Positions 1 to 64,000 of a stretch of DNA of 64,000 nucleotides are shown piece after piece (positions within the stretch are counted from its first letter, which is position 1; every line of letters begins with the position of its first letter). This stretch comes from Thalassospira lucentensis MCCC 1A00383 = DSM 14000 (GTDB lineage Bacteria; Pseudomonadota; Alphaproteobacteria; Rhodospirillales; Thalassospiraceae): the NCBI RefSeq assembly GCF_000421265.1, contig NZ_ATWN01000002.1:124001-188000 (forward strand). The letters are read 5' to 3'. Position numbers and translations under genes: made by a program. The notes under the pieces were generated by a model. It worked only from the letters and a program-made list of their open reading frames with translations, searched no databases and was not told the DNA's origin.

Positions 1-1
1 G

Positions 2-262
2 CCGTTGACGGTTGAATGGAGCATGGACTTCATTCTGGCGATGGCGTGGCTTGTTCTGGTGTTGTCGATTGGGGCCATCATGTTGTTGATGGTTTTGATC
101 AAACAGGGCGAGGCCACCCGTGTTGCCAGCATGTTTTACCTTGTCCCGCCGACGGCTGCGATGTTTGCGTGGCTTCTGTTTGATGAACAGCTTGGTCTTT
201 TGGGATTTGTCGGTTTCGGGGTTGCCGCACTCGGGGTGGCATTGGTGATGATCAAGCGTTAG
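2..262 (+). CDS. EamA/DMT-family transporter, C-terminal fragment (5' end outside window)
   Basis: Only the last ~86 codons are present; the frame is open to the left edge, so the gene starts outside the window. Visible are three hydrophobic segments separated by short polar turns. The last two (methionine/proline-rich 'FYLVPPTAAMFAWLLFDEQ', then a GLLGFVGFG helix) are the usual end of the second EamA repeat in drug/metabolite exporters of the inner membrane, including the conserved Glu after the penultimate helix. The substrate cannot be inferred. A complete EamA protein is encoded at 885-1853, so two related exporters flank the ChaC-like gene. Confidence 0.8.
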   Translation, partial: PLTVEWSMDFILAMAWLVLVLSIGAIMLLMVLIKQGEATRVASMFYLVPPTAAMFAWLLFDEQLGLLGFVGFGVAALGVALVMIKR

Positions 263-324
263 GGTCCTGATCCGCGCTTCATGGCATGCGCGAACCCGAA
301 CATAGAAGACTTTTGGAGGATATC

Positions 325-885
325 GTGACGGACGCCCAGGATAGATGGGTCTTTGGATATGGTTCGCTGTTATGGCGGCCGGGGTTTGAGTTCGCGGAAA
401 AAGCGCGTGCCAAGCTGCCCGGTTACCATCGGTCGTTCTGTATCTATTCCCATCACTATCGTGGCACGCCGGAAAATCCGGGGCTTGTTCTTGGCCTGAA
501 CAAGGGCGGGGAATGCGTTGGCAATGCCTTTCGCATCACACCGGAAAACTGGGGGATCGTGAAAGGGTATCTGGACGAGCGCGAGCTTGTGACCAACACC
601 TATATTCCCGCCGATGTCGAAGTCGAACTTTCTGATGGGCGCACAGTGATCGCACATACCTATGTTGCCGATCCGACCCATGAACAATATGCCGGGAACC
701 TGCCGGTGCGCACCGCGGTTGAGATCATTGTGGCGGCCCATGGCAATGTGGGTCCCAATCTGGAATATCTGGAAAATACCGTGTTGCATCTGGATCAAAT
801 GGGGATTGTCGATCCGCCGTTGCATGATTTGATGGATCTGGTGCGGCGCGAATACGGCGAGATTAATATGGGGGCGGGCATCTGA
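325..885 (+). CDS. ChaC-like gamma-glutamylcyclotransferase
   Basis: About 186 residues from the GTG at 325, chosen because TTGGAGGATATC places a strong Shine-Dalgarno just before it; an in-frame ATG at 286 would add 13 residues without a clear ribosome site. The N-terminus has the family signature FGYGSLLWRP, which forms the substrate loop, and the later LDERELVTNTY segment supplies the expected catalytic Glu. ChaC-type enzymes release 5-oxoproline from glutathione or gamma-glutamyl peptides in the cytoplasm. The stop codon shares its last base with the ATG of the downstream exporter (TGATG), so the two are probably translationally coupled. Whether glutathione is the true substrate is inferred from the family only. 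Confidence 0.85.
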   Translation: MTDAQDRWVFGYGSLLWRPGFEFAEKARAKLPGYHRSFCIYSHHYRGTPENPGLVLGLNKGGECVGNAFRITPENWGIVKGYLDERELVTNTYIPADVEVELSDGRTVIAHTYVADPTHEQYAGNLPVRTAVEIIVAAHGNVGPNLEYLENTVLHLDQMGIVDPPLHDLMDLVRREYGEINMGAGI

Positions 886-1853
886 TGAGCCACGCGAATG
901 CGTCGAATGTATCGAACGCGCCGAGTGTGACACAGGGGGATCAAACCCCGCTGCCGCTGGCCTATTTGATGCTGGTGATCTGTGCGATGATGTGGGGATC
1001 AAACCACGTTGTGGCGCGCGGGGTGAATGCGACAGTGCCGTTTGAAGCATTGGCATTCTGGCGCTGGGTTGTGGCGGCTGTGATGCTGTTTCCGTTCTGT
1101 GCCAGATACCTTGGGCGCGATTTGCGCCTGATGGCGCAGCACAAGATGTCGATGTTTCTGATCGGCTTTACCGGTGTCTTCCTGTTTTCGATCATCATCT
1201 ATCTTGCGGCCTATAATACAACGGCGGTCAATACCGGTTTGCTCAATGCAACGGCCCCTGTGTGGGTTCTGATATTTGCCGCCGTATTAACCGCAAACAA
1301 GCCCACGTTAAGTCAGTGGCTCGGGGTGCTGGTGGCGGGTGTCGGCACGGCAACGATCATTGCAAAGGCAGATTTTTCGGTGTTTACCGAGATGAGTTTC
1401 GTGTCTGGCGATGTGTTTGCAATGGTATCGGCCATGGTTTGGGCGGCCTATTCCATGTTGCTTAAACGTGCCCCAAAGGGGGTTCATCCGCTGAGCCTTG
1501 TGTTTGTGTCTGCCCTGATTGGTCTGGTGTTTTTAACCCCGCTTTATGTCTGGTCGCTTGTGGTGAACGGCGAGCCGTTCTTTACCCATCTTGATCCGGC
1601 GTGGCCCGACATGATGAAGATTTTCTATATCGGTGCGGGGCCAGCGTTCTTTGGATATCTTTTCTGGAACAGGGGGGTGTCGATTGTTGGTCCGGCGACG
1701 GCGGGTGTCTTTATGTATCTGATCCCGGTGTTTGCCAGTGGGCTTGCGATTGTCTTTCTGGGGGAAGAATTGCACCTTTATCATCTGGGCGGGATTGCCT
1801 TGATTGCCTTTGGTATCTGGCAGGCCACCAAGAAAAAACGCGCCGTATCCTAA
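885..1853 (+). CDS. EamA/DMT-family inner-membrane transporter
   Basis: A 322-residue protein with about ten hydrophobic helices arranged as two EamA repeats, the standard architecture and length for drug/metabolite transporters. The first repeat starts at 'LAYLMLVICAMMWGSN', with the typical small-residue MMWGSN turn, and the second near residue 165. A short basic tail (KKKR) lies at the cytoplasmic C-terminus. The start overlaps the stop of the ChaC-like gene by one base. The gene is closed by a bidirectional hairpin terminator at 1870-1905. Such proteins export amino acids or other small metabolites; nothing here identifies the substrate. Confidence 0.88.
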   Translation: MSHANASNVSNAPSVTQGDQTPLPLAYLMLVICAMMWGSNHVVARGVNATVPFEALAFWRWVVAAVMLFPFCARYLGRDLRLMAQHKMSMFLIGFTGVFLFSIIIYLAAYNTTAVNTGLLNATAPVWVLIFAAVLTANKPTLSQWLGVLVAGVGTATIIAKADFSVFTEMSFVSGDVFAMVSAMVWAAYSMLLKRAPKGVHPLSLVFVSALIGLVFLTPLYVWSLVVNGEPFFTHLDPAWPDMMKIFYIGAGPAFFGYLFWNRGVSIVGPATAGVFMYLIPVFASGLAIVFLGEELHLYHLGGIALIAFGIWQATKKKRAVS

Positions 1854-1869
1854 GGCAAAAAGACATACA

Positions 1870-1908
1870 AAAGGCCGGGATGCGCTGTGCAGCCCGGCCT
1901 TTGTTATT
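1870..1908. terminator. Bidirectional intrinsic terminator between converging genes
   Basis: A ten-base-pair stem AAAGGCCGGG / CCCGGCCTTT (1870-1879 with 1893-1902) is followed on the plus strand by TTTGTTATTT and on the minus strand by TTTTGTATGTC. It lies between the exporter gene and plsC, which converge here. Confidence 0.85.
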
Positions 1909-1936
1909 TCATCGACCTTAGAACCGACCTTGCGGA

Positions 1937-2728
1937 TCAGGAGGTTTTTTCCTGATTGGCCTCTTCTTCGGCGGCGATGTCGGCAGAGGTCAGCATCGGC
2001 AGGTTAAATTCGCGCTGTGCCTCGGTTTCAAGTTCGCGGGTGCGGGTGTCGATGCGGGTTTTGATTTCTTTCATGAAGGTCTTGCGGTCCAGACCATGTT
2101 CAATCGGGGTCATCAGTTCCATGGTGACCCGGCCACCATACTTCATGAAGCTATCCTTGCCCCAGAACATGCCGGAATTGACGGCAACCGGAATAACCTT
2201 GATGTCCGGGAAGGCCTTATACAGCGCGTAAACGCCCGGATGATAGGGGCGGCTTGATCCGGGTGGGGTGCGTGTGCCTTCGGGGAAAATGATCACCTGA
2301 CGGTTTTCCTTGAGCGCCTGTGACGCCCCCTTGATCATATCCTTAAGCGCAGATCCCCCGGCGGAACGATCAACCGCGATCTGACCTGAGAGGTGCAGAA
2401 ACTGCCCGACCAGCGGGATTTTGATCAGTTCCTTTTTGAGGATATAGGCCGGATCGGGCACCACAGTGTGAAAGGTCAGAGTTTCCCACGCCGATTGATG
2501 CTTTGCGACCAGAATGCAGGGGCCATCGGGCAGGTTTTCACGCCCGGTGATGCGTTTGTACATACCTACTGAATGGTTCAGGGCAAACTGGGTCAGCACA
2601 CACCATGCATGGCCGACAAACTGGCTGGCCTTGCGGCCACAGACCATCAAGGGGATCATGCTGATGCACAGCAGGGCTGTTCCGCCAAAAAACAACACGT
2701 TAAAAAGTAACGCGCGCAGGGCTCTCAT
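1937..2728 (-). CDS. plsC: 1-acyl-sn-glycerol-3-phosphate acyltransferase
   Basis: A 263-residue PlsC-type acyltransferase that transfers an acyl group to lysophosphatidic acid, giving phosphatidic acid at the inner membrane. One or two hydrophobic N-terminal helices (about residues 7-30) anchor it. The catalytic block is AKHQSAWET at residues 76-84; the usual HX4D motif is here HX4E, a variant known in this subgroup. The FPEGTRTPPG block near residue 155 is the glycerophosphate-binding motif. It is the last gene of a minus-strand run ftsE-ftsX-ydcF-plsC, 84 bases after ydcF, an arrangement common in alphaproteobacteria. The C-terminus is charged and Glu-rich. Confidence 0.9.
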   Translation of the reverse strand: MRALRALLFNVLFFGGTALLCISMIPLMVCGRKASQFVGHAWCVLTQFALNHSVGMYKRITGRENLPDGPCILVAKHQSAWETLTFHTVVPDPAYILKKELIKIPLVGQFLHLSGQIAVDRSAGGSALKDMIKGASQALKENRQVIIFPEGTRTPPGSSRPYHPGVYALYKAFPDIKVIPVAVNSGMFWGKDSFMKYGGRVTMELMTPIEHGLDRKTFMKEIKTRIDTRTRELETEAQREFNLPMLTSADIAAEEEANQEKTS

Positions 2729-2812
2729 TCAGAAAAATCCTTCAAACGCTTATGTATCTGGTGCTTTGTAACAGTATTACGGCAATCGTAAAATGGCGAT
2801 TGTTGATACGTC

Positions 2813-3526
2813 TTAGCCGGTTTTGTTGTTCGATGCGGAATAGTCGTTCTGATCGGGTTCGGTGGCACCTGGTGTTTGCAACGACGGGTGATTGCCCCCG
2901 GGCAGCCAGTGTAAAATCGAATTGCGCAGGCTGGCGAAAAGGTACTTGTTAAATTCGCTGGCGATCAGGGCCGTGCTGCCGGGATACCGCCACCAGTCTT
3001 CGATGCGGACCGTATCGGGGAAGACGGGGTTGGCGATGATATCGACACCGGGCATCAGGCTTTTGAATTCCAGAAGGGATCGGCGCATGTGGTAGTTCGC
3101 AGTGACAATCCGCAGGCTTTTGTAGCCTTGTTCGTTGACCCAGACAGCGGTTTCCATGGCGTTGCCACGGGTGTTTTCCGCGACATGGCCCAGCACAACG
3201 CAACAGGCAATCAAACGCGGGTCGGATTTACCGACCGACAGCAACTCATCGACTTCAACGCCGCGATAAACCCCGGAAATGAACAGTTTTTTTGCCAATC
3301 CGCGTGCCAGCAGGCGGCGCCCTTCCGATAGGCGTTCACTGCCGCCGGTTAGAACGACAATGGCATCGGTGCGCTGATCGGGGTTGTCGACCGTGGTGGG
3401 GATGGACTCGACATACCAGACAAATCCGGCAAGCCACACCAGACCGAGCACGATCAGGGTGGAGAGCAAAAAACGGAACCTTCGAGACCGGCGCCGGAGT
3501 TGCACACTAAGCGGTGGTTTGTTCAT
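2813..3526 (-). CDS. YdcF/SanA-like DUF218 membrane protein
   Basis: A 237-residue protein with one N-terminal transmembrane helix (about residues 18-38, after a basic RRRSRRFR segment) and a periplasmic DUF218 domain. Recognisable DUF218 features are AIVVLTGGSERLSEG near the start of the domain, the central ENTRGNAMETAVW stretch and the ANYHMRRS segment. DUF218 proteins (YdcF, SanA, ElyC) affect cell-envelope integrity in enterobacteria; the biochemical activity is not firmly established. It lies between ftsX and plsC on the same strand, which suggests an envelope-related role. Confidence 0.82.
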   Translation of the reverse strand: MNKPPLSVQLRRRSRRFRFLLSTLIVLGLVWLAGFVWYVESIPTTVDNPDQRTDAIVVLTGGSERLSEGRRLLARGLAKKLFISGVYRGVEVDELLSVGKSDPRLIACCVVLGHVAENTRGNAMETAVWVNEQGYKSLRIVTANYHMRRSLLEFKSLMPGVDIIANPVFPDTVRIEDWWRYPGSTALIASEFNKYLFASLRNSILHWLPGGNHPSLQTPGATEPDQNDYSASNNKTG

Positions 3527-3653
3527 TTGGGCGTGCCTGATGTGGGGCGTGCGGACATGAGTGCGGATCTCCTAAGGCCATGATCCCAAAAGGGAAGCGT
3601 GATCAGACTATACGAAGGAGCGCGTCTGGTGACAACATGGCTTACGCGCAGAA

Positions 3654-4556
3654 TTATAACATTTGGCGTAAGACACGCAGCACAGTGCGGGTTGCGGTAA
3701 GATAGGCAACCAATGCGACAATAAACGGAATGGCAACGATAAGGGCAATGAATACTGGACTGAAAACCAGCGACGGGATCGGCCAGCCAGCGCGCAGGCC
3801 AAGCCAGGCAATAAAAGCAGAGACCGCCAGTGATATCAAAAGCCCGACCAGGGCGCCAAAAAACGCCAGCCGTTGGCTATGGCGGCCAAATTGTCGGGCG
3901 ATATAATCATCCTGTGCACCAATCAGGTGCAAAAGTTCGATGATTTTATGATGGATCGAAAACCCTGATTTGGTGGCAAAGACAATCGACAGCATCGTCG
4001 CACCAAACAGAACAATGATTAGAACGGTCAGGGCAAGTTCGACCGAAAAGGCGACATCGGCAATGCGTTCAATCCAGATGCGGTGATCATCCAGCACGGC
4101 CTCAGGCGCAATTTCGCCAAGCTGGCGTTCGAGGGCATCAAAATTAAAGCCGGTTTCCGGGGTGATTTCGATGATGCGCGGAATGGGAAGTTCGCTAACA
4201 ACCTCATCAGGGCCAAGCCAGGGTTCAAGAAGGGCGGCCATGGTTTCGGGGCTGAGTTCTTCGATCCGGGCGATGCCGGGCAGGCTTGCCAATTCATCAA
4301 TGATGGTGTCGACGGTTTTTTGCAGGGCGGCTTCGCGTTGTTCGGGGCTGCGTTTTGCCAGTTCGGTTGGTGGGACCTGTATCGACAGGCTGCCTTCGAT
4401 CTGCCCGGACCATTGGCCAACGCTATCGTGCAGAGCACCAAGGCCGACCATCGAAAAGGTCAGCAGGGCCACCATCAGGGCGACGATGCAGGGCAGGAAG
4501 CGTGATGAAGAATCGGCTTCGAGCGGCAGATGTGACGGATGTGAGCGAAAAGCCAT
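3654..4556 (-). CDS. ftsX: Cell division protein FtsX
   Basis: A 300-residue FtsX-type permease subunit. After a short cytoplasmic N-terminus comes helix 1 (FLPCIVALMVALLTFSMVGL), then a long periplasmic domain of about 120 residues with the ECD-like 'LASLPGIARIEEL' segment, then three helices in the C-terminal half. That is the four-helix topology of FtsX. With FtsE it forms the complex that couples ATP hydrolysis in the cytoplasm to activation of septal cell-wall hydrolases in the periplasm. It begins 64 bases after the ftsE stop on the same strand. Confidence 0.9.
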   Translation of the reverse strand: MAFRSHPSHLPLEADSSSRFLPCIVALMVALLTFSMVGLGALHDSVGQWSGQIEGSLSIQVPPTELAKRSPEQREAALQKTVDTIIDELASLPGIARIEELSPETMAALLEPWLGPDEVVSELPIPRIIEITPETGFNFDALERQLGEIAPEAVLDDHRIWIERIADVAFSVELALTVLIIVLFGATMLSIVFATKSGFSIHHKIIELLHLIGAQDDYIARQFGRHSQRLAFFGALVGLLISLAVSAFIAWLGLRAGWPIPSLVFSPVFIALIVAIPFIVALVAYLTATRTVLRVLRQML

Positions 4557-4620
4557 AATCGTCTGTTGGTCCTGTTGATCGAGGTGGCGTCGATATCTTA
4601 GCCTGTATTTTAGATGTAGC

Positions 4621-5298
4621 TTAACCCGATTGGGTCACGTCGTGCAGTGTCGCACCTTCGAGCAGCCATTGGGTATGGCCAAAGCGCCGCACGAGTTGCC
4701 GGTTATGGGTGGCGATCAGCACGGTGGTACCCAGTTTGTTGAGTTCTTCAAACAAATAGAGCAACCGCATGGCAATGCGGTCATCGACGTTGCCGGTCGG
4801 CTCATCAGCCAGAAGAAGGGCCGGGCGCCCGATGACGGCGCGCGCAATTGCCACGCGCTGTTGCTGCCCACCCGACAGGCGTGATGGCTGCGCATTGATA
4901 TGATCGCCCAGACCGACCCATTCGAGAAGTTCGGTGACGTTTTTGCGAATTTGCAGGTATTCGACACCGGCAACGCGCAAGGGCAGGGCTACATTTTCAA
5001 AGGTGCTGAGGTGATTGATCAGGCGGAAATCCTGAAACACCACGCCGATTCTTCGCCGGATCGCGGGCAGTTCATCGCGCGGAATGCGGATATTGTCGCG
5101 GCCAAAAATATTTATTTCGCCCCGAGTCTGACGCAGTGCCAGATACAAAAGACGCATCAAGGTCGATTTGCCGGCACCCGACGCGCCGGTCAAAAAATGA
5201 AAGCTGCCGCGTTGGAGGCTAAAGTTCAGGTCGCGCAAAATTTCCGGTCCGGATTCGTACCGGACTCCGACGTTCCTGAAACTGACAACTTCGGTCAA
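4621..5298 (-). CDS. ftsE: Cell division ATP-binding protein FtsE (TTG start)
   Basis: An ABC ATPase with Walker [10 protein letters not shown], signature LSGGQQQRV and Walker [13 protein letters not shown]. It drives the FtsEX complex at the divisome. I place the start at the TTG at 5298, giving 225 residues: the protein then begins [10 protein letters not shown], a normal FtsE N-terminus and length, and GTGGAG precedes the TTG at suitable spacing. The reading frame stays open for 65 further codons upstream (to 5493), but that extension is not FtsE-like and lies in the intergenic region. First gene of the ftsE-ftsX-ydcF-plsC run. Confidence 0.92.
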
Positions 5299-5340
5299 AA
5301 TCGGCGCTCCACTTGATCGAATGACGGTTTGCACAGGCGA

Positions 5341-5404
5341 TTGCCATGGCAAATCACAAGAATTTCTCTTAACGTCGTTGGGGTTGGCGAAATGCCTTGG
5401 CATT
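5341..5404. promoter_or_regulatory. Two TGCC/GGCA palindromes upstream of ftsE
   Basis: The 361-base gap between ftsE and the zinc-ribbon gene contains TTGCCATGGCAA (5341-5352) and AATGCC-TT-GGCATT (5391-5404). Both are perfect palindromes with a shared TGCC...GGCA core about 50 bases apart. They could be operator sites or chance; no known regulator motif was recognised, and nothing else structured was seen in this gap. Confidence 0.3.
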
Positions 5405-5659
5405 CCAATATCGACACCATACCTACCCGCGACGCACAATTTTCTGTCTGTTTCGGATGCCACGATCAGTGGCTTTACGCAATGTTTAGACACCCAAATT
5501 GAGGCAGCTTCTGTTATCTCTGCTTAACAGTCTGTTAAATCGCCGCTATTTACATATAGTGTTATTCTCTGCCGACGATATCGGGGGACCGTTGGCCATG
5601 AGTATGTTAAAGGCCATCCCCGTGTTTGGTTCCGCTGACATCGAGATGCCAGGTTTGCA

Positions 5660-6496
5660 ATGATCATAACTTGCCCAGATTGTTCCAAGAAATACTCCGT
5701 TAAAACGGAGGCCATCGGCCCAAAGGGCCGAACTGTGCGCTGTAAGAGCTGCGGCAATAGCTGGCATCAGGACCCTCCGGGGGCCAAGAAGCCGGAACCC
5801 GCACCTGCACCAGAAGCACAAGCCGACAATGATTTGCCTGCACCATTTAATCAGGAAGGGGCGCTGGGCGCTGATTTCAATGCTGATCGAATGGGCGGTG
5901 GGGGTGTTGACCCCGGATTTGAAGATGCGGACAAGATTCCCGATCCGCCCCCTATCCCCGAACAGCTGATTCGCAACAATCCGAAACCGGCCCCCAAAAA
6001 GAAAAAAGGGATTGTTGGCTGGATCGTGTTTTTGCTGCTGATTGGTGGGATTGGTGCGGGTGGTTACTTTGCCAAGGACATCCTGATCAACCTTTGGCCG
6101 CCGATTGCCAAGGTCTATGACATGGTTGGGTTTGATGTGCCCCATGTTGGCGACGGTCTTGATATTCGTGAATTGCCACCGACCCGCGAAGACGAAGACG
6201 GCGTCGATGTTTTGGTCGTGCGTGCCGAGATTGTGAATATCGTCGAAGAGCCGGTTGTGTTGCCGTATCTTCTGATTGAGCTTCTTGATCCGCTTGATCG
6301 GGTGGTTCAGCGCAAGAAGATGCCGCTGATCTATGATGAAACCAAGGCTCAGGCCAGTGCGGATATGCCGATGGAGCAGCAAATGCTGCCTGCGGGTGAA
6401 AGCATTACGGTTGAAACCAAGATCCGGCGTCCGAACCCGACGGCAACCCGTTTGCAGGTCACGTTCCTTGACCCGCGTGAGGCCGCCGAACCTTAA
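5660..6496 (+). CDS. MJ0042-type zinc-ribbon membrane protein with DUF3426-like C-terminus
   Basis: A 278-residue protein. The N-terminus ([14 protein letters not shown]) holds a four-cysteine zinc ribbon with Cys5, Cys8, Cys28 and Cys31. A proline- and acid-rich linker follows (about 35-105), then a lysine patch and a single transmembrane helix (about 117-136, [18 protein letters not shown]). The extracytoplasmic part (about 150-270) resembles DUF3426, an immunoglobulin-like fold, with '[17 protein letters not shown]' and a terminal beta-rich segment. It is divergent from ftsE, a common alphaproteobacterial arrangement. Function is unknown; the topology suggests a link between a cytoplasmic zinc ribbon and the periplasm. 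Confidence 0.82.
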
Positions 6497-6526
6497 GCCT
6501 TTCGGGGTGGTAAAACCAGTTGATGC

Positions 6527-6560
6527 AAAAGGCAGCGTTCATGCGCTGCCTTTTGTTTTT
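6527..6560 (+). terminator. Intrinsic terminator after the zinc-ribbon gene
   Basis: A perfect 11-base-pair stem AAAAGGCAGCG / CGCTGCCTTTT (6527-6537 with 6544-6554), a six-base loop and a following GTTTTT tract. The stem is 31 bases past the stop codon. Confidence 0.9.
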
Positions 6561-6723
6561 GTGGGAAAACGCGACGGCGCGTCATTGCGCCATATCGGCA
6601 CGCAGGGCTGGTTTGGGTTTCGCAGGATGTGCGGCGGCATAGATGTTGTTAAAATGCCGTCAGGGCCGTTTAAAGGCGTGCCATGAGGCGCGTCAGGTGT
6701 ACGCAACGGTTGATGGGCGTTTC

Positions 6724-9177
6724 TTAGAACCGCTTGAGCAGGCGGTCGATGTATTCCTGTTCGATCTGCGGACGGTCAGGGTCGCCCGACCGCCGACGCA
6801 GTTCCTGCATAATGCGCCATGCCCGTTCGAGGGTATCGACATTGGGAATGGTGGTTGTGCCATCCCCGCCGACCGGGCGCCCCAGCGGATCGCGACGGCC
6901 ATTCCCTTGCAGATCTTCGAGCATCGGGGCAATTTGGCTGAGCCCTTCGAGCGCACGGCTGATTTCGCCAATGCCCTGTTGCAGGTTTTCCATGGCTTCG
7001 CGCTGATATTGCAGGGCTTCGTGCGACCGGTTGCGGCCAAGGGCCTCGGCAGCACGGCGCATGGCCTCAATCACTGAATTCATGCCGCTGATGTCGCCAA
7101 ACTGCCCGATGCCCGGACTGTTCATGATATCACCGGCGTCATCGGCAAGGCCTTGTTGTTCATTGGCGCGCGGGCCGGGGCCGTTGGCGTTGGCCGGGTT
7201 GTCGCCTTCGTTCATGATGTCTTGCTGGCGGCGGGACAGATCGCGCATGCCATCAAGCATTTCTCGCAAAGACGAGGTGATGTCCATGCCGCCTTCGCCG
7301 GTGGTAACTTGCATGTTTTCGACAAGTTCGCGCAGCCGGTCAATCAACTGGCGGGCATCATCACGTGCGCCTGCGCGCATCAGGGCATCAATCTGATCAA
7401 TGATCCGCGATAAGTCTTGTTGTTCGAGGGGGGCACTTGCCTGGGATTGATCGTCCGAGGCCGGTGTTGCTTCGCGGGTCAGTGCGGCAAGATATTCATT
7501 CAAGGCATTGCGGTATTCTTCGATCAGGCGGGCGATTTCGGTTTCGGTGACGTCAGGATCAGCCAGCGCCTGCAACAGACGTTCTTCGGCTTCCATCAGG
7601 TTGCGTTCGGCAATGCCATAGCTGCCGCGTTCGATTTCCTCGGCGATGTGCCACAAAAGCCCGGCGACATTCTGATGCACGGTGCGGTCGTCAAGGTTGG
7701 CCGATAACCGGCTTTCAGCCACCGACATAGCCAAAAAGACGCCGATCTGACCATTAAAGGCCTGCGGCGCATAGAGGACAGGCAACAGGGCCTGCTGCAT
7801 TTCAAGTGCGCGGTCGGGATGGCGCAACAGAGTTCGCCGGATCGCAATCAGCTTTTGCGCAACCGGATGGCTAAATTCGCGTTCGGGCAGCACAATTGAT
7901 CGCATGTCGCTTTGGGCGGGTTGTCCGGCATTGTCGCGTGCGTGCATTTGAATATTGACCGGCAATCCGGCCCACGGGTGGGCAACCAGATCAATGAAGC
8001 GCGGGCCTTCGATGCGGGTTGGTGTGCTGCTATGGGTGGGTTCTTCGCCCTTGAGGTCGCGTGTGATGGCATCAATCGGACCGAATTGGTCATCCATACC
8101 GTCGGTGGGGGCAGGGGTGATGACAAGATCAAGTTCCGCCATGCCGTAATCATCATTGGCAACGTAATCAAGGCGCAGATGATCGCGCCGGGTGACCGAT
8201 GGCGGGCTGACAAAGCCAAGTGTCGGGGCGGTGTCGGCCACCAGATTGATGTTCAGCGTCATGCGGTCATTGCCCCAGACCGAAATGCGCCATGTGCCAG
8301 ACTGATTGATCGCGGTCGATAGGACATAGCTGTTGTCGTTGCTTTCGGCGATCGGGCGTTCCCCATCGGGGGCAGTCAGGGTTGGTTCCCAGATGCTTGA
8401 GATCGTGCCATCAAGGGTCGATCCGGCGGGGACCTGAAAATTAATCACCTCCCCGTTGGACGGCCCCCCGGTGGTCTGGTCTTGTGGGCCATCTGTTCCG
8501 GTTCCTGTTGCGGATTGATTGGCGGCGTTTGCCCCGGTTTCGGAAATCTGCAAGACCCGTGGGACTTGCCCGGTATAGGGGGGCGGGGTGACCCACAAAG
8601 TTGCCGTGAAATCAGCCGTACCCAAGCGTTGCAGGGGGCTAAAGGCCTTGGAAAACCGTTCGGAAACGGTGTTGTGTCCGGCCATGATGCCAACAAACAG
8701 CAGCAAAACCGGAATGGCGACGATGCCGTAACGGTCAATCCGGCTGATGGCGGGGATCGGGCGCGGCAAACGCAATTTTACGATGGCAGCTTCGTGCAGG
8801 CCGAGTTGCTTTTGCCAGAGATAGCTTGTGAGCGGATCTTCGGTTTCGGATATGTGGTCTTCAAGACTTTGCAGCGGATTGTTTTCAAGCCCGTTTTCGC
8901 GTTCCAGCCGGTGCAGGATGTCGCGTCGGGTTGGCCAGCGAAAGTTCCGCCACGGCACAATGACGGCGACCATCATGGCAACAGACAATATCGACAGTAA
9001 AATGATGTGCGCCGTCGGGGGCAAAAATTCAAACGTGCCGGTTAAGGTCAGGCCGACGACAAGGACGATTAGGCCAACGGCCGGGATCACGCAGGGCCAT
9101 ACCTTTTCCCACAACAAAACCATGCGCGTTCGGCGCACATGAGTTTCCATTGCAGGATGCGGCGGTATCAGCGACAT
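6724..9177 (-). CDS. TIGR02302/DUF4175 family membrane protein
   Basis: An 817-residue protein matching the alphaproteobacterial TIGR02302 (DUF4175) pattern. Two adjacent transmembrane helices lie near residues 25-75 and a third near 145-165, followed by a long extracytoplasmic region. The middle part (about 190-420) is beta-rich with immunoglobulin-like repeats; the rest is helical and rich in Glu, Arg and Gln, with coiled-coil segments such as ALMRAGARDDARQLIDRLRE and a low-complexity Asn/Gly/Pro stretch near residue 675. The C-terminus ends YIDRLLKRF. The start could also be the ATG nine codons later (9150). It follows lysA on the same strand but is separated by the lysA terminator. Function is unknown. 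Confidence 0.82.
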   Translation of the reverse strand: MSLIPPHPAMETHVRRTRMVLLWEKVWPCVIPAVGLIVLVVGLTLTGTFEFLPPTAHIILLSILSVAMMVAVIVPWRNFRWPTRRDILHRLERENGLENNPLQSLEDHISETEDPLTSYLWQKQLGLHEAAIVKLRLPRPIPAISRIDRYGIVAIPVLLLFVGIMAGHNTVSERFSKAFSPLQRLGTADFTATLWVTPPPYTGQVPRVLQISETGANAANQSATGTGTDGPQDQTTGGPSNGEVINFQVPAGSTLDGTISSIWEPTLTAPDGERPIAESNDNSYVLSTAINQSGTWRISVWGNDRMTLNINLVADTAPTLGFVSPPSVTRRDHLRLDYVANDDYGMAELDLVITPAPTDGMDDQFGPIDAITRDLKGEEPTHSSTPTRIEGPRFIDLVAHPWAGLPVNIQMHARDNAGQPAQSDMRSIVLPEREFSHPVAQKLIAIRRTLLRHPDRALEMQQALLPVLYAPQAFNGQIGVFLAMSVAESRLSANLDDRTVHQNVAGLLWHIAEEIERGSYGIAERNLMEAEERLLQALADPDVTETEIARLIEEYRNALNEYLAALTREATPASDDQSQASAPLEQQDLSRIIDQIDALMRAGARDDARQLIDRLRELVENMQVTTGEGGMDITSSLREMLDGMRDLSRRQQDIMNEGDNPANANGPGPRANEQQGLADDAGDIMNSPGIGQFGDISGMNSVIEAMRRAAEALGRNRSHEALQYQREAMENLQQGIGEISRALEGLSQIAPMLEDLQGNGRRDPLGRPVGGDGTTTIPNVDTLERAWRIMQELRRRSGDPDRPQIEQEYIDRLLKRF

Positions 9178-9292
9178 GCGACGAAGGGTCCTTTGTGCCA
9201 GTCAGTGGCTATGGTGTACCGCGAGTTCACTACCTCTAGAGTTTGGGGCTTTGCGGACTTTGGTCAAGTTATTGCGCGGTTGTGGCGGTAAA

Positions 9293-9325
9293 TAAAAAGG
9301 CGGCCCTGAGATGAGGGCCGCCTTT
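9293..9325 (-). terminator. Intrinsic terminator of lysA
   Basis: A 12-base-pair stem AAAGGCGGCCCT / AGGGCCGCCTTT (9296-9307 with 9314-9325) with a six-base loop. On the minus strand it is followed by TTTATT. It sits 28 bases past the lysA stop. Confidence 0.9.
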
Positions 9326-9352
9326 AAAATTACATTGGATGGTCGCGTTTAC

Positions 9353-10618
9353 TTAATCAAGCCAGCCCGGAATGCGGTCCATATTGATCAGTTCGTCGAT
9401 TTCCTGACGCGGGCGGACAATGGCAAATTCATCGCCCTTGACCAGCACTTCGGGGGTCAGCGCACGGGTGTTGTACGTCGATGACATCACCGCACCATAT
9501 GCACCCGCCGACATCACGGCGACAAGATCACCGGCCTTGAGGTTATCGGGCAGTTTGCGGTCCTTGCCAAAGGTATCGCCGGTTTCACAAATCGGGCCGA
9601 CAATATCAACCGTTGCCTGTTTGTCGTTTTCACCCTGTTCATCGACCGGGATGATTTCGTGATAGGCGTTATACAGCGTCGGGCGGATCAAATCGTTCAT
9701 CGCCGCATCAAGAATGACAAAGCGTTTGGCTTCGCCGTCTTTGATGTACATGACGCGCGACACCATGATGCCAGCATTGCCGGCAATCAAACGGCCCGGC
9801 TCAAGCGTGATGTGACAGCCAAGGTGCGAGACAGTTTCACGCACCATCTGGCCATAAGCATCGGGCAGGGGCGGTGTTTCGCCCTGATAGGCAATGCCAA
9901 GACCGCCGCCAAGATCCAGATTGCGGATTTCAATGCCTTCGGCGCGCAGTTGTTCGACCAGACTGGCAAGGCGGGTAAAGGCCTCGCGGAAGGGGGTCAG
10001 GTCGGTCAGTTGCGATCCGATATGCATGGCAATGCCGGTCACCTCAATGCCGTCCATGGCGGCCGCATCGCGGTAAACCTCAATCGCGCGGGTCCAGTCG
10101 ATACCGAATTTGTTTTCGGCTTTTCCGGTGGCGATCTTTTCATGGGTTTTTGCATCGACATGCGGATTGATGCGCAATGCAATGCGGGCCTTTTTACCCA
10201 TATCAAGGGCAACCCGGTTCAGTTCGATCAGTTCGGGAATGCTTTCGACATTGATCTGGGCAATGTCGGCCTCAAGGGCTTCGCGCATTTCGTCTTCGGC
10301 CTTGCCGACACCCGAAAAGATGACTTTGCCCGGTGCGATACCGGCCCGAAGGGCGCGACGCATTTCGCCAACAGATACAACGTCGGCACCCGCACCAAGC
10401 TTGCCAAGCGTTTTTAAGACAGCCTGATTGGAGTTTGCCTTGATCGCATAGCAAACGGTCGCATCCAGACCGGAAAATGCGTCAGCATAAACCTTGTAGT
10501 GGCGTTCAAGCGTTGCTGTGGAATAGCAAAAGAACGGGGTGCCGACTTTTTCAGCCAGCTCCGGGAGGGCGACACCTTCTGCGTGAAGGACGCCGTCGAT
10601 ATATTCAAAATGGTTCAT
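9353..10618 (-). CDS. lysA: Diaminopimelate decarboxylase
   Basis: A 421-residue fold-type III PLP enzyme that decarboxylates meso-diaminopimelate to L-lysine, the last step of lysine synthesis in the cytoplasm. The PLP lysine is Lys60 in CYAIKANSN, the HIGSQ block follows near residue 200, and the second active-site loop GPICETGDTFGKDR provides the catalytic cysteine. Length is typical. Its ATG overlaps the stop of lptM (ATGA at 10615-10618), so lysA should be translated from the argH-lptM-lysA message. Confidence 0.95.
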   Translation of the reverse strand: MNHFEYIDGVLHAEGVALPELAEKVGTPFFCYSTATLERHYKVYADAFSGLDATVCYAIKANSNQAVLKTLGKLGAGADVVSVGEMRRALRAGIAPGKVIFSGVGKAEDEMREALEADIAQINVESIPELIELNRVALDMGKKARIALRINPHVDAKTHEKIATGKAENKFGIDWTRAIEVYRDAAAMDGIEVTGIAMHIGSQLTDLTPFREAFTRLASLVEQLRAEGIEIRNLDLGGGLGIAYQGETPPLPDAYGQMVRETVSHLGCHITLEPGRLIAGNAGIMVSRVMYIKDGEAKRFVILDAAMNDLIRPTLYNAYHEIIPVDEQGENDKQATVDIVGPICETGDTFGKDRKLPDNLKAGDLVAVMSAGAYGAVMSSTYNTRALTPEVLVKGDEFAIVRPRQEIDELINMDRIPGWLD

Positions 10619-10761
10619 TTGGCCGGATAGTCCCTTGGATATTCTTGACCTTTGTCGGTTGGCGGTTCAAGCGGGCCTTTTTTACCACAGGCCGCAACCG
10701 ACAGTCCGAGCATTACAGCAAGTGCGACAATGGTGCCGCGTTTAAGCAAGGCGTTGTTCAT
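10615..10761 (-). CDS. lptM: Small lipoprotein LptM (YifL-like)
   Basis: A 48-residue lipoprotein. It starts MNNALLKRG, continues with a hydrophobic signal segment ([16 protein letters not shown]) ending in a lipobox with Cys25, and then the characteristic KKGPLEPP motif of the LptM/YifL family, followed by a short polar tail. In E. coli LptM assists disulfide maturation of the LPS translocon subunit LptD at the outer membrane. The gene sits between argH and lysA, as is usual in proteobacteria, and overlaps both by ATGA (10758-10761 and 10615-10618), so all three genes are translationally chained. Confidence 0.88.
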
Positions 10762-12173
10762 TTGAGGAACCTTTCCTTTGCCGCAGCAACGGATTCGGTC
10801 ACACGAACCGGGGCCGTGCCGCCAAAGCTTTGACGCGCGGCGACCGATGCTTCGACCGTCAGCACATCATACACCGCATTGGTGATTTTGGGTTCGATCC
10901 CCTGCAATTCGTCAAGCGACAACTGATCAAGGTCACAGCCCTTGGTTTCGGCCAGTTTGACGGTGGCCCCGACCACATGGTGGGCATCGCGGAACGGCAT
11001 GCCAAGTTCGGCAACCAGCCAATCGGCCAGATCGGTTGCGGTGGTGTAACCCGCACCGGCAGCCGCACGCATGTTGTCGGTAAAGACTTTCATGTCGGCA
11101 ATCATACCGGTCATGGCGGCCACACACAGACCAAGATGGTCGTGGGCCTCAAACACCGGTTCCTTGTCTTCCTGCATGTCCTTGGAATAGGCCAGCGGCA
11201 GGCCCTTCATCGACAGCATCAGCGAATTATAGCAGCCAACAATACGCCCGATTTTGGATCGGATCAGTTCGGCGGCATCCGGGTTGCGTTTTTGCGGCAT
11301 GATCGAGGAGCCGGTCGAAAATTTGTCGGACATGCCGATAAATTTGAACTGTGCCGAACACCAGATGACCATTTCCTCGGCCAGACGCGACAGATGCATG
11401 GCGGTGATCGACGCAGCATTGAGATATTCCAGCGCGAAATCACGATCCGATACCGCATCAAGCGAGTTCGCCGTCGGGCGGTCAAAGCCAAGTGTGCTTG
11501 CGGTTAAGTGGCGGTCAATCGGGTAAGGCGTGCCCGCAAGGGCGGCTGAGCCCAACGGGTTTTCATTGACCCGAGTGCGGCAATCAGCAACACGTCCACG
11601 GTCACGACCAAACATTTCGACATAGGCCAAAAGATGGTGGCCAAACGTCACCGGCTGGGCCGCCTGAAGGTGGGTGAAGCCCGGCATGATGGTTTCGGCG
11701 TGCGTGCCAGCCTGCGTGATCAAGGCTTCTTGAAGGCCTTTAAGGCCGACTTCAAGATCGGCCAAGGCAACATCACGGACCCACAATTTGAAATCCGTTG
11801 CGACCTGATCATTGCGCGAGCGCGCAGTATGCAGGCGCCCTGCGGCTGGGCCGATCAATTCACGCAGGCGGCTTTCGACATTCATGTGGATGTCTTCAAG
11901 GGCGGCGGAGAATTTGAAATTCCCGCTCTCGATTTCTTGAAGAATCTGGTCTAGACCATTGGTGATTTTCTCGCCATCTTCGGCAGGGATGATGTTCTGC
12001 TTGACCAGCATCGCACAATGGGCCTTTGAGCCCTGTATATCCTGGGCATAAAGGCGTTTGTCAAAGCCGATGGAGGCATTGATTTCTTCCATAATGGCAG
12101 ACGGGCCTGCTTCGAAGCGGCCGCCCCATAGGGAATTGGCGTTTTTCTGGTCGGTGGCGTTTTGGTCGGTCAT
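10758..12173 (-). CDS. argH: Argininosuccinate lyase
   Basis: A 471-residue member of the fumarase/aspartase superfamily. It splits argininosuccinate into arginine and fumarate, the last step of arginine synthesis. The superfamily signature [12 protein letters not shown] is present near residue 280, and the N-terminal [12 protein letters not shown] is typical. The ATG at 12173 is chosen because it gives the standard N-terminus; the frame is open for 43 more codons upstream, but those overlap the divergent tlpA gene. The stop overlaps the lptM start (ATGA). Only 33 bases separate its start from that of tlpA on the other strand. Confidence 0.95.
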
Positions 12174-12206
12174 CGTGATCCGCAGTATTTGGAAAAGGTG
12201 GGAATT

Positions 12207-12767
12207 GTGAAGGCTTTGCTTCAATTCGTAAAACTTGGCGTGATTGTCGCCATATCGGGCATTTATGCAACCCCTGCCTTTGCAGAACCGCAATTCCCGC
12301 AAGAACTTTCAAAAATGACCGTTCCGGAAAATGGCAGCGCGCTGCTTGAAAACGCGACATTTGTCGATGAAAACGGCGAGGTCGCGACCCTTAACAGCCT
12401 GAAGGGAAAGGTTGTTTTGGTTAATCTGTGGGCGACTTGGTGCGTGCCGTGTGTCAAGGAAATGCCGGAACTGGATGGTCTGGCGGCGGAAATGGCGGAT
12501 AGGCCAATGCGGATTTTGGCGCTTAGTCAGGACCGTGGCGGGGCGGACGACGTTTCCAAATTTTTTGAAAACAATAGAATCGATCATCTTGAGGTGTTGC
12601 TCGACCCGCGCGGTGCTACCGCGCGCACCATGGGCGCACGCGGTTTACCGACAAGTTTTGTCATTGATGCAGATGGAAATCTGGTGGGTAAACTCGAAGG
12701 CATCGCCCAATGGGACGCGCCAGAGGTTGTCGCGTATTTCAACCGCCTGATCGATCAGGCGTCGTAA
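12207..12767 (+). CDS. TlpA-family periplasmic thioredoxin
   Basis: A 186-residue protein from the GTG at 12207, which follows AAGGTGGGAATT. A signal peptide ([21 protein letters not shown], cleavage after TPAFA) directs it to the periplasm. The thioredoxin fold carries the redox motif WCVPC within [15 protein letters not shown] and the cis-proline segment [10 protein letters not shown]. TlpA-like proteins reduce disulfides in the periplasm, often for cytochrome c or oxidase assembly; the cox genes at 49-55 kb are possible clients, but this is inference. Divergent from argH, a conserved alphaproteobacterial pairing. Confidence 0.88.
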
Positions 12768-12812
12768 GGTTTGATCAATCCCGCACAACCAGTATTCCCA
12801 ACATATGGAAGA

Positions 12813-12848
12813 GCGTTATGATACGAAAAAACAAACGTATCATAACGC
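12813..12848. repeat. Perfect 13-bp inverted repeat between tlpA and rbsK
   Basis: GCGTTATGATACG (12813-12825) and CGTATCATAACGC (12836-12848) are exact reverse complements around the ten-base spacer AAAAAACAAA. It lies 46 bases after tlpA and 59 bases before the end of the convergent rbsK. No U-tract follows on either strand, so it is not a classical intrinsic terminator, though it may act as a 3' stem for either transcript. Confidence 0.75.
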
Positions 12849-12906
12849 CAGTGTCGCCGGGTCAGGTTCAGATCATCACGAACGCAAAACCCATAAGGCC
12901 GTGCTG

Positions 12907-13830
12907 CTAACTGTTTTCTTCAATCAGTGACATGACTTGGCTAAGTGTCGGGGCGGCATCGGCGGCACCGGGGCGGGTTGTTGCCAGAGCCCCGGTCGCA
13001 CAGGCAAACCGAACCGCATCTGGCAGGCTTTGCCCACCGTGAAGCGCAACGGCCAGACCAGCGTTAAAGCAATCCCCGGCCGCCACGGTATCAACCGGTG
13101 ACACATCAAATGGCGGCACCAGCCCGGTTTGACCGTTGGCGGAATAAAACGCACCCTTGCCGCCCATTTTAATGATCACGGTTTCCGGACCCATGTCGTG
13201 CAGTATTTTGGCCGCTTCGCGGGCGGTTGCCATGTCGTCGGGCATAATCCCGGTCATGGCATGGCATTCTGTGGTGTTCGGCGTGACGATATCAGTCAGA
13301 ACCATCAGATCGCGCAGCACCACGCGATCTGGCACCGGAGCCGGATCAAGCATGATTTTGGCGTTGCCTTCGCGGGCGTATTTCATGGCGCAATCAACCG
13401 CGACCACCGGACATTCAAGCTGCAACAGCAAATATTTGCTGTCACGCAAGACATGGCGTTTGTCGTGAAGGTCAGCACGGGTCATCATCATGTTCGCACC
13501 GCCTGCGACCGTGATCATGTTTTCACCGCTGTCTTCGATTGAAATCAGCGCCGTTCCGGTTTGTGCGTCTGAGGCGACGATCAGATTGTTGGTATCAAGA
13601 CCTTCGGCCTTGAGCGTTTCCAGAAGGTCACGTCCCAGAAGATCATCACCAATTTTGGAAATGAAGATCGGCGGAACTCCAAGGCGTGAGACGGCCATCG
13701 CCTGATTACAGCCTTTGCCACCGGGGCCGGTTGTGTATGCCTTGGCAAGGACGGTTTGGCCGGGCACGGGCAGGGTGGTTACACGGGCGGAAAAATCGAC
13801 ATTGGAACTTCCAACAACTGCAATGGTCAT
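12907..13830 (-). CDS. rbsK: Ribokinase (PfkB family)
   Basis: A 307-residue PfkB-family sugar kinase. The N-terminus MTIAVVGSSNVDFSARV and the GGKGCNQAMAVSRLG segment (about residues 33-47) are the ribokinase substrate-binding signature. The C-terminal ATP-site signature is DTVAAGDCFNAGL, with the catalytic Asp in AAGD. It should phosphorylate ribose to ribose 5-phosphate in the cytoplasm. It lies 152 bases downstream of the xylulokinase-like gene on the same strand; no pentose transporter or regulator is nearby, so the sugar is assigned from the family. The upstream gap is AT-rich. Confidence 0.85.
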   Translation of the reverse strand: MTIAVVGSSNVDFSARVTTLPVPGQTVLAKAYTTGPGGKGCNQAMAVSRLGVPPIFISKIGDDLLGRDLLETLKAEGLDTNNLIVASDAQTGTALISIEDSGENMITVAGGANMMMTRADLHDKRHVLRDSKYLLLQLECPVVAVDCAMKYAREGNAKIMLDPAPVPDRVVLRDLMVLTDIVTPNTTECHAMTGIMPDDMATAREAAKILHDMGPETVIIKMGGKGAFYSANGQTGLVPPFDVSPVDTVAAGDCFNAGLAVALHGGQSLPDAVRFACATGALATTRPGAADAAPTLSQVMSLIEENS

Positions 13831-13982
13831 GTTCTATCCAAATAGAAAAATATCAATTCATTCTTTTAATATTGGGCGCATTTCAGTGCTTTAAAGAACC
13901 CGTATGCGAATTCTGTGTTTTTGCAGGCGATGGGGCATGCGCCAAATAGTATGCGGGAATGTTTTGACTGTGGTGGCGGGCG

Positions 13983-15449
13983 TTACGCGGGACTGAATTC
14001 CTCACGCAGGGCGGAATAAATGCGTTTAAATTTGGCAAATCGGGGCTGATAGGCGTCATGATGGGCCATGTCGGGCTCAATGACTTCGTCGATTGCCGGT
14101 TTCTGACAGACGTCCTCTACCGCCTCCTTGGTTAGGGCCAGTCGCCCCAGACGTGCCGCGCCAAATGCAGGTCCCTTTGCCGCACCTTCGTAACGGGCAA
14201 GCGGTGTTCCCATGATATTGGCAATCAGCTGTATCCAGTATCGGCTGCGTGCGCCGCCGCCAATCACACCGGGAAGGTCACAATGAGTGCCCGCGGCATG
14301 CAGACGCGATTGCGCATCGCTGAGCGCGAAGGCGACACCTTCGAGAACGGACTGAACCATCATTTCACGGGTGGTGTCACTGCCAAGGCCAAAGAACACG
14401 CCGCGTGCATAGGGATCATTATGCGGGGTGCGTTCGCCGTTGAGATAGGGCAGGAAAATCACATCTGATGGTGCACGGTGCTGATGTTCCGTGCGTGATA
14501 AAAGGGCCGAGATATCCTTTTCACCCAGAAGATTGGCCGCCCACGACAGGCAACTTGCCCCATTGAGAAGGACCGCCATCTGAAACCACTGGGCGGGGAT
14601 GGCGTGGGCAAAGCTGTGCAGCAGTTCTTCGGGGCGCGGGCGGTATTTGTCTGATGCGACGAAAATCTGTGATGATGTGCCCAGCGAGATAAAGCCGTCC
14701 CCATGGCGCACGGCCCCGACACCGATGCCCCCGGTTGCGGCATCGCCACCACCACCGGCCACAATCACATCGGGTTTCATGTTCCAGCGTGCCGCGAGTT
14801 CACGGCGGATATTTCCTGTGACGTCACTGCCTTCGACCAGTTTGGGCAATTGATCCATTGAAAGGCCGCTTGCGGCAACCGCAGCGGGGTTCCAGCAGCG
14901 ACTTTCTTCGTCGAGCCACAAGGTGCCTGCGGCATCTGACATTTCGGTGACTTTTTCCCCGGTCAGGCACAGGCGGATGAAATCCTTGGGCAGAAGAACG
15001 GTTTTGATTTTGGCAAAAACATCCGGTTCGTGCTTTTGCAGCCAGATCAGTTTGGGGGCGGTCATGCCCGGCATGGTCGCAACCCCGGCAGTTTGTCCAA
15101 GGTCGGGCAGGGCAGCATCAAGCTCGTCACATTCACGCTTTGCCCGTCCGTCGTTCCACAGGATGGCCGGGCGCAACGGGGCGTCATTGGCATCCAGCAG
15201 GGTCGCACCATGCATCTGACCGGAAAGGCCAATGGCACGGGTCGCGGCAAGGGCGACCGGATTTTCGGATTTGAGCTTATCAATCGACTGGCATGTGGCA
15301 TCCCACCAGTCGGTCGGGTTTTGCTCGCTCCAGAACGGGTGCGGGTTGGACACCGACAATGGGACATCAGCCTCGGCAATCGTGACCGAGTTGTCATCAA
15401 TCAGCAGTGCCTTGACCGCAGATGTACCGACATCAATACCGAGAAACAT
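13983..15449 (-). CDS. xylB: Xylulokinase (FGGY family)
   Basis: A 488-residue FGGY carbohydrate kinase. The N-terminus MFLGIDVGTSAVKALLIDD is the first phosphate-binding loop; AIGLSGQMHGATLLD contains the xylulokinase substrate motif with the Met-His-Gly segment; and VIGGGARSRYWIQLIAN near the C-terminus is the FGGY adenosine signature. It should phosphorylate D-xylulose to xylulose 5-phosphate. The start at 15449 gives the normal N-terminus; the frame is open to 15866, but that part overlaps the hbd gene. Linked to rbsK downstream, suggesting a small pentose-kinase unit. Confidence 0.9.
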   Translation of the reverse strand: MFLGIDVGTSAVKALLIDDNSVTIAEADVPLSVSNPHPFWSEQNPTDWWDATCQSIDKLKSENPVALAATRAIGLSGQMHGATLLDANDAPLRPAILWNDGRAKRECDELDAALPDLGQTAGVATMPGMTAPKLIWLQKHEPDVFAKIKTVLLPKDFIRLCLTGEKVTEMSDAAGTLWLDEESRCWNPAAVAASGLSMDQLPKLVEGSDVTGNIRRELAARWNMKPDVIVAGGGGDAATGGIGVGAVRHGDGFISLGTSSQIFVASDKYRPRPEELLHSFAHAIPAQWFQMAVLLNGASCLSWAANLLGEKDISALLSRTEHQHRAPSDVIFLPYLNGERTPHNDPYARGVFFGLGSDTTREMMVQSVLEGVAFALSDAQSRLHAAGTHCDLPGVIGGGARSRYWIQLIANIMGTPLARYEGAAKGPAFGAARLGRLALTKEAVEDVCQKPAIDEVIEPDMAHHDAYQPRFAKFKRIYSALREEFSPA

Positions 15450-15550
15450 TTTCGGACTGCCTCCAGACGTCTTTTTCTCTTTGCCCGACTCTTTTACCAG
15501 CGCGGGTATGCTTTGACTGCATTCGAGACGTTTGCTAGTTGTAATGCAAC

Positions 15551-15581
15551 AAAAAAGCCGCTGCAAATGTGCAGCGGCTTT
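15551..15581 (-). terminator. Intrinsic terminator of the etfBA-hbd unit
   Basis: A 12-base-pair stem AAAGCCGCTGCA / TGCAGCGGCTTT (15554-15565 with 15570-15581), loop AATG. On the minus strand TTTTTTGTTG follows. It lies just past the hbd stop. Confidence 0.92.
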
Positions 15582-15603
15582 AATCTTGTGACGATTAAGA
15601 CCC

Positions 15604-16491
15604 TTATCGGGTTGGGACGGGTTCGTCACCGCTGTAATCGTAGAAACCACGTCCGGCCTTGCGACCGAGCCAGCCAGCTTCGACATATTTAACCAGAAGC
15701 GGGCAGGGGCGATACTTGGTATCGGCCAAACCATCATGGAGGACATGCATGATCGAAAGACAGGTATCCAGACCGATGAAATCGGCCAGTTGCAGCGGGC
15801 CCATCGGATGGTTTGCACCAAGGCGCAAAGCGGTATCGATCGATTGAACGTTCCCGACACCTTCATAGAGGGTGTAGATGGCTTCGTTGATCATCGGCAG
15901 CAGGATGCGGTTGACGATGAACGCCGGGAAATCTTCGGCACTTGCCGTGTCTTTGCCCAGTTTTTTGGTCAGTTCATGAATGGTGCGATAGGTGACCTCA
16001 TCGGTGGCAATGCCACGGATCAGTTCGACCAGCTTCATCAGCGGCACCGGGTTCATGAAATGCATGCCCATGAACTTCGACGGGCGGTCTGTGTAGGACG
16101 CCAGACGCGTTACAGAGATCGAAGATGTGTTGGTCGCGATGATCGCTTCGGGGCCAAGAACCGGGCAAAGTGCCTTGAATATCTGTTTTTTGGTCTCTTC
16201 ATTTTCGGTTGCTGCTTCGATTACCAGATCGCAGTCAGACAGGAACGTATATTCCGTTCCGGTTGAGACGCGCTTGAGCGCGTCGTCTTTTTGCGCTGCG
16301 GTAATCAGCTCTTTCTTGACCTGACGATCCATGTTCTTGCCCATCGCGACAAACGCCTTTTCGAGGGCGTCTTGCGAGATGTCGAGAAGTCGGACGTCGT
16401 AACCGGCAAGTGCGACAACATGGGCAATGCCATTGCCCATTTGTCCGGCGCCGATTACGCCAATGGTTTTAATATCTTCCAACGAAGCCAT
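15604..16491 (-). CDS. hbd: 3-hydroxybutyryl-CoA dehydrogenase
   Basis: A 295-residue short-type 3-hydroxyacyl-CoA dehydrogenase. The NAD-binding loop is GVIGAGQMGNGIAHVV near the N-terminus; the catalytic His is in GMHFMNPVPLMKLVE, and the conserved IATNTSSISVT segment precedes it. It interconverts 3-hydroxybutyryl-CoA and acetoacetyl-CoA. The ATG at 16491 is preceded by GGGGAACAA; thirteen more codons are open upstream without a ribosome site. It is the third gene of etfB-etfA-hbd, 69 bases after etfA, and is closed by the terminator at 15551-15581. Confidence 0.92.
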   Translation of the reverse strand: MASLEDIKTIGVIGAGQMGNGIAHVVALAGYDVRLLDISQDALEKAFVAMGKNMDRQVKKELITAAQKDDALKRVSTGTEYTFLSDCDLVIEAATENEETKKQIFKALCPVLGPEAIIATNTSSISVTRLASYTDRPSKFMGMHFMNPVPLMKLVELIRGIATDEVTYRTIHELTKKLGKDTASAEDFPAFIVNRILLPMINEAIYTLYEGVGNVQSIDTALRLGANHPMGPLQLADFIGLDTCLSIMHVLHDGLADTKYRPCPLLVKYVEAGWLGRKAGRGFYDYSGDEPVPTR

Positions 16492-16560
16492 TTGTTCCCC
16501 ACTCGTCCCCTTAGGGTCAAAACAATACAATCGACTGTTTTGACCCTAAATGGGATCAGT

Positions 16561-17496
16561 TTATTTGTCGAGTTCACTCGCCAGAGCGGGAAGGGCCTCG
16601 AACAGGTCAGCGACAAGGCCGTAATCGGCGACCGAGAAGATCGGTGCTTCTTCGTCCTTATTGATCGCTACAATGACCTTACTGTCCTTCATGCCGGCAA
16701 GGTGCTGAATAGCACCAGAAATGCCTACAGCAATGTATAGCTGCGGTGCAACAACTTTGCCGGTTTGGCCAACCTGCCAGTCATTGGGAGCGTATCCGGC
16801 ATCAACTGCAGCGCGTGATGCGCCAATGGCAGCGCCCAGTTTGTCGGCAATCGGTTCGATCAGGTGGAAGTTTTCACCCGACCCCATACCGCGACCACCG
16901 GAAATAACCACACTGGCAGCCGACAGTTCGGGACGTTCCGACTCGGTCAGTTCCTGACCGACGAAGCTTGATTTACCGGCATCGGAAACCGTGGTGACGT
17001 CTTCGATGGTGGCAGAACCGCCTTCGGCAGCAACCGGATCAAAGCCCGTGGTGCGAACCGTGATCAGTTTCAGCGCATCGGATGACTGCACGGTTGCCAT
17101 GGCATTACCGGCATAAATCGGACGGACAAAGGTATCGGCACTTTCGACATCGGTGATGTCGGAAATCTGTGCCACGTCCTGCAGGGCCGCAACGCGGGGC
17201 ATGAAGTTTTTGCCCGAGGTTGAGGACGACACCAGAATGTGGCCGTAATCGCCCGCCAGTCCGTTGACAAGACCGGCAATGTTTTCTGCCAGGAAGTGGC
17301 CATAGGCGGCATTGTCAGCCACCAGAACCTTGGCCACACCGTCAACCTTGGCGCTCGCATCGGCAACAGAACGGCAGTTTTCGCCAGCGACGAGAATGGT
17401 GATGTCGCCACCGATTTTCTGTGCGGCGGCAACCGCATTCAGCGTGCCACCCTTCAGTTCGGTATTGTCGTGTTCGGCAATAACAAGAATGCTCAT
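16561..17496 (-). CDS. etfA: Electron transfer flavoprotein subunit alpha
   Basis: A 311-residue EtfA. The FAD-binding C-terminal half contains the family signature around [17 protein letters not shown], preceded by [18 protein letters not shown], and [13 protein letters not shown] is the conserved flavin loop. With EtfB it accepts electrons from acyl-CoA dehydrogenases and passes them to ETF:ubiquinone oxidoreductase. The methylsuccinyl-CoA dehydrogenase at 24-25.7 kb is a likely partner. It starts 15 bases after the etfB stop. Confidence 0.95.
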
Positions 17497-17511
17497 TTGG
17501 ATGACCCCCGC

Positions 17512-18261
17512 TTATATGACTTTTGCTTCGTTGCGCAGCTTGTCGACAAGCTCGGCAACGTCAGCAACTTTGACGCCTGCCTGACGTGACGGCGGTTCCG
17601 ACACTTTCAGGGTTTTCAGGCGGGGTGCCGTATCCACACCAAGATCAGCCGGGGTGAGCGTATCAAGCGGCTTTTTCTTGGCTTTCATGATGTTTGGCAG
17701 TGACGCATAGCGCGGCTCATTGAGGCGCAAGTCGGTGGTGACAATTGCCGGAAGATCAATTTTGATGGTCTCAAGACCACCATCAATCTCACGCGTGACA
17801 TCAAGTTTGCCATCGGCAACGACAACCTTGGACGCAAACGTGCCCTGCGACCAATCCAGAAGAGCGGCCAGCATCTGACCTGTCTGATTGGCATCATCGT
17901 CAATCGCCTGTTTGCCAAGGATCACCAGATCCGGGCTTTCTTTGGCGACGACTTCCTTGAGCAGTTTGGCAACGGCAAGCGGCTGCAGCTCATCATCGGT
18001 TTCGACCAGAATGCCGCGATCGGCACCCATGGCAAGAGCAGTGCGGATTGTTTCCTGACACTGTTTTACGCCAAGCGACACCGCAACCACTTCGGTGGCA
18101 GTGCCAGCTTCCTTGAGGCGGACAGCCTCTTCAACGGCGATTTCGTCAAACGGGTTCATGGACATTTTGACGTTGTTCAATTCAACGCCAGACTGGTCCT
18201 GTTTGACACGGATCTTGACGTTGTAATCCACAACGCGCTTAACGGCGACAAGAACCTTCAT
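17512..18261 (-). CDS. etfB: Electron transfer flavoprotein subunit beta
   Basis: A 249-residue EtfB beginning [19 protein letters not shown], the normal N-terminus; an open extension to 18420 is rejected because it is unlike the family. Conserved features are [18 protein letters not shown], the nucleotide (AMP) region [18 protein letters not shown] and the recognition-loop region [18 protein letters not shown]. It pairs with EtfA, encoded immediately downstream. Two palindromes at 18391-18415 lie in its upstream region and may be operator sites. Confidence 0.95.
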
Positions 18262-18390
18262 GACAGACCTGTTCGTTTTTGTTGTCAAAACTATGGGTTT
18301 GCTGCGCTCTGCCATGGCAGATTGCGGCGAACCCCGCATGGTAATGTTTTCCCCGCGATGCACAATAGGCAGTGCATTACGGGTTGTCAA

Positions 18391-18415
18391 TTTACGTAAA
18401 GAGGTTAACGTTAAC
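18391..18415. promoter_or_regulatory. Tandem palindromes upstream of etfB
   Basis: TTTACGTAAA (18391-18400) and GTTAACGTTAAC (18404-18415) are both perfect palindromes only three bases apart, about 130 bases upstream of the etfB start. The ACGTTAACG core resembles operators described for MerR-type LiuR regulators of acyl-CoA catabolism, recalled from memory; the match was not scored. The rest of the 241-base gap shows nothing recognised. Confidence 0.5.
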
Positions 18416-18502
18416 GACAACTTCTTTACTGAATTTTTCTCGCCCTTGACTGTCTTGATACGGGACTGAGCCCGGCTTGAACAGGGGGTGTTTGCTTTTT
18501 CG

Positions 18503-19081
18503 TTACCGCGTCAGGCCGGGCTGCCACAGAATATCATCCTTGCCGCCATTGTTGGCGTGGCGGGCCAGAACAAACATATGGTCCGACAGGCGGTTGATAT
18601 AGCGCACGGCTTCGGGATTGATAGACTCGATTCCCGCCAGTTCAACAATCAGCCGTTCGGCGCGGCGCGATACCGTGCGCGCCACATGAAGCTGTGCGGA
18701 AAGTGCCGATCCGCCGGGCAACACAAACGATTTTAACGGATCAAGGTTTTCATTGATCTGATCAATCTCGGCTTCCAGGCGTTCGGTCTGTTTGGCGGTG
18801 ATGCGAAGGGCGGGTTGTTCAGGGTTTTCGTTGCTGCCGTCGCCCGGCGTGCACAGATCCGCCCCCAGATCAAACAGATCGTTCTGAATGCGCGCCAGCA
18901 TGGCATCCACATTGGCATTGTCCGAGCAATGCAGCCGGGCAACCCCGATCACGGCATTGGTTTCATCCACCGTGCCATAGGCGGTGACGCGAATATCGTT
19001 TTTGGCAACGCGCGACCCGTTGCCAAGTGCGGTTTTGCCCTTGTCACCCGATTTCGTGTAGATGCGTGTCAGTTGAACCAT
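18503..19081 (-). CDS. PduO-type cob(I)alamin adenosyltransferase
   Basis: A 192-residue ATP:cob(I)alamin adenosyltransferase of the PduO/MMAB type. The N-terminal ATP-binding motif [18 protein letters not shown] is diagnostic, followed by [15 protein letters not shown] and, towards the C-terminus, the helical segments [16 protein letters not shown] and [17 protein letters not shown]. It makes adenosylcobalamin, the cofactor needed by the ethylmalonyl-CoA mutase encoded at 27.5-29.5 kb. It lies between the twin-TM gene (53 bases upstream) and etfB, a conserved alphaproteobacterial order. Confidence 0.92.
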
Positions 19082-19134
19082 GTGCCGTCCATTTTATGCA
19101 GGGGATGGAAGAAGGAATAAGACGTGAGGCTGCG

Positions 19135-19329
19135 CTATTTTCCAAGCGCCATGAAAGACAGAATAAACAAAAGCAAAAGGGCGCCGGCCTGAAGCAATAC
19201 GCGCAGCTGCATCAATTTATTGGATTTTCGCGCATCGTTGCCGCGTGCCATGGAAATGATGCCCAAAACCAGCACGACCGCCACAGCCGCCATCGCGAGC
19301 AACGCGCCAATCTGAAGAAATGCAGCCAT
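19135..19329 (-). CDS. Small twin-transmembrane protein
   Basis: A 64-residue protein with two hydrophobic helices (about residues 3-26 and 42-62) joined by a polar, basic loop (RGNDARKSNKLMQLRV). This is the pattern of the small 'twin transmembrane protein' family often found beside the PduO-type adenosyltransferase and etfBA in alphaproteobacteria; it is reminiscent of HIG1-type proteins. A GGAG sits before the ATG. Function is unknown. The 310 bases between this gene and the GST gene hold no recognised feature beyond the presumed divergent promoters. Confidence 0.78.
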   Translation of the reverse strand: MAAFLQIGALLAMAAVAVVLVLGIISMARGNDARKSNKLMQLRVLLQAGALLLLFILSFMALGK

Positions 19330-19639
19330 TGTTGTTTCTCCCTCGTTTCCAACTGTGATGTGTGTCGAAAACCTTGTTGTGCAATGACCTTGGCGGCGGC
19401 GTGACCCGACGTTACATCATCACAGTTATCTTAAAGGCGGCGACATGCTGCGCCAAACCGCCCGCCGGGGCAAGAGCCAGAAACACGAAAGTGGACCAAA
19501 AGGTTCTGGCAAAACGTCTGGCATTTGGAAACATTCTGCCTAAATCACAGGGATATGATGTTCGGCCTTGCTTGCAGAAGGAGCCTGAAAGCCGAATTTT
19601 TTTGTTAGATCACACCGCTATGAAAAGGATGACGTTCCA

Positions 19640-20344
19640 ATGTCCGACCTTTCCGCATTCGATATTACCAAACGCTGGCCCGCCAAAAATCCCGATATCT
19701 TGCAGCTTTATTCGTTTCCGACGCCCAATGGGGTCAAGGTTTCGATCATGCTTGAGGAGACCGGCCTTGCCTATGAAGCCCATACCATCAAGATCGGTGA
19801 GGATGAAACCTGGACGCCGGAATTTCTGTCCTTGAACCCGAACGGCAAAATTCCGGCAATTGTTGATCCCGATGGTCCGGGCGGCAAGCCGCTTGGCCTG
19901 TTTGAATCCGGGGCGATTTTGCAATATCTGGCCGAGAAAACCGGCAAGTTTTTGCCCGCCGATCCGGCAAAGCGGATTGAGACCCTGCAATGGGTTTATT
20001 TCCAGATGGCCGGGCTTGGCCCGATCTTTGGTCAACTTGGGTTCTTCCATAAATTTGCCGGTAAGGATTTTGAGGATAAACGCCCGCGCGACCGCTATGT
20101 GAATGAGTCGAAACGGTTGCTGGGCGTGCTTGAAACCCGCCTTGCCGGGCGTGACTGGATCATGGGCGATGACTATACCATTGCCGACATCGCAACACTT
20201 GGCTGGGTGCGGAACCTGATCGGATTTTATGGCGCCGGGGAACTGGTGGAATTTGATAAATTGGTCAATGTCCCGATCTGGCTGGAACGCGGATTGGCGC
20301 GGCCTGCGGTTCAGCGCGGGCTTGATATCCCGCCACGCCCATAG
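19640..20344 (+). CDS. Glutathione S-transferase, YfcG/YghU-like
   Basis: A 234-residue GST-fold protein. The thioredoxin-like domain (about residues 20-105) contains LYSFPTPNGVKVSIMLEETG, where the Thr-Pro-Asn turn replaces the usual catalytic Ser or Tyr motif, as in the nu-class YfcG/YghU disulfide-bond oxidoreductases. NPNGKIPAIVD holds the cis-proline, and LFESGAILQYLAEKTG is the glutathione gamma-Glu site. The helical domain carries the conserved DYTIADIATLGWVRNL capping motif. It probably acts on glutathione disulfides or conjugates in the cytoplasm; the exact reaction is not determined by sequence. Confidence 0.88.
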   Translation: MSDLSAFDITKRWPAKNPDILQLYSFPTPNGVKVSIMLEETGLAYEAHTIKIGEDETWTPEFLSLNPNGKIPAIVDPDGPGGKPLGLFESGAILQYLAEKTGKFLPADPAKRIETLQWVYFQMAGLGPIFGQLGFFHKFAGKDFEDKRPRDRYVNESKRLLGVLETRLAGRDWIMGDDYTIADIATLGWVRNLIGFYGAGELVEFDKLVNVPIWLERGLARPAVQRGLDIPPRP

Positions 20345-20382
20345 ATCAGCGGCCTATGCCAATCGTGGTTTAAATTGAAGTT

Positions 20383-20462
20383 TGACCGAATGGTCAGAAA
20401 TGCTTTCCATTCGGTCAGGCTGGCATTAACGTCCGGCGAGATGATTCGCCCCACGACGTTAA
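20383..20462 (+). promoter_or_regulatory. Structured leader with two hairpins upstream of the SAHH-like gene
   Basis: Hairpin 1 is an 11-base-pair perfect stem TGACCGAATGG / CCATTCGGTCA (20383-20393 with 20407-20417). Its left arm also forms an alternative palindrome TGACC-GAAT-GGTCA (20383-20396) of the form seen in TetR-type operators. Hairpin 2 has an outer stem TTAACGTC / GACGTTAA (20426-20433 with 20455-20462) and an inner stem GGCGA / TCGCC (20435-20439 with 20446-20450). It ends 13 bases before the ATG of the downstream gene, so it could mask the ribosome site. It matches no SAM or SAH riboswitch consensus that I can recall. Confidence 0.6.
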
Positions 20463-20475
20463 GAGACCAGCCCAT

Positions 20476-21642
20476 ATGACCAGTCGCATTAAAGACCCGG
20501 CCCTTGCCACGCAGATCACCGACGAAACCCTTGCCTGGCGGGAAGTTATCTGCCCGGTAACGGCAAAATACGGAAATTATGTCGCCAAACGTGATTTGCG
20601 CGACAAAACCATCGTCAGTTTCCAGCATGTTCTGGAAGATACCATCCCGACACTTTTGCCGTTTGTCAAAGCCGGGGCCAAGGTCAAGGTCGGGGCGTGC
20701 AATCCCGATAGTACCGATGATGTCGCCGCGGCCTATTTGGCGGCCAACGGGGTTGAGGTGCATGCGTTTTCGGGCATGACGCCAGATGAATATGCCAAAA
20801 GCATCGATATCCTGTCGTCCGAGCCCGCCGACATTGTTGCGGATATGGGCGGGGAGTTGATCGAGGCGTTTGTTCAAAAGGGCCAGAAGGTCGATGGCGC
20901 GCTTGAGGCGACCACCACCGGCGTTCACCGGGTGGAGAAACTTGAGTATGCCTTCCCGGTGTTTAACTGGAACGATATCGCGATCAAGGACCGCCTGCAT
21001 AACCGCCATCATGTGGCACAGGAAATGTGGCCGGTGTTTTCCAATGTGACGGGATTGGCGCTGTATGGTCGGTCGGTTCTGGTGATCGGGTTTGGTCCGG
21101 TGGGGCGCGGTGTTGCCGAGCGTGCGCGTAATCTGGGTGCTGTGGTATCGGTTGCCGAACGTGATCCGGTCCGTGCGCTTGAGGCCCAGCATCACGGATG
21201 CCGGGTTGTGGCGCTTGAAGACGGCTTAAAAGAAAGTGCGATCATTGTTACCGCGACGGGGCTTTCGGGCATTCTGGGCGAAAAACAGATCAAAATGGCC
21301 CGCCGTGGGGCGGTTCTGGTCAATGTCGGGCATTCCAACACCGAGATTGATGTCGCGTGGCTCGATACCCAGAAACAGACCAAAATGCGCCGCTATATCG
21401 AGCGGTTCGAGCTTGATAACAGCCGCGAGGTTTATCTTCTTAATCGCGGCAGTTTGTTGAATCTTGCACCGGGCATGGGCGGATCGGGCAAGGATCTGTT
21501 TGATCCGTTTTCCGCCATCCTTATTCGCGGCATTGACTGGCTGGCATCGGGTGGGGCGGCATCGTTCAAGCCGGGGTTCTATGCGTATCCGGGCGAAATC
21601 GAACGTGAAATCGCCGAGGCGATCCTGCATTCACACAGCTAA
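20476..21642 (+). CDS. Divergent S-adenosylhomocysteine hydrolase-like protein
   Basis: A 388-residue protein, shorter than true AhcY (about 430-470). Shared features are ACNPDSTDDVAAAYL, LEATTTGVHRVEKLE, the NAD loop VLVIGFGPVGRGVAERA, TATGLSGILG and VLVNVGHSNTEID. In the block where AhcY reads NVNDSVTKSKFDN this protein has NWNDIAIKDRLHN, which keeps the Lys but replaces the Asp by His. The DDGGD block is ADMGGE, and the C-terminal AhcY tail is absent. It may be a paralogue with altered substrate or lost activity. AAGAGA is the only ribosome-site candidate and is weak; the upstream leader is strongly structured. A clear terminator follows. Confidence 0.8.
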   Translation: MTSRIKDPALATQITDETLAWREVICPVTAKYGNYVAKRDLRDKTIVSFQHVLEDTIPTLLPFVKAGAKVKVGACNPDSTDDVAAAYLAANGVEVHAFSGMTPDEYAKSIDILSSEPADIVADMGGELIEAFVQKGQKVDGALEATTTGVHRVEKLEYAFPVFNWNDIAIKDRLHNRHHVAQEMWPVFSNVTGLALYGRSVLVIGFGPVGRGVAERARNLGAVVSVAERDPVRALEAQHHGCRVVALEDGLKESAIIVTATGLSGILGEKQIKMARRGAVLVNVGHSNTEIDVAWLDTQKQTKMRRYIERFELDNSREVYLLNRGSLLNLAPGMGGSGKDLFDPFSAILIRGIDWLASGGAASFKPGFYAYPGEIEREIAEAILHSHS

Positions 21643-21665
21643 GTTCCGATGACAGCAGAACGCAC

Positions 21666-21696
21666 AACACCCCGGCGATGACCGGGGTGTTTTTTT
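21666..21696 (+). terminator. Intrinsic terminator after the SAHH-like gene
   Basis: A ten-base-pair stem AACACCCCGG / CCGGGGTGTT (21666-21675 with 21682-21691), loop CGATGA, followed by TTTTTTT. Confidence 0.92.
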
Positions 21697-21717
21697 GTGC
21701 GGATTTTGACGATCCGG

Positions 21718-23817
21718 TCAGGCGCGATAGCCAATGCGCAGATTGCCCCATTGTTCGCCGTTTACCATGATCGGCACGTCGCATTCCTTCATGAAGACGA
21801 CGCTGTCGCCCATATCGCGGAAATAGGTTTGCAGAAGATGGGGTTTGGTATTGCGCGCCGCCATCAAACCGGCCCGGTCATCAAAGATGCGCCGGTTGCG
21901 ACAGTTGCCCATGTTCCAGGCCGGTTCGCCGGGACGTTGGGGCTGACTGTAAATCTTGTTGTGGGTCGGAAGATAGCCGTTGAAATCGACCCCGGCGGCA
22001 AAGACGATGTGCTTGTCCTTTTCAAGGACGGCTTCCTGAAGCGGGGTGAAGTTGTGGTCGGTAAACGCGATATAGGGCGTCATGAACTGTTTGGGGTCGC
22101 TGCCCGCAATTGATTCGTAACGCGGACTGAACAGATCGTCGTGCTCGACTTCCTTGTTGCGAAGTCCTGTTTCAAGAACCTTGCCGAGTTCACCGGCCAG
22201 TTTCATCCCGATATCGGCGATCTTGCCGTCATGTTCGTGGGTCTTACGCAGATGGTCGAGAATGACCTCATAGGCCTGATCGTCGACTTCGGTGAACTGA
22301 ACATGGGTCCCAAGGTTTGAGACGGCCTTGACAATCCCATGCAGAACCGTGCCATCGACCATGGTGATGATGATTGGTTTGGCCCGGTCCTTTTCACTGG
22401 CGTCAATACGTGCCAGCAGTCCGGAAGGTGACATGTCCGCCGTCACCCCGCTTCGGACATCGCCGCCACCAAAATCAACCTTGATGTCGACGGCAATCGG
22501 GGCGCGTTCTTCGTTGCGGCGGTTGGTGTTATCGGCACTGCGCAAGACACCGCGGAAACGGCTTTCCATTTCGTTGATGTCGTTGCGGATGTTGGAGGCC
22601 AGAATGCGCAGGTTTTCGGCGGTTTCACTGGCATTTTGGGATTTGTCACTGGCCAGTGCGATGTCGCTTGAAATCCCCTGCATGTGGGTCGAGACTTCCT
22701 GCGCGCTCGATGAAATCTCGGCAATCGCGGCAGTTTGTTGTTCAACCGATGCGGAAATATCTGATGAAAGCTGGCTGACTTCGTCAATCGCGCCACCGAT
22801 GCCCTCAATCGCGGTCACGGCCTCAGACGTTGCCCCCTGAATGGCGGTGATTTGCGAATTGATGTCGAGGATGGCTTTTTCGGTCTGGGTTGCGAGGTTT
22901 TTCACCTCGTTGGCAACCACGGCAAAACCCTTGCCAGCATCGCCGGCACGCGCGGCCTCGATGGTGGCGTTCAGGGCCAGCATCTTGGTCTGATCGGAAA
23001 TGCGTTTGACGATATCAACAACCTTGCCGATCTCGCTTGCGGTGTCTGACAGGCTGTTCATCGTCTGCGATGTTTCGCGCGCGCGGGTTACGGCCTGACC
23101 GGCAATGTCATTGGTTTTGTGAATGCGGTCGGCGATTTCATGGCTGGATGCCTGAAGTTCTTCGGTCGCGGATGCCACGGTTGAGACATTGTTGCTGGCG
23201 ATTGCGGTGGTTGAGGTGATCCGTTCGACCAGATTGGAAAGGTCGTTGGCATCGTTTTCCATGGCTTGCGCCACGTCGTTGGTTCGGCCTGCCTGAAAAC
23301 CGACTTCGGAAATGATATTGTCGGTTTCACGTTCGATGATTTCGGACATCGACTGGACTTCGGATGCCGAACGGCGCTGCATTTTCTTTGCCTGAATGGC
23401 GGACATCAGGCTTGCCATATCGGCCATCAAAAGGCATTGGGCCGCATCGATGAAGGCAGGGGTGTTGCGTGTGCGTTTTGTGCCCGAGGCCAGTGACGCA
23501 CAGCTTGCCGCTGTGGTGTGATAGGCCTGCACCAGACGGTCGGGCGAAATATCGGTTGCGGCGTCGGCGAGCAGGTGCTCATCGAAACACTGGTTAAACG
23601 CGCTGGCAGAAGTGGCATTGGCCATGGCGCGGAAACGATTGGCAAGACCGTCAACAAAGCTTCGCGGATCGCCGGGATCGGCGCTGCTTTGGCCGGTGCC
23701 AAACAATTGGCCAATCAAGCCTTCTGCCAGTTGGGTGGCATGTTGCTCAAAAAGGTCCTTTGTTTCACCTATGCGCGCATAGATTGTGTTTTTAGACGTT
23801 GCAGAGGCGTGATTCAT
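21718..23817 (-). CDS. Soluble methyl-accepting chemotaxis protein with PilZ and C-terminal sensor-like domain
   Basis: A 699-residue chemoreceptor with no transmembrane segment. An N-terminal helical domain (about 1-150) has a globin-like look ([19 protein letters not shown], His81 a possible proximal ligand), which is a guess. The signalling domain (about 160-410) contains the hairpin-tip region [22 protein letters not shown] PilZ domain follows at 432-511, with RRNEER (RxxxR) and DMSPSG (DxSxxG), the c-di-GMP-binding motifs. The last 150 residues ([24 protein letters not shown]) form a PAS/Cache-like domain seen C-terminally in some alphaproteobacterial receptors. It may therefore combine c-di-GMP and a cytoplasmic signal to control CheA. 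Confidence 0.88.
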
Positions 23818-23950
23818 TTTTACGTCTCTCCCTTTTCCCCTAGCGGCGCATTGGCCGGTTTTGCGCAGATTCTTGATACTCTGCGTTCATGTCTTTGAAG
23901 TCTACCACTACCCGTCGGGGGACGAGATATCATACTTTAGGTTGATACGA

Positions 23951-23979
23951 AAAAGTGGCCCGTCAAGACTGACGGGCCA
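23951..23979 (-). terminator. Intrinsic terminator of mcd
   Basis: A ten-base-pair stem TGGCCCGTCA / TGACGGGCCA (23956-23965 with 23970-23979), loop AGAC. On the minus strand CTTTTTCG follows. It is about 75 bases beyond the mcd stop. Confidence 0.82.
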
Positions 23980-24052
23980 AGTTTGCCCTCGTTGGTTACA
24001 GGGGCCACGGTTCGAGATGTAAATTTGTGTCAGGTTTCAATCTGTTAGCGGG

Positions 24053-25720
24053 TCAGCGGCCCAGAATGCCGCGGGTCACGACCTGTGCCTGAATTTCAGC
24101 AGCGCCTTCGAAAATATTCAAAATACGGGCATCACAGAGAACCCGGCTGATCTGATATTCCAGCGCATAGCCGTTGCCGCCGTGAATCTGAAGCGCATTG
24201 TCGGCATTTGACCACGCGACGCGTGCGCCCAGAAGCTTTGCCATGCCCGCCTCAATGTCGCAGCGGATATCCTGATCCTTTTCAAGGGCCGAGAAATAGG
24301 TCAACTGACGGGCAATCATGGTTTCCACGACCATCCATGCGACCTTGCCATACACACGCGGGAAGGCATAAAGCGGTTTGGAAAACTGCACCCGGTCCTT
24401 GGCATAGCGCATGCCGATTTCAAGCGCGTTCTGGGCAACACCAACCGCACGGGCGGCGGTTTGAATGCGCGCAGACTCGAACGTTGCCATCAGTTGCTTG
24501 AACCCCTGTCCTTCGTCGCCGCCCAGAAGGTTTTCACTGGGTACCTCGAACCCGTCAAACGACAGTTCGTATTCTTTCATCCCGCGATAGCCAAGAACCT
24601 CAATCTCGCCGCCGGACATGCCGTTGGCTGGGAAGGGATCATTGTCCGTACCGCGTGGTTTTTCCGCCAAAAGCATCGAAAGCCCGCGATAGCCAGCTTC
24701 ATCCGGGTTGGTGCGCGCCAAAAGCGTCATCAGGTCAGACCGGGCAGCATGGGTGATCCAGGTTTTGTTGCCGGTGACCTTGTATGTGTCGCCATCCTTG
24801 ACGGCACGGGTGCGCAGATGGGCCAGATCGGAACCATTGTTTGGTTCGGTGAAAACAGCGGTGGGCAGGATTTCACCCGATGCCAGTTTGGGCAGGTAAT
24901 GTTGTTTTTGTGCGTCCGTCCCGCCAAGGCGGATCAGTTCGGCGGCAATTTCCGACCGGGTGCCGAGCGATCCGACCCCGATATAGCCACGCGACAGTTC
25001 CTCGGTCACGACGCACATGGCGGTTTTGCCCATGCCAAGTCCGCCGAATTCTTCGGGGATGGTCAGGCCAAACACGCCGAGTTCGGACATCTCATTGACG
25101 ATCTCAATCGGGATCAACTCATCGCGTTCGTGCCAGCCGTGGGCATGGGGGGTGACCTTTTCATCGACAAAGCGGCGGAACTGGTTGCGCACCATATCAA
25201 GCGTTTCGTCTTCAAGGCCGGTTTCACCGAACTGGCCGGTATCAAGGCTGTCTTGAATTTCATGGGCAATAGCGCGCCGCGTGGCATCCGAGTTGCCATG
25301 TGTCGCCAACATCTTAACCGATGGGTTGGAGGTGAATGCCGTAATGACATCGGCGGGAACGCCAAGGGTCGAAAGGCGGATAAATTCGCCCTGCGACATG
25401 GCAATGCCGCCTGAAATCTGGGCCAGATATTCGCCAAAGGCGGCTTGCAGGATAAGCTGTTCAAGTGTGCCGTATTTGCCCTGTGTATTCAGCCGTTCTG
25501 ACCATGCCTTCATTTGCTGAAGGGCGGTGACATAGGTTGTGAACCAGGCAAAACCATGGGCGGCAAACTGATGTTCATCAAAGGCGGCGGCATCAACCTT
25601 GCCATCGATGGTAACCGCCGCACGCAGGGCATTTTCGGCTGCATCATACACAGGTGCCAGTGCCGACACGGCGTCGTCACACAGACGGTTCAAATCAGCA
25701 AGCAGGGCGGTATCGGTCAT
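24053..25720 (-). CDS. mcd: Acyl-CoA dehydrogenase, probable (2S)-methylsuccinyl-CoA dehydrogenase
   Basis: A 555-residue flavoprotein. An N-terminal extension of about 160 residues precedes a standard acyl-CoA dehydrogenase core (TIPEEFGGLGMGKTAM; the flavin region TEPNNGSDLAHLRTRA; GNKTWITHAARSD; and the C-terminal QIHGGNGYALEYQISRVL). This long form is typical of methylsuccinyl-CoA dehydrogenase of the ethylmalonyl-CoA pathway, which oxidises methylsuccinyl-CoA to mesaconyl-CoA and passes electrons to ETF. The assignment is supported by the neighbouring ccr and ecm genes. The ATG at 25720 gives the expected MTDTALLADL start; 43 codons upstream are open but not family-like. Confidence 0.88.
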   Translation of the reverse strand: MTDTALLADLNRLCDDAVSALAPVYDAAENALRAAVTIDGKVDAAAFDEHQFAAHGFAWFTTYVTALQQMKAWSERLNTQGKYGTLEQLILQAAFGEYLAQISGGIAMSQGEFIRLSTLGVPADVITAFTSNPSVKMLATHGNSDATRRAIAHEIQDSLDTGQFGETGLEDETLDMVRNQFRRFVDEKVTPHAHGWHERDELIPIEIVNEMSELGVFGLTIPEEFGGLGMGKTAMCVVTEELSRGYIGVGSLGTRSEIAAELIRLGGTDAQKQHYLPKLASGEILPTAVFTEPNNGSDLAHLRTRAVKDGDTYKVTGNKTWITHAARSDLMTLLARTNPDEAGYRGLSMLLAEKPRGTDNDPFPANGMSGGEIEVLGYRGMKEYELSFDGFEVPSENLLGGDEGQGFKQLMATFESARIQTAARAVGVAQNALEIGMRYAKDRVQFSKPLYAFPRVYGKVAWMVVETMIARQLTYFSALEKDQDIRCDIEAGMAKLLGARVAWSNADNALQIHGGNGYALEYQISRVLCDARILNIFEGAAEIQAQVVTRGILGR

Positions 25721-25803
25721 GGTTCTGGTCCTCGGATCGGCAATCATGTGGGGCGATTGCACAACATAATTAGGTATCGGAGCTAACTGCCCGAAAAGGG
25801 TGG

Positions 25804-25848
25804 TGGCACCCCGTACGCTGATCGGGCGAGAACGCGCGCGGGGTGCCA
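25804..25848. repeat. Long-loop inverted repeat between ccr and mcd
   Basis: TGGCACCCCG (25804-25813) and CGGGGTGCCA (25839-25848) form a ten-base-pair stem with a 25-base loop in the 155-base gap between the ccr stop and the mcd start. No run of T follows on the minus strand (CCACCCTTTTCGG). It may be a weak terminator or a processing stem setting the ccr:mcd ratio. Confidence 0.55.
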
Positions 25849-25875
25849 ACGGTCAGTCGAAAGCGTTATGTGGGT

Positions 25876-27156
25876 TCAGCTTTCGACTGCTTCTTCAAGT
25901 GTGCGCATGCCAGGGCGTTTTGCCTGCACCAGTACAGCCATATTTCCCGGTTTGTGTTCGTTGCGCATCATTTTCATATGCGAGCGCGGGATGTCATCCC
26001 AACTGAACACTTCGGACATGCTGGGATCAATACGGCGTTCGATCATCAGCTTGTTGGCCTGTGCTGCCTGTTTCAGGTTGGCAAAGTGGCTGCCCTGAAT
26101 GCGTTTCTGGCGCATCCAGACGAAACGCGCATCAAACGTCAGGTTAAAGCCGGTGGTCCCAGCACAGAACACCACCATGCCGCCGCGTTTCACCACGTTG
26201 CACGATACCGGGAAGGTTTGTTCGCCGGGATGTTCAAAGACGATATCAACGTCATTGCCCTTGCCGGTGATGTCCCAGATCGCCTTGCCGAATTTGCGGA
26301 CTTCTTTCATGTAATCGCCAAATTCCGGGCCATTGACCGTGGGCAACTGGCCCCAGCAATTGAAATCCTTACGGTTGATGACCGCCTTGGCCCCAAGGCC
26401 AAGCACAAATTCACGTTTGGATTCATCGGAAATCACCCCGATGGCATTGGCCCCGGCGGTGGTGATCAACTGGATCGCCATCGATCCCAAACCACCCGAT
26501 GCACCCCAGACCAGAACATTATGCCCCGGACGCAGGATGTGCGGACGATGGCCAAACAGCATGCGATAGGCGGTGGCAAGGGTCAGGGTGTAACACGCAC
26601 TTTCTTCCCACGTCAGGTGTTTGGGACGGGGCATGAGTTGCTGTGACTGGACACAGGTGAACTGGGCAAACGACCCGTCTGGGGTCTCATAGCCCCAAAT
26701 ACGCTGGGTCGGGGACAACATCGGATCACCGCCGTTGCATTCCTCGTCATCGCCATCATCCTGATTACAGTGAATGACGACTTCATCGCCGACTTTCCAG
26801 CGGGTGACTTTTGACCCAACCGCCCAGACGATGCCCGACGCATCGGACCCGGCGATATGATAGGGCAGGTCATGAACATCAAAGACCGAGATCGGTTGGC
26901 CGAGGGACGCCCAGACGCCGTTGTAATTCACGCCCGCCGCCATCACGAGTACGAGGACTTCGTGGCTGTCAGGCTGTGTCACCGGCAGGATTTCGCATTG
27001 CATGGCGGTATCAGGTTCGCCGTGGCGTTCACGGCGAATGGCCCAGCCATACATGTTTTTGGGCACATGACCCAATGGCGGGATTTCGCCAATTTCATAT
27101 AAGTCTTTTACTTCCTGACCGCCGCGGAAAGGCAATACTTCGGCAGTGGTATTCAT
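25876..27156 (-). CDS. ccr: Crotonyl-CoA carboxylase/reductase
   Basis: A 426-residue medium-chain dehydrogenase/reductase. It reductively carboxylates crotonyl-CoA with NADPH and CO2 to ethylmalonyl-CoA, the defining reaction of the ethylmalonyl-CoA pathway. Family features are the N-terminal GEIPPLGHVPKNMYGWAIRR, the segment VMAAGVNYNGVWASLGQP, the nucleotide-binding VLVWGASGGLGSMAIQL and the C-terminal FSWDDIPRSHMKMMRNEH. I choose the ATG at 27156, which follows AAGGAGTGAAGGCC at good spacing; a GTG three codons earlier abuts the ribosome site. Divergent from ecm and upstream of mcd. Confidence 0.95.
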   Translation of the reverse strand: MNTTAEVLPFRGGQEVKDLYEIGEIPPLGHVPKNMYGWAIRRERHGEPDTAMQCEILPVTQPDSHEVLVLVMAAGVNYNGVWASLGQPISVFDVHDLPYHIAGSDASGIVWAVGSKVTRWKVGDEVVIHCNQDDGDDEECNGGDPMLSPTQRIWGYETPDGSFAQFTCVQSQQLMPRPKHLTWEESACYTLTLATAYRMLFGHRPHILRPGHNVLVWGASGGLGSMAIQLITTAGANAIGVISDESKREFVLGLGAKAVINRKDFNCWGQLPTVNGPEFGDYMKEVRKFGKAIWDITGKGNDVDIVFEHPGEQTFPVSCNVVKRGGMVVFCAGTTGFNLTFDARFVWMRQKRIQGSHFANLKQAAQANKLMIERRIDPSMSEVFSWDDIPRSHMKMMRNEHKPGNMAVLVQAKRPGMRTLEEAVES

Positions 27157-27367
27157 GGCCTTCACTCCTTGTTCGGGGTCGATCCGAATCGCGCCGGGGT
27201 GTCTTGTAATAAAATTACCCTGTGTTGCGCTGCGGTCGACGAAACCTCCAAGCCACGGAATTTGTTTTTATTTCCCTGACAATTCCCCGGTTTTCAGCCG
27301 ATATTGCGCGGCGGGGTTCCGGGATTAGTTTGTTTTCGCTTTTATCGCGTTGCACAAATTGTTATAT

Positions 27368-27397
27368 AATTATCCAAATGATGTCTAGTGGATAATT
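27368..27397. promoter_or_regulatory. Inverted repeat in the ccr-ecm divergent promoter region
   Basis: AATTATCCA (27368-27376) and TGGATAATT (27389-27397) are exact reverse complements with a 12-base spacer, about 60-90 bases upstream of ecm and about 210 upstream of ccr, in a notably AT-rich stretch. The placement suits an operator shared by the two ethylmalonyl-CoA pathway promoters. TetR-type regulation of ccr is known in Methylobacterium, but its site sequence was not compared. Confidence 0.5.
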
Positions 27398-27458
27398 TAA
27401 TAACGTTTTCGTGTAATAAAACGTAAGCGTTTCAGTAATAAAAGTACGCGAGGTCGTG

Positions 27459-29516
27459 ATGCCGATGGAAAACCAGCGCAGCGCAGTAAATGCGGAACGG
27501 GATCGCCCATGGTTGATCCGGACCTATGCCGGGCACAGTTCGGCGGCGGCGTCGAACGCGCTGTATCGTCAGAATCTGGCAAAAGGGCAGACCGGGCTTT
27601 CGGTGGCCTTCGACCTGCCAACCCAGACCGGCTACGATTCGGATCATGTTCTGGCACGCGGTGAAGTCGGCAAGGTCGGGGTGCCGGTTGGGCATATCGG
27701 CGACATGATGACCTTGTTTGACGGCATTCCCCTTGATCAGATGAACACATCGATGACGATCAATGCGCCCGCCGCATGGTTGTTATCGCTTTATATCGCG
27801 GTGGCGGAAAAGCAGGGAACGCCACGTGCCAGCCTTCAGGGCACGACCCAGAACGACATCATCAAGGAATATCTGTCACGCGGGACATATATCTTTCCCC
27901 CGGCACCGAGTTTGAAACTGATTACCGATGTTGCGGCATTTACCTACCGCGAGGTGCCAAAATGGAACCCGATGAATGTCTGTTCGTACCATTTGCAAGA
28001 AGCCGGTGCGACGGCCGAACAGGAACTGGCCTATGCGCTGGGCACGGCGATTGCGGTTCTGGATGCGGTGCGCGATTCGGGGCAGGTGCCCGAAGAAGAC
28101 TTTGCCAAGGTGGTCGGGCGGATTTCATTTTTCGTCAATGCCGGTATCCGCTTTGTCACAGAAATCTGCAAGATGCGGGCATTTTGCGAACTGTGGGATG
28201 AAATCACCCGCGACCGATATGGCATCGAAGACGCCAAATACCGGCGGTTCCGCTATGGGGTTCAGGTCAATTCACTGGGGCTTACCGAACAGCAGCCGGA
28301 AAACAACGTCTATCGCATCCTGATCGAAATGCTGTCGGTGGTTTTATCGAAAAATGCCCGGGCACGTGCGGTGCAGCTTCCAGCGTGGAATGAGGCGCTT
28401 GGTCTGCCACGACCCTGGGATCAGCAATGGTCGCTGCGGCTTCAGCAAATCATGGCCTATGAAACCGATCTTCTGGAATATGAGGACCTGTTTGATGGCA
28501 ACCCGGCGATTGACCGCAAGGTCGGTGCCCTTAAGGAAGGCGCACGGGCCGAACTGGCCCGGCTTGATGCCATGGGTGGGGCGATTGCGGCGGTGGATGC
28601 CGGATATATGAAACAGGAACTGGTCAAATCCAACGCCATGCGCTTGGCCGATATTGAAAACGGGGTGACCAAGGTTATTGGGGTCAATGCCTTCACCGAA
28701 ACCGAGCCATCGCCCCTGACGTCAGGGGAGAAATCGATCATGACGGTTGATGAGATGGCCGAGCAGGAACAGATTGAAAAACTGAAAGCCTGGCGATCTG
28801 ATCGTGATCAGGCCAAGGTTAGGGACACATTATCGACCCTGGAACAGGCCGCCCGTGAAGGCCGCAATATTATGGAAAGTTCGATTGCCTGTGCCCATGC
28901 CGGGGTGACGACCGGCGAATGGTCGGAAACCCTGCGCGAAGTATTTGGCGAATATCGTGCGCCAACCGGCATTACATCTATGATCGTGACCGGGGATGCG
29001 GAAAACCTTCAGACCTTGCGCACACGGGTCGATGAGGTTTCGGAAAAGCTTGGTGAACGCATGAAGATGCTGGTTGGCAAGCCGGGGCTTGATGGGCATT
29101 CCAACGGGGCCGAACAAATTGCGGTCAAGGCCGGTGAAGCCGGGATTGAGGTTTTATATGACGGCATTCGCTGGACACCGGATGAGCTAGTGCGCAATGC
29201 GATTGACGAGGGGGCGCATGTGATCGGGCTTTCGATCCTGTCGGGGTCGCATGTGCCGCTGGTGCGCGAGGTGGTCAATGGATTGCGGGCGCGCGGAGCG
29301 GGGCATATTCCCGTGGTGGTCGGCGGCATCATCCCCGAGGCCGATATGCTGATCTTGCGCCAGATGGGGGTGGCGGCGGTTTATACGCCCAAGGATTACC
29401 AACTGGTGCGGGTGATTTCCGAAATTGTCGATCTGGTGGATCGCACATCGTCAGAACCATCTGTCGCCCAGCCAGGTAATCGCAAAGCGGACGGGGCGGG
29501 AACGGCGATTTATTGA
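27459..29516 (+). CDS. ecm: Ethylmalonyl-CoA mutase (adenosylcobalamin-dependent)
   Basis: A mutase of about 685 residues, formerly called MeaA, that converts ethylmalonyl-CoA to methylsuccinyl-CoA. The large catalytic domain starts with RPWLIRTYAGHSSAAASNALY and GLSVAFDLPTQTGYDSDH; the C-terminal cobalamin domain has the base-off motif DGHSNG (DxHxxG) in GKPGLDGHSNGAEQ and the GLSILSGSHV loop. The start may be the GTG at 27456, the ATG at 27459 or the ATG at 27465; GCGAGG just upstream favours 27459 or 27465. Single-polypeptide form without a small subunit. It works with Ccr and Mcd, and its cofactor is provided by the adenosyltransferase at 18.5-19.1 kb. Confidence 0.94.
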   Translation: MPMENQRSAVNAERDRPWLIRTYAGHSSAAASNALYRQNLAKGQTGLSVAFDLPTQTGYDSDHVLARGEVGKVGVPVGHIGDMMTLFDGIPLDQMNTSMTINAPAAWLLSLYIAVAEKQGTPRASLQGTTQNDIIKEYLSRGTYIFPPAPSLKLITDVAAFTYREVPKWNPMNVCSYHLQEAGATAEQELAYALGTAIAVLDAVRDSGQVPEEDFAKVVGRISFFVNAGIRFVTEICKMRAFCELWDEITRDRYGIEDAKYRRFRYGVQVNSLGLTEQQPENNVYRILIEMLSVVLSKNARARAVQLPAWNEALGLPRPWDQQWSLRLQQIMAYETDLLEYEDLFDGNPAIDRKVGALKEGARAELARLDAMGGAIAAVDAGYMKQELVKSNAMRLADIENGVTKVIGVNAFTETEPSPLTSGEKSIMTVDEMAEQEQIEKLKAWRSDRDQAKVRDTLSTLEQAAREGRNIMESSIACAHAGVTTGEWSETLREVFGEYRAPTGITSMIVTGDAENLQTLRTRVDEVSEKLGERMKMLVGKPGLDGHSNGAEQIAVKAGEAGIEVLYDGIRWTPDELVRNAIDEGAHVIGLSILSGSHVPLVREVVNGLRARGAGHIPVVVGGIIPEADMLILRQMGVAAVYTPKDYQLVRVISEIVDLVDRTSSEPSVAQPGNRKADGAGTAIY

Positions 29517-29545
29517 TTGGGGGCGCGGAGACGCGTTCTGGCCCC

Positions 29546-30166
29546 CTAGCGTCTGGTTTGCGATGAACTGATCAGGTTGGGCCATGTCGTCATGGCGGCA
29601 TCGGCGACGGCGATCATCTCGGCGCGTGTTGCGCCATCGCGTGCCTGTATGGACATGCCATGCTGCACAGTCGCGTAATAGGTCGCCATGGTGTCGATGT
29701 TGGCGATGCTTGGAATGTGACCGCGACGTTGTCCTTCGACATACAGATTTCGTAAGATTTCAGTCACTTTACGGCGATAACCGCGCAGGGTTTGATTGAC
29801 GGTTGCGTGGTTTGACTCCGCCTGTGGTGCGGCCAGCACAACTAGACAGCCATGCGGTGTATCATCACGGGTAAAGGCGTTGGCCGAGGCGACCAGTACG
29901 TGGTGGGTGGCGGCTTTGGGGTGTTTGAACCGTTCTAGATTGCCCCAGATTTCTGTGCCGTGAAGTTTGCTGTAATGGATGATAACCTCATCAAACAGCG
30001 ATTCCTTACTGCCAAAGGCGGCATAGATGCTGGGCGGGCGGAGTTCCATTGCCGTGCTGAGATCGGCCATGGATGTATTGTCATAGCCCCGTTCCCAGAA
30101 CAGGCCAAGGGCCTTATCCAATGCATCGTCCCGGTCAAATGCGGGTGGTCTGCCGCGTGTCGCCAT
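29546..30166 (-). CDS. TetR-family transcriptional regulator
   Basis: A 206-residue TetR-type repressor. The N-terminal DNA-binding domain (about residues 10-55) shows ALGLFWERGYDNTSMADLST followed by the recognition helix in PPSIYAAFGSKESLFDEVI. The C-terminal ligand domain (about 80-195) includes a conserved GCLVVLA stretch typical of the AcrR-like group that controls reductases. It is divergent from a short-chain dehydrogenase gene, and two near-identical inverted operator-like sites (30180-30205 and 30236-30261) lie between them, so it probably represses itself and the SDR. Confidence 0.9.
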   Translation of the reverse strand: MATRGRPPAFDRDDALDKALGLFWERGYDNTSMADLSTAMELRPPSIYAAFGSKESLFDEVIIHYSKLHGTEIWGNLERFKHPKAATHHVLVASANAFTRDDTPHGCLVVLAAPQAESNHATVNQTLRGYRRKVTEILRNLYVEGQRRGHIPSIANIDTMATYYATVQHGMSIQARDGATRAEMIAVADAAMTTWPNLISSSQTRR

Positions 30167-30179
30167 GGTCTGATTTCCT

Positions 30180-30205
30180 AATTATGTAATGATCACTAAA
30201 TAAAT
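30180..30205. promoter_or_regulatory. Operator-like site 1 (TetR/SDR intergenic region)
   Basis: The site starts AATTATGTAATGATCACTA and continues into an A/T-rich end. It is almost the reverse complement of site 2 at 30236-30261, is centred on GATC, and lies directly upstream of the tetR start. Confidence 0.7.
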
Positions 30206-30235
30206 TACTTGACGTCAAAATGCAAGGCTGCGATC

Positions 30236-30261
30236 AATTATGTAGTGATCATTACATAATT
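30236..30261. promoter_or_regulatory. Operator-like site 2 (TetR/SDR intergenic region)
   Basis: A near-perfect 26-base palindrome: AATTATGTA (30236-30244) and TACATAATT (30253-30261) are exact reverse complements around a GATC-centred core. It ends one base before the GGAG ribosome site of the SDR gene, so bound protein would block transcription or initiation. Confidence 0.75.
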
Positions 30262-30271
30262 GGAGTTTCCT

Positions 30272-31012
30272 ATGCAGAACCTTACTGGAAAAGTTGCCTT
30301 CGTCACTGGCGCAAGCCGTGGCATTGGGGCCGCCATCGCAAAACGTCTGGCCCGCGACGGGGCCACAGTTGTGCTTACCTATGTCAGTAGTCCGGACCGG
30401 GCACGCGATGTCGTCGGCGAGATTGAGGCGGCCGGCGGTACGGCCTTGGCGATAAAGGCCGATAACCGCAATGCTAACGAGATCGAAGCCGCAATTCATC
30501 AGGCAGCGGCGCAACTTGGGCAGATCGATATTCTGGTGAATAATGCCGGGATTATCGAATTCGCACCGATTGACGAATTGAGTATCGAGCAGTTTGACCG
30601 CACGGTTGATGTCAATGTGCGTGCGGTTTTCGTCGCGACCAAGGCCGCACTTGCCCATATGCCCGATGGTGGTCGGATCATTACGACAGGCAGTAATCTG
30701 GCACGTCAGGTGCCATGGCCGGGGCTTAGCCTTTATGCCCTGTCAAAATCGGCGCTTATCGGCTTTACTCGTGGGGTGGCCCGGGATTTGGGCCCGCGCA
30801 AAATCACCGTCAATGTTATTCACCCGGGGCCAACCGAAACCGACATGAACCCGTCAGAGGGCGACATCGCCGATGCAGCGCGCCGCATCATGGCCATCCC
30901 AGATTACAGTGATGCCAATGATACAGCCGGTCTTGTCGCGTGGCTTGCCGGGCCAGAGGCAAAGGTCGTCACCGGTTCGGAATTTATCGTCGATAGCGGC
31001 ATGAACGCGTAA
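30272..31012 (+). CDS. Short-chain dehydrogenase/reductase
   Basis: A 246-residue classical SDR. The cofactor loop is VTGASRGIGAAIAKRL; NNAG appears in ILVNNAGIIEF; the catalytic Ser is in TTGSNLA and the Tyr-Lys pair in LYALSKSALIGFTRG. The C-terminus ends with a GSEFIVDSGMNA segment typical of FabG-like members. The ATG at 30272 follows TTGGAGTTTCCT; an in-frame TTG at 30260 lies inside the operator and is rejected. It is probably repressed by the divergent TetR protein. Substrate unknown; a reductase for an aldehyde, ketone or quinone is typical for TetR/SDR pairs. Confidence 0.88.
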   Translation: MQNLTGKVAFVTGASRGIGAAIAKRLARDGATVVLTYVSSPDRARDVVGEIEAAGGTALAIKADNRNANEIEAAIHQAAAQLGQIDILVNNAGIIEFAPIDELSIEQFDRTVDVNVRAVFVATKAALAHMPDGGRIITTGSNLARQVPWPGLSLYALSKSALIGFTRGVARDLGPRKITVNVIHPGPTETDMNPSEGDIADAARRIMAIPDYSDANDTAGLVAWLAGPEAKVVTGSEFIVDSGMNA

Positions 31013-31158
31013 TACAGGCGCAGTTACGCGCACGTTAAATGTATCTTCGGTGGGTTGGTCTTCAGCCCGCCGATAACGGCAGTATCTGACGGAACCAGAT
31101 CGTTAGGCGGGCGGTTTTACCGTCCACAGATGATTTTCGAATGAGTTTCTGCCAAACT

Positions 31159-31195
31159 AAAAAAACAGCCCAAGCCCGCGCTTGGGCTGTTTTTC
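31159..31195. terminator. Bidirectional intrinsic terminator
   Basis: A 14-base-pair stem AAAACAGCCCAAGC / GCTTGGGCTGTTTT (31162-31175 with 31180-31193), loop CCGC. The minus strand continues TTTTTTTAG and the plus strand TTTTTC. It ends the GGDEF-EAL gene on the minus strand and may also serve the SDR transcript; the 145 bases before it hold no recognised feature. Confidence 0.9.
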
Positions 31196-31200
31196 TTCAA

Positions 31201-33636
31201 TCAGGTTTTGGCGGAAATCCGTTTGGGTTCCTGAGCCTGACGTTCGGTGACCCAGGTGACGAATGTGTCGGCCGGCAGCGGTTTGGAATAGAGGTAGCCC
31301 TGAATGAAGTCGCAGCCCTTTTCACGCAGATAATTGAGCTGTTCGACTTCTTCCACACCCTCGGCAACGACTTCGAGATTGAGGCTGTGGCCCAAGCCAA
31401 TCACCGCATCAACAATGGCCTTGTCATCAACATCAACGTGGATGTCATTAACAAAGGACTGGTCGATCTTGATTGAGCTGACGGGGAACCGTTTGAGGTA
31501 GTTGAGCGACGAATAGCCGGTACCAAAGTCGTCAATGGCGATCATCACGCCAAGTGCCTTGAGTTCTTTTAGCGTCGAGACGGCTTTTTCCGGATTGTTC
31601 ATCAGGATCGACTCGGTAATTTCGAGTTCGAGCGTGCCTTCTGGCATTGCTGTATCTTTGACGATCCGGGTGACACTCGATACCAGTTCAGCATCCTGGA
31701 ACTGTGCGGGCGACAGGTTTACGGCAATGCGGAGACCCGGCAAGGTGGTGTCGCGCCAGATCTGCGTTTGTTTGCAGGCTTTTTCAAGAACCCATGCGCC
31801 GAGACGGTTGATCAGACCGCATTCTTCAGCCACCGAGATGAATTCGCCCGGCATGATGAGGCCGCGATCAGGATGGTGCCAGCGCACAAGAGCTTCGGCG
31901 CCCACGACCCGTTCGGTCCGGCAGTCGATTTTGGGCTGGTAATAAAGTTCAAGCTGATCGTGCTCAAGCGCGTTGCGCAGATCTTCTTCAATGGTTTTGC
32001 GTTCTTTGACCCGTTCGTGCATGGAGGGCAGGAAGAAGCGGTAATTGTTGCGGCCTTCGGCCTTGGCGGCATACATCGCCATATCGGCATTTTTGACCAG
32101 CTGTTCGGGATTTTCACCGTCCTCGGGGAACAGGGTGATGCCGACACTGGCGGTGGAATGCAGGCGGATGCCACGGCAATCAAATGGTTGGCACAGTTCA
32201 TCGATGATGCGCTGGGCAAGGACAATGGTGTCTTCGATGTTTTGAACGTCGGTCTGAATAATTGCGAATTCATCACCGCCAAGACGGGCGGCTGTATCGG
32301 AATCGCGAATGATCCGGGATAGACGTTGTCCCATTTCCTGAATCATCAGATCGCCGACATCATGGCCAAAGTGGTCATTGATGTCCTTGAACCGGTCAAG
32401 GTCGACAAACAGAACCGTAACTCCGCGTTGGAACCGGCGTGCCGAAAGTAAGGCCTGTCGCAGACGGTCAAGGAACAGGGTGCGGTTTGGCAGGCTGGTC
32501 AGCACATCATGCACGGCAAGATGGCGCATGCGGGCTTCGGTCTGTTTACGTTCGGTAATGTCGGTATAGGTCGCAACATAGCCGCCGCCCGGCATCGGGT
32601 TGTGATCGACCTGAATAACACGGCCGTTCGGGCGGGTACGTTCCATGCGATAGGGTTCGCGACGACGCGCAATCGCCACACGGTCGGAAATCAGAGCTTG
32701 AATACTGACATCGCCATATTCGCCGCGTTCACCGTTAAAACGCAGGATATCGGAAAGCGGAGTGCCTTCCTTGACCAGATCACGCGGCAGGTTGAGCAAT
32801 TCGATGTAGCGTTCGTTCCAGACCATCAGATTAAGGTCCTGATCGAACAGGCAGATGCCCTGACCAATATTATGAAGGGTTGCTTCAAGCAGGGCCTGCT
32901 TACGCTGGGCTTCTTCCTGCGATTGCCCTTGCAGGGCGACCATTTCGTTATATTCGCGGATCAAAAGACCAAGTTCGTCGGCACTGTTCCATTCAACCGG
33001 GCGGCGCAAACGGCCATGCTTGGTCATCCGGATGGAATGCAACAGGCGGTTAAGCGGTTCCTTGATCGAGCGTTTGTTGGCAATCAGCAAACTGGCGGCC
33101 ACGACAGCGATCAGCAGGCCAAACAGGACCATGTCAATCGCGATGCGTCGGAGAAGAAGGTTCTGGACACGTTCTTCTGTGAAGTAGATCACCAGTTCGC
33201 CAATGTCGTGGCGAACATTATTGCGTTCAAAGTAGACTCGGCGCGACAGGCGGAGCGTATCGGCCAGTTCGGATTGGGAAATGCCAGTATGGGCAAATTC
33301 GGTTCCGTCGGCGCCAAGGGCCTGCACAGCTACGATGTCGCTATCACGCGCCATAGCGTTCAGTGCGGATTCGATATTATCGACGTCAAGATACCAGAAC
33401 GGGGTGGCAAGAACGCGCGCGTTGATGTCGGCGGTTTGTTCGACTTTGCCGTTCAAATCATCGCGCAGAACCTTGTAGCTGACGTACCCGAACACGACAA
33501 ACAGCGCGAGCGAAAACATCGAAACCAGCGGCAATGCTATGAATAGCAACCGGCTGCTAAGCGACTTGCTTTGTAAAAAGCCGTACGATCCGCGCGACAA
33601 ACGTATTCTCCTAGGCACCCACTTTCGACTAGCCAA
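31201..33636 (-). CDS. Membrane GGDEF-EAL protein with PAS domain
   Basis: An 811-residue c-di-GMP enzyme. Transmembrane helices near residues 28-52 and 164-187 enclose a periplasmic sensor region of about 110 residues; a HAMP-like linker (about 188-240), a PAS domain (about 250-365, GICLFDQDLNLMVWNERYIELL), GGDEF (about 375-535) and EAL (about 545-800) follow. Both active-site motifs look intact: RLGGDEFAII with GGDEF at 453-457, and GAEALVRWH with EAL at 581-583; the DDFGTGYSSL loop is also present. It could be bifunctional or act mainly as a phosphodiesterase; sequence alone does not decide. A monocistronic gene with its own terminator. The 205 bases upstream hold no recognised element. 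Confidence 0.93.
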   Translation of the reverse strand: MASRKWVPRRIRLSRGSYGFLQSKSLSSRLLFIALPLVSMFSLALFVVFGYVSYKVLRDDLNGKVEQTADINARVLATPFWYLDVDNIESALNAMARDSDIVAVQALGADGTEFAHTGISQSELADTLRLSRRVYFERNNVRHDIGELVIYFTEERVQNLLLRRIAIDMVLFGLLIAVVAASLLIANKRSIKEPLNRLLHSIRMTKHGRLRRPVEWNSADELGLLIREYNEMVALQGQSQEEAQRKQALLEATLHNIGQGICLFDQDLNLMVWNERYIELLNLPRDLVKEGTPLSDILRFNGERGEYGDVSIQALISDRVAIARRREPYRMERTRPNGRVIQVDHNPMPGGGYVATYTDITERKQTEARMRHLAVHDVLTSLPNRTLFLDRLRQALLSARRFQRGVTVLFVDLDRFKDINDHFGHDVGDLMIQEMGQRLSRIIRDSDTAARLGGDEFAIIQTDVQNIEDTIVLAQRIIDELCQPFDCRGIRLHSTASVGITLFPEDGENPEQLVKNADMAMYAAKAEGRNNYRFFLPSMHERVKERKTIEEDLRNALEHDQLELYYQPKIDCRTERVVGAEALVRWHHPDRGLIMPGEFISVAEECGLINRLGAWVLEKACKQTQIWRDTTLPGLRIAVNLSPAQFQDAELVSSVTRIVKDTAMPEGTLELEITESILMNNPEKAVSTLKELKALGVMIAIDDFGTGYSSLNYLKRFPVSSIKIDQSFVNDIHVDVDDKAIVDAVIGLGHSLNLEVVAEGVEEVEQLNYLREKGCDFIQGYLYSKPLPADTFVTWVTERQAQEPKRISAKT

Positions 33637-33841
33637 GCTCTACAATACTCGACCTTTGTATGGGGGCCAATACCCCTTACGTCAGGGTTGAATGAACCCG
33701 GAAGCTTGTCGAAACGCAAGTTTGATTTTGATTTTCTTATAAATAAACGTCTTAAGTTCTCCAACCCCATCTATTTTGGAGCGACGTGGTTCAGCTTCAA
33801 GTATTTGTCATCAATTGTAAGGATTTGTCACTATTTAGGGT

Positions 33842-34294
33842 TCAGACCTTAGGCACAGCCAGCCGGGCGAGTTCATCGCAGCGTTCGTTTTCCGGGTGGC
33901 CAGCGTGGCCTTTAACCCAGTGCCATTCGACCTGATGGGGTTTTAAGGCTTCGAGCATGCGTTGCCACAGTTCGACGTTCTTGACCGGCTTCTTGTCAGC
34001 CGTTTTCCAACCGCGTTTCTGCCAGCCAAAAATCCATTTGGTAATGCCATCACGGACATAGCTGCTGTCGGTATAGACATTGATGATGCAAGGACGTTTC
34101 AGGGCTTCAAGCGCGCTGATCGCGGCCATCATTTCCATGCGGTTGTTGGTGGTTTCCGGATCACCACCCGACAGTTCTTTTTCGACACCCTTAAAGCGCA
34201 AGATCGCCCCCCAGCCACCGGGGCCGGGGTTTCCACTACATGCACCATCGGTATATATCTCGACGTGGTTGTCGTCTGTTGCGTCTGAAGTCAT
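33842..34294 (-). CDS. rnhA: Ribonuclease HI
   Basis: A 150-residue RNase H that degrades the RNA strand of RNA-DNA hybrids. The first catalytic Asp lies in [18 protein letters not shown]; the Glu in [13 protein letters not shown]; the next Asp in [16 protein letters not shown]; and the last Asp in [11 protein letters not shown]. The basic protrusion [16 protein letters not shown] is present, as in E. coli RNase HI. It starts 12 bases after the thrB stop and is the last gene of ispH-thrB-rnhA. Confidence 0.95.
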
Positions 34295-34306
34295 CTCGTC
34301 ACGTCC

Positions 34307-35275
34307 TTAATCAAGACCATAGGCCGATGCATTTTCCACCCGTTGATGGAACCGCAGTTTGGTGATGTATTCGCGGGGATTTTTGGGCGTGACCAATGCG
34401 TCCTTGGGGGTGTTGACCCAGTCATAAAGACGGGTCAGCAAGAACCGCAAGCTGGCCCCACGTGCCAGAACGGGAAGGGCGGCCAATTCCGCATCGGAAA
34501 GCCCGCGTACCTTGCCATAATACGACAGAAGGTTTTTTGCCTTGGTGACGTTAAAGCTGCTGTCCGGTTCAAAGCACCACGCATTCATGCAGATCGCGAT
34601 GTCATAGGCCAGAAGGTCATTGCAGGCGAAATAGAAATCAATCAGGCCCGACACATCTTCCTTGCCGGGGAAGAAAAACACGTTGTCAGGAAAAAGGTCG
34701 GCATGAATGACGCCTTTGGGCAGGGCATGCGGCCAGTTGGCTTCAAGATAATCAAGCTCATCACCGATCATTTTGCCCAAACCGGGTTCAACATCATCGG
34801 CGTGTTCCTGGCAGCTTTCAAACAGCGGTCGCCAGCCTTTGACGCTCAGCGCGTTGGGCAAGTGCATTTCAAAGCCCAGACCGGCAGTATGGAGCTGTGC
34901 GAGTGCGGTGCCAAGTCCGGCGCAATGGTGTGGCTGGATGCGGCGCGGTGACATGCCCTGCAAGAAGGATGTAATCGCAGCCGGGCGACCGCACAGGCGA
35001 CGCAGCGCAACACCATCCTTACCATGGATCGGGGTCGGGCAATTAAGACCGGTGGCCGACAGGTGATCCATCAGTCCCAGATAGAACGGCAGGTCATCCG
35101 GGTTTACCCGTTTTTCATACAGGGTCAGGATAAAAGGTGCCTTGGTCGTCTGAAGCAGGAAATTGGTATTTTCCACGCCTTCTGCGATGCCCTTGAACGA
35201 AACGACATCACCGATATCGTATTCGGCGACAAAACGAAAGATATCTTCGTCTGAAACGTCGGTATAGACGGCCAT
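34307..35275 (-). CDS. thrB: Homoserine kinase (aminoglycoside phosphotransferase fold)
   Basis: A 322-residue kinase of the APH-like ThrB type, which phosphorylates homoserine in threonine synthesis. Typical features are the N-terminal MAVYTDVSDEDIFRF, the GVENTNFLLQT nucleotide loop, the catalytic GVIHADLFPDNVFF (HxDLxxxN) and the metal-binding LIDFYFACND. It is 38 bases downstream of ispH. The next enzyme of the pathway, threonine synthase, is encoded at 57.8-59.2 kb in this window. Confidence 0.93.
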   Translation of the reverse strand: MAVYTDVSDEDIFRFVAEYDIGDVVSFKGIAEGVENTNFLLQTTKAPFILTLYEKRVNPDDLPFYLGLMDHLSATGLNCPTPIHGKDGVALRRLCGRPAAITSFLQGMSPRRIQPHHCAGLGTALAQLHTAGLGFEMHLPNALSVKGWRPLFESCQEHADDVEPGLGKMIGDELDYLEANWPHALPKGVIHADLFPDNVFFFPGKEDVSGLIDFYFACNDLLAYDIAICMNAWCFEPDSSFNVTKAKNLLSYYGKVRGLSDAELAALPVLARGASLRFLLTRLYDWVNTPKDALVTPKNPREYITKLRFHQRVENASAYGLD

Positions 35276-35313
35276 TGGGTCTTTAATATTCCTGAATTAG
35301 GTTTGAAACCAGA

Positions 35314-36261
35314 TCAGCTTGCGAGCTGACGGGGCAGTTTGAAGGTCACATTTTCGTCGGTCAATGTGATGGTTTCAATTGTGACGTTATAGCGTTCACG
35401 ACAAGCATCAATGACTTCCTCGACCAGGATTTCCGGTGCGGATGCCCCGGCTGTGATGCCAAGGGATGTGATGCCTTCAAGGGTTGACCAGTCGATATCT
35501 TTGGCCCGTTCAACCAGAACCGATTTGTCACATCCTTCGCGTTTGGCAACTTCGACCAGACGGTTGGAGTTTGACGAGTTCGGGGCGCCAAGTACCAGAA
35601 TGGCTTCGGTCTTTTCCGCGATCAGTTTGACAGCATGCTGACGATTGGTCGTCGCATAGCAGATGTCTTCTTTTTTCGGCACTGAAATGGACGGGAAACG
35701 CCGTTGAAGAATTTCGATGATTTTCGCGGTGTCATCGAGCGACAGCGTGGTCTGGGTGACAAAGGCAAGGTCTTCCGGGGTGTGATATTCCAGATTTTCG
35801 GCGTCTTCCTCGGTTTCGATCAAGGTCATGCTACCCGGTGGTAATTGACCCATGGTGCCGATAACTTCCGGGTGGCCCGCGTGACCGATCAAAAGAATAT
35901 GTTTGCCATCCGCATGATGACGTTCAGCGCCACGGTGGACTTTTGAGACCAGCGGACAGGTCGCATCGAGATATTCCAGTTTGCGGCTTTCGGCGGCTTC
36001 GGGAACCGATTTGGGAACGCCGTGCGCCGAAAAGATGACGGGAACACCGTCGGGAACCGCATCAAGTTCATCAACGAAAACAGCGCCCATGTCGCGCAGG
36101 CGATCTACGACGAATTTGTTGTGAACGATTTCATGTCGAACATAGACAGGCGCGCCATATTTTACGAGCGCCTTTTCCACAATCTCAATCGCGCGATCAA
36201 CCCCGGCACAAAATCCGCGCGGGTTGGCAAGAACGATCCGAAGTTCGGCTTTGTCTGACAT
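35314..36261 (-). CDS. ispH: 4-hydroxy-3-methylbut-2-enyl diphosphate reductase
   Basis: A 315-residue IspH/LytB iron-sulfur enzyme, the last step of the non-mevalonate isoprenoid pathway. The three cluster cysteines are recognisable in [26 protein letters not shown] and [28 protein letters not shown] (the last Cys in the ICYATTNRQ segment). The active-site THE-like region [14 protein letters not shown] is also present. First gene of ispH-thrB-rnhA, a common alphaproteobacterial trio. The 256-base divergent gap to the lipoprotein gene holds no recognised element. Confidence 0.95.
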
Positions 36262-36517
36262 GATACTGTCCGAGTTTCCATGTGTGCTGATACGCTCAGC
36301 ACAGTTGTTTAAACGTCCTCGTTACATAACCCGCCTGATCTTGCGGTGCAATGTCTGAGCAACGATTAGAGTATAGCTTTCGACGTGCGGGTTTCCTGTT
36401 TTGTTTGTCGACCTGTGTTCGAAGCGGGTTGTGTGCGGCACGGCGAAAGAATAGACTGCGCGCGGGCCGCCCGAAACCGGGTATGGTCATAAAACAGACG
36501 GTATAATAGAGGCTTGG

Positions 36518-37072
36518 ATGACAATCGGTAACGGATTGCGACGTACATGTGCATTTGGAATGGTCTCGCTTGCGGGGCTTTTGGCCGCGTGCGGGAGTAA
36601 TCCGTTCGAAGAAGTTCCGGTTCCGGTATGTCCATCGGCCTATTTGCCAAAGGATACGGCAAAGCTGACCCAGTTTAATGGTGCAGGCAAGGATTTGACT
36701 GATGTCATGTTCGAAGCCGAGTTTAACGGGTATCTGGGCGATTGCGGCTATGACCTTGATGACAAGACGCTTGATGTGATCATCAGCCCGATCATCACCG
36801 CCGAACTTGGACCCGCAGCCCAGAGCCGTGGCGCAACATTCCAGTATTTCGTTGCCTTGCGCGATCCGGACGGAAATTTTGTTGAGAAGTCGGTTTTCGA
36901 TGTGAACATGCCGTTCTCCGAAAACCTCAATCTTGCGCGCTATCGCGACGAGCAGGTGACCCTGACGGTGCCGCTTTCTGATGTGTGGGCCGGGCCGGAA
37001 TATGAAATTTACCTGGGCTTCCAGCTCAATTCAGATCAGCTCGACTATAACCGTCGTTTCGGGTCCGAATAA
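36518..37072 (+). CDS. Hypothetical lipoprotein
   Basis: A 184-residue protein. The N-terminal signal ends in the lipobox LLAACG, so the mature protein starts at Cys25 and is expected to be lipid-anchored, with SN following the Cys (no Asp at +2). The rest is acidic and beta-rich, with two further cysteines (VPVCPSAYLP and GDCGYDL) that could form a disulfide. No family was recognised. It lies upstream of the glycine riboswitch and has no visible link to glycine metabolism. Confidence 0.75.
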   Translation: MTIGNGLRRTCAFGMVSLAGLLAACGSNPFEEVPVPVCPSAYLPKDTAKLTQFNGAGKDLTDVMFEAEFNGYLGDCGYDLDDKTLDVIISPIITAELGPAAQSRGATFQYFVALRDPDGNFVEKSVFDVNMPFSENLNLARYRDEQVTLTVPLSDVWAGPEYEIYLGFQLNSDQLDYNRRFGSE

Positions 37073-37165
37073 CCGATCAGGGTTGAAAACCTCCGTCCGT
37101 GATTGCCCGAAATTAGGGGCTGGTCGGTTTGGGATGAAATCCGTATAAGAACGCATACCCAAGTG

Positions 37166-37371
37166 ATCCCCGTGGGAGAGTGCCACGGTCCATAACGGAT
37201 TGCGCGGACGCCGAAGGAGCAACCACCCCGGAAACTCTCAGGCAAACGGACCGCGGGGAGATGGGACTCTGGAAAGTAGGTGGCATCTTATGATGTGTGC
37301 CTCGCCGAAGATGTAAGCAGACCGATGATCTAAATCGGCTGTGATTCTTTCAGGCTCCAAGACAGAGGGGG
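37166..37371 (+). ncRNA. Tandem glycine riboswitch upstream of gcvT
   Basis: Two consecutive aptamers are visible. The first (about 37166-37257) contains GGGAGAGTGCCAC, the GCCGAAGGAGCAACC core and CCCCGGAAACTCTCAGGC, followed by CGGACCGCGGGG. The second (about 37262-37371) has GGGACTCTGGAAAG, the core CGCCGAAGATGTAAGCAG and GATTCTTTCAGGCTCC, closing with GACAGAGGGG. The pair controls the glycine cleavage genes that follow, as is established for this riboswitch class. The gcvT ATG is 56 bases beyond the second aptamer; no obvious terminator hairpin was found in that short interval, so control of translation is as likely as transcription. Confidence 0.93.
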
Positions 37372-37426
37372 AATGTGGTTGGCCTTTGGTCGGCTATGTT
37401 TCACAACCACTGTTCCGGAGACCTTG

Positions 37427-38539
37427 ATGGCCGATGATCAGACCGAACTGCTTAAAACTGCCCTTCATGACCTGCATGTAGAGCTTGGCGGCAAAATGGT
37501 GCCGTTTGCGGGCTATGACATGCCTGTTCAATTCCCGCTGGGTGTGAAAGGCGAACATCTTCATACCCGTGCCAAAGCCGGACTTTTTGACGTTTCACAC
37601 ATGGGGCAGGTTCGCTTGACTGGTGAACACCGCGTGGCCGAGCTTGAAAAGCTTGTGCCCGGTGATATTGCGATCCTTAAACCCGGTCGTACCCGCTATT
37701 CCGCCTTTACCAATGATGATGGCACTATCCTTGATGACCTTATGATTACCAATGCGGGCGACAGCCTGTTTTTGGTGATCAATGCGGCGTGCAAGGATGA
37801 CGATATCGTGCACATGCGCGCCAACCTTGGCGATGGCGTGTCGCTTGAAGAAATTGATGACCGGGCGCTTATGGCGTTGCAGGGACCAGAAGCCGCAAAC
37901 GTATTGGCGCGTTTTGCCCCGGCCGTGACCGAGCTTAAATTCATGAGTTTTGCCGAACTTGATATTGCGGGTATTGCCTGCTTTGTCACCCGGTCGGGCT
38001 ATACCGGCGAAGATGGCTATGAAATTTCCGTACCCAATGATCGCGCCGAAGAACTTGCGCGCAAGCTTCTGGGTGAAGATGAGGTTGAGGCCATTGGTCT
38101 TGGCGCGCGTGATTCGCTCCGTCTTGAGGCCGGTCTTTGCCTGTATGGCAATGACATCGACACCACCACGACCCCGGTCGAGGGTGATCTGAACTGGATC
38201 ATTAACAAACGCCGCCGGGCCGAAGGCGGGTTCAAGGGGGCGGATGTCATCCTTGATCAGCTTGAACATGGTGCGGATCGTAAACGCGTTGGCATCAAAC
38301 CCGAAGGCAAGGCACCTGCACGCGAACATACTTCCATCCTGAATACGGACGGGGAAGAAATCGGTGAAATCACCAGTGGCGGGTTTGGTCCGACGGTCGA
38401 TGCTCCGATTGCCATGGGGTATGTGGCAATTGAATTTGCCGCACCGGGTACCAAGGTCGATCTTATGGTGCGCGGCAAGGCCCGCCCGGCCGAGGTTGTT
38501 GAACTTCCGTTCGCGCCACATCGTTATTTCCGCGGCTAA
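37427..38539 (+). CDS. gcvT: Glycine cleavage system aminomethyltransferase (T protein)
   Basis: A 370-residue T protein. It transfers the methylene group from the aminomethyl-lipoyl H protein to tetrahydrofolate, releasing ammonia. Family features are ALHDLHVELGGKMVPFAGYD, KAGLFDVSHMGQVRL and ARDSLRLEAGLCLYGND. The ATG at 37427 follows CCGGAGACCTTG and gives the normal length; the frame is open for 18 codons upstream, immediately behind the riboswitch. First gene of gcvT-gcvH-gcvPA-gcvPB. Confidence 0.95.
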   Translation: MADDQTELLKTALHDLHVELGGKMVPFAGYDMPVQFPLGVKGEHLHTRAKAGLFDVSHMGQVRLTGEHRVAELEKLVPGDIAILKPGRTRYSAFTNDDGTILDDLMITNAGDSLFLVINAACKDDDIVHMRANLGDGVSLEEIDDRALMALQGPEAANVLARFAPAVTELKFMSFAELDIAGIACFVTRSGYTGEDGYEISVPNDRAEELARKLLGEDEVEAIGLGARDSLRLEAGLCLYGNDIDTTTTPVEGDLNWIINKRRRAEGGFKGADVILDQLEHGADRKRVGIKPEGKAPAREHTSILNTDGEEIGEITSGGFGPTVDAPIAMGYVAIEFAAPGTKVDLMVRGKARPAEVVELPFAPHRYFRG

Positions 38540-38612
38540 GTGTCGTACTCTTTCTTGAATGTGCGGCTGATCGCCGCGTTGGCAGACAATCGATCAACAG
38601 GGACAAATTAAA

Positions 38613-38984
38613 ATGGCTAAGAAATTCTCGCAGGAACATGAGTGGATTGAACTTGAAGACGGCATCGCAACGATCGGGATTACCGATTATGCGCAACAGT
38701 CGCTTGGTGACATTGTTTATGTCGAACTGCCGGAAATTGGTAAGAAACTGACCAAAGATGGCGATGCGGCAGTGGTTGAGTCTGTGAAAGCTGCCAGTGA
38801 CGTTTATGCGCCGCTTGATGGCGAGGTTGTCGAGATTAATGAAGACCTTGATGTTAATCCGGCACTGGTCAACGAAGCCCCGGAAACGGATGGCTGGTTT
38901 TTCAGAATGTCGCTGACTGACGAGTCCCAGCTTGATGAGCTGATGGATGAAGCGGCCTATAAAGACTTCGTTGAAGGTCTGTAA
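38613..38984 (+). CDS. gcvH: Glycine cleavage system H protein
   Basis: A 123-residue lipoyl carrier. The lipoylated lysine is in [19 protein letters not shown]; the N-terminus [15 protein letters not shown] and the segment [17 protein letters not shown] are standard. It shuttles the aminomethyl and reduced dihydrolipoyl groups between the P, T and L proteins. AGGGACAAATTAAA precedes the ATG. It lies 73 bases after gcvT and two bases before gcvPA. Confidence 0.96.
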
Positions 38985-38986
38985 GC

Positions 38987-40342
38987 ATGCGTTATCTTCC
39001 CTTAACCCGCGCTGACCGCGCGTCGATGCTTGAAACCATCGGGGCAGCGTCCGTCGATGAACTTTATCATGACGTTCCTGACGGTGCGTTGCTTGATGCC
39101 CCGGTTGATCTGCCAAGCCATCTTGGCGAAATGCAGGTCGAACGCGACATGATGGCTTTGGCGGCCAAGAATACTGGTGCGTCGAGTGTGCCAAGCTTCT
39201 TGGGTGCAGGTGCCTATCGCCATCACGTGCCGGCGACTGTTGATTACGTGATCCAGCGTGGCGAGTTTCTGACGGCCTATACCCCGTATCAGCCTGAAAT
39301 CGCCCAAGGTACATTGCAGTATCTGTTTGAATTCCAGACACAGGTGGCCTCGATCACCGGCATGGATGTGGCCAACGCATCAATGTGGGATGGGGCAACG
39401 TCCTGTGCCGAGGCGGTCTTGATGGCATGCCGTGCGACACGTCGCAAAAAGGCCGTGCTGTCGGGCGGGGTGCATCCGCATTACCGCGAAGTGACGGAAA
39501 CCTATTGCCAGTTCAGTGACACCGAAGTTGCCGGACGCGATGGCAATCCCGAACAGCAGGCAACGGTCGAAGAACTCGACGACCTGATTGATGATCAGAC
39601 GGCCTGCGTTGTGGTTCAGTACCCCGATGTGTTCGGACGGGTTCAGGACCATACCAAGCTTGCCGAAGTATGCCATGCCAAGGGTGCGCTTCTGGTGGTT
39701 GTCTTTACCGAGGCGGTTGCCTTTGGTGCGATCAAATCACCGGGCAGCTTTGGGGCGGACATCGTGTGCGGCGAAGGCCAGTCGATCGGCAATGCGCTGA
39801 GCTATGGTGGTCCTTATGTTGGTCTGTTTGCCACAACCCAGAAACTGGTGCGCCAGATGCCCGGTCGTCTGTGTGGTGAAACGGTCGATCAGGACGGCAA
39901 GCGCGGTTTTGTTCTGACCCTTTCGACCCGTGAACAGCATATCCGTCGTGAAAAGGCGACATCGAACATTTGTACCAATGCGGGTCTGTGTTCGTTGGCC
40001 TTTACGGTGCATATGAGCCTTCTGGGTGAAGATGGTTATCGCCGTTTGGCGACCCTGAACCACGAAAATGCCTGCAAAGCCGCCGATGCACTTGATGCGG
40101 TTGACGGTGTTACGGTGGTTAATGACAGCTTCTTTAACGAGTTCTCCGTGAAGCTGAGCAAGCCAGCTGCAGACGTGCTTGAGGTTCTGGTTGATAAGGG
40201 CGTTCTTGGCGGCGTTCCGCTGTCGCGTCTGTATCCGAACCGTTCGGATCTGGACAACTACCTTCTGGTGGCGGTGACGGAAACCAACACAGACGAAGAC
40301 ATCGCGGACCTTGCGGACGCATTGAAGGAGGCGCTGGCATGA
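38987..40342 (+). CDS. gcvPA: Glycine dehydrogenase (decarboxylating) subunit 1
   Basis: A 451-residue N-terminal-type half of the P protein. It begins [15 protein letters not shown] and contains [19 protein letters not shown] and [18 protein letters not shown]. With GcvPB it decarboxylates glycine and transfers the aminomethyl group to GcvH. The split PA/PB form is common in alphaproteobacteria. Its stop overlaps the gcvPB start (ATGA, 40339-40342), consistent with coupled synthesis of the two subunits. Confidence 0.95.
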
Positions 40343-41835
40343 CCTTCACAACTCATACCGGTAACCGTGGACTTGTTCTTGAAGAAAAACTGATTTTTGA
40401 ACAGGGCCAAGCGGGTCGTACCGGCGTTGATCTGCCCGAACCAAAAGGAACCAAATCGCGTCTTGGCGGTTTGGACCGCGACAGCAATGTCGGTCTTCCG
40501 GGCCTGTCGGAACCGCAAGTGGTGCGTCACTTTACCCGATTGTCGCAGAAGAATTTCGGGATTGATTCCGGGTTCTTCCCGCTGGGTTCATGCACCATGA
40601 AGCATAACCCGCGCATCAACGAAAAAGTTGCCCGTCTGCCGGGCCTTGCCGATCTGCACCCGATGCAGCCTGAAAGCACGGTGCAAGGCGCGCTTGAGCT
40701 GATTGACCAATGTGCGCATTGGTTGCTGGTTCTGACCGGAATGCCTGCGGTTGCCATGTCACCGGCTGCCGGTGCGCAAGGGGAGCTGTGTGGCATGATG
40801 GCTATTCGTGCCGCCCTTGATGCACGCGGGGAAAACCGCCGTCGTGTTCTTGTGCCCGAATCCGCACATGGGACCAACCCGGCGACGGCTGCGGCCTGTG
40901 GCTTTACGGTTGATTCCATTCCGGCAACCGAAGACGGCCGTGTTGATCTGGCCGCATTCGAAGCCAAGCTTGGTGATGATGTGGCCGGCATCATGCTGAC
41001 CAACCCGAATACCTGTGGGTTGTTTGAGCGTGATGTGCGCAAGATTGCCGATCTGGTCCATGCCGCGGGTGGCTATTTCTATTGCGATGGTGCGAATTTC
41101 AACGCCATTGTTGGTCGGGTCCGCCCGGCTGATCTTGGCATTGATGCGATGCATATCAATCTGCATAAAACCTTCTCGACCCCGCATGGCGGTGGTGGTC
41201 CGGGTTCAGGGCCGGTTGTATTTTCGGATGCACTCGCACCCTTTGCCCCGATCCCCTATGTTGTGCGTACCGAGGACGGGTTCCGTCTGGTGGAAACTGC
41301 AGACGAAAATGACGGCACCAAGCCGTTTGGGCGCCTGAAGGGCTTCCACGGTCAGATGGGCATGTTCATCCGGGCACTGGCCTATATGAAAAGCCATGGT
41401 TCTGATGGCCTGCGTCAGGCATCTGGTGATGCGGTTCTCAATGCGAACTATCTGCTGGCCCGTCTGAAAGACAAGCTCAGCGTCGCATACCCGGGGTATT
41501 GCATGCACGAAGCGCTGTTTGACGATGGGTTCCTCAAGGATACCGGGGTTTCGACCCTTGATCTTGCCAAGGCAATCATCGACGAGGGTTTCCACCCGAT
41601 GACGATGTATTTCCCATTGGTGGTGCATGGTGCACTTTTGGTCGAACCGACCGAAACGGAAACCAAAGAATCGATTGATCAGTTCTGTGATGCTGTTCTG
41701 TCTTTGACGGCCAAAGCACAGGCCGGAGATGCGGAATTCTTCAAGAATGCGCCGTATTTGACGCCGCGTCGTCGTCTTGACGAAACGGCAGCAGCAAGAA
41801 AACCTGTTTTGCGCTGGATGCCGGAAACGGCTTGA
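40339..41835 (+). CDS. gcvPB: Glycine dehydrogenase (decarboxylating) subunit 2
   Basis: A 498-residue C-terminal-type half of the P protein, carrying the PLP site: the lysine is in [20 protein letters not shown]. Other conserved stretches are [16 protein letters not shown] and [19 protein letters not shown]. Translationally coupled to gcvPA by a four-base overlap, and followed by a strong terminator, so it ends the riboswitch-controlled operon. The L protein is not encoded here. Confidence 0.96.
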
Positions 41836-41860
41836 TACACAACGCAAAGCGGCAGTTAAA

Positions 41861-41896
41861 AGCACCCCGGCCAGATGGTCGGGGTGTTCTTTTTCA
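41861..41896 (+). terminator. Intrinsic terminator of the gcv operon
   Basis: A stem of about 12 base pairs, AGCACCCCGGCC / GGTCGGGGTGTT (41861-41872 with 41877-41888, one G-U pair), loop AGAT, followed by CTTTTTC. Confidence 0.9.
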
Positions 41897-42039
41897 AGGA
41901 CTTGTTCTTGAAACTCATTGGACTTGTCGCAATCTCAACCCTTATACTTGTTCGAATTGTAATGAACGGAGCCCGGTGGGTTAAGTTTGGGGATAGTGCG
42001 ATAGGGCGAATGCCCATTGCCGGAGGTTTGAATTCAATC

Positions 42040-42966
42040 ATGTCGCGTCGCGTACAAAAAGTGTTTACCGCCGAACGTCGGTTAAAAGAACGCTCGGGTG
42101 GGGGTGTCGAAGACTGGTCGGATTCGTTTTTTGACCCTACTCTTGAAACTGGTATGGGGGCGGGGGAAGCCTTGCCGTCGCCATCACCATCACATGTCTC
42201 TGAGGATACGTCGGGGATCAATCAGGCCATTCTTGATGAAATCCGGGCGTTGCGCGCGGAAGTCGGGCAGTTGCGCGATGCTGTTGGAAATGGCGGGCAG
42301 TTGGCTGGCGCCGCGGATGCAGGCGGCATGGCAGCACCGGTTGCCTCAAACGATGCGCCGATGGATGTATTGCCTGAGCCGGTTTCAAGTAACTTCAGCC
42401 ATTCAAGCCGGCCCGGTGCATCTGAACCCGATAGTGACGATCTGGAACTGATCCGGACCCAGATCGAGGAAATGAACGAGCACATCCACAAGGCCAAGGT
42501 TCAGATTGCGTCACTTCGCCATCCAAAGGCGCAGGATGACCGGTTCATGAGTGCCGCAACCGAGCTTGACGCCATTGTCAAGGATACGGAGATGGCAACT
42601 CATACGATCCTTGAGTCTGCGGAGCAGATCGACGATCTGGCAATGACGTTGAAAAATTCGGCGCCGAGTGATTTTGTCGCCGATCACGTTGAGCAGATTG
42701 CCTTTATCGTCACGAAAATATTTGAATCCTGTAACTTTCAGGACATTACCGGCCAGCGGATCAACAAGGTTGTGAGCACCCTCGCATTCGTTGAGGAACG
42801 GGTTCACAACATGATTTCGATCTGGGGTGAGGACGCATTTTCCGACCTGCCAGTTTCAGACAAGGACGACACCGAAGAGAAGCCGGAAGACTCCGAACTT
42901 CTGAATGGTCCCCAGCTGCAAGGCGAAGGTATCAGCCAGGATGACATCGACAAATTGTTCGATTAG
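42040..42966 (+). CDS. CheZ-family CheY-P phosphatase, paralogue 1
   Basis: A 308-residue protein. The N-terminus MSRRVQKVFTAERRLKER is followed by an acidic, proline-rich linker, then long helices (about 125-280) forming the CheZ hairpin. The catalytic stretch CNFQDITGQRINKV contains the Asp and Gln expected for CheZ. A disordered linker leads to the C-terminal ISQDDIDKLFD, which resembles both the CheZ C-terminal CheY-binding helix and the FliM N-terminal peptide. The ATG at 42040 is preceded by GGAGG 13 bases upstream; the frame is open from 41875, but that overlaps the gcv terminator. A second copy lies at 47558-48379. No other che or fli genes are nearby. Confidence 0.88.
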   Translation: MSRRVQKVFTAERRLKERSGGGVEDWSDSFFDPTLETGMGAGEALPSPSPSHVSEDTSGINQAILDEIRALRAEVGQLRDAVGNGGQLAGAADAGGMAAPVASNDAPMDVLPEPVSSNFSHSSRPGASEPDSDDLELIRTQIEEMNEHIHKAKVQIASLRHPKAQDDRFMSAATELDAIVKDTEMATHTILESAEQIDDLAMTLKNSAPSDFVADHVEQIAFIVTKIFESCNFQDITGQRINKVVSTLAFVEERVHNMISIWGEDAFSDLPVSDKDDTEEKPEDSELLNGPQLQGEGISQDDIDKLFD

Positions 42967-43175
42967 GTGTTCTAAATGTTGCGGTTTTTCCTATATTTAG
43001 GCTAGAAGGCTTTGAAATCTGGCTTGAAATAAGGTGGCAATCCGCCTATGCGGCGTTTTTTGTCAACTAATCATTTACATATGCTGGGGTAGGTTCATAC
43101 CTATAAGAATAAGAAGCGATGTTGGGATGCGTGTAACATGCGTTTGCACGTGTTTTGCCGTGCTTGGAGGATAAG

Positions 43176-43580
43176 ATGGGATTTTGGTCTCTTGGTGGTA
43201 TTCGCCAGCCAAAGGCACAAGACATTAAGTGGCGCAAGAGTCCGCGTGGTGAATACTATCGTCTGTTCATGATTGACGACATTGCGGAACTCAAGCTGAA
43301 TGGTGTCGGTGGCGTATATCTTTTGTGGCATGGCGGTTTAAAACCATCATGGCTGGTTGCGGGTGCAACCGAAGATCTTGGCCATAGTTTTGCAGAACTG
43401 ATGCGGGATCCCGACATTCGTGAATACGATGGCCGGGGTGGCGTTTACATGAGCTGGTCGCCGATCAAAGGCAGCTTCCGTGAGGGTGTGGTGCATTTCA
43501 TTGCAAAGCACACCAATCCGACCTTTGAATGCGATTACGACAGTCGTGAAGACCCTATTCCGGTTTTGCTGCCGCGCTAA
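43176..43580 (+). CDS. Hypothetical protein, possible degenerate GIY-YIG-like fold
   Basis: A 134-residue cytoplasmic protein starting MGFWSLGGIRQPKAQD, with a strong ribosome site (TTGGAGGATAAG). No family was recognised with confidence. The order GVGGVYLLWHGG, then WLVAGATEDLGHSFAELMRD, then a late Glu-helix (REGVVHFIAKHTNPTFE) recalls the GIY-YIG layout of a GxY strand, a V-G-x-T strand and a Glu before a P-x-N end. The usual catalytic Arg is missing, so nuclease activity is doubtful. It is monocistronic, lies between the two CheZ-like genes, and its 209-base upstream gap holds no recognised element. Confidence 0.7.
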   Translation: MGFWSLGGIRQPKAQDIKWRKSPRGEYYRLFMIDDIAELKLNGVGGVYLLWHGGLKPSWLVAGATEDLGHSFAELMRDPDIREYDGRGGVYMSWSPIKGSFREGVVHFIAKHTNPTFECDYDSREDPIPVLLPR

Positions 43581-43609
43581 CTATATGGCTTGATGGCTCT
43601 TAAAGAACA

Positions 43610-43644
43610 AAAGCTCCGCAGGTTCCTGCGGAGCTTTGTTTTTT
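43610..43644. terminator. Bidirectional intrinsic terminator
   Basis: A stem of 12-13 base pairs, AAAGCTCCGCAGG / CCTGCGGAGCTTT (43610-43622 with 43625-43637). The plus strand continues GTTTTTT and the minus strand TTGTTCTTT. It separates the convergent hypothetical and peroxiredoxin genes. Confidence 0.92.
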
Positions 43645-43666
43645 GCGTAAAAGCCGGGATGTCAGC

Positions 43667-44146
43667 TTAGAGCTTTGTCAGCACGGATTCAGCACTGGAC
43701 ACTTCAAATGCGCCGGGTTCTTCGACGGCGAGATGGGTGACCTTGCCGTTTTCAACAACCATGGCAAAGCGGTTGGCGCGTTTGCCAAGGCCACGACCGG
43801 TAAGATCAAGCTCAAGACCGGTTGCATCGACAAAGGCAAGATCGCCGTCAGACAGCATGGTGATGCCATCGGCATTCTGGCTTTTGGCCCATTCCTGCAT
43901 GACAAATGCGTCATTGGAGGCGAGGCAGGCGATTTCATCAACGCCCTTTGCCTTGATTTCATCAGCCTTGGCGATGAAGCCCGGGAGATGTTTGGCTGAA
44001 CAGGTCGGGGTGAAAGCACCCGGAACAGCGAAAAGAACGATTTTGCGGCCCGCAAAGAATTCTTTGGTATTCACAGCTTCCGGACCGTCGCTCGTTGCGC
44101 GGAACAGGGTTACATCCGGGACTTCGGTGCCGACTGAAATGGTCAT
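43667..44146 (-). CDS. Peroxiredoxin (Prx5-type)
   Basis: A 159-residue peroxiredoxin. The peroxidatic Cys is Cys49 in PGAFTPTCSAKHLPGF, a Prx5-type signature, with KIVLFAVPGAF before it and the late Arg in the GLGKRANRFAMVV segment. It reduces hydrogen peroxide and alkyl hydroperoxides using glutathione or thioredoxin in the cytoplasm. A second cysteine in EIACLASND is the probable Prx5-type partner position. It is followed on the same strand, upstream, by the DsbD-like reductase gene 174 bases away. Confidence 0.92.
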   Translation of the reverse strand: MTISVGTEVPDVTLFRATSDGPEAVNTKEFFAGRKIVLFAVPGAFTPTCSAKHLPGFIAKADEIKAKGVDEIACLASNDAFVMQEWAKSQNADGITMLSDGDLAFVDATGLELDLTGRGLGKRANRFAMVVENGKVTHLAVEEPGAFEVSSAESVLTKL

Positions 44147-44320
44147 GGATATCTCCGTTTGGTTACGTAATCCCGTTGATTACGTCATGGATCGCATGGC
44201 TTGGAAGCAAACTACAAAATCACTGGATGTTCAATGGTATCCGCATCCGTTTTACCAAGTGTCATTATTTGTACGCGATTATTCTGGAATTGTTCCGGTT
44301 AGGCTCAGATGTGGGTGAAA

Positions 44321-46549
44321 TTAGTTGCTGGCAAGCCCGGCCGTCGATCTTGCATCCTTGATGGCATCAAGAACAGCATCACGGCTGAGCAATTCAGACA
44401 GCAAAACCCCCTTGGGTGCATTCGGGCCAAACACCGCGTTAAATGGGATGCCATACCGTCCATAGGATGCCAGATAATCGGCAATTTCCGGGTCCGGGCG
44501 GGTCCAGTCAGCTTGCATCAGAATAATGTCGTCATTGGCAAAAAATTCTGCAAGCTCGGCGGTTTCAATCACCAGTTTTTTATTGACCTGACAACTGACA
44601 CACCATTCCGCCGTAACGTCGACAAAGACGGTCTTGCCATCTGCAATCAATGCCGGAATGGTCTCAGGTGCAAACGTCTGCCAATCAAGGGGGCCGGTGG
44701 CCGCAGTTGATACGCTTGACGGTGCGGGCGGCTTCGAGAAACCCGGCGCAAACAGGGCGACCAGAAAACCGGTTACGGCAAGGGCGGTAAAGACAAATCG
44801 TGGGCGCAGGTTTTGACTACGCTTGCGGGCCCAGACAAATACCGCGCCAAGGACAAGGCCGACCCCAACGGCAATCGCCCCGCCAAGGCCGATTTGAACT
44901 GCCAGAATGCTCAGAAGCCATATTGCGGTGCCAACCAGTGCCAGACCAAGAACGGCCTTCACAACACTCATCCAGCGCCCGGGTTTGGGCAGGGCATGGG
45001 CCAGTCTTGGCTGAAGGGCGATTGCCAGATACGGAATGGCAAGGCCAACACCCAGCAACGTGAAAATCCAGATGATGTCAAAGCTGCTGCCTGCCAAGGC
45101 AAAGCCAACCGCCGTTCCAAGGAACGGGGCAGAACAGGGCGTTGCGAGCAAGGTCGCGAACATGCCGGTCATGAAATGGCTGCTGATGTGACGGCCACCT
45201 TTTTCCTGCTGGTTGATCACGTCATTGGCGGCGGTCCCCAGATTGTCGGAGCCGTTAATTTCAAACAGGCCCCACATATTGAGGGCAAACAGCGCAAGAA
45301 TGATGGTCATCACGGTCAGGAAAAGAGGTTGCTGGAACTGTATGCCCCAGCCAATCGATCCCCCGGTCAGCTTGATCGCGATCAGAACTGCTGCAATCAG
45401 CCAGAACGATGTGATGATGCCTGCCGCACTGGCGAGAAAACCACTGCGGACCCGGTTGATTTCGCCTTCGCGGGCGTTGATCGCCGACATGACCTTGATC
45501 GACAAGACCGGCAAGACACAGGGCATGACATTGAGGATCAGGCCGCCAAGCAGTGCAAAAAGGCCGATAAGCAAGATGTTTGCACCGGCCCCGGTTGCAG
45601 GCGCCATGGTATCTGCGCCAAGAGGTTCGCCTTGGGCGGAAGCATCAGTTGGGCCATTTGCGACGGTCCGGCTTTGTTCAATGGCCAATGGTCCTGCAAT
45701 GACAGTGACGGTCATTGTTTCAGATGCAATATCCTGATCGGCGTTGAGGCCAAAAACCGGGACAGTGAATTGTCGGTTATTGCTTTCGACATCTTTGTTC
45801 ACCGCAACAGGTGCACCAAAGCCAATGCGAAGCGGGCTTTCGACCAGAATATCATCCACAGTCACACCGGCATTAGACAGCCCGTCGACCGATAGGTGCA
45901 ATTGCGTCGCGTCACCGTCCTTGGTGGCAAAAACGTTGCTGACCTGTATTGGCAGGTTGTCGCCAGTTAGCGGAACCTTTGAGACGAACTTTTCAATTTC
46001 GTGTGCGTGGGTGCTGGCTATTGATGCGCCGGATGTTGAGGTGTCGGGGTTTCCGTTTGCCGGGATATCAAGGGCGAAGGTCGCGGCCGCAGGAATGCAG
46101 ATGTCGCTACAGACAAGGTAGTCGACGTCCAAATTGATTGCGACGGACTGTGTGCGATCGGGGATCGCGACGTCAATCGGCAGGATGACATGGTTCTTGT
46201 AGCCAAATGTTTCCAGACCAAAGATCGAGAACCGGTGCGGGGCAGGCCACAGGATATTGGCATCCCCGACATTTTGTGACCCCGCCCAATCTAGTTGCGG
46301 GGGAAAACCGGCGTCGCCTGCGCTGCGCCAATAGATTTTCCAATCAGGCTGAAGTTCGAATTCAAGGCCAAGACGCAGCGTGTCCGATGAACCGGTCTGG
46401 GTTTGCGCACTGATGAGCCGCAGAGACGCGAAATCTTCGTCTGTCCATGGGGTGGATACATCGGTGGCAGCCGTCGCCGGTGTGGCTAAAACCGGGGCGC
46501 AAATGGCAGCAAGCAAAAAAACAAAACGGGCGATCAGGTAGCGGAGCAC
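44321..46549 (-). CDS. DsbD/ScsB-type thiol:disulfide interchange protein (GTG start)
   Basis: About 742 residues from the GTG at 46549, which is preceded by AAGGACATTGAC. A signal peptide (YLIARFVFLLAAICAPVLA) leads to a long periplasmic domain with a CSDIC pair (DYLVCSDICIPAAA). A DsbD-type membrane domain with eight helices has NVMPCVLPVLSIK and TPCSAPFLG, the two redox cysteines. The C-terminal periplasmic thioredoxin domain carries DVTAEWCVSCQVNKK. It carries electrons from cytoplasmic thioredoxin to periplasmic partners. The long N-terminal domain is ScsB-like rather than classical DsbD. Clients could include the TlpA protein; this is inference. Confidence 0.9.
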   Translation of the reverse strand: MLRYLIARFVFLLAAICAPVLATPATAATDVSTPWTDEDFASLRLISAQTQTGSSDTLRLGLEFELQPDWKIYWRSAGDAGFPPQLDWAGSQNVGDANILWPAPHRFSIFGLETFGYKNHVILPIDVAIPDRTQSVAINLDVDYLVCSDICIPAAATFALDIPANGNPDTSTSGASIASTHAHEIEKFVSKVPLTGDNLPIQVSNVFATKDGDATQLHLSVDGLSNAGVTVDDILVESPLRIGFGAPVAVNKDVESNNRQFTVPVFGLNADQDIASETMTVTVIAGPLAIEQSRTVANGPTDASAQGEPLGADTMAPATGAGANILLIGLFALLGGLILNVMPCVLPVLSIKVMSAINAREGEINRVRSGFLASAAGIITSFWLIAAVLIAIKLTGGSIGWGIQFQQPLFLTVMTIILALFALNMWGLFEINGSDNLGTAANDVINQQEKGGRHISSHFMTGMFATLLATPCSAPFLGTAVGFALAGSSFDIIWIFTLLGVGLAIPYLAIALQPRLAHALPKPGRWMSVVKAVLGLALVGTAIWLLSILAVQIGLGGAIAVGVGLVLGAVFVWARKRSQNLRPRFVFTALAVTGFLVALFAPGFSKPPAPSSVSTAATGPLDWQTFAPETIPALIADGKTVFVDVTAEWCVSCQVNKKLVIETAELAEFFANDDIILMQADWTRPDPEIADYLASYGRYGIPFNAVFGPNAPKGVLLSELLSRDAVLDAIKDARSTAGLASN

Positions 46550-46898
46550 GTCAATGTCCTTAAAACGGTGTGCATCATGGCATCTGGCAGTGGGGCGCTC
46601 ATGCCATTGAGGTATGGCACAATTCAGGCAGTTTTTCATCTATCGAAGGCGTAGTCCCCAACCGCGATCAAATCAAGCCACGACTGTGTGACCGGGGTCT
46701 CCGTCAGAGCGCTTTTTGAGCCACTATCGGTAAATAATCGCTGAAAACCGTGGCACTGAGCAGAGGTTGACCCTACATTTAGAATATCAAGTTTTGATCG
46801 TTGCGGGGCGATGTTTTGTCGGGTTTTCCGGGTTCTTGATGGAAATAGACCGGTAATCGCGCTAGGCTTGGTCAAACAGAGACAGAAAGAGACGTAAA

Positions 46899-47477
46899 AT
46901 GGGCGTGCGTGGAGACACAGGCGAATATCTTGGTGGAAAGTTGTTGATCGCAATGCCGGGCATGCGTGATCCGCGCTTTTCACAAAGTGTTGTCTATGTC
47001 TGTGCCCATAATGAAGATGGTGCAATGGGGCTTGTGATCAATCGTGTGATTGACAGCATCACCTTCCCCGAGCTTCTTGAGCAGCTTGGTATTGCGCGCC
47101 CGGCACCGACCATTCAGGACATTCAGGTACATTTTGGCGGCCCGGTCGAAAGCAGTCGCGGGTTCGTATTGCATTCCACCGACTTTTCCAACGAGGCAAC
47201 CCTGCACGTTGATACCGGCGTTTCGGTGACGGCCACGGTTGATATCCTCGAACAGATTGCGTTGGGTGAGGGGCCGGAAAACAGCATTCTGGCGCTTGGC
47301 TATGCCGGATGGCGCAGCGGGCAGCTGGAGAACGAAATTCTGGCCAATGGCTGGCTGCATCTTGATGCGGATGCCGATTTGTTGTTCGACATTGATTGCG
47401 AAGACAAATGGGAACAGGCGTTTACCAAGCTTGGTTTTGCCCCGGAATTGCTATCGGGGGAAGCTGGTCACGCCTGA
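46899..47477 (+). CDS. YqgE/AlgH family protein (UPF0301)
   Basis: A 192-residue YqgE/AlgH protein. Characteristic motifs are [54 protein letters not shown] and [16 protein letters not shown]. The molecular role is not settled; AlgH was named for an effect on alginate regulation in Pseudomonas. Divergent from the DsbD-like gene with about 350 bases between starts, in which no operator was recognised. Ends at a terminator shared with the convergent cheZ-like gene. Confidence 0.9.
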
Positions 47478-47506
47478 TCAGAAGGTTATTGCATTGCTGG
47501 AATTGA

Positions 47507-47535
47507 AAAAGCCTGCCGATTGGCAGGCTTTTGCG
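47507..47535. terminator. Bidirectional intrinsic terminator
   Basis: An 11-base-pair stem AAAAGCCTGCC / GGCAGGCTTTT (47507-47517 with 47522-47532), loop GATT, between yqgE and the convergent cheZ paralogue 2. The stem itself ends in T-runs on both strands. Confidence 0.88.
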
Positions 47536-47557
47536 TTTCATGCGGGCTACACCGGCA

Positions 47558-48379
47558 TTAATCAAACAAGGCGTCGATTTCGGCCTGTGAGAAGATCTGA
47601 TCGACTTCATCCTGATCGACACGTTGCGCATTTTGTGGCGCCTTGGTGACAGTTTTATCAAGGTTGTCGAGCCCTTTGGGGTCGGCTGGAACTTCGAAGT
47701 CACCGAAGTCATCATCACCCCAGATCTCGATCACGCGATTTACGCGTTCCTCGATATATTTCATGGTGTTAACGACTTTGGTAATCCGTTGACCGGTCAA
47801 ATCCTGGAAGTTGCAGCTTTCAAAGACCTTGACGACAAGTTCGACAATATCGTCGGCCAGCCCCTGAGTGTAGTCATCTGTGGCGGCCGAACGGATGTTG
47901 TGGGCAACAGCATCAATTTTTTCGACAGTGTCGAGAATGCTTGCGGTTGCATCCTCGGTCGCGGCAACGACAGAGTCCAACTCGCCCTTGACGATATTGA
48001 TGCGCGTGCCGCTGTCATCTTCAGGGGCGGTATACAAGGCGGCGATTTCTTTTTTGGTTTCCTGAATGGAATTTGCCAATGCCCGAATTTCGGTTTTCAG
48101 CAGACGCAGTTCAGCACGTGCGTCTTCCTCATCGTCCTCTTCGGGCTGTGCGGTGAGTTTCTTCTGCTCTTCTATCATGATGCGGATGTCAGACAGCAGC
48201 TCAAGCTTGAGGTCTTCAATCGCGGTATGAACGGCCGACAGATCCGGGCCGCCAACACCCGCTTGATGTGGTTCGGTAGGCATCTCGGTTGGCAAGGCGA
48301 CCATGTCGCTCATGTTTTCGAGTTTGTTAAGCAACCGCAATTCTGCGGTGAAGAGCTTTTTGCTTCCGTGGCGTGCCAT
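47558..48379 (-). CDS. CheZ-family CheY-P phosphatase, paralogue 2
   Basis: A 273-residue paralogue of the protein at 42040-42966. The N-terminus MARHGSKKLFTAELRLLNKLE resembles paralogue 1, an acidic linker follows, and the helical core carries VFESCNFQDLTGQRITKVVN, identical to paralogue 1 around the catalytic Asp-Gln. The C-terminus holds two consecutive copies of the CheY-docking-like motif, DQDEVDQIF then SQAEIDALF, followed by a final Asp. The ATG at 48379 is preceded by AGAGG; the frame is open to 48457. It faces a gene-free region of about 800 bases. Confidence 0.88.
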   Translation of the reverse strand: MARHGSKKLFTAELRLLNKLENMSDMVALPTEMPTEPHQAGVGGPDLSAVHTAIEDLKLELLSDIRIMIEEQKKLTAQPEEDDEEDARAELRLLKTEIRALANSIQETKKEIAALYTAPEDDSGTRINIVKGELDSVVAATEDATASILDTVEKIDAVAHNIRSAATDDYTQGLADDIVELVVKVFESCNFQDLTGQRITKVVNTMKYIEERVNRVIEIWGDDDFGDFEVPADPKGLDNLDKTVTKAPQNAQRVDQDEVDQIFSQAEIDALFD

Positions 48380-48503
48380 TAACGAACCTCTGAATTTAAC
48401 AATCGGTATCTCGCAAGAGACCTTGGCGTCACTTCCCTGAAGGGCAGTGGCATTCATACTTTAGGATAGAGTAATCTGCAAACGTCGTCTCGCCAACCGA
48501 ATT

Positions 48504-48573
48504 CCTATCCGTGATATTGGGGAAAATACCGAAGAATTAAAGGCTTCGGGACCGGAATTTATCATCGGATAGG
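48504..48573. repeat. Nested inverted repeats in the gene-free region before coxB
   Basis: CCTATCCG (48504-48511) pairs with CGGATAGG (48566-48573), enclosing CCGAAG / CTTCGG (48529-48534 with 48544-48549). A competing pairing AATTCC / GGAATT (48500-48505 with 48554-48559) also exists. It could be a structured RNA or operator region. The remaining 48380-49181 interval has a small GCGAC-AAA-GTCGC hairpin (48877-48889) but no convincing gene, tRNA or terminator. Confidence 0.4.
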
Positions 48574-49181
48574 ACAAATTATATCAGGCGAGGTGCGAAT
48601 CGCCATTTTGGGCTGGCTGTGCGGGGCTGATTCTTGATCACACTGTTGTCGAGAATGGCAAGGCTCAGGATACCGTAACGGCGTTTTCCTGAAATGGATG
48701 CTGGCGGGGCAAAAATGCGGCGGGGCTGGCTTTATCCATTGGTTGAAGTGATTTGAAGATCATTCTGTGGTTATGTTGCATGGCAATAAGTGCGTGGGAG
48801 ACCAAAGAACGCTGACCAGAATGGCGGTATTTCTATCAGGACGTGGGTATTTAGAGCCATTTCACGCAAAACCAAAGCGACAAAGTCGCAAAGGCAAAAT
48901 TACATTTTTTGTGCATCGCAGCGAGGTTTTTTCTGGAACAGGTGCCTAAGATACGCTATTTGCCTGCGTTACCGATGTACTTTCGGGTGCAGGGTTATTA
49001 AGAATAAGATATGTCAGAGGAAATACTCCGGGCTGATGATTGAGCCAATCTTTGGTTGAGACGGCAAGACCGCCCTTTAAAGGTGGACCCGTAGCTTGTC
49101 TGAGAAACTGTTGACGAAGGTCAGGGACGGAGACGATTGAGGCATATCGCCTTGAGATGTAATGCGAGGGGGCAGATTCGC

Positions 49182-51628
<2,447 letters not shown>

Positions 51629-51644
51629 GTGATCCTGGTTTAAG

Positions 51645-51671
51645 TCCCCCGCAGGCCTGTCTTGCGGGGGA
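51645..51671 (+). other. Stem-loop between coxA and ctaB
   Basis: TCCCCCGCA / TGCGGGGGA (51645-51653 with 51663-51671) forms a nine-base-pair stem with no following T-run. It may protect the 3' end of coxBA mRNA or attenuate the assembly genes, giving more structural subunits than assembly factors. This role is inferred. Confidence 0.5.
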
Positions 51672-51707
51672 TACCCTACCGCCCAGAGAAGAGAAGACCA
51701 GAGTTTC

Positions 51708-52631
51708 ATGACCAAGCAGGTTGCCGATCAGACCCTTGCGCTTAGTACTGTGCCGCTCCCCATTTCGGAGGTGCGCGACTACATTGCTTTGCTCAAACCC
51801 GGTGTAATGACCCTTGTGGTCTTTACCGGTGCTGTGGGACTGTTGATTGCGCCAGGATCAATTCATCCGTTCCTCGGCCTTGTCGCAATTGCCTGTATTG
51901 CTGTGGCCAGTGGTGCCGCGGCATCCATTAACATGTGGTATGATCGCGATATTGATCAGCACATGAAACGCACCCAGAACCGGCCTATTCCGGCGGGGCG
52001 TGTTGAAGCCGACGAGGCGCTGTCACTTGGCATCGCATTGTCGATTGTTTCTGTCACCGTGATGGCGGTTGCGATCAATCTTGTGGCGGCGGCTTTGCTG
52101 GCGGTGTCGATTGCGTTTTACGTTTTTATTTACACCATGTGGCTTAAGCGCAGCACACCGCAGAATATTGTTATTGGCGGTGCCGCCGGGGCGTTTCCCC
52201 CGATGATCGGCTGGGCGTCGGTGACCGGCGGGATTGATATCAATTCAATCGCGCTGTTCTTGATTATCTTTATGTGGACACCACCGCATTTCTGGGCGCT
52301 GGCCCTGTTCCGTTGTGGCGATTACGCCAAGGTCGGCGTACCGATGATGCCGGTTGTTGCCGGTGAAGCGGCCACCAAAAAGCAGATGCTGATTTATACC
52401 ATCCTGCTTCTGCCGGTGACCTTTATCCCGGTTGCGACCGGATTGCTTGGTGTCATCTACGGCGCGACGGCGGCCCTGACCGGTCTGTGGTTCCTGCGTC
52501 ATGCGGTTCGTGTTTTACGCAATGTCGAAGAACGCGCGCCACACAAGATGTTTGGTTATTCTATCCTGTATCTTTTCGTCCTGTTCGGGGCGATGGTGGC
52601 AGATGTCTTCCTGAATGGATTTATCGCATGA
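51708..52631 (+). CDS. ctaB: Protoheme IX farnesyltransferase
   Basis: A 307-residue UbiA-family membrane prenyltransferase with about nine helices that converts heme B to heme O. The substrate motif is SINMWYDRDIDQHMKRTQNR (the NxxxDxxxD motif), and the second Asp-rich-type loop is FWALALFRCGDYAKVGVPMM. Heme O is the precursor of the heme A used by subunit I. Its stop overlaps the start of the next small gene (ATGA). Confidence 0.95.
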   Translation: MTKQVADQTLALSTVPLPISEVRDYIALLKPGVMTLVVFTGAVGLLIAPGSIHPFLGLVAIACIAVASGAAASINMWYDRDIDQHMKRTQNRPIPAGRVEADEALSLGIALSIVSVTVMAVAINLVAAALLAVSIAFYVFIYTMWLKRSTPQNIVIGGAAGAFPPMIGWASVTGGIDINSIALFLIIFMWTPPHFWALALFRCGDYAKVGVPMMPVVAGEAATKKQMLIYTILLLPVTFIPVATGLLGVIYGATAALTGLWFLRHAVRVLRNVEERAPHKMFGYSILYLFVLFGAMVADVFLNGFIA

Positions 52632-52768
52632 GTGAGAAGCCAAATCCCAACAAGGCCGAACTTGATGCGTTTCTTGCCAAGCGCAAGAAAAAGAACTGGG
52701 CGTTTCTTGCCATTCTGGGCGGGTTGGCCGTTTTGTTTTTCGCCATAACGATTTTGAAGATGAGCTAG
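52628..52768 (+). CDS. Small single-TM protein of the cox locus (CoxF-like)
   Basis: A 46-residue protein: a polar, charged N-terminus (MSEKPNPNKAELDAFLAKR) followed by one helix (about residues 25-43, AFLAILGGLAVLFFAITIL). Small proteins of this shape are regularly found between ctaB and ctaG in alphaproteobacteria and are called CoxF; the function is unknown, with a role in oxidase assembly assumed. It overlaps ctaB by four bases and ends seven bases before ctaG, so it is embedded in the operon. Confidence 0.75.
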   Translation: MSEKPNPNKAELDAFLAKRKKKNWAFLAILGGLAVLFFAITILKMS

Positions 52769-52774
52769 GACGCC

Positions 52775-53365
52775 ATGGCTGATCAGAAACATGCAGATAC
52801 GATAAAGGCCCGCAACAAGCGTTTAATGCTTGGCTGTGTTGTTATTGTCGGCGGCATGGTTGGTCTTACCTATGCTTCTGTTCCTCTTTACGCGCTGTTT
52901 TGCCGGGTTACCGGTTTTGGAGGCACGACCCAGGTCGCACATGAAGCGCCGGCTGACGTGTCCGAGAAAACCATCAAAGTCCGGTTTAATGCGGATGTGA
53001 ATTCCGGGCTGCATTGGCAGTTCAAACCCGACCAGCGCGAAATGACGGTTAAGCTTGGGCAGGATAATCTTGCCCATTATACGGCTGAAAATATGTCGGT
53101 TCACCCGATCACCGGGCAGGCCGTTTACAACGTAACACCGCTTAAGGCGGGGCAATATTTTAGCAAGATCGCATGTTTTTGTTTTGATGAGCAGACCCTT
53201 GAACCGGGACAGCGCGTCGACATGCCGGTCAGCTTCTATGTTGATCCAGCCATTGCTGAAGACATTAATACCCAAGACGTGAAGACAATAACCCTGTCCT
53301 ACACTTTCTATAAGGCCGAGTCATCGGTCGAAGCGCCGGACGGGAACGAAGATCAGGGGGGCTGA
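52775..53365 (+). CDS. ctaG: Cytochrome c oxidase assembly protein CtaG/Cox11
   Basis: A 196-residue copper chaperone. One N-terminal helix (about 17-38) is followed by YALFCRVTGFGGTTQVA and a periplasmic immunoglobulin-like domain. The copper cysteines are in SKIACFCFDEQTLEPGQ (CFCF), the Cox11 signature, followed by VDMPVSFYVDP. It delivers copper to the CuB site of subunit I. Preceded by the small CoxF-like gene and followed by coxC after 82 bases. Confidence 0.96.
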   Translation: MADQKHADTIKARNKRLMLGCVVIVGGMVGLTYASVPLYALFCRVTGFGGTTQVAHEAPADVSEKTIKVRFNADVNSGLHWQFKPDQREMTVKLGQDNLAHYTAENMSVHPITGQAVYNVTPLKAGQYFSKIACFCFDEQTLEPGQRVDMPVSFYVDPAIAEDINTQDVKTITLSYTFYKAESSVEAPDGNEDQGG

Positions 53366-53447
53366 CAGAACGCAGTGAAGCGGTCTGTTGTCTCTGTTTA
53401 ACAAATTGAAATTGAGTTTCTTTTGTAAGGATTGAGGGGGGCACGGA

Positions 53448-54248
53448 ATGAGTGATCATGCTCAGAAACATCCATTCCATCTGGTAGACCCAAGCCCGTG
53501 GCCGCTGGTGGCGGCAACTGCGGCCGGTATGTTTACTGGTGGTATGGTTATGTTCATGCATTCGGATCGTACACCGGCTGATTTCTGGCTGGCGGCGCTT
53601 GGGATTGCAGGCATCCTGTTTGTGATGTTCCGCTGGTGGGGCAACGTGATCAGCGAGTCAAAGATTTACCATAACAAGGTCGTTCAGATCGGCCTGCGCT
53701 ATGGCATGTCGCTGTTCATCGCATCCGAGGTGATGTTCTTTGTCGCCTTCTTCTGGGCCTTCTTTCACAACGCGTTTGTGATCTTTAGCCCCGGTGTGAC
53801 CGAATGGCCGCCTGCTGGTGTCGAAGTTCTTGATCCGTGGGACTTGCCGTTCCTCAACACCCTGATCCTGCTTTTGTCGGGTTGTACCCTGACGTGGGCG
53901 CATCACGGCTGTCTTGAAGGCAAGAAGAAGGACCTGGTACAGGGGCTTGCCCTTACCGTGGGGCTTGGCATTATCTTCCTTGCCTTGCAGATGTACGAGT
54001 ACAGCCACGCTGCATTTGGCTTTGCCGATAACATCTATTCTTCGACCTTCTATATGGCGACCGGTTTCCACGGCTTCCATGTGTTCGTCGGGACGGTGTT
54101 CCTTGCGGTATGCCTTGTGCGCGCGATGAAGGACGGCTTTGATGCCAAACAGCATTTCGGTCTGGAAGCTGCGGCATGGTATTGGCATTTTGTCGATGTC
54201 GTCTGGCTGTTCCTGTTCTTTGCCGTATACATCTGGGGCGGCGAATAA
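53448..54248 (+). CDS. coxC: Cytochrome c oxidase subunit III
   Basis: A 266-residue subunit III with seven transmembrane helices. Typical stretches are HPFHLVDPSPWPLVAA at the N-terminus, SEVMFFVAFFWAFFHNAF, and FYMATGFHGFHVFVGT followed by WYWHFVDVVWLFLF at the C-terminus. It stabilises the proton-uptake path of subunit I. AGGATTGAGGGGGGCACGG precedes the ATG. Confidence 0.97.
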   Translation: MSDHAQKHPFHLVDPSPWPLVAATAAGMFTGGMVMFMHSDRTPADFWLAALGIAGILFVMFRWWGNVISESKIYHNKVVQIGLRYGMSLFIASEVMFFVAFFWAFFHNAFVIFSPGVTEWPPAGVEVLDPWDLPFLNTLILLLSGCTLTWAHHGCLEGKKKDLVQGLALTVGLGIIFLALQMYEYSHAAFGFADNIYSSTFYMATGFHGFHVFVGTVFLAVCLVRAMKDGFDAKQHFGLEAAAWYWHFVDVVWLFLFFAVYIWGGE

Positions 54249-54284
54249 GCCGCGCCGACCCGACCATTAAACGGGTCCTGCAAT

Positions 54285-54650
54285 ATGGATGAGTATTATC
54301 CAAATCTTTCCCCCTTTCGCGCCGGGCTGGCATGTAAATGCCCCCGCTGCGGAAGGGGGAAACTTTTTGAAGGCTATTTGACCGTTCGTGCGTCTTGTGA
54401 TGTGTGCGGTCTTGACCTGCGTGGTCATGATGCGGGTGACGGCCCGGCCGTTTTCATTATTTTTATTCTTGGCTTTATCATCGTGCCTGTGGCGTTATGG
54501 GTTGAAATGACCTATCGACCGCCGCTTTGGCTGCATGCGGTGATGTGGGCCCCCACCATCATTGGTGTGACACTGGCCTTGCTTCGACCGTTAAAAGGTC
54601 TCATGGTCGCATTGCAATATCGCCATCGAACGACTTCCGAACAGGACTGA
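54285..54650 (+). CDS. DUF983 family zinc-ribbon membrane protein
   Basis: A 121-residue protein with two CxxC pairs in CKCPRCGRGKLF and ASCDVCGLDLRG (a zinc ribbon), followed by the conserved HDAGDGPAVFIIFILGF and a second helix near residues 85-105. DUF983 proteins are regularly encoded in cox loci between coxC and SURF1; their function is unknown. Nine bases precede the SURF1 gene. Confidence 0.9.
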   Translation: MDEYYPNLSPFRAGLACKCPRCGRGKLFEGYLTVRASCDVCGLDLRGHDAGDGPAVFIIFILGFIIVPVALWVEMTYRPPLWLHAVMWAPTIIGVTLALLRPLKGLMVALQYRHRTTSEQD

Positions 54651-54659
54651 TTTCACTTC

Positions 54660-55400
54660 ATGCCCCTATTAAATACGCGCCCCAGTATGGCGATGAAAAT
54701 TTGTGTCGGATTGTCTCTGGTCATTCTTGTGGGACTGGGCAGTTGGCAGGTTGACCGATTGTTCTGGAAGCAGAACCTGATTGAACAACGTGAAACGCAG
54801 GCAACCTTGCCGCCGATTGCCGTGCCTGTTGATGTTGAACTTGATCCTGCGATGGCATTTCGCGCCGCCTTTGCCGAGGGACATTTCCTAAATGATCAGG
54901 AAAAGTATCTGATGGCGCGGACCCTTCGGGGGAATGTCGGGTTTCAGCTGATCACACCGCTTGAACAGGAAGACGGACGGATCATTCTGGTTAATCGTGG
55001 TTGGGTGCCGACCGATAACCGCGATCCGGCAACCCGTCCGGAAAGTCTGATCGAAACACCTGTGCATGTAACGGGTGTCTTGCGTCTGCCAAGAGAAAAA
55101 CATTGGGCGCAACCGGAAAATGATGCGCTGGCAAACCAGTGGTTCTATGTCGACGTCGACCATATGGCAGAAGACAGTGGTGCTGATCTTGCCAGCCCGT
55201 ATTATCTTGAGCTTGATGACAATCCGGTGCCCGGCGGTCTTCCGATTGGCGGGCAGGCAAAAGTGCAGTTGCCCAATAATCACCTGCAGTATGCCATCAC
55301 GTGGTACAGCCTTGCGCTGTCGCTGATTGTGGTTTTTGTGATTTACCATCGACGCCCGGAAGACGACAAAGACACAACAGACCCCAAAGACGCGGCCTGA
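54660..55400 (+). CDS. SURF1-family oxidase assembly protein
   Basis: A 246-residue SURF1 protein. An N-terminal helix (about 12-30, ICVGLSLVILVGLGSWQVDR) and a C-terminal helix (about 208-226, HLQYAITWYSLALSLIVV) flank a periplasmic domain with GFQLITPLEQEDGRIILVNRG, the usual SURF1 block. It aids heme A insertion into subunit I. Last cox assembly gene here. The 134 bases after it contain an imperfect GATAAG-ACTG-CTTATC stem-loop (55443-55458) but no clear terminator. Confidence 0.92.
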   Translation: MPLLNTRPSMAMKICVGLSLVILVGLGSWQVDRLFWKQNLIEQRETQATLPPIAVPVDVELDPAMAFRAAFAEGHFLNDQEKYLMARTLRGNVGFQLITPLEQEDGRIILVNRGWVPTDNRDPATRPESLIETPVHVTGVLRLPREKHWAQPENDALANQWFYVDVDHMAEDSGADLASPYYLELDDNPVPGGLPIGGQAKVQLPNNHLQYAITWYSLALSLIVVFVIYHRRPEDDKDTTDPKDAA

Positions 55401-55534
55401 TCCTCTGTGTCAGCATGCCGTTAGAATATAGCCGCCGAGAAGGATAAGACTGCTTATCTTTCCCGGCTGGCGGTATCGCCCCAAACATCATTTTGTGCCA
55501 GCGGTTGCCAAGTGCCGCCGCACAGGAGTCCGTG

Positions 55535-57022
55535 ATGACCAAAGCCTATAAAACCCTCGAAACCCGTTTTCGCCGGATGAATGTACTGTCTGATATTGGC
55601 AGTATGTTGCATTGGGATATGGCGGCGATCATGCCAGATGGCGGGGCGAACGCGCGATCTGAGCAGCTTGCGACCCTAGATGTCATGGAAAATGAGCTGA
55701 TCAATGCGGCTGATCTTGGCGATCTGATCGAAGATGCTGGCAACGAGGGGCTTGATGAATGGCAGCAGGCCAACCTTGGCGAAATGAAACGCGCCTGGGT
55801 TCATGGCACAGCGGTTCCGGCCGAACTGGTCGAGAAAATGTCACTAGCGGAAACGCGGTGCGAAGTCGCATGGCGCAGCGCGCGGGCAGATAACGACTTT
55901 AAGGGGTTGCTGCCAAAATTACAGGAAGTGCTTGATCTGTCGATTGAGGCAGGTCACGCCAAGGCAGCGGCACTGGGGACCTCGGTCTATGATGCGTTGC
56001 TCGATCAATATGATCCGATGATGCGTTCAGAGCGCATTGATAGCCTGTTTTCCGATCTTGAAGATTTCCTGCCGTCCTATACCGCCGAGGTCATTGAACG
56101 TCAGAAATCCGAAGATGCCCCCGTCGCCCCAACTGGTCCTTTCCCGGTTGACGTTCAAAACAGTGTCGGTCTCGATTTGATGAAAGCGGTCGGATTTGAT
56201 TTCGACCATGGACGGCTTGATATTTCGCATCATCCGTTCTGTGGCGGCATTCCTGATGATGTGCGTATTACGACCCGGTATGACGAAAACGATTTCACAT
56301 CGGCGATCATGGGCGTTTTGCATGAAACCGGCCATGCCATGTATGAGCGCGGATTGCCGTCTGATTGGCGCGGACAACTGGTTGGCAAGGCGCGCGGTAT
56401 GACCATGCATGAAAGCCAGTCTTTGCTGGTTGAAATGCAGGCCTGTCGGTCTGAGGAATTCCTGACCTATGCGGGGCCAATGTTTGAAAAGGCGTTTGGC
56501 GGTAATGCAAAAGCATGGGACGCGGCCAATCTGCATCGTCTTTACACCCGGGTTGAGCCGGGCCTTATTCGCGTTGATGCTGACGAGGTAACCTATCCTG
56601 CGCACGTTATTTTGCGGTATCGTCTTGAGCGTGCCCTGATCGAAGGGGATATGAAGCTTGCCGATTTGCCGGGGGCGTGGAACGAGATGATGCAGAAGCT
56701 TCTGGGGATCACACCGCCCGATGACCGGAATGGCTGTTTGCAGGATATTCACTGGCCGTCCGGGGCATGGGGGTATTTCCCGACCTATACGCTGGGTGCG
56801 ATGGCCGCGGCACAGATTTTCGCCGCTGCCAAGGAAGCTTGCCCGGAAATTCCCGGTGCCCTTGCGCAAGGAAACTTTGGTCCGTTGATGGGCTGGCTTG
56901 GCCAGAACATCCATAGTCAGGCGTCAAGCCGTTCAACCGATGACATTCTGCACGCGGCAACGGGAAAAGTTCTTGGTATTGATGCATTTAAATCGCATAT
57001 AATTAATCGCTATGGTCAGTAA
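55535..57022 (+). CDS. M32 family carboxypeptidase (thermostable carboxypeptidase 1-like)
   Basis: A 495-residue metallocarboxypeptidase. The zinc site HEXXH appears as VLHETGHAMYERGLP, and the third ligand Glu lies in the downstream GMTMHESQSLLVEMQ helix. The N-terminus (TKAYKTLETRFRRMN) and the DISHHPFCGGIPDDVRITTRYD block are typical of M32 enzymes. It removes C-terminal residues from peptides in the cytoplasm. The ATG at 55535 follows ACAGGAGTCCGTG. It sits between SURF1 and thrC; alphaproteobacterial cox loci often run directly into thrC, so this gene looks inserted. Confidence 0.92.
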   Translation: MTKAYKTLETRFRRMNVLSDIGSMLHWDMAAIMPDGGANARSEQLATLDVMENELINAADLGDLIEDAGNEGLDEWQQANLGEMKRAWVHGTAVPAELVEKMSLAETRCEVAWRSARADNDFKGLLPKLQEVLDLSIEAGHAKAAALGTSVYDALLDQYDPMMRSERIDSLFSDLEDFLPSYTAEVIERQKSEDAPVAPTGPFPVDVQNSVGLDLMKAVGFDFDHGRLDISHHPFCGGIPDDVRITTRYDENDFTSAIMGVLHETGHAMYERGLPSDWRGQLVGKARGMTMHESQSLLVEMQACRSEEFLTYAGPMFEKAFGGNAKAWDAANLHRLYTRVEPGLIRVDADEVTYPAHVILRYRLERALIEGDMKLADLPGAWNEMMQKLLGITPPDDRNGCLQDIHWPSGAWGYFPTYTLGAMAAAQIFAAAKEACPEIPGALAQGNFGPLMGWLGQNIHSQASSRSTDDILHAATGKVLGIDAFKSHIINRYGQ

Positions 57023-57180
57023 CAGCGATTGAACCGGCGGGTTATGTCCTCGTGTCGTATGCTTTGCTGACCAAGAGCAGCCTATATTCGATAGACCGGA
57101 TAGAATAGCTTTCCCCGTTCCGGTCTTTGATGAGTGTCCTCATATTACGAGGGTGCCAATGTCATGGATGTGATCGCAAG

Positions 57181-57597
57181 ATGGGAATAACCGACGGCAA
57201 TAAGAAGGTTATGGATCGGCAAGTTTTTGCCATGGATCAGGTCATCTTTCGCGAAGGAAAGCATGGCAGTGCCGCCTTTGTTGTGCAGGAAGGCAAGGTT
57301 GAAATCTTTAAAACCATCAATGGGGATGAAGAAGTCGTTCTGGGCACGATTGAGGAGGGCGGTTTGTTCGGGGAGTTGGCCCTTGTCGATAATCAGCCGC
57401 GTATGGCATCGGCCCGTGCGACAGAACGAACTGTTCTGATTGCCATCAGCCGGCAAACCTTTGAAAAGAAAATGTCGTCGTCAGATCGCTTTATCCGGGC
57501 GATCTTGCGAATCCTGCTGGGCAATTATCGTGCGGTCGTCCGCCGGGCGGCAATTGCCGAGGCAAAGCTCAAGGAACATGGCATCTCAATCGAGTGA
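57181..57597 (+). CDS. Cyclic nucleotide-binding domain protein
   Basis: A small protein, about 138 residues from the ATG at 57181 (starts MGITDGNKKVMDRQVF); TTG/ATG codons at 57127/57130 or the ATG at 57211 are alternatives, and none has a strong ribosome site. It consists of a single cNMP-binding beta-barrel: GKHGSAAFVVQEGKVEIFK, then the phosphate-binding cassette GGLFGELALVDNQPRMASARA with Glu and Arg retained, then a C-terminal helix bundle. There is no DNA-binding domain, so it is not a CRP-type regulator. It may be a stand-alone sensor; the partner is unknown. Confidence 0.8.
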   Translation: MGITDGNKKVMDRQVFAMDQVIFREGKHGSAAFVVQEGKVEIFKTINGDEEVVLGTIEEGGLFGELALVDNQPRMASARATERTVLIAISRQTFEKKMSSSDRFIRAILRILLGNYRAVVRRAAIAEAKLKEHGISIE

Positions 57598-57773
57598 TTG
57601 ACGATGATTTACGGAGCTTTGCGCATTAACACGCACAGCACGGCTGATCTGCTTGATTGCCCCTTGACTATACCCTAACTTCCCCTCACTAACTCAGGCG
57701 TTGGAGTGTATTTTTGCGTCAAGGATGCAAGGATACACGGAACTGGTAATTGCCCAATTCAGGAGCAGGTATA

Positions 57774-59171
57774 GTGCGCTATGTCAGTACGCGGGGAAGC
57801 GCCCCCGTTTTGCAGTTTGATGAAGTTCTTCTTGCAGGTCTGGCCCGTGACGGTGGTCTTTATGTCCCCGAAACCTGGCCAACTTTTTCCAAGGATGACA
57901 TTCGTAGCCTGCGCACTCTGACATATGCCGAGGTTGCCTTTAAAGTGATCCAGCCGTTTGTCGCGGGCACTGTCGAGGATGACGCGCTTATGGCGATCCT
58001 TGAAGATACCTATAACGGGTTTGATCACGCGGCGGTCGCGCCGCTGAAACAGCTTGGCGCGAACGACTGGGTGATGGAGCTGTTCCACGGCCCGACACTG
58101 GCATTCAAGGATTATGCGCTTCAGGTCGTTGGCCGGTTGTTTGACTATGTTCTGGCCAAACGCGGCGAGCGCATTACGATTGTGGGTGCGACGTCGGGTG
58201 ATACCGGGTCTGCGGCCATTGAGGCCTGTCGTGATCGTGAAAACATCGACATCTTTATCCTGCATCCCAAAGGGCGCGTTTCGGAAGTCCAACGTCGTCA
58301 GATGACCACGGTCTTGTCGGACAATGTGCATAACCTTGCCGTTGAGGGTTCGTTTGACGATTGTCAGGATCTGGTCAAGGCCCTGTTTAATGATCACGGG
58401 TTCCGTGATGAGGTCGGGCTGTCGGCGGTGAACTCGATCAACTGGGCGCGGATCATGTGCCAGATCGCCTATTACTTCTGGGCGGGCGCGCAGCTTGGAT
58501 CGCCGGACCGTGAAATTTCCTTCTCTGTGCCGTCGGGCAACTTTGGCAATGTGTATGCCGGTTATGCCGCGATGCAGATGGGGCTTCCGATCAAACAGTT
58601 TGTGGTTGGGGCCAACCGCAATGACATTCTTGCGCGCTTTTTCGAAAGTGGCGTGATGAAGATGGAAGGTGTTGAGCCGTCGCTCAGCCCATCGATGGAC
58701 ATTCAGGTCAGTTCAAACTTTGAACGTTTGATGTTTGATCTGTATGACTGCGATGGTTTGGCCGTGGCCGAGATGCTGACCAAATTCCGCGAAACCGGCG
58801 TTATGGAAATGTCGCAGGGGCAGTTTGGCCGAGCACGCGAACATTTTGACGGGTATCGTCTTGATGACGCACAAACCCGTGCGGCGATCAAGGATGTGCT
58901 TGAGACCAGTGGTGAGTTGGTTGATCCGCATTCCGTGATCGGGATTGTTTCGGGACGTGAGTGTAACCGTGATAAATCCGTACCGATGGTGGCACTGGCA
59001 ACAGCACACCCGGCGAAATTCCCGGATGCGGTCAAGCAGGCGTCGGGGATTTACCCGGACTTGCCATCGCGTCTTTCTGATCTATATGACCGACCAGAAA
59101 AAGTCGAACCGATGTCCAATGATGTTGCAACATTGATGGCGCATGTCCGTCGTAATCGGCGTGCGGCCTGA
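57774..59171 (+). CDS. thrC: Threonine synthase (GTG start)
   Basis: A 465-residue PLP enzyme converting O-phosphohomoserine to threonine. The GTG at 57774 is preceded by CAGGAGCAGGTATA and gives the family N-terminus VRYVSTRGSAPVLQF. The PLP lysine is in HGPTLAFKDYALQVVG, and GATSGDTGSAAIEACRD is the phosphate loop. This is the longer class of ThrC. The substrate is made by ThrB, encoded at 34.3-35.3 kb. The 176 bases upstream hold a TTGACT-like element and no other feature. Confidence 0.95.
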   Translation: MRYVSTRGSAPVLQFDEVLLAGLARDGGLYVPETWPTFSKDDIRSLRTLTYAEVAFKVIQPFVAGTVEDDALMAILEDTYNGFDHAAVAPLKQLGANDWVMELFHGPTLAFKDYALQVVGRLFDYVLAKRGERITIVGATSGDTGSAAIEACRDRENIDIFILHPKGRVSEVQRRQMTTVLSDNVHNLAVEGSFDDCQDLVKALFNDHGFRDEVGLSAVNSINWARIMCQIAYYFWAGAQLGSPDREISFSVPSGNFGNVYAGYAAMQMGLPIKQFVVGANRNDILARFFESGVMKMEGVEPSLSPSMDIQVSSNFERLMFDLYDCDGLAVAEMLTKFRETGVMEMSQGQFGRAREHFDGYRLDDAQTRAAIKDVLETSGELVDPHSVIGIVSGRECNRDKSVPMVALATAHPAKFPDAVKQASGIYPDLPSRLSDLYDRPEKVEPMSNDVATLMAHVRRNRRAA

Positions 59172-59218
59172 ACATTAAGCAGTGTGGGGCATGATATGAA
59201 AAACAGGAGTACTGCTAT

Positions 59219-60478
59219 ATGACAGTCGAGCTTACCCAGCTTGACAATGGGATGATTGTCGCAACGGACCGCCTTGACCACGTTGAGTCAGTGGCCTTGG
59301 GAAGTTGGGTTGATGTTGGCGCGCGTCACGAGACGCCAGACATTAACGGCATCTCTCATATGCTTGAACATATGGCCTTTAAAGGCACCCGTCGTCGTTC
59401 TGCATTGCAGATTTCCGAGGAAATCGAGTCTGTCGGTGGACAGATGAATGCCTATACGTCGCGCGAAAATACCGCTTATTACTGCAAGGTCCTGCACGAA
59501 GACCAAGAACTGGCGATCGATGTGATTGCCGATATCCTTCAGCATTCCACCCTTGATGCCAAGGAACTGGAACGCGAACGTCAGGTGATCTTACAGGAAA
59601 TTGGTCAGGCGAATGACACGCCAGACGACATCATTTTCGATCATTTTCAGGAAACCGCCCTGCCAAACCAGTCGCTTGGCCGGTCCATTCTTGGCAGTCC
59701 GGAAAATGTGTCGTCGTTGTCACGCGATCATTTGTTTGATTTCATGTCACGGCGCTATAGCCCGAAAAACATGGTGTTTTCGGCATCTGGCAAGGTTGAG
59801 CATCAACGTGTTGTCGATATGGTTGCCGAAAAGTTCGACAGCCTTCCGGCACATGAAGAACACGAGATCGAGCCGCTGAAATACGAAGGTGGCAGCCGGA
59901 TCGAGAACCGTAAGCTTGAGCAGGTGCATGTGATCATGGGCCTGCCGACGGTGTCGTACACCCATGACAGCTTCTTTGACCTTCAGGTGTTTAACACGCT
60001 TCTGGGCGGGGGCATGTCATCGCGCCTGTTCCAGGAAATTCGTGAAAAGCGTGGTTTGGTTTATTCGGTCTATAGTTTCTCATCGCATTATGTCGATGGC
60101 GGCCTGTTTTCGATTTATGCCGGGACCGGGGCCAATGACATTGGTGAACTGATGCCGGTGATGTGTGATGAACTGGTGCGCGCCACCGAGGACCTCAGCG
60201 AAGAAGAAGTCACGCGTGCGCGTGCGCAGCTTAAGGCATCTGTGGTCATGGCGATGGAAAGCAATTCCGGTCGCTGTGAAACGCTTGCCCGTCAGATCCA
60301 GATTTTCGGTCGTCCGCAAAGTATGGAAGAAATTGTTGCCAAGGTCGATGCGGTTGACCTTGAAAGTGTTCGCCGTGCGGGTAAGGTTTTGCTTGAGGGC
60401 AAACCAACCATCACCGCCCTTGGTCCTGTCGATAAAATGCCGGAATATGACACGCTGACGGCCCGTCTTCGCAGCTAG
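59219..60478 (+). CDS. M16 family zinc peptidase (processing-peptidase-like)
   Basis: A 419-residue M16 peptidase resembling the mitochondrial processing peptidase beta subunit. The inverted zinc motif HXXEH appears as ISHMLEHMAFKGT, with the downstream Glu in the helix after ENTAYYCKVLHED. GMSSRLFQEIREKRGLVYSVYSF, split by no gap, marks the second domain. It lies 47 bases after thrC, the usual alphaproteobacterial order. Function in bacteria is not firmly known; peptide degradation is likely. Confidence 0.92.
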   Translation: MTVELTQLDNGMIVATDRLDHVESVALGSWVDVGARHETPDINGISHMLEHMAFKGTRRRSALQISEEIESVGGQMNAYTSRENTAYYCKVLHEDQELAIDVIADILQHSTLDAKELERERQVILQEIGQANDTPDDIIFDHFQETALPNQSLGRSILGSPENVSSLSRDHLFDFMSRRYSPKNMVFSASGKVEHQRVVDMVAEKFDSLPAHEEHEIEPLKYEGGSRIENRKLEQVHVIMGLPTVSYTHDSFFDLQVFNTLLGGGMSSRLFQEIREKRGLVYSVYSFSSHYVDGGLFSIYAGTGANDIGELMPVMCDELVRATEDLSEEEVTRARAQLKASVVMAMESNSGRCETLARQIQIFGRPQSMEEIVAKVDAVDLESVRRAGKVLLEGKPTITALGPVDKMPEYDTLTARLRS

Positions 60479-60503
60479 TCATATCGGAATTGATATTGAA
60501 GAT

Positions 60504-60541
60504 AACGGCACTTGCCCTGATGGGCCGGTGCCGTTTCTTTT
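60504..60541 (+). terminator. Intrinsic terminator after the M16 peptidase gene
   Basis: Outer stem AACGGCAC / GTGCCGTT (60504-60511 with 60528-60535) with inner GCCC / GGGC, followed by TCTTTTTG. Confidence 0.88.
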
Positions 60542-60597
60542 TGCGGCCCCGTGCCGGGTCGTGTATTCCGGTATTACCATGGCAACGGGATACCGAA

Positions 60598-61524
60598 ATG
60601 ATGCAGTACGCGTTTGATATTGGCGGATCGAAGATTGAATTCGGTGTCTTTGATGATGCCGGGGACATCCTGTCGCACAGTAAAACCCCGACACCGGCCC
60701 ATGACCGCGATGCATTCGTTGCGGCTGTTTCGGGGCTGATTGATGAGGCGGATCGCGAATTTGGCGAACGCCCAAACATCGGGATCAGTTTTGCTGGCGG
60801 GCTTGATCCGCAAACGGGTGCTGTGATTTCGGCCAATATCCCGGCGATCAAGGGCTGGTTGCTGGCGGTGGAGCTTTCGGCAATTCTTAAGCGCGACGTA
60901 TTGGTGGCAAACGATGCCGATTGTTTTGCATTGGCCGAAGCGCGAACCGGGGTGGCAAAGAATGCCCGAACGGTATTTGCCATCATCCTTGGCACCGGGG
61001 TTGGTGGCGGCATTGTCGTTGATGGGCATTTTATTGGCGGGCGCAGCGGCATTCGCGGCGAGTGGGGACACGGGAATGATGTCACCGGTGGGTTGATCCG
61101 CAATGGATTGGCGCCGGTTGCCTGTGGCTGCGGCAATACCGGTTGTCTTGATGCATGGGGCGGGGCGCGGGGACTGGAAAACATCCACGCACAAATCAGC
61201 GGCAACCGCACCACCAGTTTCGAGATCACCGATGCGTGGCGAACCGGTGACGATCATGCAACGCGCAGTCTTGAAATCTATTGCGATCTTGTTTCGCGTG
61301 AGTTGGCTTTGATGGTCAATGTTCTTGATCCCGATTGCGTGCCGGTTGGGGGCGGGATCGCGTCAGAAGAAAGCCTGATTGCCAATATCGATACCATGGT
61401 CCGTCAGCGCGTGCTGGGGCGCTATGATGCGCCGCTGGTTGTTCCGGGCCGTTACAGCCGCGACGGGGGCCTTCGCGGGGCGGCAATGCTGCACGTGATC
61501 GCCAATGCGCAAGGCAGCCAATAG
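60598..61524 (+). CDS. ROK-family sugar kinase, NagK-like
   Basis: A protein of about 308 residues starting MMQYAFDIGGSKIEFGVF (ATG at 60598 or 60601; the ribosome site is weak). The ROK signature is visible: the phosphate loop at the N-terminus, ILGTGVGGGIVVDG in the middle, EWGH, and the zinc-binding CGCGNTGCLDAWGG. The catalytic Asp is in VANDADCFALAEA. NagK-type kinases phosphorylate N-acetylglucosamine, for instance from cell-wall recycling; another hexose is possible. The next gene, cutC, starts two bases after its stop, so they are co-transcribed. Confidence 0.87.
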   Translation: MMQYAFDIGGSKIEFGVFDDAGDILSHSKTPTPAHDRDAFVAAVSGLIDEADREFGERPNIGISFAGGLDPQTGAVISANIPAIKGWLLAVELSAILKRDVLVANDADCFALAEARTGVAKNARTVFAIILGTGVGGGIVVDGHFIGGRSGIRGEWGHGNDVTGGLIRNGLAPVACGCGNTGCLDAWGGARGLENIHAQISGNRTTSFEITDAWRTGDDHATRSLEIYCDLVSRELALMVNVLDPDCVPVGGGIASEESLIANIDTMVRQRVLGRYDAPLVVPGRYSRDGGLRGAAMLHVIANAQGSQ

Positions 61525-61525
61525 C

Positions 61526-62269
61526 ATGCGTTCGACAAACAAGGAAAAACAGGCACATGCGCCGTTGCTTGAAGTGTGTGTTGAAAGCTTCACCGATGCG
61601 ATGCGCGCGGTCGAGGCCGGTGCAGACCGGATCGAATATTGTTCCGCACTGGCTCTTGGTGGGTTAACGCCAACACCGGGTGCGTTAGCACGGCTTAAAG
61701 ACATTCCAGCACCTTGTATGGTTATGATCCGGCCACGGCCGGGCGGGTTTTGGTACGAGCCCGAAGGCGTGGCGATCATGAAGCGCGAAATTGCGATTGC
61801 GCGTGAAAGTGGGGCGGCGGGGGTGGTGTTTGGTGCCTGTGATCGCAATGCGCACCTTGATGTGTCGGTTCTTTACGACTTGATGACAGAATGTGCAGGT
61901 TTACAAACCACCTTGCACCGCGTGTTTGACGATGTGCCCGATCAGCGGTACGCCCTAGAGCAGGCGATTGAAATTGGCTTTGATCGTATTTTGACAAGTG
62001 GCGGGAAACCCGATGCAAAATCGGGTGCAAAACAGATCGCTGCGTTGATCAAGGATGCCGCCGGACGGATTGTCATATTGCCGGGAGCTGGTGTCAGTGC
62101 GTCAAATGCCACCGAAATCCTTGAAGTTACAGGTGCGACGGAGCTACACGCATCCTGTAAGACGGTGACAACGGATATGCTAGATGATGGCCGAACGTGT
62201 GTGGATGTTATACGGGTTTCCACGTTGCGCAACGTCATGAATGGTCGCGCCGACGGTCCTCTGCGTTAG
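61526..62269 (+). CDS. cutC: CutC family protein
   Basis: A 247-residue TIM-barrel protein of the CutC family. Conserved parts are LEVCVESFTDAMRAVEAGAD, YCSALALGGLTPTPG, MIRPRPGGFWY and TLHRVFDDVPDQ. It was named for copper homeostasis in E. coli, but a direct copper role is disputed; the fold suggests an enzyme. The ATG at 61526 is preceded by AAGGCAGCC and lies two bases after the ROK kinase stop, so the two may act together on a sugar. Promoter-less linkage seen; no terminator recognised after it. Confidence 0.9.
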   Translation: MRSTNKEKQAHAPLLEVCVESFTDAMRAVEAGADRIEYCSALALGGLTPTPGALARLKDIPAPCMVMIRPRPGGFWYEPEGVAIMKREIAIARESGAAGVVFGACDRNAHLDVSVLYDLMTECAGLQTTLHRVFDDVPDQRYALEQAIEIGFDRILTSGGKPDAKSGAKQIAALIKDAAGRIVILPGAGVSASNATEILEVTGATELHASCKTVTTDMLDDGRTCVDVIRVSTLRNVMNGRADGPLR

Positions 62270-62452
62270 CCGCGCACCAAGTTTGTCATGGCGTCGATAT
62301 AAAGCTATTCGCATTGAAATGTATTGGTTTATGCTATGGTATAGATCGTGCAAAAATTATGAACAAAACACTGCCGGTACAGCGTATAGGGTTTGCCTTC
62401 ATGTAAGGCGCTTTTGGTGGAAACGGCATCTTATTTTGGAGTGGATATAGTC

Positions 62453-63499
62453 ATGTCAACCGACACACATGCAGCCGGTCAGGTCGCTGCTGAACAAGCA
62501 CTTAGTCGGTTGCATCGTATTACGTCGTCTGGTGAGCTTGATTTTGAACAGCGTGTGGATGCGATATTGCGTCTTGGGGCTGAGCATTTCGGATTGCCGA
62601 TTGCGATTTTTAGCAAGATCGACGATGAAACATACGAAGTTCAACAGGCCATTCACCCCGAAGATGCCCTTAAACCCGGTATGAGCTTTGAGCTTGAGAA
62701 TACCTATTGCAGTCATGTGGTTAAAGCCAATGACGTGCGCGGTTTTCACCATGTTGCCGACAGCGAAGTTCAAACCCATCCCTGTTATAAAAACTTTGCA
62801 CTCGAAGCGTATCTTGGCGCGCCGATCATTGCCGACGGGGTGCGTTTTGGCACATTGAACTTTTCAAGCCCGGAGCCAACCCGACCATTTAGCGGTCAGG
62901 ACATCGAACTGGTGCGGTTGTTCGCAGCCTGGGTTGGCAATGAAATCGCAAGACGTCGTGATCTTCGCGAACTTGAAGTCGCCCGCACCGAGCTTGAACG
63001 TCTGGCCACGACCGATCCGCTGACCGGACTTTATAACCGTCGTTATATGGAAAATTGCCTGACCAAGGAACTCGAACGGGCTAAGCGATATGGTAAGTCG
63101 CTTATCATCGGATTGTTGGATTTCGATGACTTCAAAGAGCTCAATGATAATTACGGTCATACCACTGGTGATGCGGCACTCCGACTGTTTGCCAAGGTAT
63201 CCTCGGACATGATGCGCGAAACCGACGTTATTGCGCGTTGGGGCGATGAAGAATTCCTGATCCTGATGCCCGAAACCGGTGCCGCCGGGGCGCTTAAATA
63301 CCTTCAGCGTCTGAGTGACCGGGTGCGTGAAAGTGATTTTCAGGCAGAAGATGCCCGTGTTGAGCTGACGATGAGCATTGGGTTGGGGATTGCCGAGGCT
63401 GACGATACGTTGGACAGTCTTGTTTCACGCGCCGATATTGCGATGTATGAGGCAAAACAGGCCGGACGTAACGTATCCAAGTTGCAAAATGATCGTTAG
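62453..63499 (+). CDS. GAF-GGDEF protein with variant active-site motif
   Basis: A 348-residue cytoplasmic protein. A GAF domain (about residues 25-175, containing ENTYCSHVVKANDVRGF and YLGAPIIADGVRFGTLNF) is joined by a helical linker to a GGDEF domain (about 185-345, TTDPLTGLYNRRYMENCL). The active-site loop reads ARWGDEEFLILMPE, i.e. GDEEF where GGDEF is usual, so activity is uncertain although the metal-binding acidic residues remain. The ATG at 62453 follows GGAGTGGATATAGTC. It converges with a hybrid-kinase gene whose end is only nine bases away. Confidence 0.9.
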   Translation: MSTDTHAAGQVAAEQALSRLHRITSSGELDFEQRVDAILRLGAEHFGLPIAIFSKIDDETYEVQQAIHPEDALKPGMSFELENTYCSHVVKANDVRGFHHVADSEVQTHPCYKNFALEAYLGAPIIADGVRFGTLNFSSPEPTRPFSGQDIELVRLFAAWVGNEIARRRDLRELEVARTELERLATTDPLTGLYNRRYMENCLTKELERAKRYGKSLIIGLLDFDDFKELNDNYGHTTGDAALRLFAKVSSDMMRETDVIARWGDEEFLILMPETGAAGALKYLQRLSDRVRESDFQAEDARVELTMSIGLGIAEADDTLDSLVSRADIAMYEAKQAGRNVSKLQNDR

Positions 63500-63508
63500 G
63501 GATTGCCG

Positions 63509-64000
63509 TTAACCGGCATCCTTGATTGTTTTTACCAGAGTTTCCTGTGTGATTGGTTTGGCAAGGTAGCCATCAAATCCTGCTGAGATATAGCGTTCGC
63601 GTGCCTGTTCAAGTGCATCGGCGGTGACAACAATAATCCGCGCATTTTGGGATGGGCCAGCCGACAGACGGATGGCATTCATCGCCTCTGTACCGTCCAT
63701 CACAGGCATCTGTGCATCCATCAGGATCAGTTGAAAGGCGTTGTTGATCGCCATATCAACCGCCTCCTTGCCATTGGCGGCATAACTGACCTGATACTGG
63801 CTGGCGTCAAGAAAAGCGCCCAGCACAATGCGGTTGAGTTCCTTGTCATCGACAACAAGAACCTTGATCAGGTCGTCTGACGAAGGTTCTGGCTTGGATT
63901 GTGAATGCACAGCTTTATCCAACCCCGGACCAAACTCGTTAAGGTCAGGATCGGATTTAAGAGGGGTTTCCACAGGGGAGAAAGGTAAATCCACCCAAAA
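63509..64000 (-). CDS. Hybrid sensor histidine kinase, C-terminal receiver part (5' end outside window)
   Basis: The frame is open to the right edge. The first residues (FWVDLPF) look like the end of a histidine-kinase ATPase domain, then a linker of about 40 residues leads to a receiver domain: VLVVDDKELNR with the acidic pair, LILMDAQMPVMDG with the phospho-acceptor Asp, VVTADA and LAKPI with the conserved Lys. So this is probably the C-terminus of a hybrid kinase and not a stand-alone response regulator. A GTG at 63994 could be misread as a start. Confidence 0.82.
   Translation of the reverse strand, partial: FWVDLPFSPVETPLKSDPDLNEFGPGLDKAVHSQSKPEPSSDDLIKVLVVDDKELNRIVLGAFLDASQYQVSYAANGKEAVDMAINNAFQLILMDAQMPVMDGTEAMNAIRLSAGPSQNARIIVVTADALEQARERYISAGFDGYLAKPITQETLVKTIKDAG

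Follow-up and report, generated by a model that had tools for sequence, protein, structure and literature searches.

A CheZ paralogue with a putative tandem CheY-docking tail in Thalassospira, and similarly doubled tails in other alphaproteobacterial CheZ proteins

Two CheZ genes in the window and their genomic setting

The window, a 64,000-nucleotide stretch of the Thalassospira lucentensis MCCC 1A00383 = DSM 14000 genome, carries two genes for CheZ-type proteins, called here paralogue 1 and paralogue 2 (Table 1). The paralogue 1 frame is open already from 41875, and its start was set at 42040 because its relatives begin with M-(S/T)-R-x-V-Q-K-V-F-T-A-E, which matches that position; for paralogue 2, an AGAGG lies upstream of the ATG at 48379. 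The sequence CNFQD(I/L)TGQRI, common to both proteins, contains the D-x-x-x-Q phosphatase motif of the CheZ active site (described in the available part of PMC7750401), whose D and Q are also invariant in the paralogue 1 alignment. Additionally, both proteins end in a putative CheY-docking motif, present once in paralogue 1 (the tail reads ...GISQDDIDKLFD) and twice in paralogue 2.

Table 1. Features of the two CheZ genes (positions in the window; A1 and A2 are the alignments of paralogue 2 and paralogue 1)
Feature	Position	Strand	Remarks
CheZ paralogue 1	42040..42966	+	308 aa; ATG at 42040, stop ends 42966
Paralogue 1 N-terminal motif KVFTAERRL	42058..42084	+	shared with paralogue 2
Paralogue 1 active-site motif FQDITGQ	42736..42756	+	D and Q, invariant in A2, are the equivalents of the CheZ catalytic pair
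Paralogue 1 putative docking motif SQDDIDKLFD	42934..42963	+	single, C-terminal; assigned from sequence only
CheZ paralogue 2	47558..48379	-	273 aa; ATG at 48379, stop ends 47558
Paralogue 2 N-terminal motif KLFTAELR	48335..48358	-	common to paralogue 1
Paralogue 2 active-site motif FQDLTGQ	47789..47809	-	D and Q invariant in A1
Paralogue 2 putative docking motif copy 1 DQDEVDQIF	47591..47617	-	where CheZ usually has its one tail motif
Paralogue 2 putative docking motif copy 2 SQAEIDALFD	47561..47590	-	C-terminal addition

Both proteins exceed the Pfam CheZ (PF04344) cut-off of 30.7 bits, with 39.7 bits for paralogue 1 and 31.9 for paralogue 2, and all 66 members of the paralogue 2 alignment match this family at E<=0.001; with 29.9 and 17.7 bits, both fall short of the NCBIfam CheZ equivalog, set at 257 bits. 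No other Pfam family, the FliM rotor domain included, reaches its cut-off in either protein. The best PDB match of the paralogue 2 alignment profile is the CheZ chain 1kmi_Z (E 5.1e-8), with the best stretch spanning the active site and the tail, whereas a phmmer search of the PDB with paralogue 2 alone found no CheZ. AlphaFold2 monomer models contain two long helices each (125-164 and 168-219 in one, 170-208 and 213-264 in the other) with pTM of only 0.43 and 0.44, and the paralogue 2 tail is modelled as two separate short helices (255-261 and 264-271) of low pLDDT, about 47-61. Fold searches with the model of paralogue 2 (Foldseek, VIA-align) returned chemoreceptor hairpins and other generic helical bundles, with no CheZ among the matches listed. 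Taken at the level of sequence, both genes are confirmed as CheZ paralogues with a CheZ active site and a predicted C-terminal CheY-docking motif; the original prediction of two CheZ paralogues with these tails is borne out, its coordinates included. It holds for the window, but the genome encodes a third, ordinary CheZ in the flagellar operon.

This third cheZ lies behind a cheY whose product aligns with solved CheY chains over residues 4-124. The chemotaxis set comprises one CheA and one CheW, judged by CheW-domain matches, and another CheY adjoins them, so that a count of cheY copies gives two stand-alone genes in different operons besides other single receivers. Their products differ strongly, with E-values of 1.5e-38 vs 6.1e-17 to the solved CheY chain 1a0o_A, which we take to be E. 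coli CheY. The absence of other che or fli genes nearby, also claimed beforehand, stands as far as operons are concerned, since none is found among the annotated genes of the window, but a chemoreceptor-PilZ gene is present at 21718-23817.

The docking pattern has 12 matches in the 4.74-Mb genome compared to 1 for the reversed pattern, which argues that the docking tails are not due to chance. Five of the 12 belong to protein ends: one each to the C-termini of paralogue 1 and the third CheZ, two to that of paralogue 2, and one to the N-terminal extension of FliM. The remaining seven are all away from protein ends, six within other frames and one where no frame fits.

The tandem tail in Thalassospira and its relation to known docking motifs

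The paralogue 2 tail aligns to its end in 29/29 species of the family. Among the 25 distinct Thalassospira paralogue 2 sequences, the residues Q, E, V/I, D, I/L and F are kept in both copies without exception, and the residue following Q is variable in both. The motif is thus conserved in close relatives, so that one of the two refuting conditions named with the original prediction does not apply, and the description of CheY-docking tails, one of them tandem, was right. The copies also carry different fixed residues, DQIF in copy 1 and DALF in copy 2 (25/25). The first motif lies 65 residues after the active site in all 25 sequences, a distance equal to the median in other CheZ proteins with respect to their single motif, which suggests that copy 1 occupies the ancestral position and that copy 2 was added at the C-terminus. 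In 25/25 paralogue 2 sequences and in 34/34 other multi-motif proteins, the last motif is terminal, with 9 residues from its Q to the end of the protein.

Constraint differs along the protein, with pN/pS of 0.173 for copy 1, 0.216 for the linker, 0.056 for copy 2 and 0.073 for the core. Copy 1 may therefore be a weaker or less used site, its value being little below that of the linker, while copy 2 is as constrained as the core. A recent DNA duplication within Thalassospira was rejected, since the two copies are identical at just 12-19 of 27 bases. The nine-residue spacing would place the copies on opposite sides of a continuous helix, in which case two CheY molecules may not fit at once.

The E. 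coli CheZ (PF04344; 1KMI) likewise possesses a D/Q active site, in a helical hairpin that is predicted for the window paralogues, a linker, a LLNGPQ stretch and a SQDQVDDLL docking helix, and it aligns to the docking motif as SQDQVDDLLD. Unlike paralogue 2, it has one docking copy, and paralogue 2 has a long and different N-terminus. The distance from the motif Q to the C-terminus is 13 residues in 55/55 non-alphaproteobacterial CheZ with the motif vs 9 here, and the first 30 of these proteins all end in LGF. In the available part of PMC7750401, the CheZ of Azorhizobium caulinodans ORS571 resembles the present proteins in its ACNFQD...Q region, its long N-terminal helix and its C-terminal helix, and is described without a CheA-short site; one CheZ with one C-terminal helix is described there, whereas three CheZ genes are found here, one with a doubled motif. 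The remote CheZ orthologue of Helicobacter pylori is also CheZ-type, like the window paralogues, but distant, and loss of its phosphatase function is reported for C-terminal deletions, one of them of 12 residues (PMC11237671, in part).

The same motif forms the N-terminal CheY-P-binding peptide of FliM, which in this genome has VLNQDEIDSLLGF; in FliM, however, it is N-terminal, on a rotor protein and without a phosphatase domain. CheZ and FliM are described as binding one common face of CheY through similar contacts (PMC3774744, in part), and the likeness of the tail to FliM is therefore expected: it reflects the shared CheY face and not descent of a domain. The earlier view that the tails match the FliM peptide more closely than the E. 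coli CheZ tail was overstated, given that CheZ proteins normally end in a docking tail, with exactly one strict motif in 55/61 non-alphaproteobacterial and 151/188 other alphaproteobacterial CheZ proteins. A FliM-derived tail was likewise rejected, a single docking copy being the commonest CheZ state in each group sampled outside Thalassospira.

Doubled tails in other Alphaproteobacteria

A search of alphaproteobacterial CheZ tails found repeats, as the original prediction had proposed looking for: in a non-exhaustive sample, 23 of 169 distinct proteins have putative docking tails that are doubled or, in one protein, fourfold, compared to a mean of 0.03 in the shuffle control, and none was found among the 61 CheZ sampled outside the class. 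The copies are separated by 9 to 86 residues and differ from each other in ways other than in Thalassospira. None of the 32 sampled genomes with two or more CheZ harbors two doubled ones. No mention of repeated docking motifs in CheZ was found in the titles and abstract openings listed for openly licensed papers; the doubled-tail CheZ is a familiar enzyme in a genuinely new form, and the occurrence of such putative tails in other Alphaproteobacteria is new here.

The census loci are part of the matches listed, mostly from the top of ranked lists that were themselves truncated, and 5 of 20 and, in a later round, 11 of 20 regions were picked since their alignment to paralogue 2 reached the last residue or the one before (the first five all proved single-motif). 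Candidates in which the active-site pattern was not found were excluded (four in the earlier count, five in the later, three of the latter non-alphaproteobacterial), open frames cut by the locus end were left out, and proteins identical over their last 170 residues entered the count as one. The non-alphaproteobacterial sample consists of the 30 loci with the highest scores and a selection by hand from the remainder. The strict motif misses the variant QDAIDKLFG in one genus, and a relaxed form was used thereafter. At 11 CheZ loci outside Thalassospira, neither a cox gene nor any other match to the window neighbours was found near CheZ, except a gcvT-like gene at about 4 kb in one locus (L134).

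A single clade of all 21 doubled rows was rejected by the AU test (p 8.9e-8; 65 hand-chosen rows), as was a clade joining Thalassospira paralogue 2 with those in the main Rhodospirillales clade (p 2.1e-7); the groups had been chosen after a quick tree of 192 rows, so that neither p value comes from blind testing, and rows with <140 core residues were excluded. The test speaks against one clade but is, by itself, compatible with one old gain followed by many losses.

Possible roles of the second docking motif

To our knowledge, the reason for a tethered docking helix in CheZ and the question whether CheZ acts as oligomers with CheY-P have been argued mainly from E. coli. By analogy with CheZ biology, the helical hairpin of each paralogue would dimerise into a four-helix bundle and bear the D/Q active site, with a flexible linker leading to a short helix at the C-terminus, which would hold CheY-P by its alpha4-beta5-alpha5 face. 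Paralogue 2 appears to have gained a further docking helix behind the ancestral one, which would give four docking sites per dimer instead of two. Both copies most likely dock CheY-P and raise the capacity of the tail for it. The paralogues are probably CheZ-type CheY-P phosphatases in which the second helix of paralogue 2 increases CheY-P tethering; the likely effect would be that CheY-P is held more often near the active site, with a lower apparent Km and better competition with FliM, and the CheY-P of a single chemotaxis system would be shared among the three CheZ proteins.

It is unlikely, by comparison, that each copy is matched to a CheY of its own (those of the flagellar and che operons), so that paralogue 2 would couple two response regulators rather than bind one more tightly. 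The two strongly different, separately located CheY genes and the fixed DQIF vs DALF residues are consistent with such a division, but both copies fit the motif used singly across the class, nothing ties a copy to a CheY, and the copies of other doubled tails diverge in other ways. Equally improbable is a cross-linking role, in which extra sites would let CheY-P join more CheZ dimers (the tail of one, the active site of another) into oligomers with a sharper switch-off; the variable spacing and the protein with four motifs are what flexible valency would allow, but closely spaced copies may block each other, and at most one doubled CheZ in each of the 32 genomes fits one special enzyme per genome with no need for oligomers. 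A neutral origin of the added motif by slippage in the tail, with one copy alone mattering, appears very unlikely: the motif is short and copy 1 less constrained than copy 2, but the tail is kept in every species despite the DNA divergence of its copies and a variable linker, the proteins with several motifs do not group as a single clade, and an extra motif hardly ever arises in shuffled tails.

Beyond increased tethering in paralogue 2, a broader and doubtful possibility is that multivalent tails (two to four motifs, variable spacing, at most one such CheZ per genome sampled) arose repeatedly in alphaproteobacterial CheZ. One CheZ would then act as a cross-linked or high-capacity sink driven by CheY-P, which would make switch-off sharper alongside single-tailed CheZ. 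One, two or four putative docking motifs occur in natural CheZ proteins, in separate branches of the family and beside single-tailed paralogues in the same cell, which indicates that docking valency has already been varied by nature, and the doubled tail offers a natural test of the role of a second docking tag. Additionally, an alphaproteobacterial genome can carry several CheZ genes, which may escape surveys that rely on resemblance to the E. coli protein; a previous count arrived at 105 CheZ in 102 of 523 genomes (PMC2829493, in part), whereas a single CheZ query gave at least three matches in each of the 29 Thalassospira.

CheZ genes of the window and the chemotaxis gene set

The two window genes face each other across a gap of about 4.6 kb and both products pass the Pfam CheZ cut-off, in agreement with the original prediction of two CheZ paralogues about 5 kb apart. 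Paralogue 1 ends in a single CheY-docking motif and paralogue 2 in the tandem DQDEVDQIF-SQAEIDALFD (copy 1 and copy 2). A profile built on 66 CheZ proteins, with paralogue 2 as its first row, scored highest in PDB against 1KMI CheZ (E 5.1e-8, spanning the active site and the tail), and residues 1-272 of paralogue 2 show 100% identity to T. lohafexi 139Z-12.

Features of the window and their coordinates
Feature	Position	Strand	Remark
CheZ paralogue 1	42040-42966	+	downstream of glycine cleavage genes
CheZ paralogue 2	47558-48379	-	between AlgH-like gene (DUF179) and cytochrome c oxidase genes
N-terminal (K/R)(L/V)FTAExR peptide, paralogue 1	42058-42084	+	conserved
N-terminal (K/R)(L/V)FTAExR peptide, paralogue 2	48335-48358	-	conserved
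Tandem glycine riboswitch	37163-37367	+	upstream of glycine cleavage genes; a well-known kind of doubled binding site
Chemoreceptor signalling domain and PilZ domain in one protein	21718-23817	-	possible c-di-GMP-linked receptor

A CheZ family search of the genome (4.74 Mb, 21 contigs) returned three cheZ genes, the two of the window and that of a 213-aa CheZ, located immediately downstream of a cheY in a flagellar operon with fliM. CheW-domain matches are confined to one site with one CheA and one CheW; a CheY gene follows downstream, and CheB and CheR (assigned by eye from sequence) are also found there. The count of cheY copies proposed as a check thus gives at least two, one in the flagellar and one in the che operon. 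The single CheA/CheW site and these gene counts suggest one pathway with a single kinase, in which three CheZ and two or more CheY take part. A CheX/CheC-like phosphatase gene (L123:1-578, minus strand, contig C2) adjoins a further receiver-domain match; this genome may therefore encode a fourth enzyme that dephosphorylates CheY-P.

The docking pattern Q-x-(D/E)-(V/I/M)-D-x-x-(L/F), searched as DNA, gave 12 matches in the genome against one for a reversed-pattern control. Five fall on docking sites in the three CheZ proteins and in FliM (paralogue 2 counted twice); six others lie in frame within other proteins or in spurious frames and one has no fitting frame. According to a passage of PMC3774744 (citing Guhaniyogi 2008), CheZ and FliM bind the same face of CheY in a similar way, so the paralogue tail is ordinary CheZ anatomy and its resemblance to FliM is expected: the FliM likeness originally pointed out stands, its weight having been overstated. 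CheZ, its docking tail and the tail's binding face on CheY are already known; a literature search covering openly licensed papers returned no title or abstract on repeated docking motifs in CheZ. In the flagellar operon, FliM (L121:5100-6245, contig C4) carries an acidic N-terminal extension with an AAEWE(A/S)M-type unit repeated twice, followed by the docking motif VLNQDEIDSLLGF, and a 238-aa protein encoded just upstream of cheY-cheZ (L121:7146-7862) shows a near-miss of the motif, FTQEEIDLLQNL.

The tandem tail in Thalassospira

The paralogue 2 query gave at least three matches in each of 29 genomes of the family, all of a single genus (exactly three in 28, with an additional weak fourth, E 6.9e-4, in one), and the alignment of paralogue 2 reaches its last residue in all 29. 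Paralogues 1 and 2 share a contig, about 4 to 13 kb apart, in 28 genomes and occupy separate contigs in G120. Conservation of the tandem motif in close relatives was confirmed, both copies being kept across 25 distinct Thalassospira sequences. The copy 1 consensus is xQxE(V/I)DQIF (Q, E, D, Q, I and F invariant, position 5 V or I) and that of copy 2 is SQxEIDALFD, in which the third residue alone varies. In the same sequences pN/pS is 0.173 for copy 1, 0.056 for copy 2, 0.216 for the linker and 0.073 for the core. Copy 2 is clearly under constraint; copy 1 is less constrained by this measure, owing to variation at its first and third positions, its motif residues being nonetheless fixed. A fresh duplication of the motif is ruled out, since the copies have just 12-19 of 27 bases in common.

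The first docking motif begins 65 residues C-terminal to the active-site motif in 25/25 Thalassospira paralogue 2 sequences, and the median is also 65 in 153 single-motif alphaproteobacterial CheZ (range 54-83), in 34 other alphaproteobacterial CheZ with at least two motifs (multi-motif; 62-73) and in 55 non-alpha CheZ (53-94). The Q of the last motif stands 9 residues from the C-terminus in all 25 paralogue 2 and all 34 other multi-motif proteins. Of the 34 multi-motif CheZ, 31 have an LLNGP-like stretch ahead of the first motif; ahead of the second it is found in 0/13 with a spacing above 22 residues, the sole cases in which this could be asked. By these positions the C-terminal copy is the added one.

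The AlphaFold2 model of paralogue 2 (66-row alignment; mean pLDDT 74.6, pTM 0.43) shows long helices at 125-164 and 168-219 and, with low confidence, two short helices that cover the docking motifs (255-261 and 264-271). That of paralogue 1 (38 rows) shows a hairpin (170-208/213-264) and a single C-terminal helix (302-309), with a block pLDDT of 78. Fold searches with the paralogue 2 model were uninformative for such helical hairpins.

Doubled tails in other CheZ and their phylogeny

The proposed search of alphaproteobacterial CheZ tails found the repeat outside Thalassospira. At least two strict motifs occur in 12/94 distinct Rhodospirillales CheZ of other genera, 11/75 from other alphaproteobacterial orders and 0/61 non-alpha CheZ; randomising the tail residues ahead of the last motif and counting proteins that gained an extra one gave a mean of 0.03 proteins (maximum 2 in 1000 rounds) against the 23/169 observed. 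Twenty further regions, 11 aimed at likely doubled cases, enlarged the sample to 188, with 28 multi-motif CheZ under the strict form (shuffles 0.03) and 34, from 34 genomes, 20 genera and 10 families, under a relaxed form admitting variants such as QDAIDKLFG (shuffles 0.05); the sample being non-exhaustive and partly targeted, these counts are not prevalences. Even under the relaxed form 153/188 are single-motif, which counts against doubled tails being general. The spacing is 9 residues in 16 multi-motif CheZ and 13, 22, 32 or 50-86 in the others, long spacings often spanning a proline- and alanine-rich linker. One CheZ of another order (L219; G189, contig C1) has four relaxed motifs in a proline-rich tail.

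Among 32 genomes with at least two CheZ sampled, 22 have exactly one multi-motif CheZ, 10 have none and none has two (relaxed motif). Label shuffling reproduced this in 0.14% of rounds, a figure made soft by shared ancestry and incomplete sampling; that genomes may hold at most one multi-motif CheZ is a lead.

A tree built from 65 chosen rows requires 8 changes of the multi-motif state, and well-supported branches force 5 of them; this count does not separate gains from losses. AU tests rejected grouping paralogue 2 with the doubled members of the main Rhodospirillales clade (p 2.1e-7) and uniting all 21 doubled rows (p 8.9e-8), the groups having been picked after a first look at the data, so that these values do not come from a blind test. 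For paralogue 2, gain of the second motif is a simpler reading than loss, because the closest relatives from other families have just one motif and it is the sole multi-motif group within a set of 45 rows of a larger tree. All three Thalassospira CheZ fall outside the main doubled Rhodospirillales clade of that tree, so the paralogue of this clade seems absent from Thalassospira, the doubled tail sitting on another one.

Possible roles of the tail and the N-terminal peptide

Most likely, both motifs of paralogue 2 dock CheY-P, which would keep a larger share of it near the active sites. That each copy favours a different CheY is improbable, although the two CheY score far apart against the solved chain 1a0o_A, presumably E. 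coli CheY (E 1.5e-38 for the flagellar-operon and 6.1e-17 for the che-operon protein). Cross-linking into CheZ-CheY-P oligomers, in which two docking sites per tail would increase valency, is likewise unlikely.

In both window paralogues a variable linker joins the N-terminal peptide to the core. Matches to (L/V/I/M)F(S/T)A(E/D)x(R/K) occur in 43/44 distinct Thalassospira CheZ rows, 23/113 others of the order, 0/75 alphaproteobacterial CheZ outside the order and 0/61 non-alpha CheZ, and the peptide is a candidate localisation or partner-binding motif.

PMC8563088 describes A. caulinodans CheZ moving to the pole under hypoxia, the CheZ C-terminus and three Aer-like receptors being important. 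Relatives of paralogue 2 stand beside hemerythrin genes in 2/11 loci outside the genus, both in other families: at L131:4046-5310 the two genes adjoin, and at L137:1968-5574 the neighbours are a hemerythrin gene and genes for a PAS protein and for a receptor that contains a zinc-binding domain. These neighbours hint at oxygen or redox taxis, and a link to oxygen sensing is possible; the only such hint inside the window is the cytochrome oxidase genes next to paralogue 2. A paralogue 2 relative from another Rhodospirillales family has a gcvT-like gene roughly 4 kb away (L134:5129-10834), possibly a remnant of the gcv-cheZ arrangement seen in the window.
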